This document shows, in pieces, positions 1 through 61,208 of a DNA stretch of 61,208 nucleotides. Under the pieces are notes generated by a model. That model ran no database searches, was not told the DNA's origin, and saw nothing but the letters and a program-made list of their open reading frames with translations. The position numbers and the translations under genes are program-made. This DNA is from Bacteroidaceae bacterium (GTDB lineage Bacteria; Bacteroidota; Bacteroidia; Bacteroidales; Bacteroidaceae), in the NCBI GenBank assembly GCA_017555585.1, contig JAFZGA010000001.1, positions 1 to 61,208 on the forward strand. Reading direction: 5' to 3'. How positions within the stretch are numbered: the first letter of the stretch is position 1; each line of letters starts with the position of its first letter.

Positions 1-30
1 CCTTGCGGGATGCGATAAGGCGGTGTTGTC
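1..30 (-). repeat. Partial copy of the dispersed hairpin element
   Basis: Read on the minus strand, these bases resemble the left half of the 105-bp hairpin element found at 31871 and 32440: the GCGGGATGCG-type core and the terminal TTGTC are shared with a few differences. It is cut by the window edge, so the identification is tentative. Confidence 0.3.
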
Positions 31-41
31 AACATTATAAA

Positions 42-170
42 GGAGCAAACGACTGTTTTTTACGTATGCCGGGCGCTTTGTGTACTTTGGCGCGACCAAA
101 GTACATGAAAGAAAGACTTGAAGAAAAATACAAGTGAAAGTATTAAGGTTAAGGACTGCGGTGGAATACA
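42..170 (+). repeat. Dispersed intergenic repeat, copy A
   Basis: This stretch is a diverged copy of 32231-32370. Both run from GAGCAAA through a GCCG block, a GTACTTT hairpin, AAGAAAAACT-like sequence and TTAAGGTTAA to GTGGAATACA. The hairpin here is GTACTTTGG (82-90), loop CGCGA, CCAAAGTAC (96-104), a perfect 9-bp stem. The other copy has a different stem sequence that still pairs, so the structure is conserved. This resembles REP-like elements of Bacteroidota; no transposase is in the window. Confidence 0.6.
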
Positions 171-200
171 TTTTACGGGTTGCAAACCCTGATACTCAAG

Positions 201-225
201 CGTGGCGGATAGCATATCCGCCACG
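201..225. repeat. Perfect 11-bp inverted repeat
   Basis: CGTGGCGGATA (201-211) and TATCCGCCACG (215-225) form a GC-rich stem with a 3-base loop. It lies just past the 3' end of the leftward small gene (stop at 245), so it may end that transcript, although no T-run follows. A related GCGGATAT/ATATCCGC hairpin lies in the repeat cluster at 32116-32143. Confidence 0.5.
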
Positions 226-244
226 ACAGTATAACCATTCCTTA

Positions 245-484
245 TCACACCGGTATTCCACGAATTGTCTGCTGTAAAAGTGCCCCGATATCATCATCAC
301 TTTGGTCACGTTCCTTATTCAACTTTACAAGAAAATCGGCAGTGGTCTTCAATGCCTGATTAATAGTTCCTGGATCCTCGCAGTCATGAGTAAGTTTTTC
401 GAGTCGTCCTATAAGACGATGAAAAAGTTCCAATGTCTCGTTGTGTACATCTTCGAGTGTAATATTGTTTTTCTTATTTTTCAT
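245..484 (-). CDS. Small acidic helical protein, possibly phage-related
   Basis: A 79-aa protein if translation starts at the Met followed by KNKKNN; an upstream Met would add 13 residues. The sequence is predicted mostly helical and acidic (EDVHNETLELF, DQSDDDIGALLQQ), with no signal peptide or membrane segment. I do not recognise the family. Size and position beside phage virion genes would suit a small terminase-like or other phage accessory protein, but nothing in the sequence proves it. It is transcribed away from the phage block. A TATTTTTG box (Bacteroidota -7 type) lies just upstream on the minus strand near 515-522. Confidence 0.5.
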   Translation of the reverse strand: MKNKKNNITLEDVHNETLELFHRLIGRLEKLTHDCEDPGTINQALKTTADFLVKLNKERDQSDDDIGALLQQTIRGIPV

Positions 485-514
485 CTTAACGTTTTCTAAA
501 ATACATTCTTTACA

Positions 515-522
515 AAAATACA
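515..522 (-). promoter_or_regulatory. Candidate -7 box for the small leftward gene
   Basis: The minus strand reads TATTTTTG, matching the Bacteroidota TAnnTTTG consensus, about 30 bases before the chosen start codon. A GGGTTG lies just upstream, too close for a canonical -33 element. Confidence 0.35.
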
Positions 523-539
523 ACCCTTACTTTCTCTTC

Positions 540-600
540 GGTTGCTATAATGACAAAATGATGGAGTTTCAAGGCTTTATGTCATTATAGCAACCTTTTT
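540..600. terminator. 16-bp perfect inverted repeat with T-run
   Basis: GGTTGCTATAATGACA (540-555) and TGTCATTATAGCAACC (580-595) are exact reverse complements separated by 24 bases, followed by TTTTT. The form is that of an intrinsic terminator for rightward transcription. It sits between two divergent genes, immediately before the phage block, so it may instead attenuate or insulate that block, or mark an old recombination end. Confidence 0.55.
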
Positions 601-635
601 CTTTTCTCGTGCTTTTTCTTTGCACCAAAAAAGTT

Positions 636-1163
636 ATGACACTACCTATGATTATGACCGGAATAAATGGGGCTTTAGGTCTTTATTCCACAGTAAAAGG
701 ACTGATTGATTCTGCCGAATCAAAGAAAAAGCAGAATAAATTGAGGCGTGCGGCACAAAACGAAGAGAATGCCTGGTATAGAAGGAATTACTATGCAAAC
801 TTCATGGACGATTCGGCTTCCAAAGCTGCAATAAAGAGGGTTGAGAACACTCTGCGCCGAAACAACGAACAGGAACGCGCACGCAGCATTATAACAGGCT
901 CCACACCTGAACTTTCCATAGCACGTAACGAACAGGGATTGCGTACAATGGAGAATGTTATAAACAACCTGGCAGTTGCTGATAGCAACAAAAAAAGAAG
1001 TATAGACGCTGCACACAAACAGAACAATATCGCATTGATGAATGCCGAACAGCAACAGTTATCACTCGATGAACGTATGGCGCGATCGGCTGCAACCAAT
1101 GGATACAGTTTGATGCAGAATGCATTGCTTGGAGCAAAATGGGGTAAGGAAGGTAAAAAATGA
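636..1163 (+). CDS. Podovirus internal virion-like protein (gp14-like)
   Basis: A 175-aa protein starting MTLPMIMTGINGALGLYS; an in-frame Met at 609 would add nine residues of unlikely sequence. The N-terminus has a short Gly/Ala-rich hydrophobic stretch, followed by a long charged helical region rich in Arg, Asn and Gln (residues about 25-165). This build, and the position first in a virion block ending with a portal, fits ejection proteins of the T7 gp14 kind that form a channel across the envelope during DNA injection. Its stop overlaps the next start by 4 bases (ATGA), indicating translational coupling. Assignment is by architecture and context, not by recognised motif. Confidence 0.55.
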   Translation: MTLPMIMTGINGALGLYSTVKGLIDSAESKKKQNKLRRAAQNEENAWYRRNYYANFMDDSASKAAIKRVENTLRRNNEQERARSIITGSTPELSIARNEQGLRTMENVINNLAVADSNKKRSIDAAHKQNNIALMNAEQQQLSLDERMARSAATNGYSLMQNALLGAKWGKEGKK

Positions 1164-1447
1164 ATACAAATAATATGTATAAGATACATTCAAAAAGCAA
1201 TGACAATGAGTTGTGGAACGAGATTTTCAAGCGCAGGGAGAGAATGCGACTTCTAAAACAGCGCAGAAACAATGTAAAAGATTTCATGCACCTGCTCTCA
1301 TTCTACGTTTCACCAAGACCATCGGCGTGCAGTACCGTAATAAATGGGGTATATGAGAATGTACGTAACAAACATAGCTTTAAGCCATGCGGTTATGCAA
1401 TACGGATTGCAATAGACAGATTACCTATAAACAGTTGTAAAAAATAA
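1160..1447 (+). CDS. Small basic phage-block protein, unknown
   Basis: A 95-aa, strongly basic protein (RRERMRLLKQRRNN near residues 24-37) with two Cys in the C-terminal half. I do not recognise it. The ATGA overlap with the preceding virion gene and the 12-base gap to the next one place it inside one transcriptional block, so a small virion or morphogenesis role is likely. It carries no signal peptide or membrane segment. Confidence 0.5.
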   Translation: MNTNNMYKIHSKSNDNELWNEIFKRRERMRLLKQRRNNVKDFMHLLSFYVSPRPSACSTVINGVYENVRNKHSFKPCGYAIRIAIDRLPINSCKK

Positions 1448-1459
1448 AATTTTCAGATT

Positions 1460-4400
1460 ATGTTATTCGAAAACAGTTATAATAAGAAAGAGAAAAGTAA
1501 AAACTCTATACCGTTTCCTTCTGCAAATGAAACACAACAGTCCGGAACATTTGAGAATGAGTATGATAATGAAAAACAGTTTACACCGGAATGGAACGTT
1601 ATGAAAGAACGTACAAGGCGTAAGCTTGATTATTTGGCAACGCCAATCGATAAGCAGGAGTCAATAGCACGTTTTAACAATTCATTCAATGAGTATATGT
1701 TGCCAAAGGATACACCGGAACGCCATCGCAAGAACTATGCCTTGTCAAACGAAGCACTCGATGATATTGTAAGCGGATATTACAATGGGGCACTCAAGCC
1801 GGAATTCGAAAAGAACCGTGAAAAGTCAAAGAAAGAAGGAGATGATGAATACCTGCGTTATGCAACCGTACCCGGTGCTGATCCCGTAAATGCCTACAAG
1901 GCTTCTGTTGCAGCAGATGATCCTATGCGTGTCGTGGAGAATACGATGGCTGGAATAGACGATGAAGAACTTATGGACAAAGTTGCTCCACTTGCATCGT
2001 ATGGGGGTTACAACACAAAAGAGTATGTTGATAATTTTGTAAAGCCATCACTACGTAACAGGATGATAGGGGAGTATGTCAAAGAGAATACACCTAAAAG
2101 CAGTGCCGAATACCTGATACGTTCATCATTGGATAACTCATTGATGGGTAAGATGGGAGCTATTGGCATGAATGCCAACAAAGGTGCAAGAAACAACCGT
2201 ATGATAGCTTCCGAGGGTATGGCAAATTACAGATCTAACCGTTTGGAAGATTTCGCAGCCGGAATAGGTAGCCTGCTTGTAGATATGCCAATCTTTTCAG
2301 GTTTGGGATCGTTGTCTTCGTCTATTGTGGGACGTTCAACAGCCAAAGCAAGTGAAAAACTTGCAAATACAGTTCTGTCACGCTATGCTGATAAAATCGT
2401 AAGCAAGGATTTTGCCAATGCCGTTGCCGACAGAGTCATTAAGGAGAGGTTGAAAAGCCGTATTGTACAGAGTACCGCAACACAAGGACTGACTCTTGGA
2501 GGATACGATGTAGCGAACAGTGTTGCTGATGATATTCTTTATGATCAGGATGTTGATATGGGCAAGACTATCGGAGCTTTTGCACGCGGCTTTGCAACAG
2601 GTGCAGCAGTAGGAGCAACAGGTACTGCGCTTAAAGCACGTACAAAAGGTTTGACAGGTGGCAAGAAACTGCTTTCATCGGCAGGAGTGCTAAGTGCAGA
2701 ATCGGCAGTTTTTACGGCAGGAACAGAATTCGACAAGCTTGCTCATGGAATAAAGATTGAACCGATAGATCTATTGAATGATTTTGGAGAAAGCACTGCA
2801 ACATTGCTCACAATGAGATTGGCAAACTGGAGACCTAAAGGAGCAATGCAGAAACTGAATGCAAACGGAACTCTGAAGAGTGAGCTGGAATTCTCCAATT
2901 CCGAAAAACAGGAGTTTCGTGAAATGAACATCGATCCTCAGGGTTTTGTAACCATGCTGGAGAAAGAACTCCGTATGCCGTCGCTCGGAAGTTCCGATGC
3001 AAAACTGTTGAAAGAGAGTTATGCAACCCTTATGTCAAACAAGAATTTGTCTGCATCGGCAAAATCAAAGCTCATGTATCTTGTTGAGAATAAAATTACT
3101 TCCACGCCTCCGGTTGTGTTTGACTACGATGTTGAACAGACAGGAAACGGCATATGGAAAATCAAGATGCTTGATGCCGGCGGCAGGGTTGTCGAGAACC
3201 TGGAATTCCCCAATGCCAGCAATGCTAAAAGCCATTTGATTCTTCAGCGTGGCGGTATCAGAAAGAACCGTATTGCATATTACGAAAGAGAATTGACATC
3301 GGGTAGTGATTCCGAGAATTTCCTGCATGAAGCCGGCGTATACGCAAAAGAACAAGGCATTTCTGCCGACAAGGTCGCAGAAGCCATGTACAAAGCGGCA
3401 AAGAAAGAACAACTGGACAACGTAGAACAGAGGATTATGGAAGAAATCACGGAGCGTTCTTCGTATCATGAGTCACAGATAAACAAGGCTCTCACAAATG
3501 CACGCCGTGATATCGAACAGCGATACAATCTCGACAAAGGTGCATTGTCGTATGCTGTGGACAAACGTTTTATCGATTGTTCGTCGGCCGAGAACAAGGC
3601 TCTTGACGAGTATGAAGCTTTTGTACGTGCTGAATTCGAGAAAGTGAGAAACAGAGAGAATGACAAAAACATATTTGATAAAGATGATATACAAACATAC
3701 AGCAATGAGGAGAATAAGCGCAATGAGCTTCAGGAATATCAGGATACTCAAAAGAAGAAATATTTTGATCAAGGCACAAATGTCTCTGTACCCTCTGTGA
3801 GGATGAACGTAATACGCAATATTCCAGAAATGAAACCCGGATATGTATGGAACATATATGGCCGCAACATTAGCGAGGAAACAATCAAGGATTATGAAAA
3901 GCGTGGTAAGGAACTTGCCAAATCATTGGGTTATGACATTGAATTCATAACCGATGAGCATCAGATTAAAGTTCCTGAAACTGACAATGCCAATGATTTG
4001 GCCGATTATAAGAATCAGCTACGTGCTTCGGGTTGGGTAAACAGAGGAAAAGTGGTTATAAACTTGCCTAATATAAAGGATTATGCCGATCTTGAATCAA
4101 CCATTGTACACGAAGTTGTAGGACATGTAGGCCTTAAGAAAGTTTTTGGAAATTACATGTATGATTTTCTCGAAGACGTATACAAGACAGCCGATGGAAC
4201 GGTACGTAACGGAATAAAGAAAATGGAGGACAAGTATGGAAAAGACAATATCTACAATGCAACCGAAGAGTATCTTGTCAGTCTGATTGAAAAGGCTTAC
4301 CCAAACGCACAGGAACGTAATGTGCTCATAAGATTCAAGGATTTTATAAAAAGCATGCTTGTAAGAGGCAATATATACAAATCGAAATATCGCAGGGTCA

Positions 4401-5482
4401 GTGAAGATGAATTGCAATCGATAATGAAAGCCCATTCACGTTCAATGCTCAACAAGAAGGAGAAGGGAAGCCACAGAAAAGAGGTCTTTAACCGCTTTGC
4501 ATCGGCACACCTGAACGAAGATGGGTACTATGATCACGAAGCGTATGCACGGGATAAAACCGAGAAGGTAAAGGACCGTTCGTTTACGAAGTATACTCCT
4601 ACAGCCTTCTACGATGCCAAGTTCAATGTTAATTATCCATATTTTCCGGAAGAAGCACGTGAAGAGATAAGAAAAAAATCACGTATGACCGATCAGGAGC
4701 TGAGGATGTTGAGCGAAATGTACAACTATCGTCTTGACGGTGAAAAAGAAACAGCAGAAAAGTCGGGTGGGGAATACAAAGAAGAGAGTGGCAGAAATGT
4801 TGAAGATGCAGTATCACACTATATGCTTGAGCTGGAAAACAGATTGTCGAAACGGTATAAAACGGCACAGAAATATATAGCGTTTCTTGATGAGGTACAC
4901 AAAAAAGCACCGTTCTTCGACAATGATGCACAAATAGAAAGAGCTTTCGAACGCGAATATGGAGTTGATATGTCAACCTTCAAAAGAATGTTCCCGACAT
5001 ATGACGATTTTCTTTTCTACAAGCTCACCGGAAATAAAGGAACCGACAATGCAAGCAAGTCGAGTGATTCGGAACATATACCGGCCGGTTCAAAAGAAAG
5101 GGAAAGAATCCCAAACTCACGATATACTGTGATTAACAGCATAGGCGATCTAAATAAGTATTTTACCGGGCCACTGGATATTATAGAGAATGCTGTCATG
5201 GATTCCGATACCCCTTTAAAACAGAATAAGTCGGAAAACAGCCGATTGACACCTGGAGAACTTGCAGAATTCGACAACGCACTTGACGGTTACACAAAGA
5301 TGCTATTGCGTGGAATGATAAACGGTAAAAAAAGCAATGATCCTTATGGATATGAATCGTACAGTGCAAAAGAACGTGCACGAAGAGAGTTTATGAAAAA
5401 GGAGGCTGATGAATACCGAAAAAAGTACGAGAATGAAAACAGATCAGACGAAGAAGCTTCTTCCGGTTTTACAAACAATTAA
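1460..5482 (+). CDS. Giant phage virion-like protein with HExxH motif
   Basis: A 1340-aa protein between an ejection-like gene and the portal. Residues 1-240 are charged and helical. Residues about 265-420 contain Gly/Ala-rich hydrophobic stretches (for example FARGFATGAAVGATGTALKA) typical of membrane-interacting ejection proteins. Around residue 884 the sequence TIVHEVVGHVGLKK gives HEVVGH, an HExxH zincin signature, and NATEEYLVSLIE follows about 50 residues later and could supply a third ligand. The C-terminus is hydrophilic and low in complexity. By size, order and composition it resembles large T7 gp15/gp16-type internal virion proteins, here with a possible metalloprotease domain that might open a path through the envelope. 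The reading frame is intact despite the apparent prophage loss around it. Confidence 0.55.
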   Translation: MLFENSYNKKEKSKNSIPFPSANETQQSGTFENEYDNEKQFTPEWNVMKERTRRKLDYLATPIDKQESIARFNNSFNEYMLPKDTPERHRKNYALSNEALDDIVSGYYNGALKPEFEKNREKSKKEGDDEYLRYATVPGADPVNAYKASVAADDPMRVVENTMAGIDDEELMDKVAPLASYGGYNTKEYVDNFVKPSLRNRMIGEYVKENTPKSSAEYLIRSSLDNSLMGKMGAIGMNANKGARNNRMIASEGMANYRSNRLEDFAAGIGSLLVDMPIFSGLGSLSSSIVGRSTAKASEKLANTVLSRYADKIVSKDFANAVADRVIKERLKSRIVQSTATQGLTLGGYDVANSVADDILYDQDVDMGKTIGAFARGFATGAAVGATGTALKARTKGLTGGKKLLSSAGVLSAESAVFTAGTEFDKLAHGIKIEPIDLLNDFGESTATLLTMRLANWRPKGAMQKLNANGTLKSELEFSNSEKQEFREMNIDPQGFVTMLEKELRMPSLGSSDAKLLKESYATLMSNKNLSASAKSKLMYLVENKITSTPPVVFDYDVEQTGNGIWKIKMLDAGGRVVENLEFPNASNAKSHLILQRGGIRKNRIAYYERELTSGSDSENFLHEAGVYAKEQGISADKVAEAMYKAAKKEQLDNVEQRIMEEITERSSYHESQINKALTNARRDIEQRYNLDKGALSYAVDKRFIDCSSAENKALDEYEAFVRAEFEKVRNRENDKNIFDKDDIQTYSNEENKRNELQEYQDTQKKKYFDQGTNVSVPSVRMNVIRNIPEMKPGYVWNIYGRNISEETIKDYEKRGKELAKSLGYDIEFITDEHQIKVPETDNANDLADYKNQLRASGWVNRGKVVINLPNIKDYADLESTIVHEVVGHVGLKKVFGNYMYDFLEDVYKTADGTVRNGIKKMEDKYGKDNIYNATEEYLVSLIEKAYPNAQERNVLIRFKDFIKSMLVRGNIYKSKYRRVSEDELQSIMKAHSRSMLNKKEKGSHRKEVFNRFASAHLNEDGYYDHEAYARDKTEKVKDRSFTKYTPTAFYDAKFNVNYPYFPEEAREEIRKKSRMTDQELRMLSEMYNYRLDGEKETAEKSGGEYKEESGRNVEDAVSHYMLELENRLSKRYKTAQKYIAFLDEVHKKAPFFDNDAQIERAFEREYGVDMSTFKRMFPTYDDFLFYKLTGNKGTDNASKSSDSEHIPAGSKERERIPNSRYTVINSIGDLNKYFTGPLDIIENAVMDSDTPLKQNKSENSRLTPGELAEFDNALDGYTKMLLRGMINGKKSNDPYGYESYSAKERARREFMKKEADEYRKKYENENRSDEEASSGFTNN

Positions 5483-5494
5483 TACTGTATTGAT

Positions 5495-7423
5495 ATGAAC
5501 AAGTTTCTTGATAAACGTGTCAAGCCGGGCAAAGACAGCAAGAAAAAGAGTGAAAGCGACGTCATAGGCGGTGCGAGGGAATTTCTTGAAGAATGCGCTG
5601 CTTGCTGGAACTCGCTCAGTGAGGCTCGCCGCAAATTGCGGCGAAGCCTTATGTACAGCTATGGTGACCAATGGGGAGACTATGTCACCGACCCGGACAC
5701 ACTTACACCGATTACCGAGGGAGAATTGATAAAGAAAAATGGTAAAGTTCCATTGAAAAACAATATGATTGCGCCGATCCTAAGCAATATTGATGGACAA
5801 TTGCGTCAGAATCTAATGCGACCGGTATGCATAGCCAGAGATCAGAACGAGAGTAAAATAGGCGAGATGATGTCGGTTGCAATAGAGTATGTACATGACA
5901 TCAATGAGCTCGAAGAGCTCGATGCAGACTCAATGCGGATGTTGTTGAATGGAGGCATGGTAGCACAGCGGATTGAATATGGTGTCAATCCCACGAAAGA
6001 CCGACGTGACGTGTGGATACACAATGTCAATCCTTCCCGTCTTTTTTTCAATGCAAACCTTGAGGATGTACGCATGTGGGATGTAACTTGTGTGGGCGAA
6101 ATCATGGATTTGCCACTCGATGAGGTGTTGGCACATTTTGGTACAACACCCGAGAAAAAGGCACTTATAAAGGAAATATACTATAATGTATCGCCTTATG
6201 AGAGCATAAACCGTGCGATTCAGGGCGACGAGTCGAGAAACCTCACATTCTATACAGCTTCGCGAAACTCGCTGTGCCGTGTCATTCTCGGTTGGAAACT
6301 GGAGTCGCGTGACACTTACTATTGGAATGATGAAATGCGTGGAACATGGGGTTACCTGCCGTATAGCAAAGAAAGCAAGAAAATGCTTGATGAGGAGAAT
6401 GAACGACGTCGCATGGCTGGTGAAGGAAAGAGCGATGACGAACTGTTGCTGCTCAATTACAGTTTTGCAACAGAACGTTATTGGTATTACCGTTACATGA
6501 CTCCACGTGGTGATATCCTTCAGGAGGGCCGCAGCCCATATTGGCATGGAGAGCACAATTATGTACTCCATCTGTTTCCGCTCATTCAAGGGCGTTTAGG
6601 TAATTTCGTTGAACAGTTCATTGATCAGCAACGTGCCATCAACCGCACAGCGACATTGATTGATTTCATTCGTGGAACATCGTCAAAAGGCGTTCTTGTT
6701 GTCGATGACGATGCTTTTGAAAGCATGTCGCGCGAAGATGTGATAGATGAATATGTACGTTATAACGGAGTACTTTTTGTAAAGCTCAAACCGGGACAGA
6801 GCATCGATGGAGTAGTGCGCCAATACAATAGTGGAGCCTCTGTTGCAGGCGACTTCGAGCTGTTGAATCTGCAGTTGCGTCTCATCAACGAGATATCGGG
6901 AGTAAACTCGGCTATGCAAGGACAAGCACCCAAATCCGGAACTCCGGCATCGTTATATGCACAGCAGATACAGAATTCATCATTGAATCTGAAAGGTCTG
7001 TTTGACAGCTTCAGGACATTCCGTCGCCGTCGAGACACTAAAGTCATGAAAACCGTCCAGCAGTTCTATAAAGAGCAACGATACATCGACATGGCAGGAA
7101 CATATTATTCCGAGGAAGCAAAATGGTATAATCCTCAAAAAGTACAGAATTGTGAAATTGACATAACAATATCCGACGGTTACAACACTCCTGCATATCA
7201 GATGCTTGCAAACGATTTCCTTATGGATCTGTTCAAATCCAATGCACTCGATGTCAAGACAATGCTCGAGAATACATCGTTCCCGTTTGCGGCAAAGATT
7301 CTTGAAGCCATCAAACGCAATGAAGAACAGGCTGCAAAAGGAGAACCCTTGGAAGGAGTTTCGCCCGAATTGCTTCAGGCAATGGAGAGTGAAGTAAATA
7401 ATTCAAAAAACAGAAATCCATAG
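5495..7423 (+). CDS. Phage portal protein (head-tail connector)
   Basis: A 642-aa protein, the usual length for podovirus/P22-type portals, which form the dodecameric ring through which DNA enters and leaves the capsid. Supporting features: an N-terminal helical region with YGDQWGDY, a central GNFVEQFIDQQRAINRTATL helix like the portal stem/crown junction, and a C-terminal Gln-rich region (SGTPASLYAQQIQNSSLNLKGLFDSF) typical of portals from Bacteroidota phages. It lies 12 bases after the 1340-aa gene and is the last gene of the block; a perfect hairpin terminator overlaps its stop codon. No terminase or major capsid gene is visible beside it, which is abnormal for a complete prophage. Confidence 0.7.
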   Translation: MNKFLDKRVKPGKDSKKKSESDVIGGAREFLEECAACWNSLSEARRKLRRSLMYSYGDQWGDYVTDPDTLTPITEGELIKKNGKVPLKNNMIAPILSNIDGQLRQNLMRPVCIARDQNESKIGEMMSVAIEYVHDINELEELDADSMRMLLNGGMVAQRIEYGVNPTKDRRDVWIHNVNPSRLFFNANLEDVRMWDVTCVGEIMDLPLDEVLAHFGTTPEKKALIKEIYYNVSPYESINRAIQGDESRNLTFYTASRNSLCRVILGWKLESRDTYYWNDEMRGTWGYLPYSKESKKMLDEENERRRMAGEGKSDDELLLLNYSFATERYWYYRYMTPRGDILQEGRSPYWHGEHNYVLHLFPLIQGRLGNFVEQFIDQQRAINRTATLIDFIRGTSSKGVLVVDDDAFESMSREDVIDEYVRYNGVLFVKLKPGQSIDGVVRQYNSGASVAGDFELLNLQLRLINEISGVNSAMQGQAPKSGTPASLYAQQIQNSSLNLKGLFDSFRTFRRRRDTKVMKTVQQFYKEQRYIDMAGTYYSEEAKWYNPQKVQNCEIDITISDGYNTPAYQMLANDFLMDLFKSNALDVKTMLENTSFPFAAKILEAIKRNEEQAAKGEPLEGVSPELLQAMESEVNNSKNRNP

Positions 7424-7441
7424 CATGGATTTCTGTTTTTA
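7404..7441. terminator. Bidirectional terminator, portal / Na-Pi cotransporter
   Basis: AAAACAGAAATCCAT and ATGGATTTCTGTTTT form a near-perfect stem around a 3-base loop, flanked by A-runs on the left and T-runs on the right. It serves the rightward portal gene and, read in reverse, the leftward cotransporter. Confidence 0.85.
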
Positions 7442-7470
7442 AACTACTCTTTAAGAGTTAATGCTATGGT

Positions 7471-9216
7471 TTAATTGTAACCTGCTTTGACAAATCCTCT
7501 TTCAAGGTCCTGTGAAATGTTTATCATGAAATCGCCCATACGTTCATACTCATTTATGATATCCATGTAATAGACGCTTGTCTGGTAATTCTTGCCACCG
7601 TTGTCGATGTCCTCAATTACGGCATCCCTGAAATTGTTTCTCAAGGTATTTAGGCGTTCCTCGGCATTATAGGCATTTGTAATATCATGCAATTCGCCCT
7701 TATGTGCCGCTGTAAGATTTTCAATCATAACGTCGTATGCCGCAATGACTGCATCAGCCATAGTATTGAGGTTCTTCATGGCCTCTGAGTCGAATTTTTT
7801 CTTATGTATATTCTTTCTTGACAATATGCGGCTTATAGTCTCACCGGAATCACCCAACGACTCCAGTTCGCCGACAATCTTATACATAGCCTTGATCTTA
7901 CGCGATGTATTTTCGCTGATCTCTTCGGCCGACACACCATTGAGGAATGTTGCAATCTCGTATTCGATACGGTCAGAAATCTCTTCGTACTTCACAAGTT
8001 TTTCTCTCAATGCTTCAAACTTGTCTGTATCAGCCTCTGTTATCGCTTCCTTGACATATAGAGCCCCGTTCTTTGATATTTGTGCAAAGTGTATAACCTC
8101 GTCAAACGCCTGCTCAACCGACAATTCGGGGGTAGCAAGAGGACCTGCCGAAATATATTTGAGCTTAAAGACCTCTTTCTCCTGATTCTTGGGAGCGCGT
8201 ATAATCGTGCACACAGCCTTTGCTATCAATTTGGTAAACCACACCAACAGCAATGTATTGATTGTGTTGAACAGAGTATGTAACATTGACAGACCATACA
8301 AAGTCGCTGTACCTTCGGGTGATACAGAATCTGTAACCACAAAACCTTCTGCAGCAGGGTTTGGCAACCCGAACAAAGTTTCTGTAATGTATCCGACCAA
8401 TCGCAAGAACGGACGGAACAGGATCAATGCCCAAAAAACACCGAATACATTGAAGATCGTATGCGACATGGCCGCACGTTTTGCCTCCGTATTGCCGACT
8501 GATGCTGCAATATTTGCTGTGATGGTTGTACCTATATTCTCACCAAGCACCATTGCACACGCCATATCAAACGGAATCCATCCCATGCTGAGCATGATAA
8601 GGGTTATAGCCATTGTCGCGGATGAAGACTGTAAAACAAGTGTCAACACAGTACCGAAAGCAAGGAAGAGTAGTACTGACCCAAAACCATGCGCAGCCCA
8701 AGAGGTTACAAATTCCAGGACTTCAGGTGTCTGACGCAAGTCGGGTACTGAATCCTTCATGAAAGAAAGACCAAGGAACAACAGGCTGAATCCGATAATC
8801 AGTTCTCCGATATTCTTACGCTTATCCTTCTTTGAATTTGAAAACAGAAAACCAAAAAGCATCAAGGGTACGGCAAGGATTGAAATATCAGCCTTGAAGC
8901 CTAACCATGAGACCATCCATGCAGTTACCGTCGTACCGATATTAGCACCCATGATTACTCCGATGGCCTGGGTAAGTGTAAGCAACCCGGCATTCACGAA
9001 GCTGACAACCATAACGGTTGTTGCCGATGATGACTGTATAATAGAGGTGATACCCAAACCTGTCATCACACCCTTTAATGGATTTGATGTCATTGCCGAC
9101 AAGAATCCACGTAATCTCTCTCCTGCAGCCTTCTGCAATCCGGAACTCATCAGGTTCATTCCATACAGGAACATTCCCAATGCTCCCAATAATGTAAACA
9201 GTTGTAATATATTCAT
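7471..9216 (-). CDS. Na+/phosphate cotransporter with PhoU-like tail
   Basis: A 581-aa protein of the NptA/YjbB family (Na/Pi cotransporter II-related). The start at MNILQLFTLLGALG is preferred over an upstream in-frame Met. The membrane part (about residues 1-330) has the two inverted repeat signatures IIQSSSATTV and LVLQSSSATMA that bind phosphate and sodium. Residues about 350-570 form a helical PhoU-like domain (IEYEIATFLNGVSAEEISE; YYMDIINEYERMGDFMINIS). It follows pstB by 90 bases on the same strand. No separate phoU gene is present in the pst operon, so this tail may cover part of that role. A PHO-box-like repeat lies 42-59 bases before the start. Confidence 0.9.
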   Translation of the reverse strand: MNILQLFTLLGALGMFLYGMNLMSSGLQKAAGERLRGFLSAMTSNPLKGVMTGLGITSIIQSSSATTVMVVSFVNAGLLTLTQAIGVIMGANIGTTVTAWMVSWLGFKADISILAVPLMLFGFLFSNSKKDKRKNIGELIIGFSLLFLGLSFMKDSVPDLRQTPEVLEFVTSWAAHGFGSVLLFLAFGTVLTLVLQSSSATMAITLIMLSMGWIPFDMACAMVLGENIGTTITANIAASVGNTEAKRAAMSHTIFNVFGVFWALILFRPFLRLVGYITETLFGLPNPAAEGFVVTDSVSPEGTATLYGLSMLHTLFNTINTLLLVWFTKLIAKAVCTIIRAPKNQEKEVFKLKYISAGPLATPELSVEQAFDEVIHFAQISKNGALYVKEAITEADTDKFEALREKLVKYEEISDRIEYEIATFLNGVSAEEISENTSRKIKAMYKIVGELESLGDSGETISRILSRKNIHKKKFDSEAMKNLNTMADAVIAAYDVMIENLTAAHKGELHDITNAYNAEERLNTLRNNFRDAVIEDIDNGGKNYQTSVYYMDIINEYERMGDFMINISQDLERGFVKAGYN

Positions 9217-9257
9217 AAAAAACAAATAACTTTTCAGGTACAAAATAACTGCAATTA

Positions 9258-9275
9258 TGTTTCAAAAATGTTACA
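9258..9275 (-). promoter_or_regulatory. PHO-box-like direct repeat upstream of cotransporter
   Basis: The plus strand reads TGTTTCAAAAATGTTACA, two 7-mers spaced exactly 11 bases apart, the spacing of PhoB half-sites. In the direction of the gene it reads TGTAACA-N4-TGAAACA. A -7-like TTATTTTG lies about 10 bases downstream at 9241-9248. The same arrangement occurs before the porin-pst operon. Confidence 0.5.
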
Positions 9276-9306
9276 TACCGGTTATGCTTATGTTAAAGAA
9301 GAGCTA

Positions 9307-10074
9307 TCAGCCCATTTTTCCTGTCAGGTACGATTTGGTACGCTCGTCAATAGGATTTGTAAACATAGTTTCCGTATCACCATATTCAACAAGTTCGCCC
9401 AGGTACATGAACATCGATTTTGAAGATATGCGCCTTGCCTGTCCCATGTTGTGAGTAACAATAAGAATTGTAACCTCTTTTTGAAGTTCGAGCAACAACT
9501 CTTCGATATGTTTTGTCGCAATAGGGTCAAGTGCCGATGTAGGTTCATCCATCAACAAAACATCGGGTTTCATTGCCAAGGCTCTGGCAATGCACAAACG
9601 CTGTTGCTGACCACCGGAAAGGAATGTGCCCTTCTTGTTGAGTACATCCTTCACCTCATCCCAAAGTGCTACGCTTCGCAAGCAACGCTCTACGGTTGCA
9701 TCTTTCTCAGCCTTTGAGAGTCTTATGCCGTTCAATACAAATCCCGACAACACATTGTCATATATGCTCATTGTGGGAAACGGTGCAGGGCGTTGGAAGA
9801 CCATACCCACACGACGGCGCACATCGATAGGTTCCATTGCAAGAATGTTCTCGCCGTTAAGCAATATCTCACCATCGACACGGATATTAGGATAGAGGTT
9901 GTGCATGAGATTTACTGCACGCAAGAGAGTGGATTTACCACAACCCGAAGGCCCCATAATGGCTGTGATTGTATTTCTTTCGATAGCGGCTGAGACATAC
10001 TTTACAGCCATTGTCTGCTTGGTATATGATACACAAGTGTTCTTAAATTCAAGTATAGGTGTTACTGATTCCAT
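9307..10074 (-). CDS. pstB: Phosphate ABC transporter ATPase PstB
   Basis: A 255-aa cytoplasmic ATPase that powers high-affinity phosphate import through PstC-PstA. Walker A is GPSGCGKSTL (residues 41-50), the signature is LSGGQQQRLC, Walker B is VLLMDEPTSALDP, and the switch His is in IVTHN. Length is standard for PstB. The first codons overlap the end of pstA by 13 bases, so the two are translationally coupled. The gene is the last of pstSCAB. Confidence 0.97.
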   Translation of the reverse strand: MESVTPILEFKNTCVSYTKQTMAVKYVSAAIERNTITAIMGPSGCGKSTLLRAVNLMHNLYPNIRVDGEILLNGENILAMEPIDVRRRVGMVFQRPAPFPTMSIYDNVLSGFVLNGIRLSKAEKDATVERCLRSVALWDEVKDVLNKKGTFLSGGQQQRLCIARALAMKPDVLLMDEPTSALDPIATKHIEELLLELQKEVTILIVTHNMGQARRISSKSMFMYLGELVEYGDTETMFTNPIDERTKSYLTGKMG

Positions 10075-10928
10075 TTCTTTGCAAGATATTTTGATAATAT
10101 ATTAAGAGTGAGTACAAACAGCAGGAGAAAGAGCGATGCGCCCCAAATCAATTCCTGCAGGTTGGGGTCGTTGAAGAATTCCCAGATAAGCAGAGGCACA
10201 GCAGATATTGGCTTATCGACAGCAAAGCGGACAAACGAACAGCCAAGAGCTGTGAACATCAGCGGTGCAGTCTCGCCAATAACTCGTGAGATTGCGAGAA
10301 GAACACCCGTAAAGATACCACCGAAAGCTGCGGGCAGCTGCACTTTCATCATCACTCGTGCATTGTTGCCACCCAATGCCAATCCTGCCTCTTTGAGCGA
10401 TGCGGGGAGAATTTTCAATGTCTCTTCTGTTGAGCGGATAATAAGCGGAAGCATCATAATGCAGAGTGCCACACTACCTGCAATTGCCGAATAGCCTTTC
10501 ATTGGTACAACAACCCAAATATAGGTTATGATGCCGATAATTACCGATGGTGTACCTTGCAGCAAGTCGGTCAGATAACTAACAAACTGTGCGAAACGGT
10601 TCTTGCCGTTCTCAGCCAGGAATGCACCGCAGAGGATACCCAACGGCACTGCTACCACAACCGCCATGCCGAGCATAATCATTGTACCGATAATACCGTT
10701 TGCGATACCTCCGGGAATGGGTTCTCCAGCTTCGATTGCTTTCATTGCTTTGTAGGCTGTCGGTGTAGGCTCGGTGAAGAACGACCACGACAACTGGTCA
10801 TAGCCACGCAGTAATACCTCTCCTAAAATAGCAAGCAGTGGCACAGCTGTAAGTGCCGCCAACAAGCAAATGCCCCAAAGCATCAACTTGTCTTTTGCCA
10901 AACGATGTCTGATTTTAAATTTATTCAT
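10062..10928 (-). CDS. pstA: Phosphate ABC transporter permease PstA
   Basis: A 288-aa inner-membrane permease with six predicted helices. The family EAA-type loop, SLKEAGLALGGNNARVMMKV, contacts PstB. The opening segment (LMLWGICLLAALTAVPLLAILGEV) is the first helix. It starts 2 bases after the pstC stop and overlaps pstB by 13 bases, so the operon is tightly packed. Confidence 0.96.
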   Translation of the reverse strand: MNKFKIRHRLAKDKLMLWGICLLAALTAVPLLAILGEVLLRGYDQLSWSFFTEPTPTAYKAMKAIEAGEPIPGGIANGIIGTMIMLGMAVVVAVPLGILCGAFLAENGKNRFAQFVSYLTDLLQGTPSVIIGIITYIWVVVPMKGYSAIAGSVALCIMMLPLIIRSTEETLKILPASLKEAGLALGGNNARVMMKVQLPAAFGGIFTGVLLAISRVIGETAPLMFTALGCSFVRFAVDKPISAVPLLIWEFFNDPNLQELIWGASLFLLLFVLTLNILSKYLAKKWNQ

Positions 10929-10930
10929 AA

Positions 10931-11788
10931 CTAAGCTATTCTTGCGCGTTTTATCATAATCTTACCTACCATATTGATAAGTGCTGTAATAAGGAAAAGA
11001 ATCAATCCAATGGCAATCAAAGAGGAGAGACGCAAATCATCAGCTTCGCCAAACTGGTTGGCTATGATTGATGCCATGGAATTTCCTGTAGAAGTGATTG
11101 AGTCGGGGATGTTGTTCGTATTGCCGATAAGCATGGTAACAGTCATTGTTTCACCCAATGCACGACCGATAGCCAACACATACGACGAGAAGATACCGGA
11201 CCCTGCAACTGGAAATATAACCTTGCGTACAACCTCTGCACGGGTAGCACCCAAACTGTATGCACCCTCTTTCAGGTCATTGGGTACCATCTTGATAAAC
11301 TCGGCACTCAGTGATGCGGCATACGGCACAATCATAATCGCCAACACCAATGATGCCGTTAATACCCCGGAGCCTTGCGGTGATATATTAAGGGCCATAA
11401 TGATTGGTCGTAAAGTATAAAAACCCCATAGACCATAAATAATAGAAGGAATACCAGCCAACAGATCGGTTACGGTACTCAACACCGATGCAATCTTTGT
11501 TCCTTTGAAGTATTCTCCCACAAAGAGTGCCACGGGAAGTGAAAAGGGAATACAGAAGAGAAGAGCCTGCATGGTGGTCATAAGTGTTCCTGTAATGAAT
11601 GGCAATGCTCCATACTGTTCTGCGCCTTCAGTGTAGCTCCACTCCGACGAGGTAAGGAAATTCAAAAAGCCGAAATGTTCGAAAGCATCGTATGCGTCTG
11701 TGACGAGGGCATATACAACACCCCCGCACACTATCGGCATAGCCAATGCCGCTACGAACAATATAATCTTGTACAGTTTATCGTTCAT
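10931..11788 (-). CDS. pstC: Phosphate ABC transporter permease PstC
   Basis: A 285-aa inner-membrane permease, the partner of PstA. I chose the start at MNDKLYKIILFV; a Met nine codons upstream lies inside the end of pstS and gives a poor N-terminus. It has about six transmembrane helices and the EAA-type cytoplasmic loop DLKEGAYSLGATRAEVVRKV. It follows pstS by 10 bases. Confidence 0.96.
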   Translation of the reverse strand: MNDKLYKIILFVAALAMPIVCGGVVYALVTDAYDAFEHFGFLNFLTSSEWSYTEGAEQYGALPFITGTLMTTMQALLFCIPFSLPVALFVGEYFKGTKIASVLSTVTDLLAGIPSIIYGLWGFYTLRPIIMALNISPQGSGVLTASLVLAIMIVPYAASLSAEFIKMVPNDLKEGAYSLGATRAEVVRKVIFPVAGSGIFSSYVLAIGRALGETMTVTMLIGNTNNIPDSITSTGNSMASIIANQFGEADDLRLSSLIAIGLILFLITALINMVGKIMIKRARIA

Positions 11789-11798
11789 AAATTTACAT

Positions 11799-12860
11799 TT
11801 ACTGAAGAATTGCAACTCCGTCGTATGTTACTGCTTTAAGGTTTGCAGTACTTAGTTCCTTGACCTTTGCAGGAAGTGGAGCATAATGAACCTCGGAGGT
11901 AATACTCTGCGCCTCGTCAGAGAGGATATACTTCAACAAATCGAGTGTAGCCACAGCCTGTTCCTTGCTACGATTGGAGTAATTCTGCTCTTTATAGACA
12001 ATCATCCAGGTAAATGTTGAGATAGGATAAGCACCGGCAGCATCTGAATTGGTTATTGAACAACGTGTATCGGCTGGAATTGCACCTGAAGCGGCTGCAG
12101 AAATTGAATTTGCATCAGGAGCCACAAACTCGCCACGCTTATTACGGATTGTTGCGTATGGAATCTTCTGTGCAAAAGCATACTCCGAGCCTACATAACC
12201 GATAGAGTTCCTTGTTTGCTTGATGACACCTGCTACACCCGGATTTCCCTTAGCAGCCTGTCCCGAAGGGAAGTTTACCGACTTTCCTGCACCAAACTTC
12301 TCCTTCCACATTGGGCTTACCTTAGTAAGATAGTCTGTGAATACGAAGGTAGTTCCTGAACCATCCGAACGGAATACCGGAATAATTGCCTCTGCAGGGA
12401 GTGATGCACCAGGATTGATAGCAACCAGACGCTCATCGTTCCACATCTTGATTTCACCGGCAAAGATGTCAACAATAACCTCGCCGGTAAGTTTCAACTC
12501 CTCGACACCATCCAGATTGTAGGCTACAACTACAGCACCCATGCAGGTAGGAACATGTACTACAGGAGGCATTTCTGCCATCTCCTTATCAGTAAGGAAT
12601 GCATCGCTACCGGCAAAATCAACTATCTTATCGCGTAAGTTGCGCACGCCACCGCCCGAGCCTATTCCACCGTAAGCAACGGCATCACCATTTACCTGAG
12701 CAAAGTTCTCAAACACCACATTGTAGAATGGAAGAGGGAATGTAGCACCAGCTCCCGATAGTTCCTGAGCCTCGCGACCCTCATTTGTTGCACTACCACC
12801 ACACGACACCATTGCGACAGCAACAGTCAATGTCATAATTGACTTAAAAATCTTTTTCAT
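11799..12860 (-). CDS. pstS: Periplasmic phosphate-binding lipoprotein PstS
   Basis: A 353-aa protein that captures phosphate in the periplasm and passes it to PstCA. It has a lipoprotein signal with lipobox ending at Cys20 (AVAMVSCGG). The ligand loops are typical of PstS: LSGAGATFPLPFY near residue 34, GSGGGVRNL, and FRSDGSGTTFVFTDYL around residues 162-177. It lies 31 bases after the upstream porin gene on the same strand, which probably makes a five-gene porin-pstSCAB operon. Confidence 0.96.
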   Translation of the reverse strand: MKKIFKSIMTLTVAVAMVSCGGSATNEGREAQELSGAGATFPLPFYNVVFENFAQVNGDAVAYGGIGSGGGVRNLRDKIVDFAGSDAFLTDKEMAEMPPVVHVPTCMGAVVVAYNLDGVEELKLTGEVIVDIFAGEIKMWNDERLVAINPGASLPAEAIIPVFRSDGSGTTFVFTDYLTKVSPMWKEKFGAGKSVNFPSGQAAKGNPGVAGVIKQTRNSIGYVGSEYAFAQKIPYATIRNKRGEFVAPDANSISAAASGAIPADTRCSITNSDAAGAYPISTFTWMIVYKEQNYSNRSKEQAVATLDLLKYILSDEAQSITSEVHYAPLPAKVKELSTANLKAVTYDGVAILQ

Positions 12861-12891
12861 AACGTTTTAAGTATTTAGGATGATTATTATG

Positions 12892-13872
12892 TTAAATTCC
12901 GAAATAACAGTTTATGTATGCCGAATACCCGTTCTTTGCACCATCTGCTTTTGGCATACTCATTCTGAAGTTTGGTGCGACCTTTACATATTTACCCAAT
13001 TTGAATTGTGCTCCGATTATTGCAGCTTGTTCATCTTTTGAGATATTCCAGTTATTTCTTGAATAGAGGTCGTCGAAACGCGCATAGACATCGGCAAACT
13101 TCGCTAATTTGACCGAACCGAACACAGAATATCCGAACTGGTCCTTATTTGCTTTGTACGAAGCATTCCACATGTGGTTATACTCAGCACCGACAGTAAA
13201 AAGCTCACATTTATAACCTAAGAAACCGGCTGCATTTACTGTGTTTTTCTTACCCTTTTCTCCACTCTCGTTCACACCGCCATATAGTCGTATATTAAAA
13301 CCTTTAACCGGGGTGAAAGTAGCACCTAAACCATAATTAAGTCCTGCGCTTTTCTGAATCTTCTTATAGCCTTCGCCATTTACTATGATAGCATCGGCAG
13401 AGACCCAGTCGGCAAACTTGTAACTGGCAGAAAGACCCAAGTCGGCACTGTTTCCGAATTTATACAGGTCCTGGAATGATTTCATAATGTAACGATAGCC
13501 CCAGAATTTCTCTTGGAAATTAAATTGCGTTGTCGAGATAAGACCTCCGCTCAATGTAAGGTTTCCCGTTTTCCACGAAATCATCGCATTCTTGATATAA
13601 GCTATACGTTGGTAATCGCTTACATCCGAAGACTTACCGATGTCCATAACGCCTTTTACAGACAAACCGTTTCCGAGTTTATACTCATAGCCCAAATAGC
13701 TGCGTTCCAACTCGAAACCCCTGTCGTTTCTTGTCTCTCCGAATCCTGAATGGAAATTTCCGAACACCTGTACAATAGCCTTACCTTTAGGCTCCTCAAT
13801 TTTTGTATCCTGCGCCTGTGCTGTGATACCGATGCAGGCTAAAAGAGCTGCTAAAATAAAATTCTTTTTCAT
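12892..13872 (-). CDS. Outer-membrane porin, probably phosphate-related
   Basis: A 326-aa secreted beta-barrel protein. The signal peptide is MKKNFILAALLACIGITAQAQ (start chosen at MKKN; a Met two codons upstream is possible). Alternating hydrophobic strands ending in aromatic residues and the C-terminal YSAYINCYFGI (terminal aromatic plus aliphatic residue) are typical of outer-membrane barrels, similar to Bacteroidota OprO/OprP-type porins. Its place as first gene of the pst operon, behind a PHO-box-like site and next to a PhoB/PhoR-like pair, suggests phosphate uptake across the outer membrane; the sequence alone does not prove selectivity. Confidence 0.8.
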   Translation of the reverse strand: MKKNFILAALLACIGITAQAQDTKIEEPKGKAIVQVFGNFHSGFGETRNDRGFELERSYLGYEYKLGNGLSVKGVMDIGKSSDVSDYQRIAYIKNAMISWKTGNLTLSGGLISTTQFNFQEKFWGYRYIMKSFQDLYKFGNSADLGLSASYKFADWVSADAIIVNGEGYKKIQKSAGLNYGLGATFTPVKGFNIRLYGGVNESGEKGKKNTVNAAGFLGYKCELFTVGAEYNHMWNASYKANKDQFGYSVFGSVKLAKFADVYARFDDLYSRNNWNISKDEQAAIIGAQFKLGKYVKVAPNFRMSMPKADGAKNGYSAYINCYFGI

Positions 13873-13963
13873 AATCATTTTTACTTTAAATTAAACTTTC
13901 AAACGTGCGGGAGATGCCGGCATTCTCATGCAACGATTGATGTTACTTTTCAAATCTCTGCCG

Positions 13964-13971
13964 CAAAGGTA
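13964..13971 (-). promoter_or_regulatory. -7 box of the porin-pst promoter
   Basis: The minus strand reads TACCTTTG, an exact TAnnTTTG match. It is followed by a leader of about 90 bases. The PHO-box-like repeat begins 9 bases upstream, where a -33 element would be expected. Confidence 0.6.
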
Positions 13972-13980
13972 TCGGGAGAA

Positions 13981-13998
13981 TGTTTCATGGATGTTTCA
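13981..13998 (-). promoter_or_regulatory. PHO-box-like direct repeat upstream of porin-pst
   Basis: The plus strand reads TGTTTCATGGATGTTTCA: two identical heptamers 11 bases apart. In the gene direction it is TGAAACA-N4-TGAAACA. It overlaps the expected -33 position, as PhoB boxes do in enterobacterial pho promoters. A further isolated TGTTTC lies at 14025-14030, three helical repeats away. Confidence 0.55.
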
Positions 13999-14093
13999 AA
14001 ACGAATAAGAAAACATTGAAAGAATGTTTCGCGGAAATTGTTACATTTTTATTAAATATCATTCAACCTGTACCTTTATTTGCTTTTTATCTC

Positions 14094-14101
14094 TATTTTT
14101 G
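14094..14101 (+). promoter_or_regulatory. -7 box of the response regulator gene
   Basis: TATTTTTG matches the Bacteroidota TAnnTTTG consensus and lies 25 bases before the chosen start codon of the response regulator. Confidence 0.5.
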
Positions 14102-14126
14102 CAACGTGATAAATTACATAAGGTAT

Positions 14127-14825
14127 ATGGCAACAGAACGTATATTGATTGTGGACGATGAGGAAACTCTATGTGAAGTCTTACAGCTCAATCTTGAGAA
14201 CGAAGGCTATGATGTGGATATAGCTTTCAGCGCAGAACAGGCATTGGCTCTTGACCTGAAGCAATATTCACTGATACTTCTTGATATAATGATGGGGGAA
14301 ATAAGCGGTATCAAGATGGCAAAGATGCTCAAAGCTGATGTAACAACTGCTGATATTCCTATCATATTCTGCACTGCACGTGACACTGAGGATGATATGA
14401 TTATGGGATTGAACATTGGTGCGGACGATTACATAATGAAACCATACACTGTGCGAAATGTCATAGCACGTGTAAAAAGTGTACTACGCCGCACAAACGG
14501 TCACAAAACAAACAGCCATGCAACCGAAAGGAGCAATATTCTGCAGGTTGAAGGCTTGGTACTCGACCTTGAATTCAAGCGTTGCACGATAGATGATATT
14601 GAAATTAAGCTTGCAAAAAAGGAGTTCGAATTATTGGCTTATCTTATCTCGCATCGCGGAAAAATTTGCTCACGTGAACAGATTCTTACCCGCGTGTGGA
14701 GTGACGAGGTGGTTGTTCTTGACCGCACGATTGATGTAAACATAACACGACTACGCTCCAAGATTGGCGCATACGGCTCATATATTGTAACACGTTCAGG
14801 ATTCGGCTATGGCTTCCGTGATTAA
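14127..14825 (+). CDS. OmpR/PhoB-family response regulator (PhoB-like)
   Basis: A 232-aa transcription factor. I chose the start at MATERILIVDDEE; the frame extends upstream but without receiver sequence. The receiver domain (1-120) has acidic DDE at 10-12, the phospho-acceptor Asp53 (LILLDIMMG), Thr83 region (IIFCTA) and Lys105 (MKPYT). The C-terminal winged helix (about 140-232) has KKEFELLAYL and DRTIDVNITRLRSKI. Divergent orientation from porin-pst and the PHO-box-like repeats between them point to a phosphate-starvation regulator. It overlaps the kinase gene by 17 bases. Confidence 0.9.
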   Translation: MATERILIVDDEETLCEVLQLNLENEGYDVDIAFSAEQALALDLKQYSLILLDIMMGEISGIKMAKMLKADVTTADIPIIFCTARDTEDDMIMGLNIGADDYIMKPYTVRNVIARVKSVLRRTNGHKTNSHATERSNILQVEGLVLDLEFKRCTIDDIEIKLAKKEFELLAYLISHRGKICSREQILTRVWSDEVVVLDRTIDVNITRLRSKIGAYGSYIVTRSGFGYGFRD

Positions 14826-16245
14826 ACCTTCATATCACAAGCGACTATTCCTTATGCTGCTTGCTTTTTCGTGGACCATAATCTTATGCTCCATAGGATT
14901 TCAGTTCCTACGAGAGAAAGAATATAAATCTGAATTACTGAGTGCTCAGCTTCAGCTTTATAATCGTCAGCTTATAGAAACAATTGAAGACGGTCTTCCA
15001 TTTGAAGAATTTATAGAAACTTACTCAAAGCCTTATGAAGACCTTCGTGTATCTGTCATAACATTGACTGGTGCTGTGATTTACGACAATATGATTTCCA
15101 TTGATTCTCTTGACAATCATCGTCAACGCCATGAAATTGCAGAAGCACTGAAGAATGGTTCCGGATATCACATCGGTAGGCAATCAGTCAGTGATGGAAG
15201 AGAATATTTTTATTCTGCTACTAAAGGAGATCGAGTTGTAGTACGAACAGCAATTCCATATTCACCATCTTTAAAAGAACTATTAAAAGCAGATTGGGAC
15301 TTTTTGGGACTGATGATTATTCTCAGTCTTGTAACAAGCACTTTGGCATATTTTGCCACACGAAGATTGGGTAAGAACATTGAACGACTGAACCATTTTG
15401 CGGCAAAGGCTGAAAAAGGAGAATCATTCGACGAAGAAGAGCCATTCCCCAATGACGAGCTTGGCTCCATTTCAAATCATATAGTTAAGCTATATGCCCA
15501 ATGGCAACAGACCATAAAGGACAGGGATATTGCTCACGAAGCGGCATTACGCGAGGAACAGGAAAAGATACGTATCAAGCGACAGCTCACAAACAATATA
15601 AACCACGAACTCAAGACACCCGTTGCATCCATTCAGGTGTGCCTGGAGACACTGCTTTCCGGAATAAACCTGAGCGAAGAGAAACGTCAGGAACTGATAG
15701 AGAGATGCTATACCAACAATGAACGTCTGCGCCGTCTGTTGAATGATGTATCGCTTATCACACGCATGGAAGACGGCAGCCAGCTCATAGGCAAAGAGAG
15801 TGTAGTAATAAACAACATAATCAACGAAATTGCCGAAGAGTTGGAGATAATGCCAGAAGAGGAGCGTTTCATGCTACATACCGATTTTAACGAACAGGTA
15901 ATTGTTGACGGAAACCTGTCGCTGATAGGCTCAATTTTCCGTAACCTAACAGAAAATGCCATAGCATATTCCGGTGGAAAAAATATATACATTTCTTTGA
16001 TAGAAAACAACGAAGATATGTGCCGAATCAGTTTTGAAGATGATGGTTGCGGTGTAGAGGAAAAGCAACTAATGCGCATTTTCGAAAGGTTTTATCGTAT
16101 AGACAAAGGACGTTCACGCCAAATGGGCGGTACAGGTCTTGGACTCGCGATAGTAAAGCATGCGGTGCAGTTCCACGGTGGAACAATATCCGTTGCCAAC
16201 CGCCAGAATGGTGGATTGAGGTTTGTCTTCAGCCTGAAAAAATAG
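14809..16245 (+). CDS. Membrane sensor histidine kinase (PhoR-like)
   Basis: A 478-aa inner-membrane kinase. One helix at about residues 13-31, a periplasmic sensor segment of about 130 residues, a second helix at about 165-184, a HAMP-like linker, then the HisKA domain with H266 in NNINHELKTPVAS and the ATPase domain with N (FRNLTENAIAYS), G1 (EDDGCGV) and G2 (MGGTGLGLAIV) boxes. The long periplasmic loop differs from enterobacterial PhoR, which lacks one. It is paired with the upstream regulator by a 17-base overlap and probably reports phosphate status. Confidence 0.9.
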   Translation: MASVIKPSYHKRLFLMLLAFSWTIILCSIGFQFLREKEYKSELLSAQLQLYNRQLIETIEDGLPFEEFIETYSKPYEDLRVSVITLTGAVIYDNMISIDSLDNHRQRHEIAEALKNGSGYHIGRQSVSDGREYFYSATKGDRVVVRTAIPYSPSLKELLKADWDFLGLMIILSLVTSTLAYFATRRLGKNIERLNHFAAKAEKGESFDEEEPFPNDELGSISNHIVKLYAQWQQTIKDRDIAHEAALREEQEKIRIKRQLTNNINHELKTPVASIQVCLETLLSGINLSEEKRQELIERCYTNNERLRRLLNDVSLITRMEDGSQLIGKESVVINNIINEIAEELEIMPEEERFMLHTDFNEQVIVDGNLSLIGSIFRNLTENAIAYSGGKNIYISLIENNEDMCRISFEDDGCGVEEKQLMRIFERFYRIDKGRSRQMGGTGLGLAIVKHAVQFHGGTISVANRQNGGLRFVFSLKK

Positions 16246-16352
16246 TTCCCTAATCCCGAAAGTTGCTTGCAAAAAAGTAACGTTTACAACTTTTAGTAAC
16301 ATTATTTCAGTAAAAAGAACGCGATATGGCAATATTTCGTGTTCTTTTGTTG

Positions 16353-16360
16353 TATCTTAG
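16353..16360 (+). promoter_or_regulatory. Candidate -7 box of ligA
   Basis: TATCTTAG lies 25 bases before the ligA start and differs from TAnnTTTG at one base. A TTTTG lies just upstream. Confidence 0.35.
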
Positions 16361-16375
16361 CGGACAGAAACATAA

Positions 16376-18385
<2,010 letters not shown>

Positions 18386-18453
18386 AGTGTTATTTTTTGT
18401 TATGCAGCACACGAAATCTCTAATTATTATATAATAAATAGTAAAAATTATAG

Positions 18454-18461
18454 TAATTTTG
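18454..18461 (+). promoter_or_regulatory. -7 box of dapA
   Basis: TAATTTTG, an exact TAnnTTTG match, lies 26 bases before the dapA start codon. Confidence 0.55.
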
Positions 18462-18487
18462 CACCCTGAAATTTCAAGAGTAATTTT

Positions 18488-19369
18488 ATGATGCAAAACA
18501 AATTTAAAGGTATGGGTGTAGCTCTTGTTACACCATTTACAGCAGACGGCAATGTTGACTATGTTGCTTTGGAGAAACTCGTGCAGATGCATTTGGATTG
18601 CGGTACCGATTTTCTCTGTGTCTTAGGTACTACAGCAGAAACACCAACGTTGACAATTGAAGAAAAACGTGAAATACGAAAACGCGTCATAAAACAGGTC
18701 GATGGCCGTATGCCTATTATGGTCGGCATAGGCGGCAACTGCACACGTGCAGTCGTTGAGGAATTGCAGAACGAGGACTTGACAGGTGTCGACGGAATCC
18801 TGTCTGTTGCTCCATATTACAACAAGCCAGTACAGGAGGGTATCTACCAGCACTATAAAGCTGTTGCACAGGCAACAGACCTACCAATATACATGTACAA
18901 CGTTCCGGGCCGTACAGGCGTAAACATTCTGCCTTCTACTGTTGTGCGTGTAGCCAATGAGTGTCCTAATATCGTTGGTTTCAAAGCCGCTTCGGGAAAC
19001 CTCGCACAGACAAAGGAACTCATAGACATGGCACCTGCAAACTTCGACGTATTCTCAGGTGATGACTCTCTCACTGTAGATATCATGGAAGCCGGTGGTG
19101 TTGGTGTAATTTCAGTATTCGGCAATGCATACCCACAAGAGATGACAGCTCTTGTCAGAGCAATGCAGGAGGGCCGTGTAAGTGATGCACGCAATCAGCA
19201 CGACAGACTGAACGAACTGTTCCAACTCATTTTCGTCGACGGAAATCCATCGGGTATAAAGGCATTGCTAAACATACACGGCAAGGTAGACAACGTTCTC
19301 CGTTTGCCTCTTGTTCCCGCTTGCGACGATACTTACAGCGATCTTCAGCAGGCAATAACCATGCTTTGA
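18488..19369 (+). CDS. dapA: 4-hydroxy-tetrahydrodipicolinate synthase
   Basis: A 293-aa aldolase-type enzyme that condenses pyruvate with aspartate semialdehyde, the first committed step to lysine and diaminopimelate. The Schiff-base lysine is Lys166 in IVGFKAASG; the catalytic Tyr lies in YMYNVPGRTG (about 137), and the GTTAET loop (48-53) binds substrate. A second Met one codon in could be the start. It is followed after 3 bases by the TIGR02757-like gene, so the two share a transcript. Confidence 0.97.
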   Translation: MMQNKFKGMGVALVTPFTADGNVDYVALEKLVQMHLDCGTDFLCVLGTTAETPTLTIEEKREIRKRVIKQVDGRMPIMVGIGGNCTRAVVEELQNEDLTGVDGILSVAPYYNKPVQEGIYQHYKAVAQATDLPIYMYNVPGRTGVNILPSTVVRVANECPNIVGFKAASGNLAQTKELIDMAPANFDVFSGDDSLTVDIMEAGGVGVISVFGNAYPQEMTALVRAMQEGRVSDARNQHDRLNELFQLIFVDGNPSGIKALLNIHGKVDNVLRLPLVPACDDTYSDLQQAITML

Positions 19370-19372
19370 TGT

Positions 19373-20158
19373 ATGGAACGGTTGAAGTCCTTGCTCGACG
19401 AGAAGGTTGTCAAATACAACTGCAAAGAATTCATAGCAAACGATCCTATCAGTTTTCCACACTCATTTTCGCGACGCGAAGATATTGAGATTGTAGCCCT
19501 TCTGGCATCAATCATTGCTTGGGGAAACCGCAAGATGATTCTGCGTAGTGGAAACAGGATGTTCCACGAAATCATGCATTCATCGCCATACGATTTTGTT
19601 ATGAGCGGTGAATGGGAATCTCTCGACGACAGACAAAACATACACCGTACATTCTTTGTATCTGACTTGAAATACATCTGTCGGGGATTAAAGGATATAT
19701 ACACCCGATTCGGTTCAATGGAGCCGTTGTTCATTGGCTGTTCAACATGGGAAGGTATTGAAAGATTGCGCAATGAGCTTGCGCTGTCCAACGGAGGTGC
19801 AACGACAAGGCACATAAGCAACCCGGTGAGTGTCAAGGGCAAGCCAGGATCGGCATGTAAACGCATGCACATGATGTTGCGTTGGCTATGCCGTAACGAC
19901 GGGATAGTGGATTTGGGAATATGGAAGGCGGTATCACCGTCACAACTTATGATTCCCATCGATGTGCATGTAGCACGTACAGCGCGTACATTGGGGCTTA
20001 CAGGCCGTAAGCAGAACGACCGCCGTACAGTTGAGGAACTTACGGCAAGACTCAGAGAATTGTCGCCCGACGACCCTATTCGTTACGACTTCGCACTCTT
20101 TGGCGTTGGCGAGGCAGGCGATGAGTTTATTGAAGATTTTATAAACAACAATATATAA
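19373..20158 (+). CDS. TIGR02757 family protein
   Basis: A 261-aa soluble protein with the look of the TIGR02757 family, found mainly in Bacteroidota and spirochaetes, function unknown. Features: EIVALLASIIAWGNRKMIL near residues 38-56, a central RMHMMLRWLCR segment, and a C-terminal VGEAGDEF motif. It resembles helix-hairpin-helix DNA glycosylase folds in general shape, but I see no convincing catalytic Lys/Asp pair. It starts 3 bases after dapA. Confidence 0.75.
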   Translation: MERLKSLLDEKVVKYNCKEFIANDPISFPHSFSRREDIEIVALLASIIAWGNRKMILRSGNRMFHEIMHSSPYDFVMSGEWESLDDRQNIHRTFFVSDLKYICRGLKDIYTRFGSMEPLFIGCSTWEGIERLRNELALSNGGATTRHISNPVSVKGKPGSACKRMHMMLRWLCRNDGIVDLGIWKAVSPSQLMIPIDVHVARTARTLGLTGRKQNDRRTVEELTARLRELSPDDPIRYDFALFGVGEAGDEFIEDFINNNI

Positions 20159-20194
20159 ATGGTACGCACAGCGTACTGCTAAACATAACACAAA

Positions 20195-22471
20195 ATGGCA
20201 AAGATACTTAAAGAAGATGCTTTAAACTACCATGCCGGAAAACGTCCGGGTAAAATAGAGGTAGTACCTACAAAACCATATTTCACACAGACCGACCTTT
20301 CGTTGGCCTATTCACCCGGTGTAGCCGAGCCATGTCTTGAGATCCAGAAAGACCCACAGAATGCATACAAATATACCGACAAGGGCAACCTTGTTGCCGT
20401 AATTTCAAACGGTACAGCTGTTCTTGGTCTAGGAAATATCGGTGCCGTTGCTGGAAAGCCAGTTATGGAAGGTAAAGGCCTACTCTTTAAGATTTACGCA
20501 GGTATCGATGTGTTCGATATTGAGGTAAACGAGGAGAATCCCGAAAAGTTCATTGAGGCTGTAAAGGCCATAGCTCCTACATTCGGAGGTATCAACCTTG
20601 AGGATATCAAGGCTCCCGAATGTTTTGAGATTGAACGTCGCTTGAAAGAGGAACTTGATATTCCTGTAATGCACGACGATCAGCATGGTACAGCCATCAT
20701 CTCTGCAGCAGGTCTTTTGAACGCACTTGAAGTAAACGGCAAGAACATCGAAGATGTAAAGGTTGTTGTAAACGGTGCAGGTGCAGCCGCAATCTCATGT
20801 ACAAAATTATATATCGCACTTGGTGTAAAGAAAGAGAACGTTGTCATGCTCGACAGCCGTGGTGTAATCAGCACATCACGTGGCAACCTCACTCCTGAGA
20901 AGCTGGAGTTTGCAACATCACGTACCGACATAACAACACTCAGCGATGCAATAAAGAATGCAGACGTATTCCTTGGTCTTTCAAAAGGCAATGTCCTTTC
21001 AAAGGATATGGTACGTTCCATGGCAAAAGACCCTATCATCTTTGCTCTTGCTAATCCTGAGCCGGAAATTACATATGAGGACGCGATGGAGAGCCGTCCT
21101 GACGTGCTTATGAGTACAGGACGCAGCGACTATCCTAACCAGATAAACAACGTTATCGGTTTCCCATATATCTTCCGTGGTGCGCTTGATGTAGCTGCAA
21201 CAGCCATCAACGAGGAGATGAAGCTCGCTGCTGTAAAGGCCATTGCCGACCTGGCAAAACAACCGGTTCCTGAGATTGTAAACAAAGTATACAAGGTAGG
21301 TCACCTCACATTCGGTCGTGACTACTTCGTTCCGAAACCAGTTGATCCACGCCTGCTTGTTGAGGTATCGACAGCCGTTGCAAAGGCCGCTATCGCAAGC
21401 GGTGTAGCACGCAAGACAATCACCGACTGGGAAAAATACAAGGAACACCTTCTCGAGTTCATGGGACGCGAGTCAAAGCTCACACAGCAGCTACACGATA
21501 TGGCACGCACCGAGACACAGCGCATCGTGTTTGCCGAGGGTGCACACCCATCAATGATGAAGGCTGCAGTGCAGGCAAAGGAAGAGGGTATATGCCAGCC
21601 AATCCTTCTCGGAAACGACGAGATAATCTCAAAGCTCGCCGACGAACTAGGGTTGAGTCTTGAGGGTATCGAGGTTGTAAACCTACGTCACCCCAACGAG
21701 CGTGAACGCCGTCAGCGATACGCAAGAATCCTTGCCGACAAACGACAGCGCGAAGGATACACCATCGAAGAGGCAAGCGACAAGATGTACGAGCGCAACT
21801 ACTTTGGTATGATGATGGTCGAGACAGGTGATGCCGACGGTTTCATAACAGGTCTTTATACCAAGTATTCAAATACCATCAAGGTTGCCAAAGAGGTTAT
21901 CGGAATGCAGGAAGGATTCAGCACCTTCGGTACAATGCATATCATCAATTCAAAGAAAGGTACATACTTCGTGGCAGACACACTTATCAACCGTGCTCCC
22001 GAGACAGCTACCTTGATTGACATTGCCCGCCTTGCCGAGAAATCGGTACGCTTCTTCAACCACACACCTGTTATGGCAATGGTTTCTTACTCAAACTTCG
22101 GAACAGACCAGGGTGGCAGCGCCGAGAGAGTGCGTCAGGCTGTATCACATATCCACAAGAACTACCCCGATTGGATTCTCGACGGTGAAATGCAGGTCAA
22201 CGTGGCTATGAACAGTGAGCTCCGCGACAAGAAATATCCGTTTACAAAGCTGGTTGGCAAAGAGGTCAACACACTTGTGTTCCCTAACTTGAACTCAGCA
22301 AGCTCATCATACAAGATGTTGCAGGCGTTGTCGAACGATGCCGAAATCATCGGACCTATCCAGATGGGATTGAACAAGCCTATCCACTTCATTGATTTCG
22401 AAAGCTCGGTTCAGGAGATTCTGAACGTAACTGCTGTAGCAGCTATCGATGCGATGGTAAACAAGAAATAA
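20195..22471 (+). CDS. maeB: NADP-malic enzyme fused to phosphotransacetylase-like domain
   Basis: A 758-aa multimodular malic enzyme that makes pyruvate, CO2 and NADPH from malate. The catalytic domain (about 1-430) contains [21 protein letters not shown] and the nucleotide-binding [10 protein letters not shown]. Residues about 440-758 match phosphotransacetylase ([11 protein letters not shown], the [16 protein letters not shown] region). In MaeB-type enzymes this tail is regulatory, responding to acetyl-CoA, rather than catalytic. A hairpin terminator lies 18 bases past the stop. Confidence 0.96.
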
Positions 22472-22485
22472 TATCCAATATATAC

Positions 22486-22523
22486 TTGAATAGGCTGACT
22501 AAAATTTAGTCAGCCTATTTTTT
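22486..22523. terminator. Bidirectional terminator maeB / aspD
   Basis: AATAGGCTGACT and AGTCAGCCTATT form a 12-bp stem around a short A/T loop, followed by a T-run. It separates two convergent genes. Confidence 0.85.
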
Positions 22524-22551
22524 ATGGGAGATGAATTAATGCTAAGCGTCC

Positions 22552-24210
22552 TTACTCAACCATTGGAAGGCTCTTCTTCCAACGCTCGGCATAGGTGTCG
22601 AGTATTCTCCTGACTTGCTTGCCTATTATGGTGTAGTCACTCTCTTTCAGGTTGGCGAGCGACACACGTATGCTCCATTCCGGGCCGTCGAAACCGCCAC
22701 CGTTAAGTACCACAAGCGACGTTTCGGTTGCAAGACGGAATACTACATCCAACGGACTGTAGTTCAGTTTAAGCCAGTCGGCAAAGTCCTTGCCATAGAA
22801 TCGTTTTGCCCACACAAGCATGTCAATCTCCGAATAGTATCCTGCACGCAAAGGGTCCGGCAGCAGGGTAAATCCCATGTTTGTCCACAGAGCGTCGAGC
22901 CTTCGGCGTATTATCTCCTGCATTTTCTCCTTGAAGCGGTTGCCTTCGCGCTTATCAATGATGGAGTAGAGGGCAAACAGCATCATCTGCAGTTGCTGTG
23001 GCAACGAAAGGCCTGCGGTATGATTAAGTGCCACCTGACGGCTGTCGGCAACCATACGGTCAATGAAACGCATGTTCTCCACATCACTCCTTATGCTACC
23101 GTAGCGTTGTTGCAATTCGCCCTTGCGCTTGCGTGGCAGGCGTTTCAGCAACTCATCGAAGATATTGTCCCTGTGAATAGCCGTTACCGCTGTGCGCCAT
23201 CCTGTAGCACCGAAATATTTCGAGAACGAATATACACAGATGGTGTTATGCGGCAGGCGCGCCATGAGCGACTGGAAACCGCTCACATATGTGGCATACA
23301 CATCGTCGGTGACAATCATTAGGTTTGGATTCCAACGCTCCACAATATCAACTATCAGATCAACAGTCTCGGGGGCAAGGGTATAGCTTGGAGGATTGCT
23401 CGGGTTGACTATGAACAGTGCCTTGTATGCAGGGTCGCGCAGCTTGCTCACGTCCTTGTCGCTGTATTGCCACAAATGCAGGTCGTCATAGGTGGTGACG
23501 TTGGCCGGAATCTCCGTAACCTTATAGTTGTAGCGGTATAGCTTGGGTATCTCAATGTACGGTGTGAACACAGGTGTCATCAAGGCTATCAGGTCGCCAC
23601 GTTCAAGCAACCTGTTCTGTTGCAGGCTATCGAATATGTAGCACATTGCGGCTGTTCCTCCCTCGGTGGCAAAGAGGTCAATCTCGCCTTGTGGCGGACG
23701 GCCGTTGTAAAGTTCCTGCGCCATATAGTCGCGTACGGCAATCTCGGTGCTGCCCAATATCCTGTCGGGAACGGGGTACTGGTTACCCATGATACCCTCA
23801 GCCCATTCATGTACAAGATCGTCGCGCTTGACATCATGCTCCTCGGTCATATAACGGTAACACTTTTCAAGGAACGGCACTCCTGGTTCCTTGCTGTTCT
23901 CCTTAAGGAACTCCTCGAAACGTTCACCTATACCATCCTTGCGTGGAATACCGGCAAGTCCCTCTTCGCACTCCCAGTCGCGTCGTGCCTCGGCAATACC
24001 GAACTTGCCGAGAGCAAAGAAAGCCTCACGCGGTACAGTGGCAGTCCAATTCGGGTTTCCTCGCCCGGCATTAAGCATGGTGCGCGTCATCTTCCTTATA
24101 CTCTCGTCGGCAAGCTCAATCAGCCTGTTCTTCAGCTCAAAAGGACTTATCCTCTCCATCTCTCTCTCGAATGTCCTGACCTTGCTGTGGTCGCTCAATA
24201 ACTTATCCAT
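22552..24210 (-). CDS. aspD: Bifunctional aspartate aminotransferase / 4-decarboxylase
   Basis: A 552-aa PLP enzyme, the length of AspD and much longer than ordinary aspartate aminotransferases. It decarboxylates aspartate to alanine and CO2. The PLP lysine lies in VYSFSKYFGATGWR; ATEGGTAAMCYIF binds cofactor phosphate, FIVNPSNPPSY and IVTDDVYATYV hold the Asn and Asp/Tyr contacts. The N-terminal extension ending GMNQYPVP-like (IMGNQYPVPDRI) is typical. It starts 16 bases after aspT, which supplies aspartate in exchange for alanine. Confidence 0.95.
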   Translation of the reverse strand: MDKLLSDHSKVRTFEREMERISPFELKNRLIELADESIRKMTRTMLNAGRGNPNWTATVPREAFFALGKFGIAEARRDWECEEGLAGIPRKDGIGERFEEFLKENSKEPGVPFLEKCYRYMTEEHDVKRDDLVHEWAEGIMGNQYPVPDRILGSTEIAVRDYMAQELYNGRPPQGEIDLFATEGGTAAMCYIFDSLQQNRLLERGDLIALMTPVFTPYIEIPKLYRYNYKVTEIPANVTTYDDLHLWQYSDKDVSKLRDPAYKALFIVNPSNPPSYTLAPETVDLIVDIVERWNPNLMIVTDDVYATYVSGFQSLMARLPHNTICVYSFSKYFGATGWRTAVTAIHRDNIFDELLKRLPRKRKGELQQRYGSIRSDVENMRFIDRMVADSRQVALNHTAGLSLPQQLQMMLFALYSIIDKREGNRFKEKMQEIIRRRLDALWTNMGFTLLPDPLRAGYYSEIDMLVWAKRFYGKDFADWLKLNYSPLDVVFRLATETSLVVLNGGGFDGPEWSIRVSLANLKESDYTIIGKQVRRILDTYAERWKKSLPMVE

Positions 24211-24226
24211 ACAAACTATATCTTAA

Positions 24227-25945
24227 TCATGAAACCATCAATGTAATGAACACTCCCCATAGGATAAGCAATGTGTTTCCTACGGCATATGTCACAGTAT
24301 ATCCCAGTGCCGGAGTCTCGCTGCCCAATGTCTCCTGTATTGCTCCTATGGCTGCTGTAGTTGTTCTTGCTCCGGCACAACAGCCCAATGCTATGGCAGG
24401 GTGGAACTTGAACCAGCGCGATGCAATGAATATACCGAACAGCAACGGCAACGATGTGGCAATAATTCCTGCGACGAAAAGCGACAATCCTGCCTCCCTG
24501 AAACCTTCAATGAATCCCGGACCTGCCGAAATACCGACAATGGCAATGAATATGTTCAGTCCCATATTGTTGAACACCCACAATGCAGCCTCGGGTATTG
24601 CACCCATCGTGGGGTGGTGGGCACGCCACCAGCCGAAGACAAGACCTGCTATCAGCGCACCGCCACTGCTGCTAAGGCTCAACGGAACACCCTTGATATG
24701 TAATGTAAGTGTGCCGATAACTGCGCCGATGAGAATACCCAACGACATGTACACGATATCAGTCTCGTTTGTGGCAGGGTCGGGATATCCTATCTCCTTT
24801 GCCGCATGCATCACGTCAATCTTCTTACCTACAAGCTCAATGACATCGCCTGTATCCAGTTTCGTTTCGGGAAACACAGGTATATCCACTCCCATACGTC
24901 GTATGCGCTGTATGCTCACACCATGCATGAAAGGTTGTGCACGCAGTTCGCTCACCCTCTTGCCGTTGAACGACAAGGCACGTTTGCGGTTTTTACCGGC
25001 AACGGTAGTCTTTATCACCATTACTGGGAAACTCAACAAAACATCGTCATCTACCTCCTTGCCAATCCACTGTTCCTCACCAATGGTATATTCATATCTG
25101 CCACTGAGGACCACCTCGTCACCTATATGCAGTTTCTCCTTGCTCCGTACATCATCAATGATATTATTTCCCTTGCGTATACGTTCTACAAAAAGTCTTT
25201 TTCCCTGTTCATTGAAAAGACGTTCAAGCTCTTCGACATTGCGTCCTTTCCTGAACCAACTGTTTTCAATGCAGTAGCTTCTGAACTCGACTTCACGCTT
25301 TGCACCTACTATTCCGGGCTTCTCGCTGTCGTCCTTACCCATACTGCTTTCAAGTTCACGGCATGCAGCCTTCACCTTCTCCATTCCGCCAAGCATGCGA
25401 GGTCCCAACTTGGACAAGATCCATGCCGAACCGGCAGTACCGAAAATATATGTCACAGCGTATGCCACAGGGATAATGTCGAGCATTTTCTGCTTGTCGC
25501 CATCAGGTATTGACAATCCGCGAATTGTATCATCGGCAACACCAATTACAGCACTTATTGTCTGTGAACCCGATAACAACCCTGCAGCCTCTCCGGCATT
25601 GTAACCCATCAGCAACGATATGACCCAAGTGCTTACAAGGATAAAGACACACATGACCACTGCAAAGAGCACCTGCGGCAATCCCTCCTTCTTTAACCCA
25701 GCAAAGAACTGCGGACCGACTTTATAGCCTATGGCAAAGAGAAACATCAGAAAGGCAGTCTGTTTCAGTGCACCGGTCATGGGAATATCGAGTTGCCCAA
25801 CGACAACACCAACAAGCAACACACTTGTTACGATACCCAAGCTGAATCCCTTGATATGAACCTTGCCTATGAGAAATCCCAATCCCAATGTAAAATAGAT
25901 GGCAAGTTCAGGATGCGAACGTAGTAATTCTGTTATCCACTGCAT
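24227..25945 (-). CDS. aspT: Aspartate:alanine antiporter AspT
   Basis: A 572-aa inner-membrane exchanger of the AAEx family. The start at [13 protein letters not shown] is preferred; the frame extends 32 codons further without family sequence. Two membrane halves (about 8-165 and 375-570) flank a cytoplasmic region with two RCK-C/TrkA-C-like modules (about 195-360; [30 protein letters not shown]). The repeated [18 protein letters not shown] and [19 protein letters not shown] segments are transport motifs. With AspD it forms a cycle that consumes a proton and creates membrane potential, useful for acid resistance and energy. Confidence 0.94.
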
Positions 25946-26062
25946 AAGATTTGTTTTTTTGTAGATAACGTTGTATCGCAGGGATTTGTTCTGTATGGCA
26001 GATATGTGAACAATATGGAAAAAACAGGATAGGTATGCCATTAAATTTCATATCTTTTTTTG

Positions 26063-26070
26063 TAGATTTG
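26063..26070 (+). promoter_or_regulatory. -7 box of the WYL regulator gene
   Basis: TAGATTTG matches TAnnTTTG and lies 35 bases before the start of the WYL gene. It sits in the divergent region shared with aspT. A TTTTTTTG run is just upstream. Confidence 0.45.
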
Positions 26071-26104
26071 TAGCGAACATTATAAAACCTTTGATTTATA
26101 GTTT

Positions 26105-27049
26105 ATGGCATCAAATTTATTCGGTAGATATGTTTGGTTAATAGACCTGTTGCGTCAATATAAACATTTAAGCTATAAAGAGATCAATGCCAAATGGCAA
26201 AAAAGTGGACTTAGTTATGGTGAAGGTGATGATATACCTCTTCGCACATTCCACAATCATCGTGCAGCCATCAAGGATATATTTGACGTATATATTGAAA
26301 TTGATCCAGAAGTTTCAGGATATAAATATCATATAGAAGAACCAGAACGGCTTCAAAGTGATACGCTTCGTTCCTGGCTGATAGATTCATATGCAACATT
26401 GAATCAACTTCAGGCAGATAAAAAACTTGAAGGACGTATCCGATTCGAAAATATACCTTCAGGAGGTAAATGGCTTACGCTATTCATGCAGGCAATGCGT
26501 GAAAACAAGGTTGTGGAAATAACTCATCAAGGCTTTGGCAAAGAGTGTACCAGCACATTCGAAATAGAGCCATACAATCTAAAAGTGGTGAAACGCCGAT
26601 GGTATGTAATTGCAAACAACCCATATTACGCTGACTGTAATCGACGTCAAAACAATAATTTTAAAGAGATTCGTGTGTATGGTCTTGACCGTATACTTAA
26701 AGCCAATATACTTGATAAAACATTTGAAATAAAACCAGGGTTTAATATCGATAAGTTCTATGAGGGATGTACTGGTGTAATTCCAAGTGATGATGATATT
26801 GAACATGTAGTACTTCGTGCATACTGGAATGCCCCGGATTATCTTCGTACTCTGCCATTACATGAATCACAAAAGGAAATTGAAAGCAACGACGAGTACG
26901 CTCTGTTCTCGTATGACGTAAAACTAACATATGATTTTCTTCAACTCATAATGCAGCAAGGCGACCAGATAGAAGTTTTAGAACCAGCTTCCTTGCGTGA
27001 ACAGATGAGAAATGTAGCCAAGAGATTAACCAGTTATTATGATGTATAG
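26105..27049 (+). CDS. WYL-domain transcriptional regulator
   Basis: A 314-aa protein. The N-terminus (about 1-75) is a winged-helix region (LIDLLRQYKHLSYKEINAKW; PLRTFHNHRAAIKDIF). The WYL domain covers about 130-215: FMQAMRENKVVEITHQGF, then KRRWYVIANNPYY, the motif that names the family. A WCX-like C-terminal domain (about 230-314) ends the protein. WYL regulators such as BrxR and CapW repress defence loci and respond to nucleic-acid or nucleotide ligands. It stands 135 bases upstream of, and on the same strand as, the two DUF262 genes, so it is the likely regulator of that pair. The AT-rich sequence differs from the flanking core genes. Confidence 0.88.
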   Translation: MASNLFGRYVWLIDLLRQYKHLSYKEINAKWQKSGLSYGEGDDIPLRTFHNHRAAIKDIFDVYIEIDPEVSGYKYHIEEPERLQSDTLRSWLIDSYATLNQLQADKKLEGRIRFENIPSGGKWLTLFMQAMRENKVVEITHQGFGKECTSTFEIEPYNLKVVKRRWYVIANNPYYADCNRRQNNNFKEIRVYGLDRILKANILDKTFEIKPGFNIDKFYEGCTGVIPSDDDIEHVVLRAYWNAPDYLRTLPLHESQKEIESNDEYALFSYDVKLTYDFLQLIMQQGDQIEVLEPASLREQMRNVAKRLTSYYDV

Positions 27050-27184
27050 CACGAAGCTCTGCTACAGAAAATCATTTGACGATAAATTCAATTTCATTAT
27101 CAGGTGATACAGTATTGCACGCAAGACTATCCTTGAAAAAAACAAAGACACTATCAAATAGATTAAGAAATAATAATTTCAGAT

Positions 27185-28738
27185 ATGGATCATAATGTTT
27201 CAATAAAGTCAATAGACGATTTTACCCAAGGCACCCGTTTCTATATTCCAAGCTATCAACGAGGATATAGATGGAAAGCCAAACAGGTGTCTCAACTTAT
27301 CAATGACATAATCTCCTTCCAACAAACAGAGAAGACTCCGTTCTATTTTTTACAGGCATTAGCTGTTGCAAACGACGAAAAGAACAACAGGTATAACGTT
27401 GTTGATGGACAACAACGCCTGACAACCATCAAACTGATTTTAGGAGAGAACGATAACAGCATCAGCATTTCATATGATAGAGAAGCGGACAAAGCGTTGG
27501 ACCGTCATTTCAAATCTGAAGCGACGAAGAAAATCAAAGAGCTGTTAGGTGAAGAACAAAGTGATACAAGAGTTGCTTTCTGCAAGAAACTTAAAACATG
27601 TTGCCGTTTTCTATTCTATCAAGTATCCAAAGAAAAGGAACTTGCAACATTCAATGAACTGAACAGTGGGAAAATAGCTGTTAAGGATTCCGAACTGGTA
27701 AAATGTATCATGCTTGGTGTCAACAGTGACGAACCAACCTCTGTTACACAAGCCAGAGCTGTAGAATGGGATACGATAGAAAGAGAACTCAATAAACAAG
27801 ATTTCTTTGCTTTTCTTACACCACGAAACACATGGAAGGAAAATGATAGAATGACTGTAATGCTTCGTTATGCCGGTATTTCTCCAAATAGAGAGACTGA
27901 TGAGGTATTCCCTTTTCTGGCAGAAATACAAAAAGAACTGGAAACATATTCCCGAGAATCGGTATGGAAAAAGATTTGTGCAGCATATTACCGACTGATA
28001 GCATGGTACAATAATCCGCTCCTGTATCATGCCTTTGGAGTAACAGTGCATAAAAAAGGTAGAGAAGGGATTCCATCAGTAGTCGATGGCTATAACATAA
28101 AAGGTGATGTTACAGCAATGTCAGAATATAAACCAGATAAAGACTTGAATGACTATAAGAACGGAGGTGAGAAACTACATAATTATCTGCTATTGAGCAA
28201 TGTTGCATTCTGTTGGAAACGATGGCCGATGCGATATAGTTTCTCTAAACACCGCAACATTGAAGGATGGTCGTTGGAACATATCTTTGCCAGAAACCAG
28301 AAAGATCTTTCCGAAGATGAACTCAAAGAATGGATTCCCGGAATAACTGAGTCACAAATAAAAGAGTACCAAGAAGCATGTGAAAAAAATCATAATGGAG
28401 ATGCTTGGTTAAAGGAACATCTAAATGAAGAATATCCGAAACAAGAGGACAATACAATAAAAAACCTTGCTTTGCTACCCACAAATGCAAATTCTTCACT
28501 CAATAACAAACTATTCAACGGCAAGAGGAATGCTATAAGAGATTGGGCCCATCAATCCTGGAAAGATTATTGGGCACCACCAGCAACCGAAGCTGTATTT
28601 ATGAAATCTCTTGTGAATCTCAATCCTAACATACCATATTGGTCTGAAGATGATAAAGAATCATATCTAACGGCTATGGCTAATGATATTAAAAGTTTTA
28701 TTGAAGCTATAAAGACTATAAAGGATATAACATTATGA
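27185..28738 (+). CDS. DUF262-DUF1524 putative nuclease (GmrSD/SspE type)
   Basis: A 517-aa protein. The N-terminal DUF262 domain carries IPSYQRGYRW (21-30) and VVDGQQRLTTIKL (72-84), the ParB-like nucleotide-binding signature of GmrS. A third DUF262 element is FNELNSGKIAVKDSELVKCI, with NSGK where NxRG is usual. The C-terminal DUF1524 domain shows the HNH-type nuclease pattern: WSLEHIFARNQ with His366, then NLALLPTNANSSLNN from Asn427 and a conserved GKR. Such fusions (GmrSD, BrxU, SspE) cut phage DNA, often DNA with modified bases, in an NTP-regulated way. Its stop overlaps the next start (ATGA), so the two products are probably made together. Target is unknown. Confidence 0.88.
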   Translation: MDHNVSIKSIDDFTQGTRFYIPSYQRGYRWKAKQVSQLINDIISFQQTEKTPFYFLQALAVANDEKNNRYNVVDGQQRLTTIKLILGENDNSISISYDREADKALDRHFKSEATKKIKELLGEEQSDTRVAFCKKLKTCCRFLFYQVSKEKELATFNELNSGKIAVKDSELVKCIMLGVNSDEPTSVTQARAVEWDTIERELNKQDFFAFLTPRNTWKENDRMTVMLRYAGISPNRETDEVFPFLAEIQKELETYSRESVWKKICAAYYRLIAWYNNPLLYHAFGVTVHKKGREGIPSVVDGYNIKGDVTAMSEYKPDKDLNDYKNGGEKLHNYLLLSNVAFCWKRWPMRYSFSKHRNIEGWSLEHIFARNQKDLSEDELKEWIPGITESQIKEYQEACEKNHNGDAWLKEHLNEEYPKQEDNTIKNLALLPTNANSSLNNKLFNGKRNAIRDWAHQSWKDYWAPPATEAVFMKSLVNLNPNIPYWSEDDKESYLTAMANDIKSFIEAIKTIKDITL

Positions 28739-31032
28739 ATAACGTTCTAACGCAATATACGCAAGTTCCGAGCAATCTGTTTGCATTGCTTTCAAGATAC
28801 CGTGTCATCATTCCCGGTATCCAACGTCATTATGTACAGGGTGCAAACAAGCCTGAAGCAAAGAGTATCAGGGAGAATTTCATTAATGAGATATTTGATG
28901 TCATAGAAGAAAAAGAAAAGAGATTGAATCTTCATTTTATATATGGTCCAATCAATACAGATGGTGAAGATTCATTTGTTCCCGTAGACGGCCAGCAGCG
29001 TTTGACTACATTATGGCTTATAGCACGATATGCGACTGAAAAAGTGTTGGAAGAATCTTCACGGAAGGATATTCTTGCTCTGCTTGCCCGATTTTCTTAT
29101 GCTGACAGGATTCATGCCACCCGTTTCTGCCAAGCACTTTCATCAGTCGATTCTCATTGGAATATAAGTAAAAATCCCATGAAAGATATTACCGGTCAAT
29201 CATGGTTTTGGGATTATTGGACAGAAGACGAGACCGTTTCATCAATGCTAAGAATGCTGTCTACAATTCATGAAGTCTGGGAAAAACGTAAGCCAAACAG
29301 CTGTCAAGTACTTGAAGCATTGGCAGAAAGGATAAGTTTTGAACTCAAGATAGACAATTTTGGTGATGACATTTACATGAAGATGAATGCACGCGGGCTC
29401 CAACTCACACAATGGGAGAATTTCAAGTGCAAGTTTGCCGATGAACTTGGTAATTTTGGTGAAGCCTGCAAACAAAATTGGGATAAAGAAATAGAAAAAT
29501 TATCAAATGATTTTTTTGAGAATAAACCGGAATTGCCTGACAACTCACTATTTGCCTTATTGGCAAGAATATTTGTTTATGTCGGTAAGGAACAATGCAA
29601 TGAAGCTATATGTCAGCTTGCCAGATTTACCCACAGAACTTGGGAGAAAATAGAATTACCGTTTGTTCCTTATTCTAATTTCTTATCAATTATACGGTCA
29701 GGTATCAATCTAAAGGATATTGCTGATACTGTATTGTTGATGACAGGACGAATTATTGGCAATGCTACAAAGAAAGTTCCATATTTTGGCGATAAATGTT
29801 TGTTCGACACATTCTTTCATCCTCGAAATATAAACGAACTAGATTTTTCTATTTGTTGTTTCGAGTACTTTACTAAATACAAGAATGTTACCGATGAGGA
29901 GTTCCTACAGGCAATGCGTCTCATATGGAACATACTTGAAAATACAGACGAAGGTAAAAAGCCATACAGTAGAGTAGCTATAATAAAGAAATTCATAGAC
30001 CTTGATTCACCGACATTATATTCTCCAAATGCAAATAAAATAACAGATGATGCTAAACAAATAGAAGAGGAAAAACAGAAATCTATAAAGATTTACGACT
30101 TAAATCAAGAATGTCCAAATGATTGGGATGAAAAAGAACTTGGTTCCTGGAACGGTTGGAAAACAGCTATCGAGCTTGCTGAAAGTGAAGCATTTTTCAA
30201 TGGATCTATTCGATTCCTTATTTATGATGAAGAAGGCCAACCTACATGGAATAATTTTGCTACAAAACTCATAAATTGCCGAAAGGTATTCTGCGACCAA
30301 GGCCTAAAAGAGGGGAAAGAAAAGATTACAAATCAAGTACTTATTTCTCATTGCAAGAGTTGGAATATAATACGTAATCGTCCTATATTCGATAAAGGAA
30401 AGGATAGTTGGAAGCGTCTACTTACCAGCAGACAACTTATTTATGCTATCAACAATATGTTGCTTAATCCCTTTACAATTGCCGATGTTGTCCCAGCAAT
30501 CAACGCAGACAAGGAGATTATCAAAAAATTGCTAACAGATGAAATCTGGGAGAATCTGATCAATAAAGCCGAAGGATACATTGTTGACTATTACAACAAC
30601 GTGCCAAGTTTATGGCTAAAACGATACCCTTCATTGACACTGACACTGCTACGTGAAAACAGAGAAGACATTCTTGATGAGTTTAATACACGGTATAAAG
30701 AATATATACAATTTGAATTAGAAGATTCTGATAGATTCTTACACCTGAATGGTACAAACCACTACTATGCTATTCCTGTTTTTTTCGTATATTTATATAG
30801 AGGAAAAATTATATCTTTGCATGGAAAAAAATATAGATTTGCCTGGCAAACCTGGGGATGGATTGACATGTATGATGATAAGAAAAGACTATATGACCTT
30901 TATTTTGCCAAGTATAATAAAGGATTCAATATCCCGATTGAAGCCGACACAAATGCTGAAGGTTTTATTCAACAACTTAATGAAATTATTGAGAGATATG
31001 AGGATTTCTTGATTCATACATTAAACAATTGA
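28735..31032 (+). CDS. Second DUF262 protein, partner without DUF1524
   Basis: A 765-aa protein overlapping the preceding gene by 4 bases. DUF262 signatures are intact: IPGIQRHYVQG (26-36), VPVDGQQRLTTLWLI (82-96) and YMKMNARGLQLTQWENFKCKF with Asn218, Arg220 and Gly221. The remaining 500 or so residues are helical with many Trp and aromatic residues and no HNH, PD-(D/E)XK or other nuclease pattern that I can recognise. It therefore looks like a regulatory or target-sensing NTPase subunit paired with the nuclease subunit upstream. A strong terminator follows 130 bases later. The extreme C-terminus (FAWQTWGWIDMYDDKKRLYDL) is distinctive. Confidence 0.82.
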   Translation: MNNVLTQYTQVPSNLFALLSRYRVIIPGIQRHYVQGANKPEAKSIRENFINEIFDVIEEKEKRLNLHFIYGPINTDGEDSFVPVDGQQRLTTLWLIARYATEKVLEESSRKDILALLARFSYADRIHATRFCQALSSVDSHWNISKNPMKDITGQSWFWDYWTEDETVSSMLRMLSTIHEVWEKRKPNSCQVLEALAERISFELKIDNFGDDIYMKMNARGLQLTQWENFKCKFADELGNFGEACKQNWDKEIEKLSNDFFENKPELPDNSLFALLARIFVYVGKEQCNEAICQLARFTHRTWEKIELPFVPYSNFLSIIRSGINLKDIADTVLLMTGRIIGNATKKVPYFGDKCLFDTFFHPRNINELDFSICCFEYFTKYKNVTDEEFLQAMRLIWNILENTDEGKKPYSRVAIIKKFIDLDSPTLYSPNANKITDDAKQIEEEKQKSIKIYDLNQECPNDWDEKELGSWNGWKTAIELAESEAFFNGSIRFLIYDEEGQPTWNNFATKLINCRKVFCDQGLKEGKEKITNQVLISHCKSWNIIRNRPIFDKGKDSWKRLLTSRQLIYAINNMLLNPFTIADVVPAINADKEIIKKLLTDEIWENLINKAEGYIVDYYNNVPSLWLKRYPSLTLTLLRENREDILDEFNTRYKEYIQFELEDSDRFLHLNGTNHYYAIPVFFVYLYRGKIISLHGKKYRFAWQTWGWIDMYDDKKRLYDLYFAKYNKGFNIPIEADTNAEGFIQQLNEIIERYEDFLIHTLNN

Positions 31033-31161
31033 TATGCTTACCAAATTCAGCGGTGAACAATCGGCATCAGTTTTTTAGAGGATGATAAACCTTAGTCTTG
31101 CAAAAGAAAATGGTTTTATCATTATCCCAATTTATAGAAATCACATTATTTAAACTTTTCA

Positions 31162-31196
31162 TGGAGGTATGCTTCACTTTGGCATACCTCCTTTTC
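31162..31196 (+). terminator. Terminator of the DUF262 operon
   Basis: GGAGGTATGC (31163-31172) and GCATACCTCC (31182-31191) form a perfect 10-bp stem followed by TTTT. It closes the operon before a new promoter-like box. Confidence 0.8.
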
Positions 31197-31204
31197 TAAT
31201 TTTG
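31197..31204 (+). promoter_or_regulatory. -7 box of the 75-aa gene
   Basis: TAATTTTG, an exact TAnnTTTG match, follows the operon terminator directly and lies 39 bases before the next start codon. Confidence 0.5.
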
Positions 31205-31243
31205 CACCTGATAATTTACATTTTAAACTTAATTCATCAGATT

Positions 31244-31471
31244 ATGGCACTTTGGAAAATTTCAGTAAAGGACAGCGGAATCATTAATGGAGTACGCATT
31301 GAAAAGGGTATGTCAATAGAGTATGTAACCAAGAGCACTACACCGCCTCTTCAGCAACTATCACAGCACAAGGATACTATCAACCAATTATTCAAGAACA
31401 AATACGGTGTTGATCTTGGTAAGGTTGGAATAATTAATGTAGGCAGAATGTCTTGCGAAAAAATATCGTAA
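31244..31471 (+). CDS. Small protein of unknown function (75 aa)
   Basis: Starts MALWKISVKDSGIINGVRIEKGMSIE and is basic and compact, with a beta-rich N-terminus and a short C-terminal helix. The frame opens further upstream, but the part before this Met overlaps the terminator and promoter box. It resembles short orphan proteins common in accessory DNA of Bacteroidales; I cannot name the family. It has its own promoter-like box, so it need not belong to the DUF262 operon. Two decayed reading frames follow it. Confidence 0.6.
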   Translation: MALWKISVKDSGIINGVRIEKGMSIEYVTKSTTPPLQQLSQHKDTINQLFKNKYGVDLGKVGIINVGRMSCEKIS

Positions 31472-31521
31472 AAAAACAGAGTTAAGCTGATTCAATATTT
31501 ATTGTATAATTACCAATTACT

Positions 31522-31786
31522 ATGGAATCCATATTAAACGATGAACAACTATTGAAATGCGCAACCGAAGAAGCATGGTGTATTTTATCTGAAGAGTTTG
31601 AGTAGAGCGAATCTCTGTTAGAGAAATACCAGGATAAATTGAATTAAAATCCATATGAAAAGGATCCTATAGGCTTTTATGAGAGGTATAAAAATATATC
31701 AAATAATACTTAAAGAATCAGGTTTACGGGACTCAATAGTAGATGTTCATAAAGAACAACTTTTATCGGAAATTAAATGTGATTAA
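31522..31786 (+). pseudogene. Decayed small gene(s)
   Basis: A frame opening MESILNDEQLLKCATEEA meets TAG after 27 codons, continues with gene-like sequence (SESLLEKYQDKLN, then NPYEKDPIGFYERYKNI) across a second stop, then ends. A different frame takes over with a 35-aa tail (31679-31786, MRGIKIYQIILKESG to KCD). The pattern fits one former gene of about 85 codons with two in-frame stops and a frameshift. I do not recognise the protein. Confidence 0.45.
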
Positions 31787-31799
31787 GTTTACGATATAT

Positions 31800-31845
31800 A
31801 AAATCTCTGCACCTGTTCATCTGAGCCGGTGCTGAGATTTTTTTG
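31800..31845 (+). terminator. Terminator after the decayed gene
   Basis: AAATCTC-T-GCACC and GGTGC-T-GAGATTT form a long stem followed by a run of eight T. Confidence 0.75.
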
Positions 31846-31870
31846 CAATGATGTGTTGTGAGGTCATACA

Positions 31871-31975
31871 GAGATCTTTGACAATGCTTGTTTACCGCAT
31901 CCCACGCGGTGCAAGCTACGCCTGCACTACGCGTGACTAATTGCTACAAGCATTGTCGAACTGAACTTTCGTCGC
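31871..31975. repeat. 105-bp hairpin element, copy 1
   Basis: Identical to 32440-32544. The element has outer arms GACAATGCTTGT and ACAAGCATTGTC (12-bp perfect inverted repeat) and inner arms CACGCGGTGCA and TGCACTACGCGTG (imperfect). The whole can fold into a long two-stage hairpin. It ends at GAACTTTCGTCGC, after which the copies diverge. Confidence 0.85.
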
Positions 31976-32073
31976 GTACGCTCCAGCGAGATGACACGGT
32001 ACGCGTTTGCGGATTTTCCATCAGCATTGGTAATGTCCCAAGGACGGCACCGTTGAAAAATCCAACGCAAGGC

Positions 32074-32178
32074 CGGTTGTTTTCAGGCCATTGTGCGAGG
32101 CTGTTTGAGCGTAATGCGGATATATATTATTCCAAATATCCGCGTGGAGCGAGTTCCGCAGCACCCTGAAAACAACCG
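32074..32178. repeat. Nested inverted repeats in non-coding DNA
   Basis: CGGTTGTTTTCAGG (32074-32087) pairs with CCTGAAAACAACCG (32165-32178), a perfect 14-bp stem. Inside it GCGGATAT (32116-32123) pairs with ATATCCGC (32136-32143). The block sits between the two 105-bp hairpin copies. No credible coding frame crosses it. Confidence 0.75.
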
Positions 32179-32230
32179 AAAGCCTGGAGTGACGAACAGA
32201 CGACCGACCGAAGGCTCACATATGTGGCCT

Positions 32231-32370
32231 GAGCAAAGGACGTTTGTGAAGATTTTTCCCGTGTGCCGAGCTCTTTGGTACTTTCTGTCGGTACAGAAAG
32301 TACATAAAAGAAAAACTACAAAAAGAATAAACAACAAAAGCACTAAGGTTAAAAACTACGGTGGAATACA
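32231..32370 (+). repeat. Dispersed intergenic repeat, copy B
   Basis: Diverged copy of 42-170. Its hairpin is GTACTTTCTGT (32278-32288), loop CGGT, ACAGAAAGTAC (32293-32303), an 11-bp perfect stem with sequence different from copy A. Both copies end with GTGGAATACA. Confidence 0.65.
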
Positions 32371-32439
32371 ACGGATTCTTCGATGTTTTACAACGAGCAT
32401 AAACAGCATCGCTAAAGGCAAATCTCATACATTTTTTTA

Positions 32440-32544
32440 GAGATCTTTGACAATGCTTGTTTACCGCATCCCACGCGGTGCAAGCTACGCCTGCACTACG
32501 CGTGACTAATTGCTACAAGCATTGTCGAACTGAACTTTCGTCGC
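32440..32544. repeat. 105-bp hairpin element, copy 2
   Basis: Exact copy of 31871-31975 in the same orientation, 569 bases apart. It is followed by about 110 bases with no recognised feature before the stop of the leftward secreted-protein gene. Confidence 0.85.
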
Positions 32545-32655
32545 ATGCGCTCTGTCGACATGACATGCTTCGCGGATTCCGGGTGTGTTTTGCAGACACG
32601 GCATGCCGTGTCTCTACTTTCATACGTCAGCTCTACAATATATTACAGTCCGTTT

Positions 32656-33309
32656 TTACCTCCCAGTATGTTTCAGGAAGAGGCTCAAATCGAAATATAC
32701 CCTGCGGAATTGAAATCTTCTACTTGGTTCAACAACAATTATATTGCATAGTGTTTCGGTATCAAGCTGGCGTGAAATCTCTTCCTCTATATCCAGTTCG
32801 TGGAACAGCACATAATTCTGGTCATCGAGAGCAATGACCTTGAACGGCGAATCTGAAGTGTTGCCTTTGCCATACGCTGTTATCATTTCAAGTATACTCC
32901 TGTACTTTGTAACATAAGAATTGGTTTCAGCCTCACTTTTCCCCAACTCTTTCGACGCTATGATAAGGTTGAAGAGTGCATTCAGGCTCACAGGGTTATA
33001 TTCCATGATCCTTTTTGCAGTGTTGTATGCCTCGGCATGGTTGCCTTCATTGTGGAACCTCTTCAATGCCTTTTCGTTATCGTCGTTGCCTGGGTTATAT
33101 TGTGGCAAGAATGCCTGCCCGTAATATACAAGCGCAACATCATCGGTGCGTATCATCGGATCATCGTTCCTGTAAATCTCTACAATCTCCTTGAAGTATC
33201 CGGGTTCATTCCTTACAATATCCTCTATAGTAGCAAAGTCAAGAAGAACCTGTGCATTGGCAATGAATGCCATGATACATAACACCGATGTTGTTATTAG
33301 CCTGTACAT
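32656..33309 (-). CDS. Secreted DUF4919-like protein
   Basis: A 217-aa protein with a signal peptide (MYRLITTSVLCIMAFIANAQ). The mature part has DDVALVYYGQAFLPQYNP, a motif typical of the Bacteroidota DUF4919 family, and helical repeat-like sequence (HAEAYNTAKRIMEYNPVSLNALFNLIIASKELGK) resembling TPRs. It probably acts in the periplasm; function unknown. It begins 6 bases after the GH13 gene, so it is the third gene of a fabD-GH13 operon. Its 3' end borders the repeat cluster. Confidence 0.7.
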   Translation of the reverse strand: MYRLITTSVLCIMAFIANAQVLLDFATIEDIVRNEPGYFKEIVEIYRNDDPMIRTDDVALVYYGQAFLPQYNPGNDDNEKALKRFHNEGNHAEAYNTAKRIMEYNPVSLNALFNLIIASKELGKSEAETNSYVTKYRSILEMITAYGKGNTSDSPFKVIALDDQNYVLFHELDIEEEISRQLDTETLCNIIVVEPSRRFQFRRVYFDLSLFLKHTGR

Positions 33310-33315
33310 CTTACA

Positions 33316-35001
33316 TTATACCTTGAATTTAAGTATTACACCGCTGTTTGCCGGTACTGTAATATCTATTTTGTCAAAAGGATTGAATGTAAGTTCAACG
33401 TTTTTGCCGCTCAAAAGTTCGGTTACACTTTGTTTTTCGTTATTGTATGTTGCTCCAAAATATGCAAAAGCCTCTTCGGGTACTGTTACGGAGCACTCTT
33501 TCTCGTTGTCGCTGAAGTTAGTCACAACAAGCAACAACTCTTTTTCTGTACCTCTCAGGTATGAGAATATATGGTTGCTGTCGTACTTGTCGCAATGTGG
33601 GTTGGCATACTGTATTCCGTAGAATGCACCTTCGGCAAGTGCCTTTTCCTTATTACATAGGTTGAGCAGGTGCGAATAGAACGCATGCAGGTTCTTCTCC
33701 TGCTCGGTAAGTTGTTCGCCCGAATAGTCACCGTTGCCTTTCCAACGACGCAATGTGTCTACACTCCAATAATCGAAAATTGTTGTTCGTCCGTCAACAC
33801 CACTGTAACCCTCCTTGTCCATGCCACGCTCACCGAACTCCTGTCCTGCATAGAGCATGAAAGGCTCTGTTCCTGTTGTTGCCGAAACGATGAGTGCCGA
33901 TAATGCACGTTCCGCCTTTGCAGCAAAGAAGTCCGATGCAATGCGCTGCTCGTCGTGGTTCTCGAGGAATGTGAGCATGTTGCCACGGATATCCGATGTA
34001 CTTTGCAGAGCATAGCTGATTTCGTTTGCTGATCTCTGACCGTTCATCACAGCACGCAATGTATCATAGAGCCCCACCTTGTCATAAAGATAATCGAAAT
34101 GACCATCCTTGATGAACGAACGGTAAATGTGTGGCTGGTATATCTCACCTATGAATATTATTCCGGGGAACTCCTCCTTGATCTTTGCCACAGCCCAGTT
34201 CCAGAACTCCACAGGGGTCATCTCCACCATGTCGCAACGGAAACCGTCGACACCCATTGCTGCCCAGTAACGGAGAATCTTGAGCATCTTCACCCATGTA
34301 TTAGGAACAGGCGAGAAGCAACGGTTACCAGTGCGGTAGTCAATACCGTAGTTCAGCTTCACAGTGTCGTACCAGTCGTTGCGACCTGGTGAGCCGAAGC
34401 AGTCGTTACCTGTTGCACGCAATGGTGTCTCGCTGTACTCCTCATCGGCACAATCCTTGGCATCGAGGTTGCAGCCGTATGAGCTGTTGCCAAGATAATA
34501 GAAGTTGTTGTGTCCTGCATAGAACACGTTCTTGTCGTCATGCTCTCCGAAGCTGTACGTACCCTTTGGTGTACAGTCGCTATGGTAGTGGCGTGCCACA
34601 TGGTTAGGAATAAAGTCCATGATCACTTTCATGCCAGCCTTGTGTGTGCGTTCGATAAGTGCCTTGAACTCCTCGCGACGTTGCTCGACGTTCACTGCAA
34701 GGTCAGGGTCATTGTCATAATAGTCCTTTATGGCGTATGGCGAACCGGCCTCTCCCTTTACTATGGCAGGGTGGTCGGTTGGTATACCATATTTGCTGTA
34801 GTCGCTACGTGTAGTGTGCTCAATGACACCAGTGTACCACACATGGGTAGCTCCGGTGTTGCGTATCGCACGCAGGGCAGCAGGTGTGATGTCGTTGAAT
34901 TTTCCACAGCCATTCTGTTCTATTGTTCCGCCGGCAATGCAGTTTGCGTTGCTGTTACCAAAAAGTCTTGGCAATAATTGATATACTATAATCTTGGACA
35001 T
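33316..35001 (-). CDS. GH13 alpha-amylase family enzyme
   Basis: A 561-aa enzyme without a signal peptide, so probably cytoplasmic. GH13 regions are intact: I, VIMDFIPNH (127-134); II, DGFRCDMVEM with nucleophile Asp257; III, IFIGEIYQP with acid/base Glu286; IV, FLENHDEQR with Asp350. The C-terminus (about 470-561) is a beta-sandwich domain C. It likely acts on alpha-1,4 glucans or their breakdown products. It sits between fabD (19-base gap) and a secreted protein gene (6-base gap), an unusual partner set. Confidence 0.92.
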   Translation of the reverse strand: MSKIIVYQLLPRLFGNSNANCIAGGTIEQNGCGKFNDITPAALRAIRNTGATHVWYTGVIEHTTRSDYSKYGIPTDHPAIVKGEAGSPYAIKDYYDNDPDLAVNVEQRREEFKALIERTHKAGMKVIMDFIPNHVARHYHSDCTPKGTYSFGEHDDKNVFYAGHNNFYYLGNSSYGCNLDAKDCADEEYSETPLRATGNDCFGSPGRNDWYDTVKLNYGIDYRTGNRCFSPVPNTWVKMLKILRYWAAMGVDGFRCDMVEMTPVEFWNWAVAKIKEEFPGIIFIGEIYQPHIYRSFIKDGHFDYLYDKVGLYDTLRAVMNGQRSANEISYALQSTSDIRGNMLTFLENHDEQRIASDFFAAKAERALSALIVSATTGTEPFMLYAGQEFGERGMDKEGYSGVDGRTTIFDYWSVDTLRRWKGNGDYSGEQLTEQEKNLHAFYSHLLNLCNKEKALAEGAFYGIQYANPHCDKYDSNHIFSYLRGTEKELLLVVTNFSDNEKECSVTVPEEAFAYFGATYNNEKQSVTELLSGKNVELTFNPFDKIDITVPANSGVILKFKV

Positions 35002-35020
35002 AGTTATGTTTGTTCTGTTT

Positions 35021-35896
35021 TTAAATGTTTATGCTTGCTTGTATCTTTTTAATCAGTCCCTGCAATACATTTCCGGGACCACATTCTGTAAATTCTGTCG
35101 CGCCGTTCTCTATCATGTTCTGCACTGTAGCTGTCCAGCGTACCGGTGATGTGAGCTGTGCTATAAGGTTTGCCTTTATCTCACTTGGCGAGGTGTGGGG
35201 CAGTGCGTCGACATTCTGGTATACAGGGCAACAGGGCGTCTTGAACTCTGTTCCGTTTATTGCCGCCTCAAGCTCATCCTTGGCAGGCTGCATCAACGGT
35301 GAATGGAATGCACCGCTCACGCTCAACGGCAATGTGCGTTTCGCACCAGCTTCCTTTAGCTTGGCACATGCCTCTTCAATACCTTCGACACTTCCCGAAA
35401 TCACAATCTGTCCCGGGCTGTTGTAGTTTGCTGCAACAACAGGCTTTCCACTGTCATTTACCTCTTTACATACGTTCTCCACTACATGGTCTTCGAGTCC
35501 GAGTACCGCAGCCATTGTAGAGTGCTGCATCTCGCATGCCTTTTGCATTGCCATTGCGCGTTTATAGACAAGTTTAAGACCATCTTCAAAAGACAATGCT
35601 CCGGCTGCTGTCAGTGCCGAGAACTCTCCCAACGAATGGCCTGCCACCATCTCAGGTTTGAACTCTTCGCCGAGCGATAGGGCAGTGACTACCGAATGGA
35701 TAAATACAGCAGGCTGTGTAACCTTCGTCTGACGCAACTCCTCGTCACTGCCGTTGAACATTATATCAGTGATTCTGAAACCCAGAATCTCATTCGCCTT
35801 CTCGAAATATTCTTTTGCAACAGGGTTGCTGTCGTACAGATCCTTACCCATACCGCTGAACTGTGAGCCCTGTCCTGTAAAAACAAATGCTTTCAT
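35021..35896 (-). CDS. fabD: Malonyl-CoA:ACP transacylase FabD
   Basis: A 291-aa cytoplasmic enzyme that loads malonyl groups onto acyl carrier protein for fatty-acid synthesis. It starts MKAFVFTGQGSQ, has the nucleophile Ser88 in AGHSLGEF and the catalytic His198 in GAFHSPLM. It is the first gene of the leftward group fabD-GH13-secreted protein. Confidence 0.97.
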   Translation of the reverse strand: MKAFVFTGQGSQFSGMGKDLYDSNPVAKEYFEKANEILGFRITDIMFNGSDEELRQTKVTQPAVFIHSVVTALSLGEEFKPEMVAGHSLGEFSALTAAGALSFEDGLKLVYKRAMAMQKACEMQHSTMAAVLGLEDHVVENVCKEVNDSGKPVVAANYNSPGQIVISGSVEGIEEACAKLKEAGAKRTLPLSVSGAFHSPLMQPAKDELEAAINGTEFKTPCCPVYQNVDALPHTSPSEIKANLIAQLTSPVRWTATVQNMIENGATEFTECGPGNVLQGLIKKIQASINI

Positions 35897-36243
35897 TTTT
35901 GAGTATTTTAATTAAAACTCCAATTATATCCAGGTATATACAACATCGCCATCAGCCGTTCTAAAGTCATGTCCGGTCCATAACTTTTTATGCCGTGCCG
36001 CAAATACACCTTTTTCATCGCTTTTAACTTGCGAATTTAGTAAATTAAATTTATAAATCAGCTATGATGGCACATGAAATTAACCAATATCGCAGACAAT
36101 GGTTTGCTATAGATTTTATCAATACCTGCTATCGTAAAAACAAATAGAAGAGAAATATAAAAAAATGTTTATAGATAGTAATTTTGTGCAAAATTTGGAT
36201 AACAGGGTTTAAAACAAAATATTCATTAAATAATTAACCTATT
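35897..36243. other. Divergent intergenic region fabD / DASS transporter
   Basis: This 347-base AT-rich stretch must hold the promoters of both neighbours. Apart from the TAATTTTG box at 36179 I see no repeat, hairpin or reading frame of note. Confidence 0.5.
36179..36186 (+). promoter_or_regulatory. -7 box of the DASS transporter
   Basis: TAATTTTG, an exact TAnnTTTG match, lies 57 bases before the start codon. Confidence 0.5.
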
Positions 36244-37731
36244 ATGTTTAAAAATTTCCCGGGATACAAGGTTCTTGAGAAGCTTCAGAAGAACAAATCC
36301 CACAAGAGAGAGAGGAAGTTCCCTCTTAATGTAATCAAATTCATTTTTATTGCTGTAATTTCAGTTGTAGTAGCAATGTTGCCAACATCGGCTTTCGGCA
36401 TCGATGGCCTTACCGATGTACACCAGCGCATCATCGCCTTGTTCGTATTTGCCGCTCTCATGTGGCTTACCGAGGCTATGCCTTCATGGGTAACATCTAT
36501 GATTGTTGTTACAGTGATGTTGTTGACCGTTTCTACAAGTGCGTTCAACTTCCTTCGTCCTGAGGATACATCAGGCCTTGTACCATTCAAGAGCATCATG
36601 GCGTGTTTCTCTAACCCGACAATCATGCTCTTCATCGGTGGTTTCGTGCTTGCTATCGGTTTGACAAAGGTTAAGCTCGACGTGGCTCTTGCACGTGTTC
36701 TGCTAAAACCTTTCGGTACACGTTCTGAGGTTGTTCTGCTTGGTTTCATCCTTGTAACAGCCATCTTCTCGGCATTCGTGAGCAACACAGCTACAGCAGC
36801 CATGATGTTGGCGTTCCTTACACCGGTGCTCCGCTCATTGCCTGCTGACGGTAAAGGACGTATCGCTCTTGCTCTTGCAATCCCTGTAGGTGCTAACCTC
36901 GGTGGTATGATCACTCCTATCGGTACTCCTCCTAACATGATTGCTCTTGACTACCTTGCTTCACAGGGTATGGGCATCAGCTTCGTTGACTGGACAATCA
37001 AGATGGCTCCATTCGTAATAGTTCTTCTTTTGCTCGCATGGTTGCTTCTCCGCATACTGTTCCCATTCAAGCAGAAGAATATCAAGATCGAGATCGAGGG
37101 TGATATCCGTTGGGATTTCAAGACATGGTCAGTTGTTGTTGCATTTGCAATCACCATCTTCATGTGGATGTTCGGTACAGACCTTTGGGGTGTAGATACA
37201 AACGTTGTGGCTATGATTCCTATCGCAATATTCTGTGCAACAGGTATCCTTACACGTCGTGACCTTGAGGAAATAAACTGGAGTGTACTCTGGATGGTTG
37301 CCGGTGGTTTCGCACTCGGTGTTGCACTCAACCATGGCGGTGAGGCAAGCTTGAGCAGACTTATCGTTACTTCTGTTGACTTCTCGGCATTCTCACCAAT
37401 CGTTGTGATGATCCTTGCAGGTCTCATCTGCTTCGGCTTCTCTAACTTCATCTCTCACTCTGCAGCAACATCATTGCTCGTTCCAGTATTGGGTGTAGTT
37501 GCAAGCGGTCTTGGTGCAGCTCTTGACGGTGTAGGCGGTCCTCAGGCAATGTTGGTAGGTATTGCTATCGCATCATCAGTTTCTATGATTTTGCCTATCA
37601 GTACACCTCCTAATGCCATCGCACACTCAACAGGTTTCATTGAGCAGAAGGACATGATGAAGGTAGGTATCATCGTCGGTATCATGGGTCTTGTACTCGG
37701 ATACGCAATGTTGATCTTCATCGGATTCTAA
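36244..37731 (+). CDS. DASS-family sodium:dicarboxylate transporter
   Basis: A 495-aa inner-membrane protein of the DASS/SLC13 family (VcINDY type), which moves C4-dicarboxylates or related anions with sodium. It has about 11 membrane segments and the paired Ser-Asn-Thr signatures: FVSNTATAAMMLAFLTPV and, in the second half, NFISHSAATSLLVPV. The ligand loop GGMITPIGTPPNMIAL and its repeat ILPISTPPNAIAHSTG are clear. A hairpin terminator follows, then a LysR gene on the same strand that may control it. Confidence 0.92.
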   Translation: MFKNFPGYKVLEKLQKNKSHKRERKFPLNVIKFIFIAVISVVVAMLPTSAFGIDGLTDVHQRIIALFVFAALMWLTEAMPSWVTSMIVVTVMLLTVSTSAFNFLRPEDTSGLVPFKSIMACFSNPTIMLFIGGFVLAIGLTKVKLDVALARVLLKPFGTRSEVVLLGFILVTAIFSAFVSNTATAAMMLAFLTPVLRSLPADGKGRIALALAIPVGANLGGMITPIGTPPNMIALDYLASQGMGISFVDWTIKMAPFVIVLLLLAWLLLRILFPFKQKNIKIEIEGDIRWDFKTWSVVVAFAITIFMWMFGTDLWGVDTNVVAMIPIAIFCATGILTRRDLEEINWSVLWMVAGGFALGVALNHGGEASLSRLIVTSVDFSAFSPIVVMILAGLICFGFSNFISHSAATSLLVPVLGVVASGLGAALDGVGGPQAMLVGIAIASSVSMILPISTPPNAIAHSTGFIEQKDMMKVGIIVGIMGLVLGYAMLIFIGF

Positions 37732-37755
37732 TCAGGAAAATAATCTTTTACATAT

Positions 37756-37793
37756 TTCTGCTCCGCATAATTCGTTATGTGGAGCAGATTTCT
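37756..37793 (+). terminator. Terminator of the DASS gene
   Basis: CTGCTCCGCATAA and TTATGTGGAGCAG form a 13-bp stem (one G-T pair) around a TTCG tetraloop, followed by a T-rich stretch. Confidence 0.75.
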
Positions 37794-37801
37794 TATATTC
37801 G
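37794..37801 (+). promoter_or_regulatory. Candidate -7 box of the LysR gene
   Basis: TATATTCG is a one-base variant of TAnnTTTG and lies 21 bases before the chosen start codon, directly after the terminator. Confidence 0.4.
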
Positions 37802-37822
37802 CACCCGCTAACAGTGCACACA

Positions 37823-38728
37823 ATGGAACTTCGTCAACTTAAATATTTTGTAAAGAGCGCCGAATATCTCAATTTCTCGGTGGCGGCAAAGCATCTGTAT
37901 ATAACACAGAGCACACTCTCGCAACAGATCAAACAGCTTGAATATGCACTCGGTTTTGAACTGTTTCTACGTAACAGCCGTCATATACAGCTCACCGAAG
38001 CGGGAGAGGAGTTCCTGCCTTTTGCACGAAAAACCATACTCGATGCCGAAGATGCCGTACAACGCCTGCACGACCTGCAGCATGTAAAAGTAGGCACATT
38101 GAGAGTTGGTGTAACATACAGCCTCAGTACAGTACTTACCGAAGGATTGATATCCTTTATGAAAGAGTTTCCTGGCATCAAGCTGGAGATTTTCTACAAG
38201 ACAGTAGATGAATTGCTTATATTATTACGTGAACGAAAGGTGGATTTTGTGTTATCATACAAGCCTTTATGCGAAGCTGCTGATATAGAATCAATGCCGC
38301 TTTTCGAAAATGCCCTCGCACTTGTTGTAAGTAAAGAGCACCCGCTTGCCAAACGTAGTAAGGTAAAACTCTGTGACCTTGCCGGCCTGCCGTTGATTCT
38401 TCCATCTAAAGGTTTGCAGGCACGTATGATGCTCGACCGCCTTGCCGAAGGAAGCGATATTACACTTAGCTCAAAACTCGAACTCAACGAAACCAATATT
38501 CTGTTACAAATGGTGGCAACAAGCAACTATGCGACAGTGCTCTCAACTTCGGCTGTCTTTGGAAAGACACGCTTCAAGGCAATACCTATCGACGAAAACG
38601 GCAATGTAATGGAGGCTTCGTTATTGAGCCTGAAAGGAGCATACCAGAAAGCATCGGCAAAGGAATTCATCAAGATACTGTTGAATACCGAGGCTGTCAA
38701 ACGCCGACTTATAGACATGTTTGAATAA
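37823..38728 (+). CDS. LysR-family transcriptional regulator
   Basis: A 301-aa regulator. The start at MELRQLKYFVKSAEYLNFS is the family norm; a GTG three codons earlier is in frame but unlikely. The N-terminal winged helix covers about 1-60 (AAKHLYITQSTLSQQIKQLE). The effector domain (about 90-300) resembles the CynR/CysB group, with GTLRVGVTYSLSTVL opening it. It may respond to a carboxylate moved by the upstream DASS transporter; that is inferred from position only. Confidence 0.92.
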   Translation: MELRQLKYFVKSAEYLNFSVAAKHLYITQSTLSQQIKQLEYALGFELFLRNSRHIQLTEAGEEFLPFARKTILDAEDAVQRLHDLQHVKVGTLRVGVTYSLSTVLTEGLISFMKEFPGIKLEIFYKTVDELLILLRERKVDFVLSYKPLCEAADIESMPLFENALALVVSKEHPLAKRSKVKLCDLAGLPLILPSKGLQARMMLDRLAEGSDITLSSKLELNETNILLQMVATSNYATVLSTSAVFGKTRFKAIPIDENGNVMEASLLSLKGAYQKASAKEFIKILLNTEAVKRRLIDMFE

Positions 38729-38761
38729 AAAAATCCAGGACATTACAATAATGTCCTGGAA
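38724..38761 (-). terminator. Terminator of the TlpA-like gene
   Basis: TCCAGGACATTA and TAATGTCCTGGA form a perfect 12-bp stem with a 3-base loop. On the minus strand it is followed by TTTTTTT, so it chiefly ends the leftward gene. Confidence 0.8.
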
Positions 38762-38781
38762 AAAATTCCGTTTGTTGCTCC

Positions 38782-39330
38782 TTATTCGGCAAGCATTTTA
38801 TCAATCCGTTCTACAAGCGATTTGAATTCTTCCTCGTTGAACAGGCGGGTGAGCATGACAATCTTGCCATCTTTGTCGATAAGCACATTTCTTGTTATCC
38901 CAGAATTGCGCAGAGCGTATGAAGCAAATACATCGGCATTTGTATCCATAGCGATAGGGTAGGTCGTTCCCACCTTTTTTATAAATGCTTCAATCTGCTC
39001 CTTCGTCTCCTCACGGTCAATACCAACAAGAACAAAATCACTGTTATCCTTATGACGTTGCCAGATGTCGCGCTCAATGAACGGCATCTCCTTACGGCAC
39101 ACACCGCACCAGCCGGCAGTGAACTGCAACATTACAACTTTTCCGCGCTGTTCCGACAATGTAAAAGCAGAGCCATCGGTTAATTCCAAAGTAAAATCAG
39201 GAGCCGTATCACCAACCTTTACAATGTATTCATTCTCATAAACCACAACATCGTCTTTATTTTGGGCAACAACAATGCCGCTACCAATAACAAAGAGGAA
39301 TAAAACCAATAAAAAGGATTTCTTGTTCAT
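38782..39330 (-). CDS. TlpA/ResA-like thioredoxin, exported
   Basis: A 182-aa protein with a signal peptide or anchor (residues about 4-22, ending VVAQ). The thioredoxin-like AhpC/TSA domain (about 38-182) has the redox pair Cys75-Cys78 in AGWCGVCRKEMPF and the cis-Pro region YPIAMDTNADVFASYALRNSGITRNVLID. It probably reduces disulfides or helps cytochrome or oxidative-stress functions in the periplasm. It stands alone, between a LysR gene and a patatin gene. Confidence 0.88.
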   Translation of the reverse strand: MNKKSFLLVLFLFVIGSGIVVAQNKDDVVVYENEYIVKVGDTAPDFTLELTDGSAFTLSEQRGKVVMLQFTAGWCGVCRKEMPFIERDIWQRHKDNSDFVLVGIDREETKEQIEAFIKKVGTTYPIAMDTNADVFASYALRNSGITRNVLIDKDGKIVMLTRLFNEEEFKSLVERIDKMLAE

Positions 39331-39549
39331 ACAATATGGGTTAAAATTACAGTCACGAATTTAATGAAAAAGAGATAAAGGAAAAAACCTACCGATGATT
39401 ATTTACAATTTGTTTCAATTTATTATGACGAGTTTCAAATGCTTTACGCATTTATACAGAATTACAACAACATGCCCTATATACAAAATGTAATAAAATG
39501 AAGCGTTTTTGTTGTTCATTTTAAACATTTTAATTTGTAACTTAGCACC

Positions 39550-40407
39550 ATGAAAGAAAAAACAATACATATAACAGCAAATTCAGGCCTCGTTCTCGAA
39601 GGTGGCGGAATGCGTGGCATCTTCACCAACGGTGTACTCGACTATTTCATGGATAAGAGAATTAGCTTCCCGTATATCATTGGAGTAAGTGCCGGAGCAT
39701 GCAATGCCTTGTCCTATTTGTCCAACCAGCGCGGACGTGCCAAATATATAAATACAGACCTTCTGGAAGAGCGTAACTATATAGGGCTCAAATTCCTTCT
39801 GACCAAACGCAACATCATGGATTTCGACCTCTTGTTCCATGAATTGCCCGAGAAGATATACCCTTATGATTACGAGACACTCGCCAAAAGCCCATGCAGG
39901 CTCGAGATAGTAACGACAAGTTGCCGCACTGGAAAGGCATGTTATTTCGAGGAGAAAAATAACCCGAAACGTGTCATTGACCTTGTAAAGGCATCAAGCA
40001 GCCTGCCGTTCGTGTGTCCTATAACAAAGGTCGATGGTGAGCCCATGCTCGACGGTGGCATTGCAAGCTCAATACCGCTCGAACGCGCCATCTCTCAAGG
40101 ATATTACAACAATGTAGTCGTACTTACCCGCAACAGAGGCTACCGCAAACCCACCAAAGGGACAAAAGTTCCGTTCATGTTCTACCGCAAATACCCTATG
40201 GTAAAAGAGGCTATCAGACAGCGCAACATGATATACAACCGCGAGATTGAGCTTGTTGAAAAGCTCGAGGACGAAGGTATGATAACCGTAATACGCCCTG
40301 AAAAGCCCATTGAGGTAGGGCGCATGGAACGCGATACCAAGAAGTTGCTTGCACTGTACGAAGAGGGTTACAACCTCGCATCAAAAATTGAGTTCAAGAT
40401 CCATTGA
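39550..40407 (+). CDS. Patatin-like phospholipase
   Basis: A 285-aa cytoplasmic serine hydrolase of the RssA/YjjU type. The oxyanion hole is GGGMRG (18-23), the nucleophile is Ser47 in GVSAGA, and the second member of the dyad is Asp168 in MLDGGIASSIP. YjjU-like length and the C-terminal KLEDEGMITVIRPEKPIEVGRMERD match the group. It likely hydrolyses acyl esters of lipids. Its 3' end overlaps a terminator hairpin of the opposing Dus gene. Confidence 0.9.
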   Translation: MKEKTIHITANSGLVLEGGGMRGIFTNGVLDYFMDKRISFPYIIGVSAGACNALSYLSNQRGRAKYINTDLLEERNYIGLKFLLTKRNIMDFDLLFHELPEKIYPYDYETLAKSPCRLEIVTTSCRTGKACYFEEKNNPKRVIDLVKASSSLPFVCPITKVDGEPMLDGGIASSIPLERAISQGYYNNVVVLTRNRGYRKPTKGTKVPFMFYRKYPMVKEAIRQRNMIYNREIELVEKLEDEGMITVIRPEKPIEVGRMERDTKKLLALYEEGYNLASKIEFKIH

Positions 40408-40424
40408 TTGGATTTTGAACTCAA
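40388..40424 (-). terminator. Terminator of the Dus gene inside patatin 3' end
   Basis: TTGAGTTCAAGATCCA pairs with TGGATTTTGAACTCAA over 16 bases with one mismatch. On the minus strand it is preceded by A-rich and followed by TTTTTGA. The left arm lies within the last codons of patatin, so coding and termination signals share the same bases. Confidence 0.65.
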
Positions 40425-40456
40425 AAAAAATATCACCCGTGCAGGCCTGTCATGTA

Positions 40457-41386
40457 TCAATAGTTCGCTAGACCCTCGTTGACGGCATGCATATATTTAT
40501 CGATTGTAGTTGCCTTAAGAATAGCCTTTTTATCACGTTTCAGCATATCGGGCAACAGATATTCCCAATACGGCTTTAACTTACTGAGGTATTGAGTGTT
40601 ACCTTGTAGGCGTTGAGCCATTACATCATGCATCTTGTCGTGCATTTCACGTACCATTTCAGCACGCTCACTGCCGGTTGTCTCCTTGCCTGTCGCATAC
40701 TCGATACCAAGTGCCGGATTGGCAAGCAAACCACGGCCGAGCATTACACCTTTGAGCTTAGGAAACTCATTTTCCACACGCTGTATATCATGCAACGTAA
40801 GAAGGTCACCATTATATACAACAGGGTGTTGGCAGGCATTGTAGAACTCGGCAAAAGCATCAATATCAACAGGTTTCTTATATTGCTCGATACCCAGGCG
40901 AGGATGCATTGTGACATGGGATAGGGGAGTGGCGTTTATCATTTCCATAAGCGCATGCCATTCATTCTTCTCCTGCCAACCCAAGCGCATTTTTATGGAA
41001 AAGAGAATATCATCATTACGCTTTACCTCATCCAATATGCCGGCAACAAGGTCGGGATGCGGAAGAATGCCTGCACCATGTTTCTTCCTTGCCTGTAAAG
41101 GGAAAGAACAACCCATATTTATATCCACACACTTGTAGCCCTCGTTTCTTATAAGTTCAAGCAATGGACGCATCTCATCTGGAGTTGCCGCAATGATCTG
41201 TGGTACAAGGTTTTCAACAGTGTTGTTCTTGCGTTCGACATCGCGTATATCCTTGCTGCGTATCTCGCCATGCTCATAGCGCAAAAAAGGTGTATAATAA
41301 CCGTCAATGCTACCGAAAACCTGGTTGTGTACATTACGCCACACAGCCTCGGTAAATCCTTGAAGAGGAGCTGAATATATTTTCAT
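40457..41386 (-). CDS. tRNA-dihydrouridine synthase
   Basis: A 309-aa flavoenzyme of the Dus family that reduces uridines in the tRNA D-loop. FMN-binding barrel from MKIYSAPLQGFTEAVWRNV; catalytic Cys93 in DINMGCSFPLQARKKHGAGIL; VTMHPRLGIEQYKKPVD with the conserved His. The C-terminal helical domain is present. Whether it is DusA-, B- or C-like cannot be settled from this reading. Confidence 0.93.
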   Translation of the reverse strand: MKIYSAPLQGFTEAVWRNVHNQVFGSIDGYYTPFLRYEHGEIRSKDIRDVERKNNTVENLVPQIIAATPDEMRPLLELIRNEGYKCVDINMGCSFPLQARKKHGAGILPHPDLVAGILDEVKRNDDILFSIKMRLGWQEKNEWHALMEMINATPLSHVTMHPRLGIEQYKKPVDIDAFAEFYNACQHPVVYNGDLLTLHDIQRVENEFPKLKGVMLGRGLLANPALGIEYATGKETTGSERAEMVREMHDKMHDVMAQRLQGNTQYLSKLKPYWEYLLPDMLKRDKKAILKATTIDKYMHAVNEGLANY

Positions 41387-41457
41387 GATTCAAAAGTTTC
41401 CATTAGCGAATATACGCTTTTTTTGCAACAACATAGCCTGCAAATAAATAAAAAGTA

Positions 41458-41484
41458 TATATTTGCAATAGATATTTGCAATAG
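41458..41484 (+). promoter_or_regulatory. Tandem promoter-like repeat
   Basis: ATATTTGCAATAG occurs twice head to tail (41459-41471 and 41472-41484). The first copy forms an exact TATATTTG -7 box. Start codon of the next gene is 29 bases on. Confidence 0.5.
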
Positions 41485-41512
41485 AGATGAATATGAAATA
41501 AAGTGAACAACT

Positions 41513-42106
41513 ATGAAAAAGACATTGAATTCATTCATTGATTTAATTTTGACTCTCATTGTTTGTATACCATTCTTTTATCTGTTCGAATGGATAGGCT
41601 ACAGGAGAGATTGGTTGGATATACTGCTTACAGGAGCTGCTTCATCGGTCGTTTTCATTGCCGCAACAATACTTTTAAAACGCCTGAAAGGCTGTTCTAT
41701 AATAAAGGAGATTGTCAAGGGAGCTGCAACAATAGTCACAAGTACAACCCTCATTTATGCTGGATTTACTCTTTTGGAGTATATATTCCCTATGAGTAAA
41801 GATAACGGATTCACAGGAAACTGGGTACAGTGGTTATGCATGAGTTTCTCATTGACCATCTTTTTTTATTTCCAAGAGAAACGCAAAGAGCAAAGAAAAA
41901 AGAACGAGAATAACCTTGTTGTAGTAGCAGAATGCTCTGATAACAGTGAAGCAGAAACTATACGCAAAACATTGGAAAGCAACGACATTAAAGCAATGAG
42001 CGTAGAAAAGGAAAATCCCATGTACATAAAAAACGCCAACAAGGCAACAGTACAAGTACAAGTCTTGAACAAAGACCTGCAAAAAGCAAAGGAACTGATA
42101 AAGTAA
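41513..42106 (+). CDS. Membrane protein with DUF2007-like domain
   Basis: A 197-aa protein. Four hydrophobic helices occupy about residues 8-125, with a basic linker (KRKEQRKKNENN). The C-terminal 65 residues (NLVVVAECSDNSEAETIRKTLESNDIKAMSVEK to LQKAKELIK) match the DUF2007 putative signal-transducing fold, which is usually a separate small protein. The fusion puts that domain on the cytoplasmic face of the membrane. Function unknown. Confidence 0.75.
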   Translation: MKKTLNSFIDLILTLIVCIPFFYLFEWIGYRRDWLDILLTGAASSVVFIAATILLKRLKGCSIIKEIVKGAATIVTSTTLIYAGFTLLEYIFPMSKDNGFTGNWVQWLCMSFSLTIFFYFQEKRKEQRKKNENNLVVVAECSDNSEAETIRKTLESNDIKAMSVEKENPMYIKNANKATVQVQVLNKDLQKAKELIK

Positions 42107-42126
42107 AACTTCAATAAAGAGTGATA

Positions 42127-42161
42127 AAACAAGCTACATTTTGGTGTAGCTTGTTTTTTAT
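42127..42161 (+). terminator. Terminator of the DUF2007-like gene
   Basis: ACAAGCTACA and TGTAGCTTGT form a perfect 10-bp stem followed by TTTTTT. Confidence 0.85.
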
Positions 42162-42185
42162 ACATAAAACCGCACAGTATTCTAA

Positions 42186-42590
42186 GAATCCTCAAAAATC
42201 AAGAAATCCGGTCAAATATACACATCATGCGCAAATTTCAAAATCATATTAAACATAAGACGAGTATTTATGTTTAAATCCGCAGTTTTCCCAAAAATCC
42301 TTAGAATTTCAAATTTCCGTACAAATTCCCAGATAGTGCACAATTTTCAAAATCATATTAAACATAAGACAAGTATTTATGTTTAAGTGCACAATTAAAT
42401 GAATCCTCAAAAATCAAGAAATCCGGTCAAATATACAGATAGTGCGCGAATTTCAAAATCATATTAAACATAAGACGAGTATTTATGTTTAAATCCGCAG
42501 TTTTCCCAAAAATCCTTAGAATTTCAAATTTCCGTACAAATTCCCAGATAGTGCACAATTTTTAAAATCATATTAAACATAATATTCATT
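42186..42590. repeat. 215-bp tandem repeat built from ~107-bp subunits
   Basis: The unit beginning GAATCCTCAAAAATC at 42186 recurs at 42401, a period of exactly 215 bases, with few differences; the second copy is truncated near 42585. Each unit is itself two diverged subunits, starting near 42186 and 42294, both leading into TCAAAATCATATTAAACATAA. The first three subunits end in the hairpin AAACATAA-N9-TTATGTTT; the fourth has only the left arm. No reading frame spans it. The repeats are contiguous, without unique spacers, so this is not a CRISPR array. It fills the space before the aminotransferase promoter. Confidence 0.9.
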
Positions 42591-42752
42591 ATCATTCAAA
42601 AGTGATATAGAATCCGGGTAGTGCGATTATCAGTTATTTTATTGATATGAATCTCGCCAATTAGCTCGTGATCAGAACATTTGTTTCTGCCATATAATAA
42701 GATTAGTCCAAGGTTTGTAGTTATACCTTATTTATTATTGGAGGAAAAATTA

Positions 42753-42760
42753 TATCTTTG
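42753..42760 (+). promoter_or_regulatory. -7 box of the aminotransferase gene
   Basis: TATCTTTG, an exact TAnnTTTG match, lies 41 bases before the start codon and just after the tandem repeats. Confidence 0.55.
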
Positions 42761-42801
42761 CAAAGTTTTGCGAGTTGTAAATAATAAAAACAATAAATAT
42801 T

Positions 42802-44004
42802 ATGCCTAATCTTTCAGAAAGAGCCATTCTTATGCCTTCGTCGCCAATACGCAAATTGGCTCCGTTTGCTAATGCAGCTAAGGAACGTGGCTTGAAAGTT
42901 TATCACTTGAACATCGGACAGCCAGATTTGGATTCTCCTCAGATAGCTATCGATGCAATAAAGAAATTCGACAAAAAGATTCTTGAATATAGTCCAAGCG
43001 ACGGTTTTCTTTCATTACGTAAAAAACTTGTCGAATATTACGACCAATATCAGATCAAACTGACCCCTGAAGATATCATAGTAACATCAGGAGGTTCTGA
43101 GGCTGTGCTTTTTGCATTCCTCACTTGCCTTAATCCCGGTGATGAAATTATTGTTCCGGAACCGGCATATGCCAACTACATGGCGTTTGCGATATCAGCT
43201 GGTGCTGTTATCCGTCCAATACGCTCAACTATTGACGAGTCATTCGCATTGCCTCCAATGGAACGTTTCGAGGAACTTATCAATGAACGTACACGCGGTA
43301 TTCTCATCTGCAACCCTAATAACCCAACAGGTTATCTATACACACGTAATGAGATGAACCGCATACGCGACCTTGTGAAGAAACATAACCTGTTCCTTTT
43401 CTCGGATGAGGTTTATCGTGAGTTCATATATACTGGTTCACCATACATTTCAGCATGTCACCTCGAAGGAATTGAGGACAATGTTGTACTAATTGACTCT
43501 GTATCAAAACGTTATTCAGAATGTGGTATCAGAATTGGTGCTTTGATAACAAAGAATGTTGCTGTACGTCAGGCTGTTATGAAGTTCTGTCAGGCACGTT
43601 TGAGCCCCCCATTGCTTGGCCAGGTTGTTGCAGAGGCTTCAATTGATGCACCACGCTCGTATGCCATAAACACTTACGAACAGTATATCGAGAGACGCAA
43701 CTGCCTTGTAGATGAACTGAACAAATTGCCTGGAGTATACTCCCCTATCCCAATGGGTGCCTTCTACACTGTTGCACGCCTGCCAATTGATGACAGCGAC
43801 AAATTCTGTGAATGGTGTCTGACCGATTTTGAGTATGAAGGAGAAACAATCATGATGGCTCCTGCATCAGGATTCTACAGTGAGGAAGGATACGGAAAAA
43901 ATGAGGTACGTATAGCATATGCCATCGACAAGGCCGATCTGAAACGTGCAATATTCCTTTTGGGAAAGGCTCTCGAACAATACCCTGGACGTATAGAAAT
44001 ATAA
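42802..44004 (+). CDS. PLP-dependent aminotransferase (class I/II)
   Basis: A 400-aa enzyme with the fold-type I features of AspC/AlaT-like aminotransferases: NIGQPDLDSP near residue 37, TSGGSEA (95-101) for cofactor phosphate, ICNPNNPTG (169-177), SDEVYREF (201-208), and the PLP lysine Lys236 in DSVSKRYSECGIRIG. The C-terminal EVRIAYAIDK holds the substrate-carboxylate Arg. Amino-acid specificity cannot be assigned. Confidence 0.92.
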   Translation: MPNLSERAILMPSSPIRKLAPFANAAKERGLKVYHLNIGQPDLDSPQIAIDAIKKFDKKILEYSPSDGFLSLRKKLVEYYDQYQIKLTPEDIIVTSGGSEAVLFAFLTCLNPGDEIIVPEPAYANYMAFAISAGAVIRPIRSTIDESFALPPMERFEELINERTRGILICNPNNPTGYLYTRNEMNRIRDLVKKHNLFLFSDEVYREFIYTGSPYISACHLEGIEDNVVLIDSVSKRYSECGIRIGALITKNVAVRQAVMKFCQARLSPPLLGQVVAEASIDAPRSYAINTYEQYIERRNCLVDELNKLPGVYSPIPMGAFYTVARLPIDDSDKFCEWCLTDFEYEGETIMMAPASGFYSEEGYGKNEVRIAYAIDKADLKRAIFLLGKALEQYPGRIEI

Positions 44005-44049
44005 ATAGGCTTTGGATATCCCATAGCTTGATATGCCGATATAATTATA

Positions 44050-44084
44050 AAAAAATCTGTAATCTTGCGATTACAGATTTTTTT
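44050..44084. terminator. Bidirectional terminator aminotransferase / TPR gene
   Basis: AAAAAATCTGTAATC and GATTACAGATTTTTT form a 15-bp stem with a 4-base loop and A/T tails on both sides. Confidence 0.9.
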
Positions 44085-44101
44085 GTTGGTATTTCATTGA
44101 A

Positions 44102-45373
44102 TCAATATCCCAAAGATTTCTCCAATGCTTCCATTTCCTTGAGTTTGTCTGTCATGTTCAAGTTGTAATAACAGTTTGTCAAGTTTGCAAGCCACAAATC
44201 GTATTTGTCAGGCTGTGTTTCACGTAGTCTTTCAAGAAGTGGAAGTGCTTTCTTGTAATAACCGTTAAGGATTTCCTTATCCTTTGCAAGTTTCTTCTTG
44301 TCAGTTACCTTAACCGATGACTGTGCTGCAGAATACTCCTGAGCCTTGTAAAGGTAGCAACGACTCAAGTTATTGAGGGCCGATTCATAGTTAGGATCAA
44401 TGAGAAGTGTCTTCTCGTACCATTCGATAGCAGCATCAACCTCAAGCTTCTGGTGTGCAATGTAACCTTTCAAATATACAAAGAATGGGTTTGATGTATC
44501 AGAAGCGATAAGCTCGTCAGCAAGAGCATTCAACTTGTCGTTTTCGTTTCTGTTGTCATAGTACTGTATCAATGACTGATAGAAATATGCATCGTCAGGA
44601 TACAATTTTGCACCCTCCATACAGTCGTTGAGCCATGTAGCTGTGTCACCGAGTTCAAGGTGTGCTACCGCCTTGTAACGGAAAGCCGAAGGTGCCATCT
44701 GAGGATTGAGCATAGCCAAATCAACATGTGACAAAACCTTCTCATAATCCTTCATCTGCATTCCGCTCAAAGACATGTTGTATGCAGCAACAGGAACATT
44801 GACTGTATCCTTTGGCATCATGCCGGCATCAGCCAACTTGTTTGATGCATCAATGAACATCTTGAAGAGATCATATGACTTGGCATAATCCTCATTTCCA
44901 TAGAAGTATGCACCGGCATTGTAGAACTGTCCGAACTCCTGTGCGTATGTAGCAATTATAAACTCTGAATATTTAGGTTTGATTTTACCTTTTGCGTCAG
45001 GAGCATTATCGTACTTCTCGCAATTTACAAGTTCGTGGCCCAAATCATATGTATAGTTGTACATCTGCGCCTCATTGAAAGAGTCACCTTCGGCACGCTT
45101 ACGGTTTTCTGCATCAATGGTAGCCTTCTTTGCGCTTACGCTTACATACCATACAAACGGATCGGTATTTACCAATGGATTTGAAATAACCTGCTTCATT
45201 GCATTTACAGCACCTACAGGATCGGCCTGCATGTTGATTTCAGCATCCTTTGCAATGTTGAGAAGAGCTTTGATCTCCTTCTTTTGCTGTTTGAGTTCCT
45301 CCTTTGAAAGTTCCTGACCGAAAGCAAATGTTGCGGCAAGAACAAAAGCGATTGACATTACTAATTTTTTCAT
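44102..45373 (-). CDS. Exported tetratricopeptide-repeat protein
   Basis: A 423-aa protein with signal peptide MKKLVMSIAFVLAATFAFGQ. The mature part is alpha-helical with several TPR units (AGAYFYGNEDYAKSYDLFKMF; LKGYIAHQKLEVDAAIEWYEKTLLIDPNYESALNNLSRCYLYKAQ). It probably scaffolds protein contacts in the periplasm. It follows gyrA by 23 bases on the same strand, so it is likely cotranscribed with it, an arrangement I recall from other Bacteroidales. Confidence 0.88.
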   Translation of the reverse strand: MKKLVMSIAFVLAATFAFGQELSKEELKQQKKEIKALLNIAKDAEINMQADPVGAVNAMKQVISNPLVNTDPFVWYVSVSAKKATIDAENRKRAEGDSFNEAQMYNYTYDLGHELVNCEKYDNAPDAKGKIKPKYSEFIIATYAQEFGQFYNAGAYFYGNEDYAKSYDLFKMFIDASNKLADAGMMPKDTVNVPVAAYNMSLSGMQMKDYEKVLSHVDLAMLNPQMAPSAFRYKAVAHLELGDTATWLNDCMEGAKLYPDDAYFYQSLIQYYDNRNENDKLNALADELIASDTSNPFFVYLKGYIAHQKLEVDAAIEWYEKTLLIDPNYESALNNLSRCYLYKAQEYSAAQSSVKVTDKKKLAKDKEILNGYYKKALPLLERLRETQPDKYDLWLANLTNCYYNLNMTDKLKEMEALEKSLGY

Positions 45374-45396
45374 ATTAAAAAAGGTTTAGTTATTGG

Positions 45397-47925
45397 TTAT
45401 TCATTGTTTTGGGTTTCGTTGTTTTCATCTACTACGACATCGGTTTCAACACCTTCTACAGGCTGTATATCCTCCTCTGTATCACGGCTTACCTTACATA
45501 CAGAACCAATGCAATCATTCTTCTTGCCAAGGTTGATGATACGTACACCTTGTGTTGCACGGCCCTGAACAGGTATCTGATCAACCGAAGTACGGATTGT
45601 AATACCCGACTTATTGATGATCATAAGGTCGTTCTCGTCGTTTACATCCATGATTGCAACAAGAGCTCCAGTCTTTTCAGTCACCTGGAGTGTCTTGACA
45701 CCCTTACAGCCACGGCTTACAGTAGGATATTCCTCTACCTCCGAACGTTTTCCGACACCTTGCTCCGAAAGAACAAGCAAGCTATGCTTAACATCATCGT
45801 TCTTTGGCAATACAACCATGCCTACAACCTCGTCGTTCTCCTCAAGCTCCATACCCTTGACACCGGTAGCTGTACGTCCCATTGCACGTACTGTACTTTC
45901 GTTGAAACGGACAGCCTTACCGCCACGGTTAGCCAAAATGATATCGCAGTCACCATCGGTCAAAGCTACAGAGATTACACGGTCGTCCTCTCTTATGCTG
46001 ATAGCAATGATACCGTTGGCACGTGGACGTGAATACTGCTCAAGACTTGTCTTCTTGATGATACCGTTCTTAGTACAGAATACGATATTGTGGCTTTCGA
46101 TGAAGTTCTTGTCGGCAAGCGTTGTAACGCGTACAAATGCATTGACTGCATCGTCAGCATCGATATTGAGCAGATTCTGTATAGCACGGCCCTTAGAGTT
46201 CTTGTTGCCCTCGGGAATCTCATATACCTTGAGCCAGTAACACTTTCCACGCTGTGTAAAGAACAGCATTGTATTGTGCATGGTGGCAGTGTAAATATAC
46301 TCTATAAAGTCGCTGTCGCGTGTATCGCTACCCTTAGAACCGACACCACCTCTGTTCTGGCTACGGTACTCTGTAAGAGGAGTACGCTTGATATATCCAA
46401 GATGAGATATAGTAATAACCATCTCATCGTCAGCATAGAAATCCTCTGGATTGAAATCGCTTGAACCGCTGTAATCGATCTTACAACGACGCTCGTCGCC
46501 ATACTTCTCCTTAACCTCGTACAATTCGTCCTTGATGACCTTCTTACAAAGTTCATCATCGGTGAGGATCGCATTGTAATATTCGATCTTACGCATGAGT
46601 TCTTCGTATTCAGCATGCAACTTGTCCTGCTGTATACCTGTAAGCTGACCAAGACGCATTTCCACAATAGCAGCAGCCTGTATATCGCTCAAGCCAAAAC
46701 GCTCCATAAGAGCAACCCTTGCATCTGCAGGCGATTTGGCAGCCTTGATAATACGGACAACCTCATCGATATTGTCAGAAGCAATAATCAAACCCTCAAC
46801 AATGTGAGCGCGCTCCTCAGCCTTGCGTAGCTCATACTTGGTACGACGGATAACGACATCATGACGGTGGTCAACAAAGCATCTGATACAATCCTTGAGT
46901 GAAAGCAACATCGGACGGCCGCCTACAAGAGCAATACAGTTTACACTGAACGATGTCTGTAGCGAACTCATCTTATACAGCTTGTTGAGTATCACATTGG
47001 CATTGGCATCACGTTTAACGTCAATAACGATACGCATACCGGACTGATCCGATTCGTCGTTGATATTTGAAATACCTTCGATCTTCTTTTCGTTTACCAT
47101 CGAAGCTATGTCCTTGATAAGTTCCTCGCGGTTTACGTTATAAGGAATTGCTGTTACGACGATTTTATCATGTGTTCCGGTTTCAATTTCTGCAACGGCA
47201 CGCATGACAACACGACCACGGCCGGTCTCATACGCCTCGCGGACTCCATTAAGACCAAAGATATCACAACCTGTAGGGAAATCTGGAGCTTTCACAAATT
47301 CCATCAGACCGTCGGTATCGATATCAGGATTGTCGATATATGCAAGACAGGCATCAAGCACCTCGTTCAGGTTGTGTGGAGGTATATTTGTTGCCATACC
47401 GACAGCAATACCTGAAGATCCGTTCACAAGAAGGTTAGGAATACGTGTAGGCATAACAGTCGGCTCAACAAACTCGTCGTTGTAGTTGGGCTGGAAATCA
47501 ACTGTCTCCTTATAAAGATCCTGAGCCAATTCTTCACCGATCTTATGCAAACGTGCCTCGGTATAACGCATAGCAGCAGCCGAGTCACCGTCAATAGAAC
47601 CGAAGTTACCCTGGCCGTCAATCAACGGATAACGCATAACCCAATCCTGTGCCATACGCACAAGAGCTCCATAAACCGACGAGTCACCATGTGGGTGGTA
47701 CTTACCGAGCACCTCACCGACTGTACGCGCCGACTTCTTGAATGCCTTGTCCGACGTATTGCCCTGTTCCATCATGGCGTAAAGGATACGACGATGAACA
47801 GGCTTCAATCCATCTCTGATATCGGGTAAGGCACGTGCCACAATTACCGACATAGAGTAGTCAATGTAAGATGTTTTCATCTCGTCTTCTACATTGACTT
47901 TAATAATTCTGTCGTTTTCAATCAT
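45397..47925 (-). CDS. gyrA: DNA gyrase subunit A
   Basis: An 842-aa topoisomerase II subunit that breaks and rejoins DNA to introduce negative supercoils with GyrB. The catalytic Tyr121 is in [11 protein letters not shown]. The breakage domain is standard ([41 protein letters not shown]). The C-terminal beta-pinwheel carries the GyrA box QNRGGVG, which separates gyrase from topoisomerase IV ParC. In the quinolone region, the residue equal to E. coli Ser83 is Ser82, and that equal to Asp87 is Gly86. An acidic tail ends the protein. Confidence 0.97.
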
Positions 47926-48314
47926 TTAGTTCAATATTATAAAATTAATGTATTTCAATAGGTCTATATTATATACCTTATTTAATATAAGACTATGCTA
48001 AATTACACAATTTTATCGAAACCAACAAGAGTTTTTAGTTTTATTAAGCCCTACAAGGCCTTTAATTCGCTTTTTAAGAGCAAATACTCTAAAAACGGGT
48101 TTTAAACGGGTTTAAGAGGACTGTTTCAGAAACACAGCTTACCGGCATGAATCTTACAGCTGACATTAAGCGGAAATTCCATGAATATCAAAAGAAGAAC
48201 TTGCATAACACAATTTTTCAGTTTGTTTGCAAATGGTAGATGTGCTATAAAATAAAATCCTTATCTTCGCAGAAGATTTTAGAAACAACAAACAAAAAAA
48301 TAATATACAACATT
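47926..48314. other. Divergent intergenic region gyrA / trmD
   Basis: 389 AT-rich bases. Near 48090-48115 ACGGGTTT occurs twice 10 bases apart. A minus-strand TAATTTAG (47998-48005) is a possible gyrA -7 box. No gene or strong hairpin seen. Confidence 0.4.
48262..48269 (+). promoter_or_regulatory. Candidate -7 box of trmD
   Basis: TATCTTCG, one base from TAnnTTTG, lies 45 bases before the chosen start. The same TATCTTCGC is found upstream of pyrK and ettA. Confidence 0.4.
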
Positions 48315-48992
48315 ATGCGTGTAGATATCATAACGACCTTCCCCGAGATGATGGAGAGCTTCTTCAATTCATCAATTATGGGACGCGCACAGCGCAACGG
48401 CTATGCCGAAATTTGTTTACACAATTTACGAGATTATACAACAGATAAACATCGTAAAACCGACGATTATCCATTCGGTGGCTGTGCCGGATTGGTTATG
48501 AAGATAGAGCCTATTGACAATTGTATAAAACACCTCAAAGCACAAAGAGAGTACGACGAAGTCATTTATACAAGCCCAGACGGGCAGGTTTTTGACCAAC
48601 CGATGGCAAATTCTCTCTCCATGAAGCAGAATTTGATATTTTTGTGTGGCCATTACAAAGGAATTGACCATAGAATTCGCGAGCACTTGATTACCAAAGA
48701 GATAAGCATTGGAGATTATGTTTTAACGGGTGGCGAATTAGCTGTTGAGGTAATATGCGACGCGGTCATTCGCCTAATTCCCGGGGTAATTTCGGACGAA
48801 ACATCGGCTCTGAGCGACTCTTTCCAGGACAATTTGCTTGCACCGCCTGTATATACCCGCCCTGCAGAGTACAACGGTTGGAAAGTACCAGATGTGCTGC
48901 TCTCGGGCCACGAAGCCAAGATACGCCAATGGGAATTCGAGCAATCGCTCGAGCGCACCAAACGCCTACGCCCTGACCTATTGGATAAATAA
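48315..48992 (+). CDS. trmD: tRNA (guanine-N1-)-methyltransferase TrmD
   Basis: A 225-aa SPOUT methyltransferase that makes m1G37 in tRNAs and prevents frameshifting. I chose [17 protein letters not shown] as start; the frame runs 25 codons upstream through the promoter box. The knotted SAM site shows [15 protein letters not shown] and [15 protein letters not shown]. Full length and intact. Confidence 0.97.
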
Positions 48993-49049
48993 GAAAATAT
49001 TTTACATATACAAATGTATATACAAATGTAACACGATATAACACACACA

Positions 49050-49080
49050 AAAAAATGATGGCATTGCCATCATTTTTTTG
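49050..49080. terminator. Bidirectional terminator trmD / pyrD
   Basis: AAAAAATGATGGC and GCCATCATTTTTT form a 13-bp stem with a 3-base loop between convergent genes. Just upstream, ATACAAATGT occurs twice (49008-49029). Confidence 0.9.
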
Positions 49081-49100
49081 TATATATTATTGTAATGCAA

Positions 49101-50012
49101 TTACACTTGTAATGCACCTATGAGTTCATCAACAGAACTCATATTGTGACGTACAAGATAATCCTCGATATAATCAACAATTTCACCGGTAACAGCAGGA
49201 TTCATAAAGTTCGCAGTACCTACCTCTATGGCACTCGCACCGGCAAGAAGGAACTCAACAGCATCGGCACCGGTTGTGATACCTCCAATACCCACAACAG
49301 GAATCTTGACAACCTTTGCAACCTGCCATACCATACGCAACGCTATTGGTTTGACAGCAGGGCCACTCATACCACCGGTAATAGTCGAAAGTATCGGACG
49401 ACGTTTTTCCGAATCGATAGCCATACCTAAAAGAGTGTTTATCAACGATACACTGTCGGCACCTGCACCCTCAACGGCACGTGCAATCTCTGTAATATCA
49501 GTGACATTTGGCGAAAGCTTTACAATCAAGGTCTTAGGATACGCCTTACGCACTGCAGAAACAACCTCGGCAGCCGAAGCCGGCATAACACCGAACGCCA
49601 TACCGCCCTGCTTGACGTTAGGACAAGAGATATTCAGCTCAATAGCAGGTATCTTATCAAGCGCAGCAACCTTCTCGGCACACGCCACATAATCCTCGAT
49701 GCAGGCACCTGATACATTGACGACAACATTTGTATCAAGGTCTTTCAGTTGAGGATAAATATTCTGTGCAAAGTAATCGACACCCTTGTTCTGCAAACCC
49801 ACAGCATTAAGCATACCCATAGGAGTTTCTGCGCTACGTGGATAAGGATTTCCTTCACGGTGATTCAGGGTTGTTCCCTTTACAATGAAACCGCCCAACT
49901 TGTTCAAATCAACAAAATCGGCAAATTCAAGGCCGTAACCGAATGTGCCAGATGCGGTAAGAACCGGATTCTTAAGCTCCAGACCGCCTATTTTTACATT
50001 AGTCTTTACCAT
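49101..50012 (-). CDS. pyrD: Dihydroorotate dehydrogenase B, catalytic subunit
   Basis: A 303-aa FMN enzyme of class 1B that oxidises dihydroorotate to orotate in pyrimidine synthesis. The catalytic Cys130 lies in [24 protein letters not shown] and the FMN-phosphate loop [20 protein letters not shown] are present. It overlaps pyrK by 7 bases; the two subunits form the NAD-linked class 1B complex. Confidence 0.97.
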
Positions 50013-50773
50013 TTTAGTTCATCAATTGAAAATACCGGACCATCTGTACAAACACACTTATGTCCCTCCTTGGTGTCCTCGACACAGCAGAGACAAGCTC
50101 CAAGACCGCAAGCCATCTTGTTCTCAAGCGAAACCTCACAAGCAATGCTGTTCTCACGTGCATACTTGGCAACGGCAAGCATCATCGGCTTGGGACCGCA
50201 TGTAAATATTCCGTCAAACTTCTCTGCAAGAACAGAATGGTTTGTCACGTATCCTTTTTCGCCCAAAGAACCATCCTCGGTTGTATACTCAACTCGACCG
50301 AGAGCCTCATATGCATCACGACGATACAGATCCTTTGCCGCACGCGCACCGATAAGAATCACAAAATCATTGCCATTTTTACGCAATTGCTCAGCCAGGT
50401 AATACAATGGAGCAGAACCGACACCACCACCCACAAGCAGATAGCGGCCACCACCCTCAGTAGGCATTGTAAAACCGTTACCAAGTGGCATCAAGGTATT
50501 TACCTTGTCGCCAACCTTAAGAGAGGCAAGCCAACGTGTACCATCACCTACAACCTGCACCAAGAAACCGATCTCGTTTTTCTCGGCATCAAAACTATGC
50601 ACCGAAATAGGACGACGCAACACCACAGATGGTGTGTTGTCAACACGTAACTCGGCAAACTGTCCCGGAAGAGTTTCCGGCAGAGGTGTCTCACTGCACA
50701 TAACCAACAATACACAGTTGGCATTCACGTGCTGCACCTCTTTAATTGTCAAATCGACAAGAACTTTTTTCAT
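50006..50773 (-). CDS. pyrK: Dihydroorotate dehydrogenase electron-transfer subunit
   Basis: A 255-aa flavo-iron-sulfur protein that passes electrons from PyrD to NAD+. It has a ferredoxin-reductase fold: FAD site [14 protein letters not shown] site [20 protein letters not shown], and a C-terminal [2Fe-2S] site with four Cys in CGLGACLCC and CVCTDGP. It is upstream of and coupled to pyrD. A TATCTTCG box lies 41-49 bases before the start. Confidence 0.97.
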
Positions 50774-50814
50774 AGAATATCTTAATAATATATATTACCT
50801 TATTCAATTATTGC

Positions 50815-50822
50815 GAAGATAA
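50815..50822 (-). promoter_or_regulatory. Candidate -7 box of pyrK-pyrD
   Basis: The minus strand reads TATCTTCG, as also before trmD and ettA. Confidence 0.4.
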
Positions 50823-50881
50823 CACATTTTTATCCTACAAACAAAACGGAAAAAGGGATAAATTACAATAACGTGCAATAA

Positions 50882-50915
50882 ATATGGGCAACCAAAAGAA
50901 TTTGATCACCCATAT
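50882..50915 (-). terminator. Weak hairpin after the XRE gene
   Basis: ATATGGG and CCCATAT can pair across 20 bases, just downstream of the leftward XRE gene, followed on that strand by TTTATTG. A weak terminator at best. Confidence 0.3.
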
Positions 50916-50948
50916 ACTGTCCGAATACACTTTTCACTTACCCGGCAT

Positions 50949-51479
50949 CTATTTTTCCGGAATAAGCGTCTCATACGTTCCGTCGGTATAGAATATGCGT
51001 ATCTCCTTTATTTTGCGCTGTACAACAGAAGGCTGTGCTGCATGACGAGACTGTACAGTCTTACGTTTTTCGGGTTGCGAAGCTACAAAATCCGTCTGAC
51101 GTGGCATTTCAGGCTGGACACGCGGCTTTTTCACAACAGGTACTATAGGCTCTACAACACCCGGAGTCATGAAAGCATTGTTTTCTACAACATCACTTTC
51201 CATTCCGGCAAACAGACCAACAGTTTGTGGCTGCACCGAATCCTCCCGCGCGCTCGATACAGGCATCGTAGGCCCCTCACCGATACCCGCCATAAGCCAT
51301 TCCATACTCAAACCGGGAAAAGCTTCATAAATCTTGAGTAGAACTTCAAGACTGGGCTTGTTTCTACCGCTCAGTATGTGAGACACTGACGCACGCTGTA
51401 TTCCTGTTCTGTCAGCAAATTGCGATGACGACAAATTGTAGCATTTCATCAGCAGTTCAATCCTTTCACGCTCGTTCAT
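50949..51479 (-). CDS. XRE-family HTH protein
   Basis: A 176-aa protein. The N-terminal HTH (about 5-60) reads LLMKCYNLSSSQFADRTGIQRASVSHILSGRNKPSLEVLLKIYEAF, a Cro/CI-type fold. The central and C-terminal parts are low in complexity, Pro/Gln/Val-rich and basic (VVKKPRVQPEMPRQ), ending with a short beta-like IKEIRIFYTDGTYETLIP. No protease or metal site is seen. It is followed leftward by the pyr genes but ends 175 bases before them. The upstream 1.1 kb is gene-poor and has recurring TTACAAATGT motifs that may be its operators. Confidence 0.85.
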   Translation of the reverse strand: MNERERIELLMKCYNLSSSQFADRTGIQRASVSHILSGRNKPSLEVLLKIYEAFPGLSMEWLMAGIGEGPTMPVSSAREDSVQPQTVGLFAGMESDVVENNAFMTPGVVEPIVPVVKKPRVQPEMPRQTDFVASQPEKRKTVQSRHAAQPSVVQRKIKEIRIFYTDGTYETLIPEK

Positions 51480-52541
51480 AAAATATGCAGTTTCTGTAAA
51501 TTACAAATGTTCCCACGTTTACACTTTACAAAGTTAACAATTATATCAAAAACAAACAAAACAAGATTAAAATATTTTTTCAAGCACAGATACCAAGAAA
51601 TTTACAAATGTTTCATTATACATTTTGACGCACCGACAATATACAATACCACACCCATCTTGCAAACACACAAAGAAGAGAAACACTTCCAGAAACTACA
51701 TAATTTATATTTTACTTTATATTTAAAGGATAAAAGATTGACACAAACCTCATTACATCAAAGAAAACCGATATTTTATTCACATAACAGAAACAAAGCG
51801 CATGTAAGCACGTACCACACTTAACTAACACTATAAAAATCAATACATAAAACATTGTTTTAAAGCATATTATAATATAAATACAACCATGTATAAAAAC
51901 TGAATATAGTCATCAACATGGTTCATAATTAACTGTTAATAACTGTAAGGAGTAAAATCAAAAAACGGAATGTTTGTCAATACATTTGTAAAATGATGTC
52001 TTTTTACAAAAGAAACGAATTGTTTTAATTTACAAACCACACAATAAACCAAAGAGATAATAAACATTTGTATAAACAATAATAAACACAAAATACAGCA
52101 ATAAACTTTGTATATTTATAGAAAACAACCTTTTCATTATGATAAATTTGCTACTGAAACAGACCATAAACAGAAAATGGCTGTAATTTTCCAAAAAATC
52201 ACACCAGGCTATCAGATTAACGATTTTTTTCGATTCTCACGACGCTTAAAACCCATTAATGCATTGATAATCTGTAATATAACACACAAAATAACCAAGA
52301 TTAGAAGTTTTGAAATAGAAAAAAGAGGGATTTTTCGTTTGCGCAGCCACCTTTGACTCGTTCGATATTACACGAATAGCAAAATCTTGCAATTGCTATA
52401 TTGTTTCTTGTTAAACATTACCCTTGCAAACACTATATATAACAGAGCTATCATACACCCCTTGCTCTTCACAACCCGAGCTATGCGCGACCATCTGCTG
52501 CAAGTGTTGGATCACCCTACCGATTAGAAAAAGACAAAAAA
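51480..52541. other. Long AT-rich non-coding region upstream of XRE gene
   Basis: About 1.06 kb, very AT-rich. Two short frames in it (105 and 82 codons) have no gene-like composition. TTACAAATGT occurs exactly at 51501-51510, at 51602-51611, and inverted at 51982-51991; a variant is at 52063-52072. Near 52485-52516 lies sequence resembling the right arm of the 105-bp hairpin element. Confidence 0.5.
52485..52516 (+). repeat. Diverged right arm of the hairpin element
   Basis: GCGCGACCATCTGCTGCAAG followed by TGTTGGATCACC aligns with the right part of the 105-bp element (CGCGTGACTAATTGCTACAAG, CATTGTCGAAC), differing mainly by transitions. A loosely matching left arm (TTGCAAACACT) lies about 60 bases upstream. 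Confidence 0.35.
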
Positions 52542-52572
52542 AATCCAATGAGCAAAGCCCATTGGATTAAAC
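52535..52572 (-). terminator. Terminator of the GH20 gene
   Basis: AATCCAATG and CATTGGATT pair around a short loop; on the minus strand a run of eight T follows. Confidence 0.8.
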
Positions 52573-52591
52573 AATAATTTCAAACGGTCAA

Positions 52592-54268
52592 TTACTTGAA
52601 AACATGCTTTCCGTAATCGACACCCTTTAAGCGATAATACACCTGTTCGCCCTGCAAACGGTTCAGGAAACTCTTGTAATCACGTTTATCTGCCGGCGTC
52701 CATCCTGCCTCGGCAACAGCCGCAAGACGAGGCAACATGAGATACTGGACCACAGAAGGCTCAATCACCCACTCTGTCCAGAAATTGGCCTGTACACCCA
52801 TATATTTATCCTGTAATTCAACAGGCACATTATTCATCGGCTTATAATCGTAGACACGCTCTACAGTCTCAGTACCATAGCCCTGTGAATGTGGCTCAGT
52901 AGGCAAGTCGGACTGCTTGCGGTTAATATAATAAGGAATCTGTGGCGACAGGATAGTATTCATTCCTCTTTGGGCAGCATCCTTTGCTGCCCCGTCTGCA
53001 CCAATCCATGCCATAATGGTTATATCATCACCAAGCGATGCTGTATTGCCATGTAGCACCTCATTCCAGAATATAAGCTTACGTTGTTTTTCAACAGGCT
53101 TCTGAGCAATGTGGTCTTTCAATTGCTTATAGAAATGTATCTGAAGGTCGCGGTAATTGGTAGAGCCAATCTCCTTCAGCAATGCCTGACATTCTGCATT
53201 GTGCTCCCATTTGTGAGTAGGACACTCGTCACCACCAAGATGTATGTAACCGAATGGGAACATATCTGTAAGCTCGTCAATGACATCTTTTGCAAACTGA
53301 ACAGCCTGCGGATTAGCAACGTTAATTACATCGCCCGATACACCCTGCCACAACCATACGTCGTGTTTGTTCTCCGGGCCACATGCAAGGAATTCAGGAT
53401 ATGAGGCTACAGCCGCCTGAGAATGTCCGGGGATATCAACCTCAGGCACAATCTCAACGAAACGTTGTTTTGCATACTCTACAACCTCTTTTATATCCTT
53501 ACGGGTATAGTAACCTCCGTAACGTTCACCGTCAGGCTTCACGTCACCCCAGGCACACACCTTGCTGTCGCGCCATGCACCAATCTCGGTCAACTTAGGA
53601 TATTTCTTGATTTCGATACGCCAACCCTGATCCTCGGTCAAATGCCAGTGGAAACGGTTCATCTTATAGGCTGACATCACATCAATAATCTTCTTTATCT
53701 CCTCCTTACCATAAAAGTGACGGCCCTCATCGAGCATAAATCCGCGCCATGAGAAGCGTGGTTCATCAACAATAAACACAGCGGGAACACTCCACTCCTC
53801 CACACTCTCATCGTACACACCGGCCATAACATTACGGGGCATGAGCTGTTTCAATGTCTGCAATGCATAGAAGAAGCCTGCAGGCATTGCTGCTGCGATG
53901 TTTATTCTTTTCGGGGTAACAGATAGCCTATAAGCCTCTTTGCCCATATATTCATCAACATACAACACAATATGCGCATCTCCCTCCTTAGCGGATTCTT
54001 GCACATCCCAACCAAGGAACAGACCATCCTTCAGCCTATCCTTGACAAGCTTTACACCTGTTGTTTTCTTTATCTCCTTGACAAAATTGTCCACGACAGC
54101 ATCAATGCCTTCATCCTTTATTTCTGGATAACACAGCACAACCTTACCATTGAAAGAAAACTCACCCTCCTCTACCTGTATTTCAGCTGGCTGGGGAATG
54201 AGCGACAACTCCTGCGCATCAACAGTGAGCAAAAAGATTGATAGCAATAAAAATAAAAATTTTCTCAT
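52592..54268 (-). CDS. Secreted GH20 beta-N-acetylhexosaminidase
   Basis: A 558-aa enzyme with signal peptide MRKFLFLLLSIFLLTVDAQ. The N-terminal GH20b domain (about 20-165) precedes the catalytic barrel. Catalytic Asp347-Glu348 lie in YIHLGGDECPTHKW; substrate-binding MLDEGRHFYGKEEIKK, FHWHLTEDQGWRIEIKKYP and IPGHSQAA are present. It releases terminal GlcNAc or GalNAc from host glycans or peptidoglycan fragments. It starts 13 bases after the upstream aminotransferase gene on the same strand. Confidence 0.95.
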   Translation of the reverse strand: MRKFLFLLLSIFLLTVDAQELSLIPQPAEIQVEEGEFSFNGKVVLCYPEIKDEGIDAVVDNFVKEIKKTTGVKLVKDRLKDGLFLGWDVQESAKEGDAHIVLYVDEYMGKEAYRLSVTPKRINIAAAMPAGFFYALQTLKQLMPRNVMAGVYDESVEEWSVPAVFIVDEPRFSWRGFMLDEGRHFYGKEEIKKIIDVMSAYKMNRFHWHLTEDQGWRIEIKKYPKLTEIGAWRDSKVCAWGDVKPDGERYGGYYTRKDIKEVVEYAKQRFVEIVPEVDIPGHSQAAVASYPEFLACGPENKHDVWLWQGVSGDVINVANPQAVQFAKDVIDELTDMFPFGYIHLGGDECPTHKWEHNAECQALLKEIGSTNYRDLQIHFYKQLKDHIAQKPVEKQRKLIFWNEVLHGNTASLGDDITIMAWIGADGAAKDAAQRGMNTILSPQIPYYINRKQSDLPTEPHSQGYGTETVERVYDYKPMNNVPVELQDKYMGVQANFWTEWVIEPSVVQYLMLPRLAAVAEAGWTPADKRDYKSFLNRLQGEQVYYRLKGVDYGKHVFK

Positions 54269-54281
54269 ATTGCGTTAGTTA

Positions 54282-55583
54282 TTAATGTTTTTCATTAAAC
54301 AGTTTAAGTCTTTCTTCAAGCATTGCATAGTGGTGAGGCTTGATATTTGAAGAACATGCACGTATTCCGTTGCGTGTTGCTCCAGTAGTAGCAAGGTCAA
54401 TTCCACTTATGCCATAGTACAGCAATTCCTTCAACAGATCACCGCCCGGCATATCCTTATACCCTATTGTAAAGAAGAAACCGTCGCTGACAGGCTCCTC
54501 ACCGTCAGTGTCATATACAACATTGAAACCGTTACGCTGCATAATTTCCTTAATACGCGCAGAACGTACCGCATACTCTTTTATGTCGCCTACAAAATTG
54601 TACTCGCCATCACACGCTGCCTTAAGCATTGCAGCCATGGCACATTGCGCTGAATGCGACACACCAGATGAGAACGAATACAGGAATGCATAGGCAAATG
54701 CCGCACCAAAACGTGGCATACCATAACGTTCTTTCAATGCATCGTAATGACGAGTAAACAATTTGTCCGATATACAGGCAAGGGCAATTCTCTGACCGGC
54801 ATAGCTGAATATCTTCGACGCACTTAAAAGAATTATATAATTATCGGTATATTTAGAAACACTCGGCTGATACGGAGGCTCAAAAGGACGGCTCATATCA
54901 CGACGGAAATCCATTGTCATATACGCAAGATCCTCGATGACAAGTACATCATGTTTTGCCGAAAGACGGCCGATAATCTCAAGTTCCTCATCAGTAAGAG
55001 TCATCCATGTAGGGTTGTTGGGTGTAGAATACAGCACAGCACTGATATTTCCCTTTGCATATACCTCTTCAAGCTTTGCTTCAAGAGCCTTACCACGGTA
55101 TGCGGCAATATCGAATGAAGCTATTTTTACACCTACAACATTTGCCTGAAGTTTCTGTACAGGAAAACCCGGATCAATATAAAGCACAGTATCACGCCGT
55201 TCGTCAAGCTGCGAAGCAATCATCAACGAAGCAAACGAAGCCTGCATAGAACCTACTGTAGGAATACATCCCTGCGGTTTTATATCAGCATCAAGAAATG
55301 CCTTTACGAATCGCGATGCCTGCTCTTTGATTTCAGGAATACCGTCAATAATTGGATATACCGACGCTACCCCACGCTGCAAGGCTTCACATTCAGCCTT
55401 TACACCTACAGCCGATGGCGGCAAGCCCGGAACACCCATCTCGAAATGGATATACTCGATACCAGTACGCGCCTCTACGGCACGCACCACAGCACCTATC
55501 TGACGTATAGATGCAGAACGAATATCCTCAATTTCGAGCTCTTTTACGATTGAATCGACTATTTCTGAACTTACGATACACAT
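54282..55583 (-). CDS. PLP-dependent aminotransferase
   Basis: A 433-aa fold-type I enzyme. PLP lysine Lys257 in ILLSASKIFSYAGQRIAL; Asp218 in VIEDLAYM; YSTPNNPTW (185-193); an unusual N-terminus with IHFEMGVPGLPPSAVG in place of the common GxPD motif. Substrate unknown. Thirteen bases separate it from the GH20 gene, suggesting cotranscription. Confidence 0.88.
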   Translation of the reverse strand: MCIVSSEIVDSIVKELEIEDIRSASIRQIGAVVRAVEARTGIEYIHFEMGVPGLPPSAVGVKAECEALQRGVASVYPIIDGIPEIKEQASRFVKAFLDADIKPQGCIPTVGSMQASFASLMIASQLDERRDTVLYIDPGFPVQKLQANVVGVKIASFDIAAYRGKALEAKLEEVYAKGNISAVLYSTPNNPTWMTLTDEELEIIGRLSAKHDVLVIEDLAYMTMDFRRDMSRPFEPPYQPSVSKYTDNYIILLSASKIFSYAGQRIALACISDKLFTRHYDALKERYGMPRFGAAFAYAFLYSFSSGVSHSAQCAMAAMLKAACDGEYNFVGDIKEYAVRSARIKEIMQRNGFNVVYDTDGEEPVSDGFFFTIGYKDMPGGDLLKELLYYGISGIDLATTGATRNGIRACSSNIKPHHYAMLEERLKLFNEKH

Positions 55584-55744
55584 TTCTTATAGGTTTTCTA
55601 TCAGTTTCAGCTTTCCTGAGTACTTTCCTGGCCTTAGCATTACTGAGCACTTTCTTTGCAGCCCGGGTTATATTCTTTCCCTTTTTCTTGTATAAATATA
55701 TCAACAACAAAGGAAGCATTGTCTGTAATATTTAATAAAAATGC

Positions 55745-55842
55745 TTTCAGCAACAAATTTATAGTGTTAAAGGATTAATGACAAGGCTTGCGAAGTTTCA
55801 GCAATAGGGAGTTTAGTATCCTAAATGACCTGTTGCTGAAAC
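55745..55842. repeat. Inverted repeat upstream of the aminotransferase
   Basis: GTTTCAGCAA (55795-55804) and TTGCTGAAAC (55833-55842) are exact reverse complements; CTTTCAGCAA also occurs at 55744-55753. It lies between ettA (its 3' side) and the aminotransferase. The hairpin may end ettA's neighbour region or bind a regulator; no T-run follows directly. Confidence 0.45.
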
Positions 55843-55881
55843 AAGCGTAACGCAGTCAGTAACCTTTTAGACAATATATAA

Positions 55882-57579
55882 TTAGTCTTCCATCAGTTTA
55901 CGATAACGCACCTTCTTAGGCTCCTCGATACCAAGACGACGCATCTTGTTCTCTTCGTAATCAGAGTATGAACCCTCGAACGAGAAGACATTACCGTCAC
56001 CCTCGAATGCAATTATGTGGGTACATATACGGTCAAGGAACCAACGGTCGTGGCTGATTACAACAGCGCAACCTGCAAAGTTCTCAAGACCTTCCTCAAG
56101 AGCACGAAGTGTATTTACGTCAATATCATTGGTAGGCTCGTCGAGAAGCAGAACGTTACCACCCTCTTTGAGCGCCATTGCAAGGTGAAGACGGTTACGC
56201 TCACCACCAGAAAGCACACCACACTTCTTCTCCTGGTCAGCACCAGTAAAATTGAAGCGTGAAAGGTATGCACGAACATTTATCTCCTTACCGCCAAGAC
56301 GCATAAGTTCATTGCCCTGACTCATAACCTCATATACAGTCTTGTCGGCAACAATATCCTTATGATTCTGGTCAACGTATGCAATCTTAACTGTTTCACC
56401 AACCTCGAATGTACCTTCATCGGCAGTCTCAAGTCCCATAATCATACGGAAGAGAGTTGTCTTACCGGCACCGTTAGGACCAATCACACCTACAATTCCG
56501 TTAGGGGGAAGCATGAAGTTCAAATTACTGAACAGATGCTTGCTACCGAATGACTTACCGATATTCTCAGCATTGATAACCTTGTTACCAAGGCGCGGAC
56601 CGTTAGGTATAAAGATTTCAAGTTTCTCTTCACGCTCTTTCTGATCTTCGTTAAGCATGCGCTCGTATGAGTTAAGACGTGCCTTACCCTTAGCCTGACG
56701 TGCCTTTGGAGACATGCGTACCCACTCAAGCTCGCGCTCAAGAGTCTTACGACGCTTGCTTGCACTCTTCTCCTCCTGTTCCATACGCTTGGTTTTCTGG
56801 TCGAGCCATGAAGAGTAGTTACCCTGCCAGGGAATTCCCTCACCACGGTCAAGTTCAAGAATCCAGCCGGCAACATCGTCAAGGAAATAACGGTCGTGTG
56901 TAACGGCAATTACTGTACCCTCATATTGGTTAAGGTGCTGCTCAAGCCAGTCGATACTCTCGGCGTCAAGGTGGTTGGTAGGCTCATCAAGAAGCAACAC
57001 ATCGGGTTTCTGCAAAAGCAGACGGCAAAGAGCTACACGACGACGCTCACCACCTGAAAGATGGTCAACAAGCTCATCGGGAGCCGGACAACGGAGAGCT
57101 GCCATAGCACGTTCGAGTTTACTGTCAAGATTCCATGCATCAGTAGCATCTATTATATCCTGCAATTCTGCCTGACGTGCAAAAAGTTGGTTCATCTTGT
57201 CCTCATCCTCGTAATATTCGGGCAAGCCGAACTTCATATTGATCTCCTCATACTCAGCAAGGGCATCAACTGTAGCCTGTACACCCTCCTTCACACACTC
57301 CATCACAGTCTTACCATCCTGCAAGTGTGGCTCCTGTGGAAGGTAACCAACCGAATATCCGGGTGACCACACCACGTTACCCTGATAGTCATTGTCAAGG
57401 CCTGCGATAATCTTCATCAAAGTAGATTTACCCGCACCATTCATACCCACAATACCAATCTTGGCACCGTAGAAGAACGAGAGGTAAATGTTCTTCAACA
57501 CCTGTTTGTTTGTCTGCTTGATTGTCTTGCTCAAGCCCACCATCGAAAAGATGATTTTCTTGTCATCAACTGTTGCCAT
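55882..57579 (-). CDS. ettA: Energy-dependent translational throttle protein EttA
   Basis: A 565-aa ABC-F protein with two ATPase domains and no membrane part. It binds the ribosomal E site and gates translation by ATP/ADP level. Walker A sites are GMNGAGKSTLM and GPNGAGKTTLF; signatures LSGGERRRVALC and LSGGERNRLHLA; Walker B LLLDEPTNHLD and LLLDEPTNDID. The linker (WLDQKTKRMEQEEKSASKRRKTLEREL) and an EttA-like arm are present. A TATCTTCG box lies 47 bases upstream. Confidence 0.96.
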   Translation of the reverse strand: MATVDDKKIIFSMVGLSKTIKQTNKQVLKNIYLSFFYGAKIGIVGMNGAGKSTLMKIIAGLDNDYQGNVVWSPGYSVGYLPQEPHLQDGKTVMECVKEGVQATVDALAEYEEINMKFGLPEYYEDEDKMNQLFARQAELQDIIDATDAWNLDSKLERAMAALRCPAPDELVDHLSGGERRRVALCRLLLQKPDVLLLDEPTNHLDAESIDWLEQHLNQYEGTVIAVTHDRYFLDDVAGWILELDRGEGIPWQGNYSSWLDQKTKRMEQEEKSASKRRKTLERELEWVRMSPKARQAKGKARLNSYERMLNEDQKEREEKLEIFIPNGPRLGNKVINAENIGKSFGSKHLFSNLNFMLPPNGIVGVIGPNGAGKTTLFRMIMGLETADEGTFEVGETVKIAYVDQNHKDIVADKTVYEVMSQGNELMRLGGKEINVRAYLSRFNFTGADQEKKCGVLSGGERNRLHLAMALKEGGNVLLLDEPTNDIDVNTLRALEEGLENFAGCAVVISHDRWFLDRICTHIIAFEGDGNVFSFEGSYSDYEENKMRRLGIEEPKKVRYRKLMED

Positions 57580-57625
57580 AAATCTATTTTAATTATTATA
57601 TTATTCCCAATTTGAAAATTTTCTG

Positions 57626-57633
57626 CGAAGATA
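57626..57633 (-). promoter_or_regulatory. Candidate -7 box of ettA
   Basis: The minus strand reads TATCTTCG, 47 bases before the start codon. Confidence 0.4.
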
Positions 57634-57791
57634 ACAAAATTTTCGCGAACTATGGCAACAAAAGCACCTTATAAATAAAGAGCCCAAAAATTATTGTCAA
57701 CACATCGTCGGCCAACGTTAAAAAAATCAAAATGCGCAATAAAGCGGAGTTTGCATACGTTTAGTAAGCAGATCATAAATTTAATAAAAAC

Positions 57792-58508
57792 ATGAAAAAT
57801 TTCATCAATAGATTCTGGTGGCTGTTTCCAGTGCTTTTTGCTGCAGCAATATTTTCCATTGCCATAATCACACCATCGTGGACGCCAATGCTTTGGGTAA
57901 TTTCAATACTCCTGACATTCATGGCATTGATAACGTCATGGATATTCCTGCTCATATTCAAAAAGTGGTGGAAATTTCTGTTTTCATTCATAATGGGAGC
58001 GCTAACGGTAGCCTTTTTCATCTACCTATTATACCTTGGAATATCACTCGCATTCAACCCCGGCCCCGACAATTTTGGCAAGGAACATCCCATACCTGCA
58101 CATCTGGAATATAGCATACCACTTGATGAAAGAGAAGAATTGTCATTTCCCATTGACAGCACAGCGCAAGACACCTGGCTGCAGATTTGGAATGATTTTC
58201 AAGGCGGAATGTATACATACGAATTCCACCACCCGGCACTTGAAGAAGGATGGATATACCTGCGTTGTTACGAGGCAACTGAAAACATACCGCTCTCGCC
58301 CGAGCGAATTTCGGCAGCAAGCATGGTAGCAACACCCTCTACCACATCATTCTCAAAAGTAGTTGAAAAGCAGTGCTTCACAATCTATCGCGGTGATTGG
58401 GGCGACTATTATGCTGCGCGCATAGAGGTTTGGCACAAGGATGCCAAGACAGGCAAGGAACGCAAACTGATGGAAAAGGTGTACCGCGTCGAGGGCTGGC
58501 AGCGATAG
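57792..58508 (+). CDS. Membrane protein of unknown function
   Basis: A 238-aa protein. Three helices (about 9-28, 32-53 and 61-85) are followed by a soluble domain of about 150 residues rich in aromatic residues (EFHHPALEEGWIYLRCYEAT; FTIYRGDWGDYYAARIEVWHKD). I do not recognise the family. The C-terminal domain looks beta-rich and probably faces the periplasm. It stands alone, with a hairpin downstream. Confidence 0.75.
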   Translation: MKNFINRFWWLFPVLFAAAIFSIAIITPSWTPMLWVISILLTFMALITSWIFLLIFKKWWKFLFSFIMGALTVAFFIYLLYLGISLAFNPGPDNFGKEHPIPAHLEYSIPLDEREELSFPIDSTAQDTWLQIWNDFQGGMYTYEFHHPALEEGWIYLRCYEATENIPLSPERISAASMVATPSTTSFSKVVEKQCFTIYRGDWGDYYAARIEVWHKDAKTGKERKLMEKVYRVEGWQR

Positions 58509-58535
58509 GAAAATATGAGGGTAGAATATACGAAA

Positions 58536-58570
58536 AGTGAACCGCAAAGATTACAACTTTACGGTTCACT
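58536..58570. terminator. Hairpin between membrane protein and receptor genes
   Basis: AGTGAACCG and CGGTTCACT form a perfect 9-bp stem between convergent genes. The following sequence is T-rich (ATATTTATTG) but not a clean T-run. Confidence 0.5.
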
Positions 58571-58666
58571 ATATTTATTGTATCATCTTCAACAGACTCT
58601 CAAACGCATCTGTTCCGTCAGTGCGGTGTTCGAGCAGGTTCTCTTCCGTTTCGTCGAACTTCACAA

Positions 58667-60727
58667 CTAATATCGACCTTCTATGATAGTGCTTTCACCT
58701 CGTCCTGTCTGGTATTTCGGTGAACGGCCAACCTTTTTACCATATTCAAAAGTATATGACAATTTGAGTGTAGCGTATGCATTGTAGTTTGCATCTACGG
58801 AACTTGTAATCAAACGATATACATCCGCATCAAGTACCCCTTTTGTCTCTTGTCCGGACAGAAACAGGTTATTGACTTGGAGTTCGGCAGAAAAAGCGCT
58901 ACGGCTCCACTTGCCGGAAATTCCATACATCCAAGGTGTTTCCCAGAGCACCTGGTTGCTGACGATATCTTTTTGAGGTGTTGCTACAAACGGTTGAATG
59001 AGAAAATCGCCTAAATAAATTTCAGCATACAGATTACCCCAACAAGTGTTCTGACTCTCTGAAACAAGACCACATAGCCTTGTATGTCTGTAACCTCCAT
59101 CAAATTTCAAATTGAACTGTTCGCATGGCTTGAATACCAAAGAGAAATCAAGCGAAGGACGATGGTATCTTGTAGCATCTGCATACGAATTTATTATTTT
59201 CTCGTTCTCAATGGAATAGCTGTTTGTAATCAAATGATCGATATACAAGTATTGAAGTGTTGCAGACAAAGACCACTTTGGTTTGGAAACAGTATAGGTA
59301 ACTCTCGGCTGAAGGAGTGTCGCGTTACCAAGTTTGGGATTACCACGTCTTATCATAAGACGATCCAGTTGCAAAGTGGCATTATTCACTGTATTGAGTG
59401 TCGGGTATGTATTGCCCAATGCAAAAAGGAACTGGAGACGATGCCCGTCATTTCGCATATATGAAGCCATTGCATTCAGACGAGGGTTCAGATGGCCTAC
59501 TGCCTCTTCTCCTTTTAGCTGATATATTTGATAAGATATTCCCGGGGTAATACTGAACATCCATCCATTTTTCCATCTTTTGGAATAGTTGGCAAACAAA
59601 ACGGTTTCTGAAGAATAGAGTTTCTGTACAAGATAGGATGGAAGGGTGTATTCAGACCGGCTATTGCGGTAGAATTCATTAAGGGTGATTGTCAGATTAT
59701 GGTTGTTTTTAAAAGCATGACCGTACAAGGCCTTCACATTAGCATAGTAATAATCATCGTCGGCACTGGAGATAATGGTCTTGTCCGATTCCGAGTAATT
59801 CTGATTGAAGTTTGTGTTGGCATAGTAAGCATTCGCTTCAACCTCGACATATTGACTGGCCGAAAGTCGGTTGAGGAAGTAAAAATACAGTGAGGTCTTG
59901 AGATTGTCGTTTGTTACTTTATCAGTTAGAGTCGCATTATGGAATAGTGAACTGTAAGTTACCGTGCCATCCTCGACAACTTTCTTGTTCCAGTCTTTAT
60001 CAATGCCGGCACGTAACATCCAAGTTGTCTTATTGTCGCTATGACTAACGCTGGCTGCTCCGTATGAGTGGTCATTCCTATGTGAAATGTCATCGCAAGC
60101 AACATTTTTTATCAACTGTTCAGTAGGGGAATTATAATGCTCACTTTCAGTCAGCTTTTCTTTAGGATCCTCTAGCCTGTATCCTCCCCATACATTAAAA
60201 TTATATTTTGGGGTTGCATACTTGGTGATGAAATTATAATCCCCTTGCAAGTAGCCGACACCTTGCATCGCGTCAAGTTGTGTGTAGCCCCCTTCGGTGG
60301 GATTTTTCATAACGAAATTTATACTCGCATTGTCATTTGCAAACTTGCCTGTCGGCAGGTCATAGTATTCAACTTTATGTATGTCTTTAGCTCGCAATGT
60401 CTGTACTTCCTGTACATCCGCAGGCCTACCATCTACATATAAGCTGACCGCACCAAATGGTGATGTTACTTCGCGTTTTTGGCAATCGACCATCAAACCG
60501 GGAATCATCATGCTATTGAGAACGTCGTAACCACTCCGGGCATGTTTCCTTTGTTGTACTGATGGGTACGCACATATATGGTCATCCTCTATCGCAAGAT
60601 GAGGAGCCTTCACTACAATTTCCTGCAGATGTTGCACCCGGTAAGCTATCGAGTCTTGAGAGTCTTGACCAAAAACAGACAAGGAAGTACTGATGAGTAT
60701 ATATGTAAATATTATATACCTTTTCAT
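58667..60727 (-). CDS. Outer-membrane receptor of the TonB-plug/OMP_b-brl type
   Basis: A 686-aa protein with signal peptide MKRYIIFTYILISTSLSVFGQ. A plug-like domain follows (LQEIVVKAPHLAIEDD; DVLNSMMIPGLMVD; VSLYVDGRPADVQEVQTLRAKDIHKVEYYD). The rest is a 22-strand-like beta-barrel with repeated aromatic strands. Unlike most SusC-like receptors it lacks an N-terminal carboxypeptidase-like domain, and no susD gene is beside it. Substrate unknown. Confidence 0.88.
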   Translation of the reverse strand: MKRYIIFTYILISTSLSVFGQDSQDSIAYRVQHLQEIVVKAPHLAIEDDHICAYPSVQQRKHARSGYDVLNSMMIPGLMVDCQKREVTSPFGAVSLYVDGRPADVQEVQTLRAKDIHKVEYYDLPTGKFANDNASINFVMKNPTEGGYTQLDAMQGVGYLQGDYNFITKYATPKYNFNVWGGYRLEDPKEKLTESEHYNSPTEQLIKNVACDDISHRNDHSYGAASVSHSDNKTTWMLRAGIDKDWNKKVVEDGTVTYSSLFHNATLTDKVTNDNLKTSLYFYFLNRLSASQYVEVEANAYYANTNFNQNYSESDKTIISSADDDYYYANVKALYGHAFKNNHNLTITLNEFYRNSRSEYTLPSYLVQKLYSSETVLFANYSKRWKNGWMFSITPGISYQIYQLKGEEAVGHLNPRLNAMASYMRNDGHRLQFLFALGNTYPTLNTVNNATLQLDRLMIRRGNPKLGNATLLQPRVTYTVSKPKWSLSATLQYLYIDHLITNSYSIENEKIINSYADATRYHRPSLDFSLVFKPCEQFNLKFDGGYRHTRLCGLVSESQNTCWGNLYAEIYLGDFLIQPFVATPQKDIVSNQVLWETPWMYGISGKWSRSAFSAELQVNNLFLSGQETKGVLDADVYRLITSSVDANYNAYATLKLSYTFEYGKKVGRSPKYQTGRGESTIIEGRY

Positions 60728-60896
60728 TTTCGGGTTTTATTATGACAAGAACAAGGAATCACTTTGTGGCAGATTTAAATATCATATCTTTTATCATATT
60801 TTCGCGGTTGTCGCAAAAATCTTTTTCATAATGTTTAGCATTAATGTGATTAAATATTCGCCACTTTAAGATTCTCTGTCACTTAATTCTAAAATT

Positions 60897-61208
60897 TCAA
60901 AGAGCCACATATCTCCGACAGGTAGCTGTCTCAAAATGTTCAAGAGCCTTTTCGTCATTACCTGTAAAAAGGTAACTGTTTGCAAGTATAAACTCAAGGT
61001 CATAGCTTGAAAGATGATTACTGCACCTGTTACAGACCTCTTACTTTATATATATCTTGTTTATTTTACCTTTGAGATTAGTAAAAATATATTCAACTGC
61101 GGCTCTGTGTCTTTCTATCGCATCTTTTGCCACAAAGATTGTATCGTCCCAGTCAAGGCCTAACCTGCTATGCAGCTCCTTTATAGCCCTTTCAATATCA
61201 GCAAAACC
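60897..61208 (-). pseudogene. Broken TPR-like gene at the window edge
   Basis: Reading leftward from the edge, a frame gives GFADIERAIKELHSRLGLDW to NKIYIK and a TAA (61041-61043). The same frame continues past the stop with a TPR-like stretch (LEFILANSYLFTGNDEKALEHFETATC) to a TGA at 60897. One in-frame stop therefore splits what looks like a single protein. Alternatively the first part is a complete C-terminus and the second is chance. The 5' end lies outside the window. Confidence 0.4.

Follow-up and report, generated by a model that had tools for sequence, protein, structure and literature searches.

A candidate two-subunit GmrSD-like type IV restriction system behind a WYL regulator gene in a Bacteroidaceae genome

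Results

Three genes in an AT-rich insertion

The window, that is, the whole 61,208-nucleotide stretch of Bacteroidaceae DNA analysed here, carries three consecutive genes of interest on its forward strand (Table 1). They encode a WYL-WCX regulator, a DUF262-DUF1524 protein that we call NUC, and a larger DUF262 protein, PAR; the NUC and PAR reading frames overlap by 4 bases. The limits of these ORFs and the motifs listed for both proteins in the preliminary description, including H366 and NLALLP at 427-432 of NUC, were reproduced. So was its remark on AT-richness: GC content is 0.34-0.37 in the block and 0.44-0.52 in the nearest flanking kilobases.

Table 1 Features of the locus, with positions in the window
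Feature	Position	Strand	Basis
Inserted block, about 6.7 kb	about 25,970-32,665	.	BLASTN against the same site in congeners
WYL-WCX transcriptional regulator, 314 aa	26105..27049	+	Pfam WYL and WCX over cut-off
NUC, DUF262-DUF1524 nuclease subunit, GrwA-like, 517 aa	27185..28738	+	Pfam, AF2, Foldseek
NUC DUF262 (GmrSD_N) domain, aa 14-176, DGQQR aa 74-78	27224..27712	+	Pfam, alignment A2
NUC predicted His-Me finger core, aa 362-436	28268..28492	+	Conservation, DSSP of model
PAR, DUF262 partner subunit, GrwB-like, 765 aa	28735..31032	+	Pfam GmrSD_N, linkage to NUC
PAR DUF262 domain, aa 18-234, DGQQR aa 85-89, NARG 218-221	28786..29436	+	
PAR long C-terminal part, aa 245-765, no recognised domain or nuclease	29467..31029	+	
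DUF6140 ORF inside the insertion, 75 aa	31244..31471	+	Pfam DUF6140, 6.1e-14
136-nt repeat, copy 1	31870..32005	.	Repeat search of 25,800-33,600
136-nt repeat, copy 2	32439..32574	.	93% alike to copy 1

The block is absent at this site from the two nearest congeners, G025 and G022 (loci L240 and L241): BLASTN homology ends at 25,969-25,973 and restarts at 32,666, with 90 and 103 bp, respectively, between the two homology edges. The sequence taken from a third congener, G018 (L242), does not show such an empty site. The left neighbour of the block is a putative transporter gene, presumably of the AspT family as judged from its sequence, and on the right follow DUF4919/alpha-amylase genes. The inserted unit exceeds the interval 26105..31032 originally delimited. 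It also contains a small DUF6140 ORF, with homologues in L132, L051/L128 and L119, and two copies of a 136-nt repeat with 15 matching places in its own genome, copy 1 included. The earlier statement that the genes are flanked by repeats thus stands for the right side, within the 25,800-33,600 interval searched. We also looked for a known RNA in the repeats and rejected this reading, as Rfam had no match in 25,900-33,400.

A prophage or integrase-borne island was likewise rejected: the window is without tRNA, and no Pfam integrase was found among the four ORFs of the insertion searched against families (those for the WYL protein, NUC and PAR, and the DUF6140 ORF). Judged from these four ORFs, the block appears, as far as we looked, to be a lone insertion in the window. 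Among viral contigs, four stretches matched the PAR pattern and none encoded a relative; a plasmid search with PAR gave 17 records covering at most 48% of the protein, mostly its DUF262 end. Occurrence is patchy, with matches in 29 of 200 genomes, the block's own included (a weak match with stops, in G057, was left out of the loci taken). From the empty site and the patchy occurrence we infer that the block was acquired horizontally.

Two DUF262 proteins, one with a predicted nuclease

Profile searches, proposed in the preliminary description, found GmrSD_N in both proteins (3.4e-28 in NUC, 8.1e-17 in PAR) and GmrSD_C in NUC only, where its score of 16.5 bits (0.0079) lies below the cut-off of 23; at E <= 0.01 this second family was detected in 19 of 25 NUC rows. 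The NUC residues D74-R78 (DGQQR), F156 and N160 do not vary among the 25 rows of alignment A2, one of which is the window's, and Q25/R26 are nearly invariant. Further along the chain, E365, H366, N427 and N436 are identical in 105/105 rows, again with the window among them, and the two asparagines are nine residues apart in the rows listed; the expected conservation of the HNH His/Asn positions is thereby confirmed. In the AF2 model of NUC (mean pLDDT 80.3), DSSP assigns strands to 362-366 and 428-432 and a helix to 433-439: H366 ends a strand, N427 precedes one and N436 falls within the helix, a predicted placement that fits a beta-beta-alpha finger. Matches to the PADLOC 2023 library lie mainly over the DUF262 part of NUC, and an NCBIfam search gave nothing over cut-off.

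GmrSD_N is present in 26/26 PAR members, and no second Pfam family occurs in more than one of them. Residues Q30, R31, D85, R89, N218 and G221 are identical in 106/107 rows, the remaining row having a gap, while Q30/R31 and D85-R89 are invariant in alignment A1. The third motif reads Y214-xxx-N218, with a tyrosine where FxxxN has F. The C-terminal part is helical in the model, with pLDDT <50 over 522-542 and 544-741 (about 220 residues). A PDB sequence search of PAR gave no match, and the PADLOC 2023 library held no strong model for it, the best being Orf5 at 2.9e-4. The only significant Foldseek matches of the NUC and PAR models were SspE and DndI (for NUC, DndI 9jfl), both GmrSD-family defence enzymes, at low TM-scores (<=0.31 by query length).

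NUC and PAR form a conserved pair

A NUC relative stands directly upstream, on the same strand, of 104 out of 106 PAR relatives (loci L033-L142, the count including the repeat contigs L044=L112, L045=L064 and L051=L128), and the other two begin at a contig end. Homologues of the 765-aa protein thus seldom occur without the 517-aa one, as the preliminary description expected of a coupled system, and this linkage speaks against PAR being an ordinary stand-alone DUF262 protein. The gap between the genes, measured from starts placed by the longest-ORF rule, ranges from -209 to +31 and is most commonly -4 (23/104). NUC is split over two ORFs in L036 and L074, with a similar break in L139; the proteins at L060, L061 and L062 are other DUF262 proteins and were not counted as PAR, and the fused L063 is outside the 106. 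The relatives taken from the profile search of genome contigs are the best 80 of at least 142.

Pairwise distances of NUC and PAR are correlated (Mantel r 0.875, with 0/999 shuffles as high) over 91 of the 105 rows, second copies and truncated rows having been removed; the correlation also reflects joint inheritance. The tree likewise omits its second copies, together with seven rows whose NUC is truncated or split. In three genomes the two proteins are fused into one chain: two of the Victivallis group (1262-aa and 1240-aa ORFs) and one of the window's own family (1461 aa). Among the matches listed, the Victivallis-group fusions are the nearest kin of the window pair, at about 50% and 40% identity. 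In two further searches, 21/288 genomes matched, the five that were read holding four split pairs and one fusion, and 39/369 matched, the five read holding two NUC-PAR pairs and three pairs of other order. By sequence, then, NUC and PAR belong together as a conserved pair, and the window version is a divergent branch of it.

The WYL regulator and its other neighbours

The 314-aa protein matches Pfam WYL (8.8e-11) and WCX (6.5e-12) and is the sole WYL match at E <= 0.001 in its own assembly, which is 55.5% complete. Its N-terminal 120 residues have no Pfam HTH match, and its best hit among PDB sequences is not significant (E 0.019). Upstream of the WYL and NUC genes we found only short imperfect inverted repeats, none assignable as an operator. 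A promoter of the kind we take to be typical of Bacteroides was considered for the WYL gene and rejected: the pattern occurs once in the window, elsewhere, and no more often than by chance.

A same-strand WYL gene lies upstream of the pair in 13 of the 78 loci having 3 kb of upstream sequence, not counting repeat contigs (L112/L044, L064/L045, L128/L051); these loci often also carry a DEDDh exonuclease. Pfam WYL genes occur in Bacteroidales at 37 places in 41 genomes, about one per genome, whereas the calls at pair loci used our own, different WYL profile. Close relatives of the window's WYL protein were found at 25 places at >=52% identity; we examined 24 of them, the exception being G964, at the edge of a contig. 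They also stand before other cores, or before nothing recognisable; some of these cores match nuclease/ATPase families or defence-candidate models, and in one case cores are swapped at the same site.

Discussion

A proposed modification-dependent restriction system

We consider it likely that the locus came in by horizontal transfer and encodes a GmrSD-like anti-phage restriction system of type IV, dependent on DNA modification and built, like GrwAB, from two subunits, with a WYL regulator gene in front. NUC would combine a DUF262 NTP-binding domain with a His-Me finger nuclease, and PAR a second DUF262 domain with a long, helical C-terminal region in which no nuclease is recognised. The two would act as an obligate complex, probably one-to-one, since both subunits occur as one chain in nature; such fused chains would be convenient for structural work. 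In the proposed mechanism, the DUF262 domains bind and hydrolyse NTP and help to detect modified bases in the DNA of an incoming phage; PAR contributes recognition or licensing of the substrate, and cleavage falls to NUC. The WYL protein would keep the operon low and release it on a nucleic-acid or nucleotide infection signal. Phage defence, a modified-DNA substrate and the need for both subunits are suggested by analogy with GrwAB and TgvAB, and regulation of the pair by analogy with BrxR and CapW.

NUC alone has a complete GmrSD architecture, and it might be a self-sufficient single-chain enzyme like BrxU or Eco94GmrSD, with PAR as a separate regulator or a blocker of phage inhibitors; the TgvAB authors keep a regulatory, structural or inhibitor-overcoming role possible for TgvA (PMC11411939). 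We find this improbable, given that nearly all PAR genes directly follow NUC (104/106), that three genomes encode both as a single chain, that D and R of the PAR DGQQR are invariant, and that GrwAB no longer protects once either DUF262 is mutated (PMC12137116). It is just as improbable that the pair senses a phosphorothioate backbone mark, as SspE and DndI do, instead of modified bases. Those two enzymes are the only significant structural matches of both models; however, the number of DUF262 structures returned was small, so that the match says little about the substrate, and the four ORFs of the insertion that were searched include no recognisable dnd or ssp gene.

The WYL gene could also be a bystander without control over the pair: it is upstream in only 13 of 78 loci, and its close relatives are also found in front of other genes, or with nothing recognisable behind them. 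This is unlikely, in our view, although less so than the two readings above. With about one WYL gene per genome, far fewer than one such neighbour is expected by chance, an estimate that assumes the Bacteroidales density by the Pfam profile while some of the 78 loci belong to other phyla. Moreover, among the different cores that follow close relatives of the WYL gene elsewhere, some match nuclease/ATPase families or defence-candidate models.

Within the reading of a restriction system under WYL control, we tentatively raise a further possibility, to which we give rather less than even weight. In the window's bacterial family, the WYL regulator and a DEDDh 3'-5' exonuclease may form a constant control module between whose parts the nuclease core is swapped; the window would then be a reduced form, with only WYL and the pair. 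Several loci would have a calcineurin-like phosphoesterase at the far end of this module. The swapped cores would comprise a GrwAB-like pair, a fused GrwAB-like chain, a single DUF262 protein, a phosphoesterase with an SbcC/SMC-like ATPase, or a PD-(D/E)XK nuclease. The exonuclease might set the level of a nucleic-acid ligand sensed by the WYL domain, a testable idea on how such nucleases stay quiet.

Comparison with known systems

BrxR/CapW regulators are of about 300 aa, with WYL near 120-200 and a C-terminal WCX-like domain, and type IV enzymes make up 37/210 of BrxR-associated systems (PMC9122601). The window protein is similar in length, in its WYL and C-terminal WCX domains and in its place upstream of candidate defence genes, a position found in the window and in the same 13/78 pair loci, with the defence role of the pair assigned by analogy. 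It differs in having no Pfam-recognised HTH and no significant PDB sequence match.

Eco94GmrSD, BrxU, SspE and DndI have the same two-domain plan as NUC; the first three are described as single proteins (for DndI, a single chain is our reading of the PDB title), whereas the window has a second DUF262 subunit. TgvAB (2024) is a cousin, with two DUF262 proteins, one carrying DUF1524, both required against phage (PMC11411939). There, however, the partner gene comes first and the nuclease second, an order read from locus numbers and from a ribosome-binding site before tgvA in a two-gene construct, and the window order is the reverse. In L274-L276, where the larger of the two DUF262 proteins comes second, the pairs reach 66-122 bits with the NUC profile, versus roughly 400-690 for most full-length members.

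The closest parallel is GrwAB, a GmrSD-like type IV system of two proteins that is modification-dependent (Nat Microbiol 2025, PMC12137116). In both, a DUF262-DUF1524 nuclease gene is followed, adjacent and on the same strand, by a DUF262 protein with a long C-terminus of unknown domains, in GrwAB "encoded by the second gene" (PMC12137116). QR and DGQQR occur in both window proteins, and NUC also has FxxxN (F156, N160) and the H...N...N series, its asparagines nine residues apart as in GrwA N521/N530; PAR lacks DUF1524, GmrSD_N being its sole recurrent Pfam family. This likeness to V. cholerae GrwA/GrwB is one of architecture, order and motifs. A search for GrwAB itself by its published residue positions found no row of our conservation table with R81/H431/N521/N530 together with R86. 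The window PAR, moreover, has Y214-xxx-N218 instead of FxxxN, NUC is shorter (at 517 aa it ends before GrwA N530), and a WYL gene is present, of which the portion of the GrwAB description drawn on here makes no mention.

The arrangement, which the preliminary description could not say to be new or known, has thus already been described with GrwAB (PMC12137116), and its inference of a heteromeric type IV-like system proves right in kind, because two-protein GmrSD-like systems with the same division of domains are published with phage data (GrwAB, PMC12137116; TgvAB, PMC11411939). Why the second DUF262 protein is needed is left open in those accounts, as far as drawn on here. Altogether, by sequence features the window pair appears to be a distant new member of the described two-protein GmrSD-like class rather than a new class, and would extend that class to a deep, divergent branch.

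Conservation of the NUC-PAR pair

The pair formed by NUC, a 517-aa DUF262-DUF1524 nuclease subunit, and PAR, its 765-aa DUF262 partner, is a real, conserved two-gene unit of a kind already described, on a divergent branch. The three open reading frames named in the preliminary description are present, all on the forward strand, the NUC and PAR genes being joined by a 4-base overlap, and the motif positions reported there for both proteins are correct in the sequence. Among the three proteins, a Pfam GmrSD_C match, below threshold, is confined to NUC. With PADLOC 2023, NUC matches HEC-06 (8.9e-21) and other GmrSD-like models, chiefly over its DUF262 part, while PAR matches Orf5 alone (2.9e-4).

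Coordinates of the features discussed
Feature	Location	Strand	Remarks
WYL regulator	window 26105-27049	+	Pfam WYL and WCX
NUC (DUF262-DUF1524)	window 27185-28738	+	Pfam GmrSD_N; GmrSD_C sub-threshold
PAR (DUF262)	window 28735-31032	+	Pfam GmrSD_N
DUF6140 ORF	window 31244-31471		75 aa
136-nt repeat, two copies	window 31870-32005 and 32439-32574
Lowest-GC kilobase	window 42001-43000		GC 0.32
NUC-PAR fusion	L063 1878-5666		one 1262-aa ORF; Victivallis MAG
NUC-PAR fusion	L175 2425-6147		1240-aa ORF; second genome of the Victivallis group
NUC-PAR fusion	L279 3160-7545		1461 aa; genome of the window's family
PAD_porph gene	L049 4098-4934
PAD_porph gene	L051 4150-4986

A PAR search of 200 related genomes gave matches in 29, its own included, and 30 regions were fetched, covering 27 of the 28 other matching genomes. 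NUC lies directly 5' of PAR at all 26 PAR-like loci with upstream sequence (24 genomes), although it is split over two ORFs in L036 and truncated at the start of the contig in L041; region L056 begins at a contig end, and the weak matches L060, L061 and L062 are other DUF262 proteins. Species genomes were also scanned with the PAR alignment, which is blind to NUC, and the best 80 of 142 relatives come from many phyla. When these are added to the first set, NUC is directly upstream of 104 of 106 PAR proteins, three of the underlying loci being the same contig twice; both exceptions, L056 and L071, start at a contig end. NUC was recognised with a purpose-made C-terminal profile, Pfam GmrSD_C reaching E 0.01 in 19 of 25 NUC rows.

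Over both sets, the best 80 of 142 relatives included, NUC residues E365, H366, N427 and N436 are invariant (105/105 rows), and the DGQQR arginine is kept in all 98 rows ungapped at that position. In PAR, 106 of 107 rows of the same scope agree at Q30, R31, D85, R89, N218 and G221, and the remaining row has a gap. The correlation between NUC and PAR pairwise distances is r 0.875 over 91 rows, a value to which joint inheritance contributes; none of 999 shuffles exceeded 0.16. In two genomes, at L049 and L051, the last 4 bases of PAR are shared with a gene of the peptidyl-arginine deiminase family (PAD_porph).

Natural fusions and predicted structures

Three loci encode NUC and PAR as a single chain with the domain order DUF262-DUF1524-DUF262. 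Identity of the L063 fusion is 50% to NUC of the window and 40% to residues 12-506 of its PAR. Its reading frame stops earlier than that of the 1240-aa fusion, and the two are 96% identical over 1142 residues with a common junction; since a second genome carries it, an assembly slip there is unlikely. The 1461-aa fusion is preceded by an exonuclease gene and by a WYL gene that a stop interrupts.

In a NUC tree built by a quick method (SH-aLRT), the fusions of the Victivallis group cluster with the window on a long stem, with full support. The 1461-aa fusion groups with the split pair L109, and these two together are the next neighbour of the first cluster (92% support). There were thus either two separate fusion events or a single one followed by two splits. 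Under either history, the fusions support a physical complex of one NUC and one PAR.

In the predicted NUC structure (pLDDT 80.3), H366 ends strand 362-366, N427 lies just before strand 428-432 and N436 is in helix 433-439, matching the placement of nuclease residues described for TgvB. Foldseek returned only DndI (9jfl) and SspE structures at E up to 0.001, with six chains for NUC and five for PAR, at low TM-scores. Past its DUF262 domain, the PAR model consists largely of helices as far as about residue 520, and pLDDT is under 50 over most of 522-741; no recurring Pfam family was found there among the PAR members searched.

WYL genes and exchanged cores

In 41 related genomes, all Bacteroidales, Pfam finds WYL at 37 places, or about one per genome. 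A WYL gene stands upstream of the pair, on the same strand, in 13 of the 78 loci whose upstream sequence extends 3 kb or more (best 80 of 142 relatives included). Nine of these 13 also have a DEDDh 3'-5' exonuclease gene, and four more loci have the exonuclease alone; the RNase_T family was found for five exonuclease proteins. The window has no exonuclease, only 135 bp separating WYL from NUC, and its WYL protein is probably the regulator of the pair.

WYL relatives of at least 52% identity occur at 25 places in 399 family genomes, the window included. We examined 24: the window, three loci already in the set and twenty newly fetched. As judged by reading the loci, the core behind WYL is a split pair in eight and a fused pair in one. 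Four have a single DUF262 protein (two of them cut, assigned by homology), two a phosphoesterase with an SbcC/SMC-like ATPase, and two a PD-(D/E)XK protein (one cut, assigned by homology). In two, WYL precedes an operon without an assigned function, which in one of them includes a phosphoesterase gene, and in five nothing recognisable as defence. The exonuclease adjoins WYL in 17 of the 24.

Flanking genes are common to loci L285 and L286, WYL-exonuclease on one side and phosphoesterase on the other, and the core between them differs, a pair versus a single DUF262 protein: a swap at the same site. One upstream gene family is common to 8 of 23 compared WYL loci, so part of the WYL pattern is due to a hotspot in the chromosome and not to a mobile cassette. 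In L061 and L109, the exonuclease gene likewise stands ahead of a pair of different DUF262 proteins, which fall outside the class of the window pair.

Probable insertion at the site

As noted previously, the block is AT-rich; its GC is 34-37%, and the kilobases that directly flank it have 44-52%. Its flanks, a putative AspT-family transporter gene and an alpha-amylase gene, adjoin each other in the two nearest congeners, on contig 12 of G025 and contig 30 of G022, where the contig end cuts the amylase gene. Homology with these sites ends at 25,969-25,973 and restarts at 32,666, the congeners having 90 and 103 bp in place of the block. The empty site in both implies that about 6.7 kb was gained here, or lost twice. 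More distant congeners are uninformative on this point: the same two genes lie 9.7 kb apart in a different arrangement (G018) or about 49 kb apart (G002), and on separate contigs in the remaining congeners with full matches. G022 carries another pair of the window's class elsewhere, on contig 57.

The block contains WYL, NUC, PAR, the DUF6140 ORF just 3' of PAR and a 136-nt repeat that is present twice; family searches with its four named ORFs revealed neither an integrase nor a further defence gene. In L132, L051/L128 and L119, homologues of the DUF6140 ORF are no more than about 2.5 kb away from the pair. The repeat has 15 matching places in its own genome, eight full or nearly full length, including three copy pairs about 0.6-1.2 kb apart on contigs 1, 5 and 7; Rfam gave no match for it in the part of the window searched. 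The lowest-GC kilobase of the window sits elsewhere, between a 197-aa ORF and a gene that we take to be aminotransferase-like, with no ORF of at least 90 aa at 42196-42801.

Comparison with known two-protein systems

Among open-access titles and abstract openings, which make weak evidence of absence, none describes NUC-PAR fusions or a connection of WYL and exonuclease genes with pairs of this kind; in PMC4012209, related terms do not occur. DUF262 genes tend to adjoin GmrSD homologues, according to Machnicka et al. (PMC4619093), and a review describes the need for two proteins as unusual and as calling for study (PMC12409362).

TgvAB is a two-protein GmrSD-like system with DUF262 in both proteins and DUF1524 in TgvB alone, both being needed against phages with hypermodified cytosine (PMC11411939). 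Gammaproteobacterial DNA carries NUC-PAR pairs in L273 and L277, and in L274-L276 there are DUF262 pairs whose second protein is the larger; by a simple pattern, the nuclease motif is in the second protein of L275 and L276 and absent in L274. These reverse-order pairs score low on the NUC profile, so the window pair is not TgvAB-type by order or profile.

Its gene order and architecture are those of GrwAB, a likeness by description rather than by direct sequence comparison: a DUF262-DUF1524 protein comes first and a DUF262 protein with C-terminal domains of unknown kind second, protection is lost on mutating either DUF262 or the nuclease, and mutations of escaper phages map to a DNA-modification enzyme (PMC12137116). 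By analogy, the window pair would then have a similar function. The GrwA residues given there, H431/N521/N530, have a 9-residue spacing between the asparagines, equal to that of N427/N436 in the window NUC.
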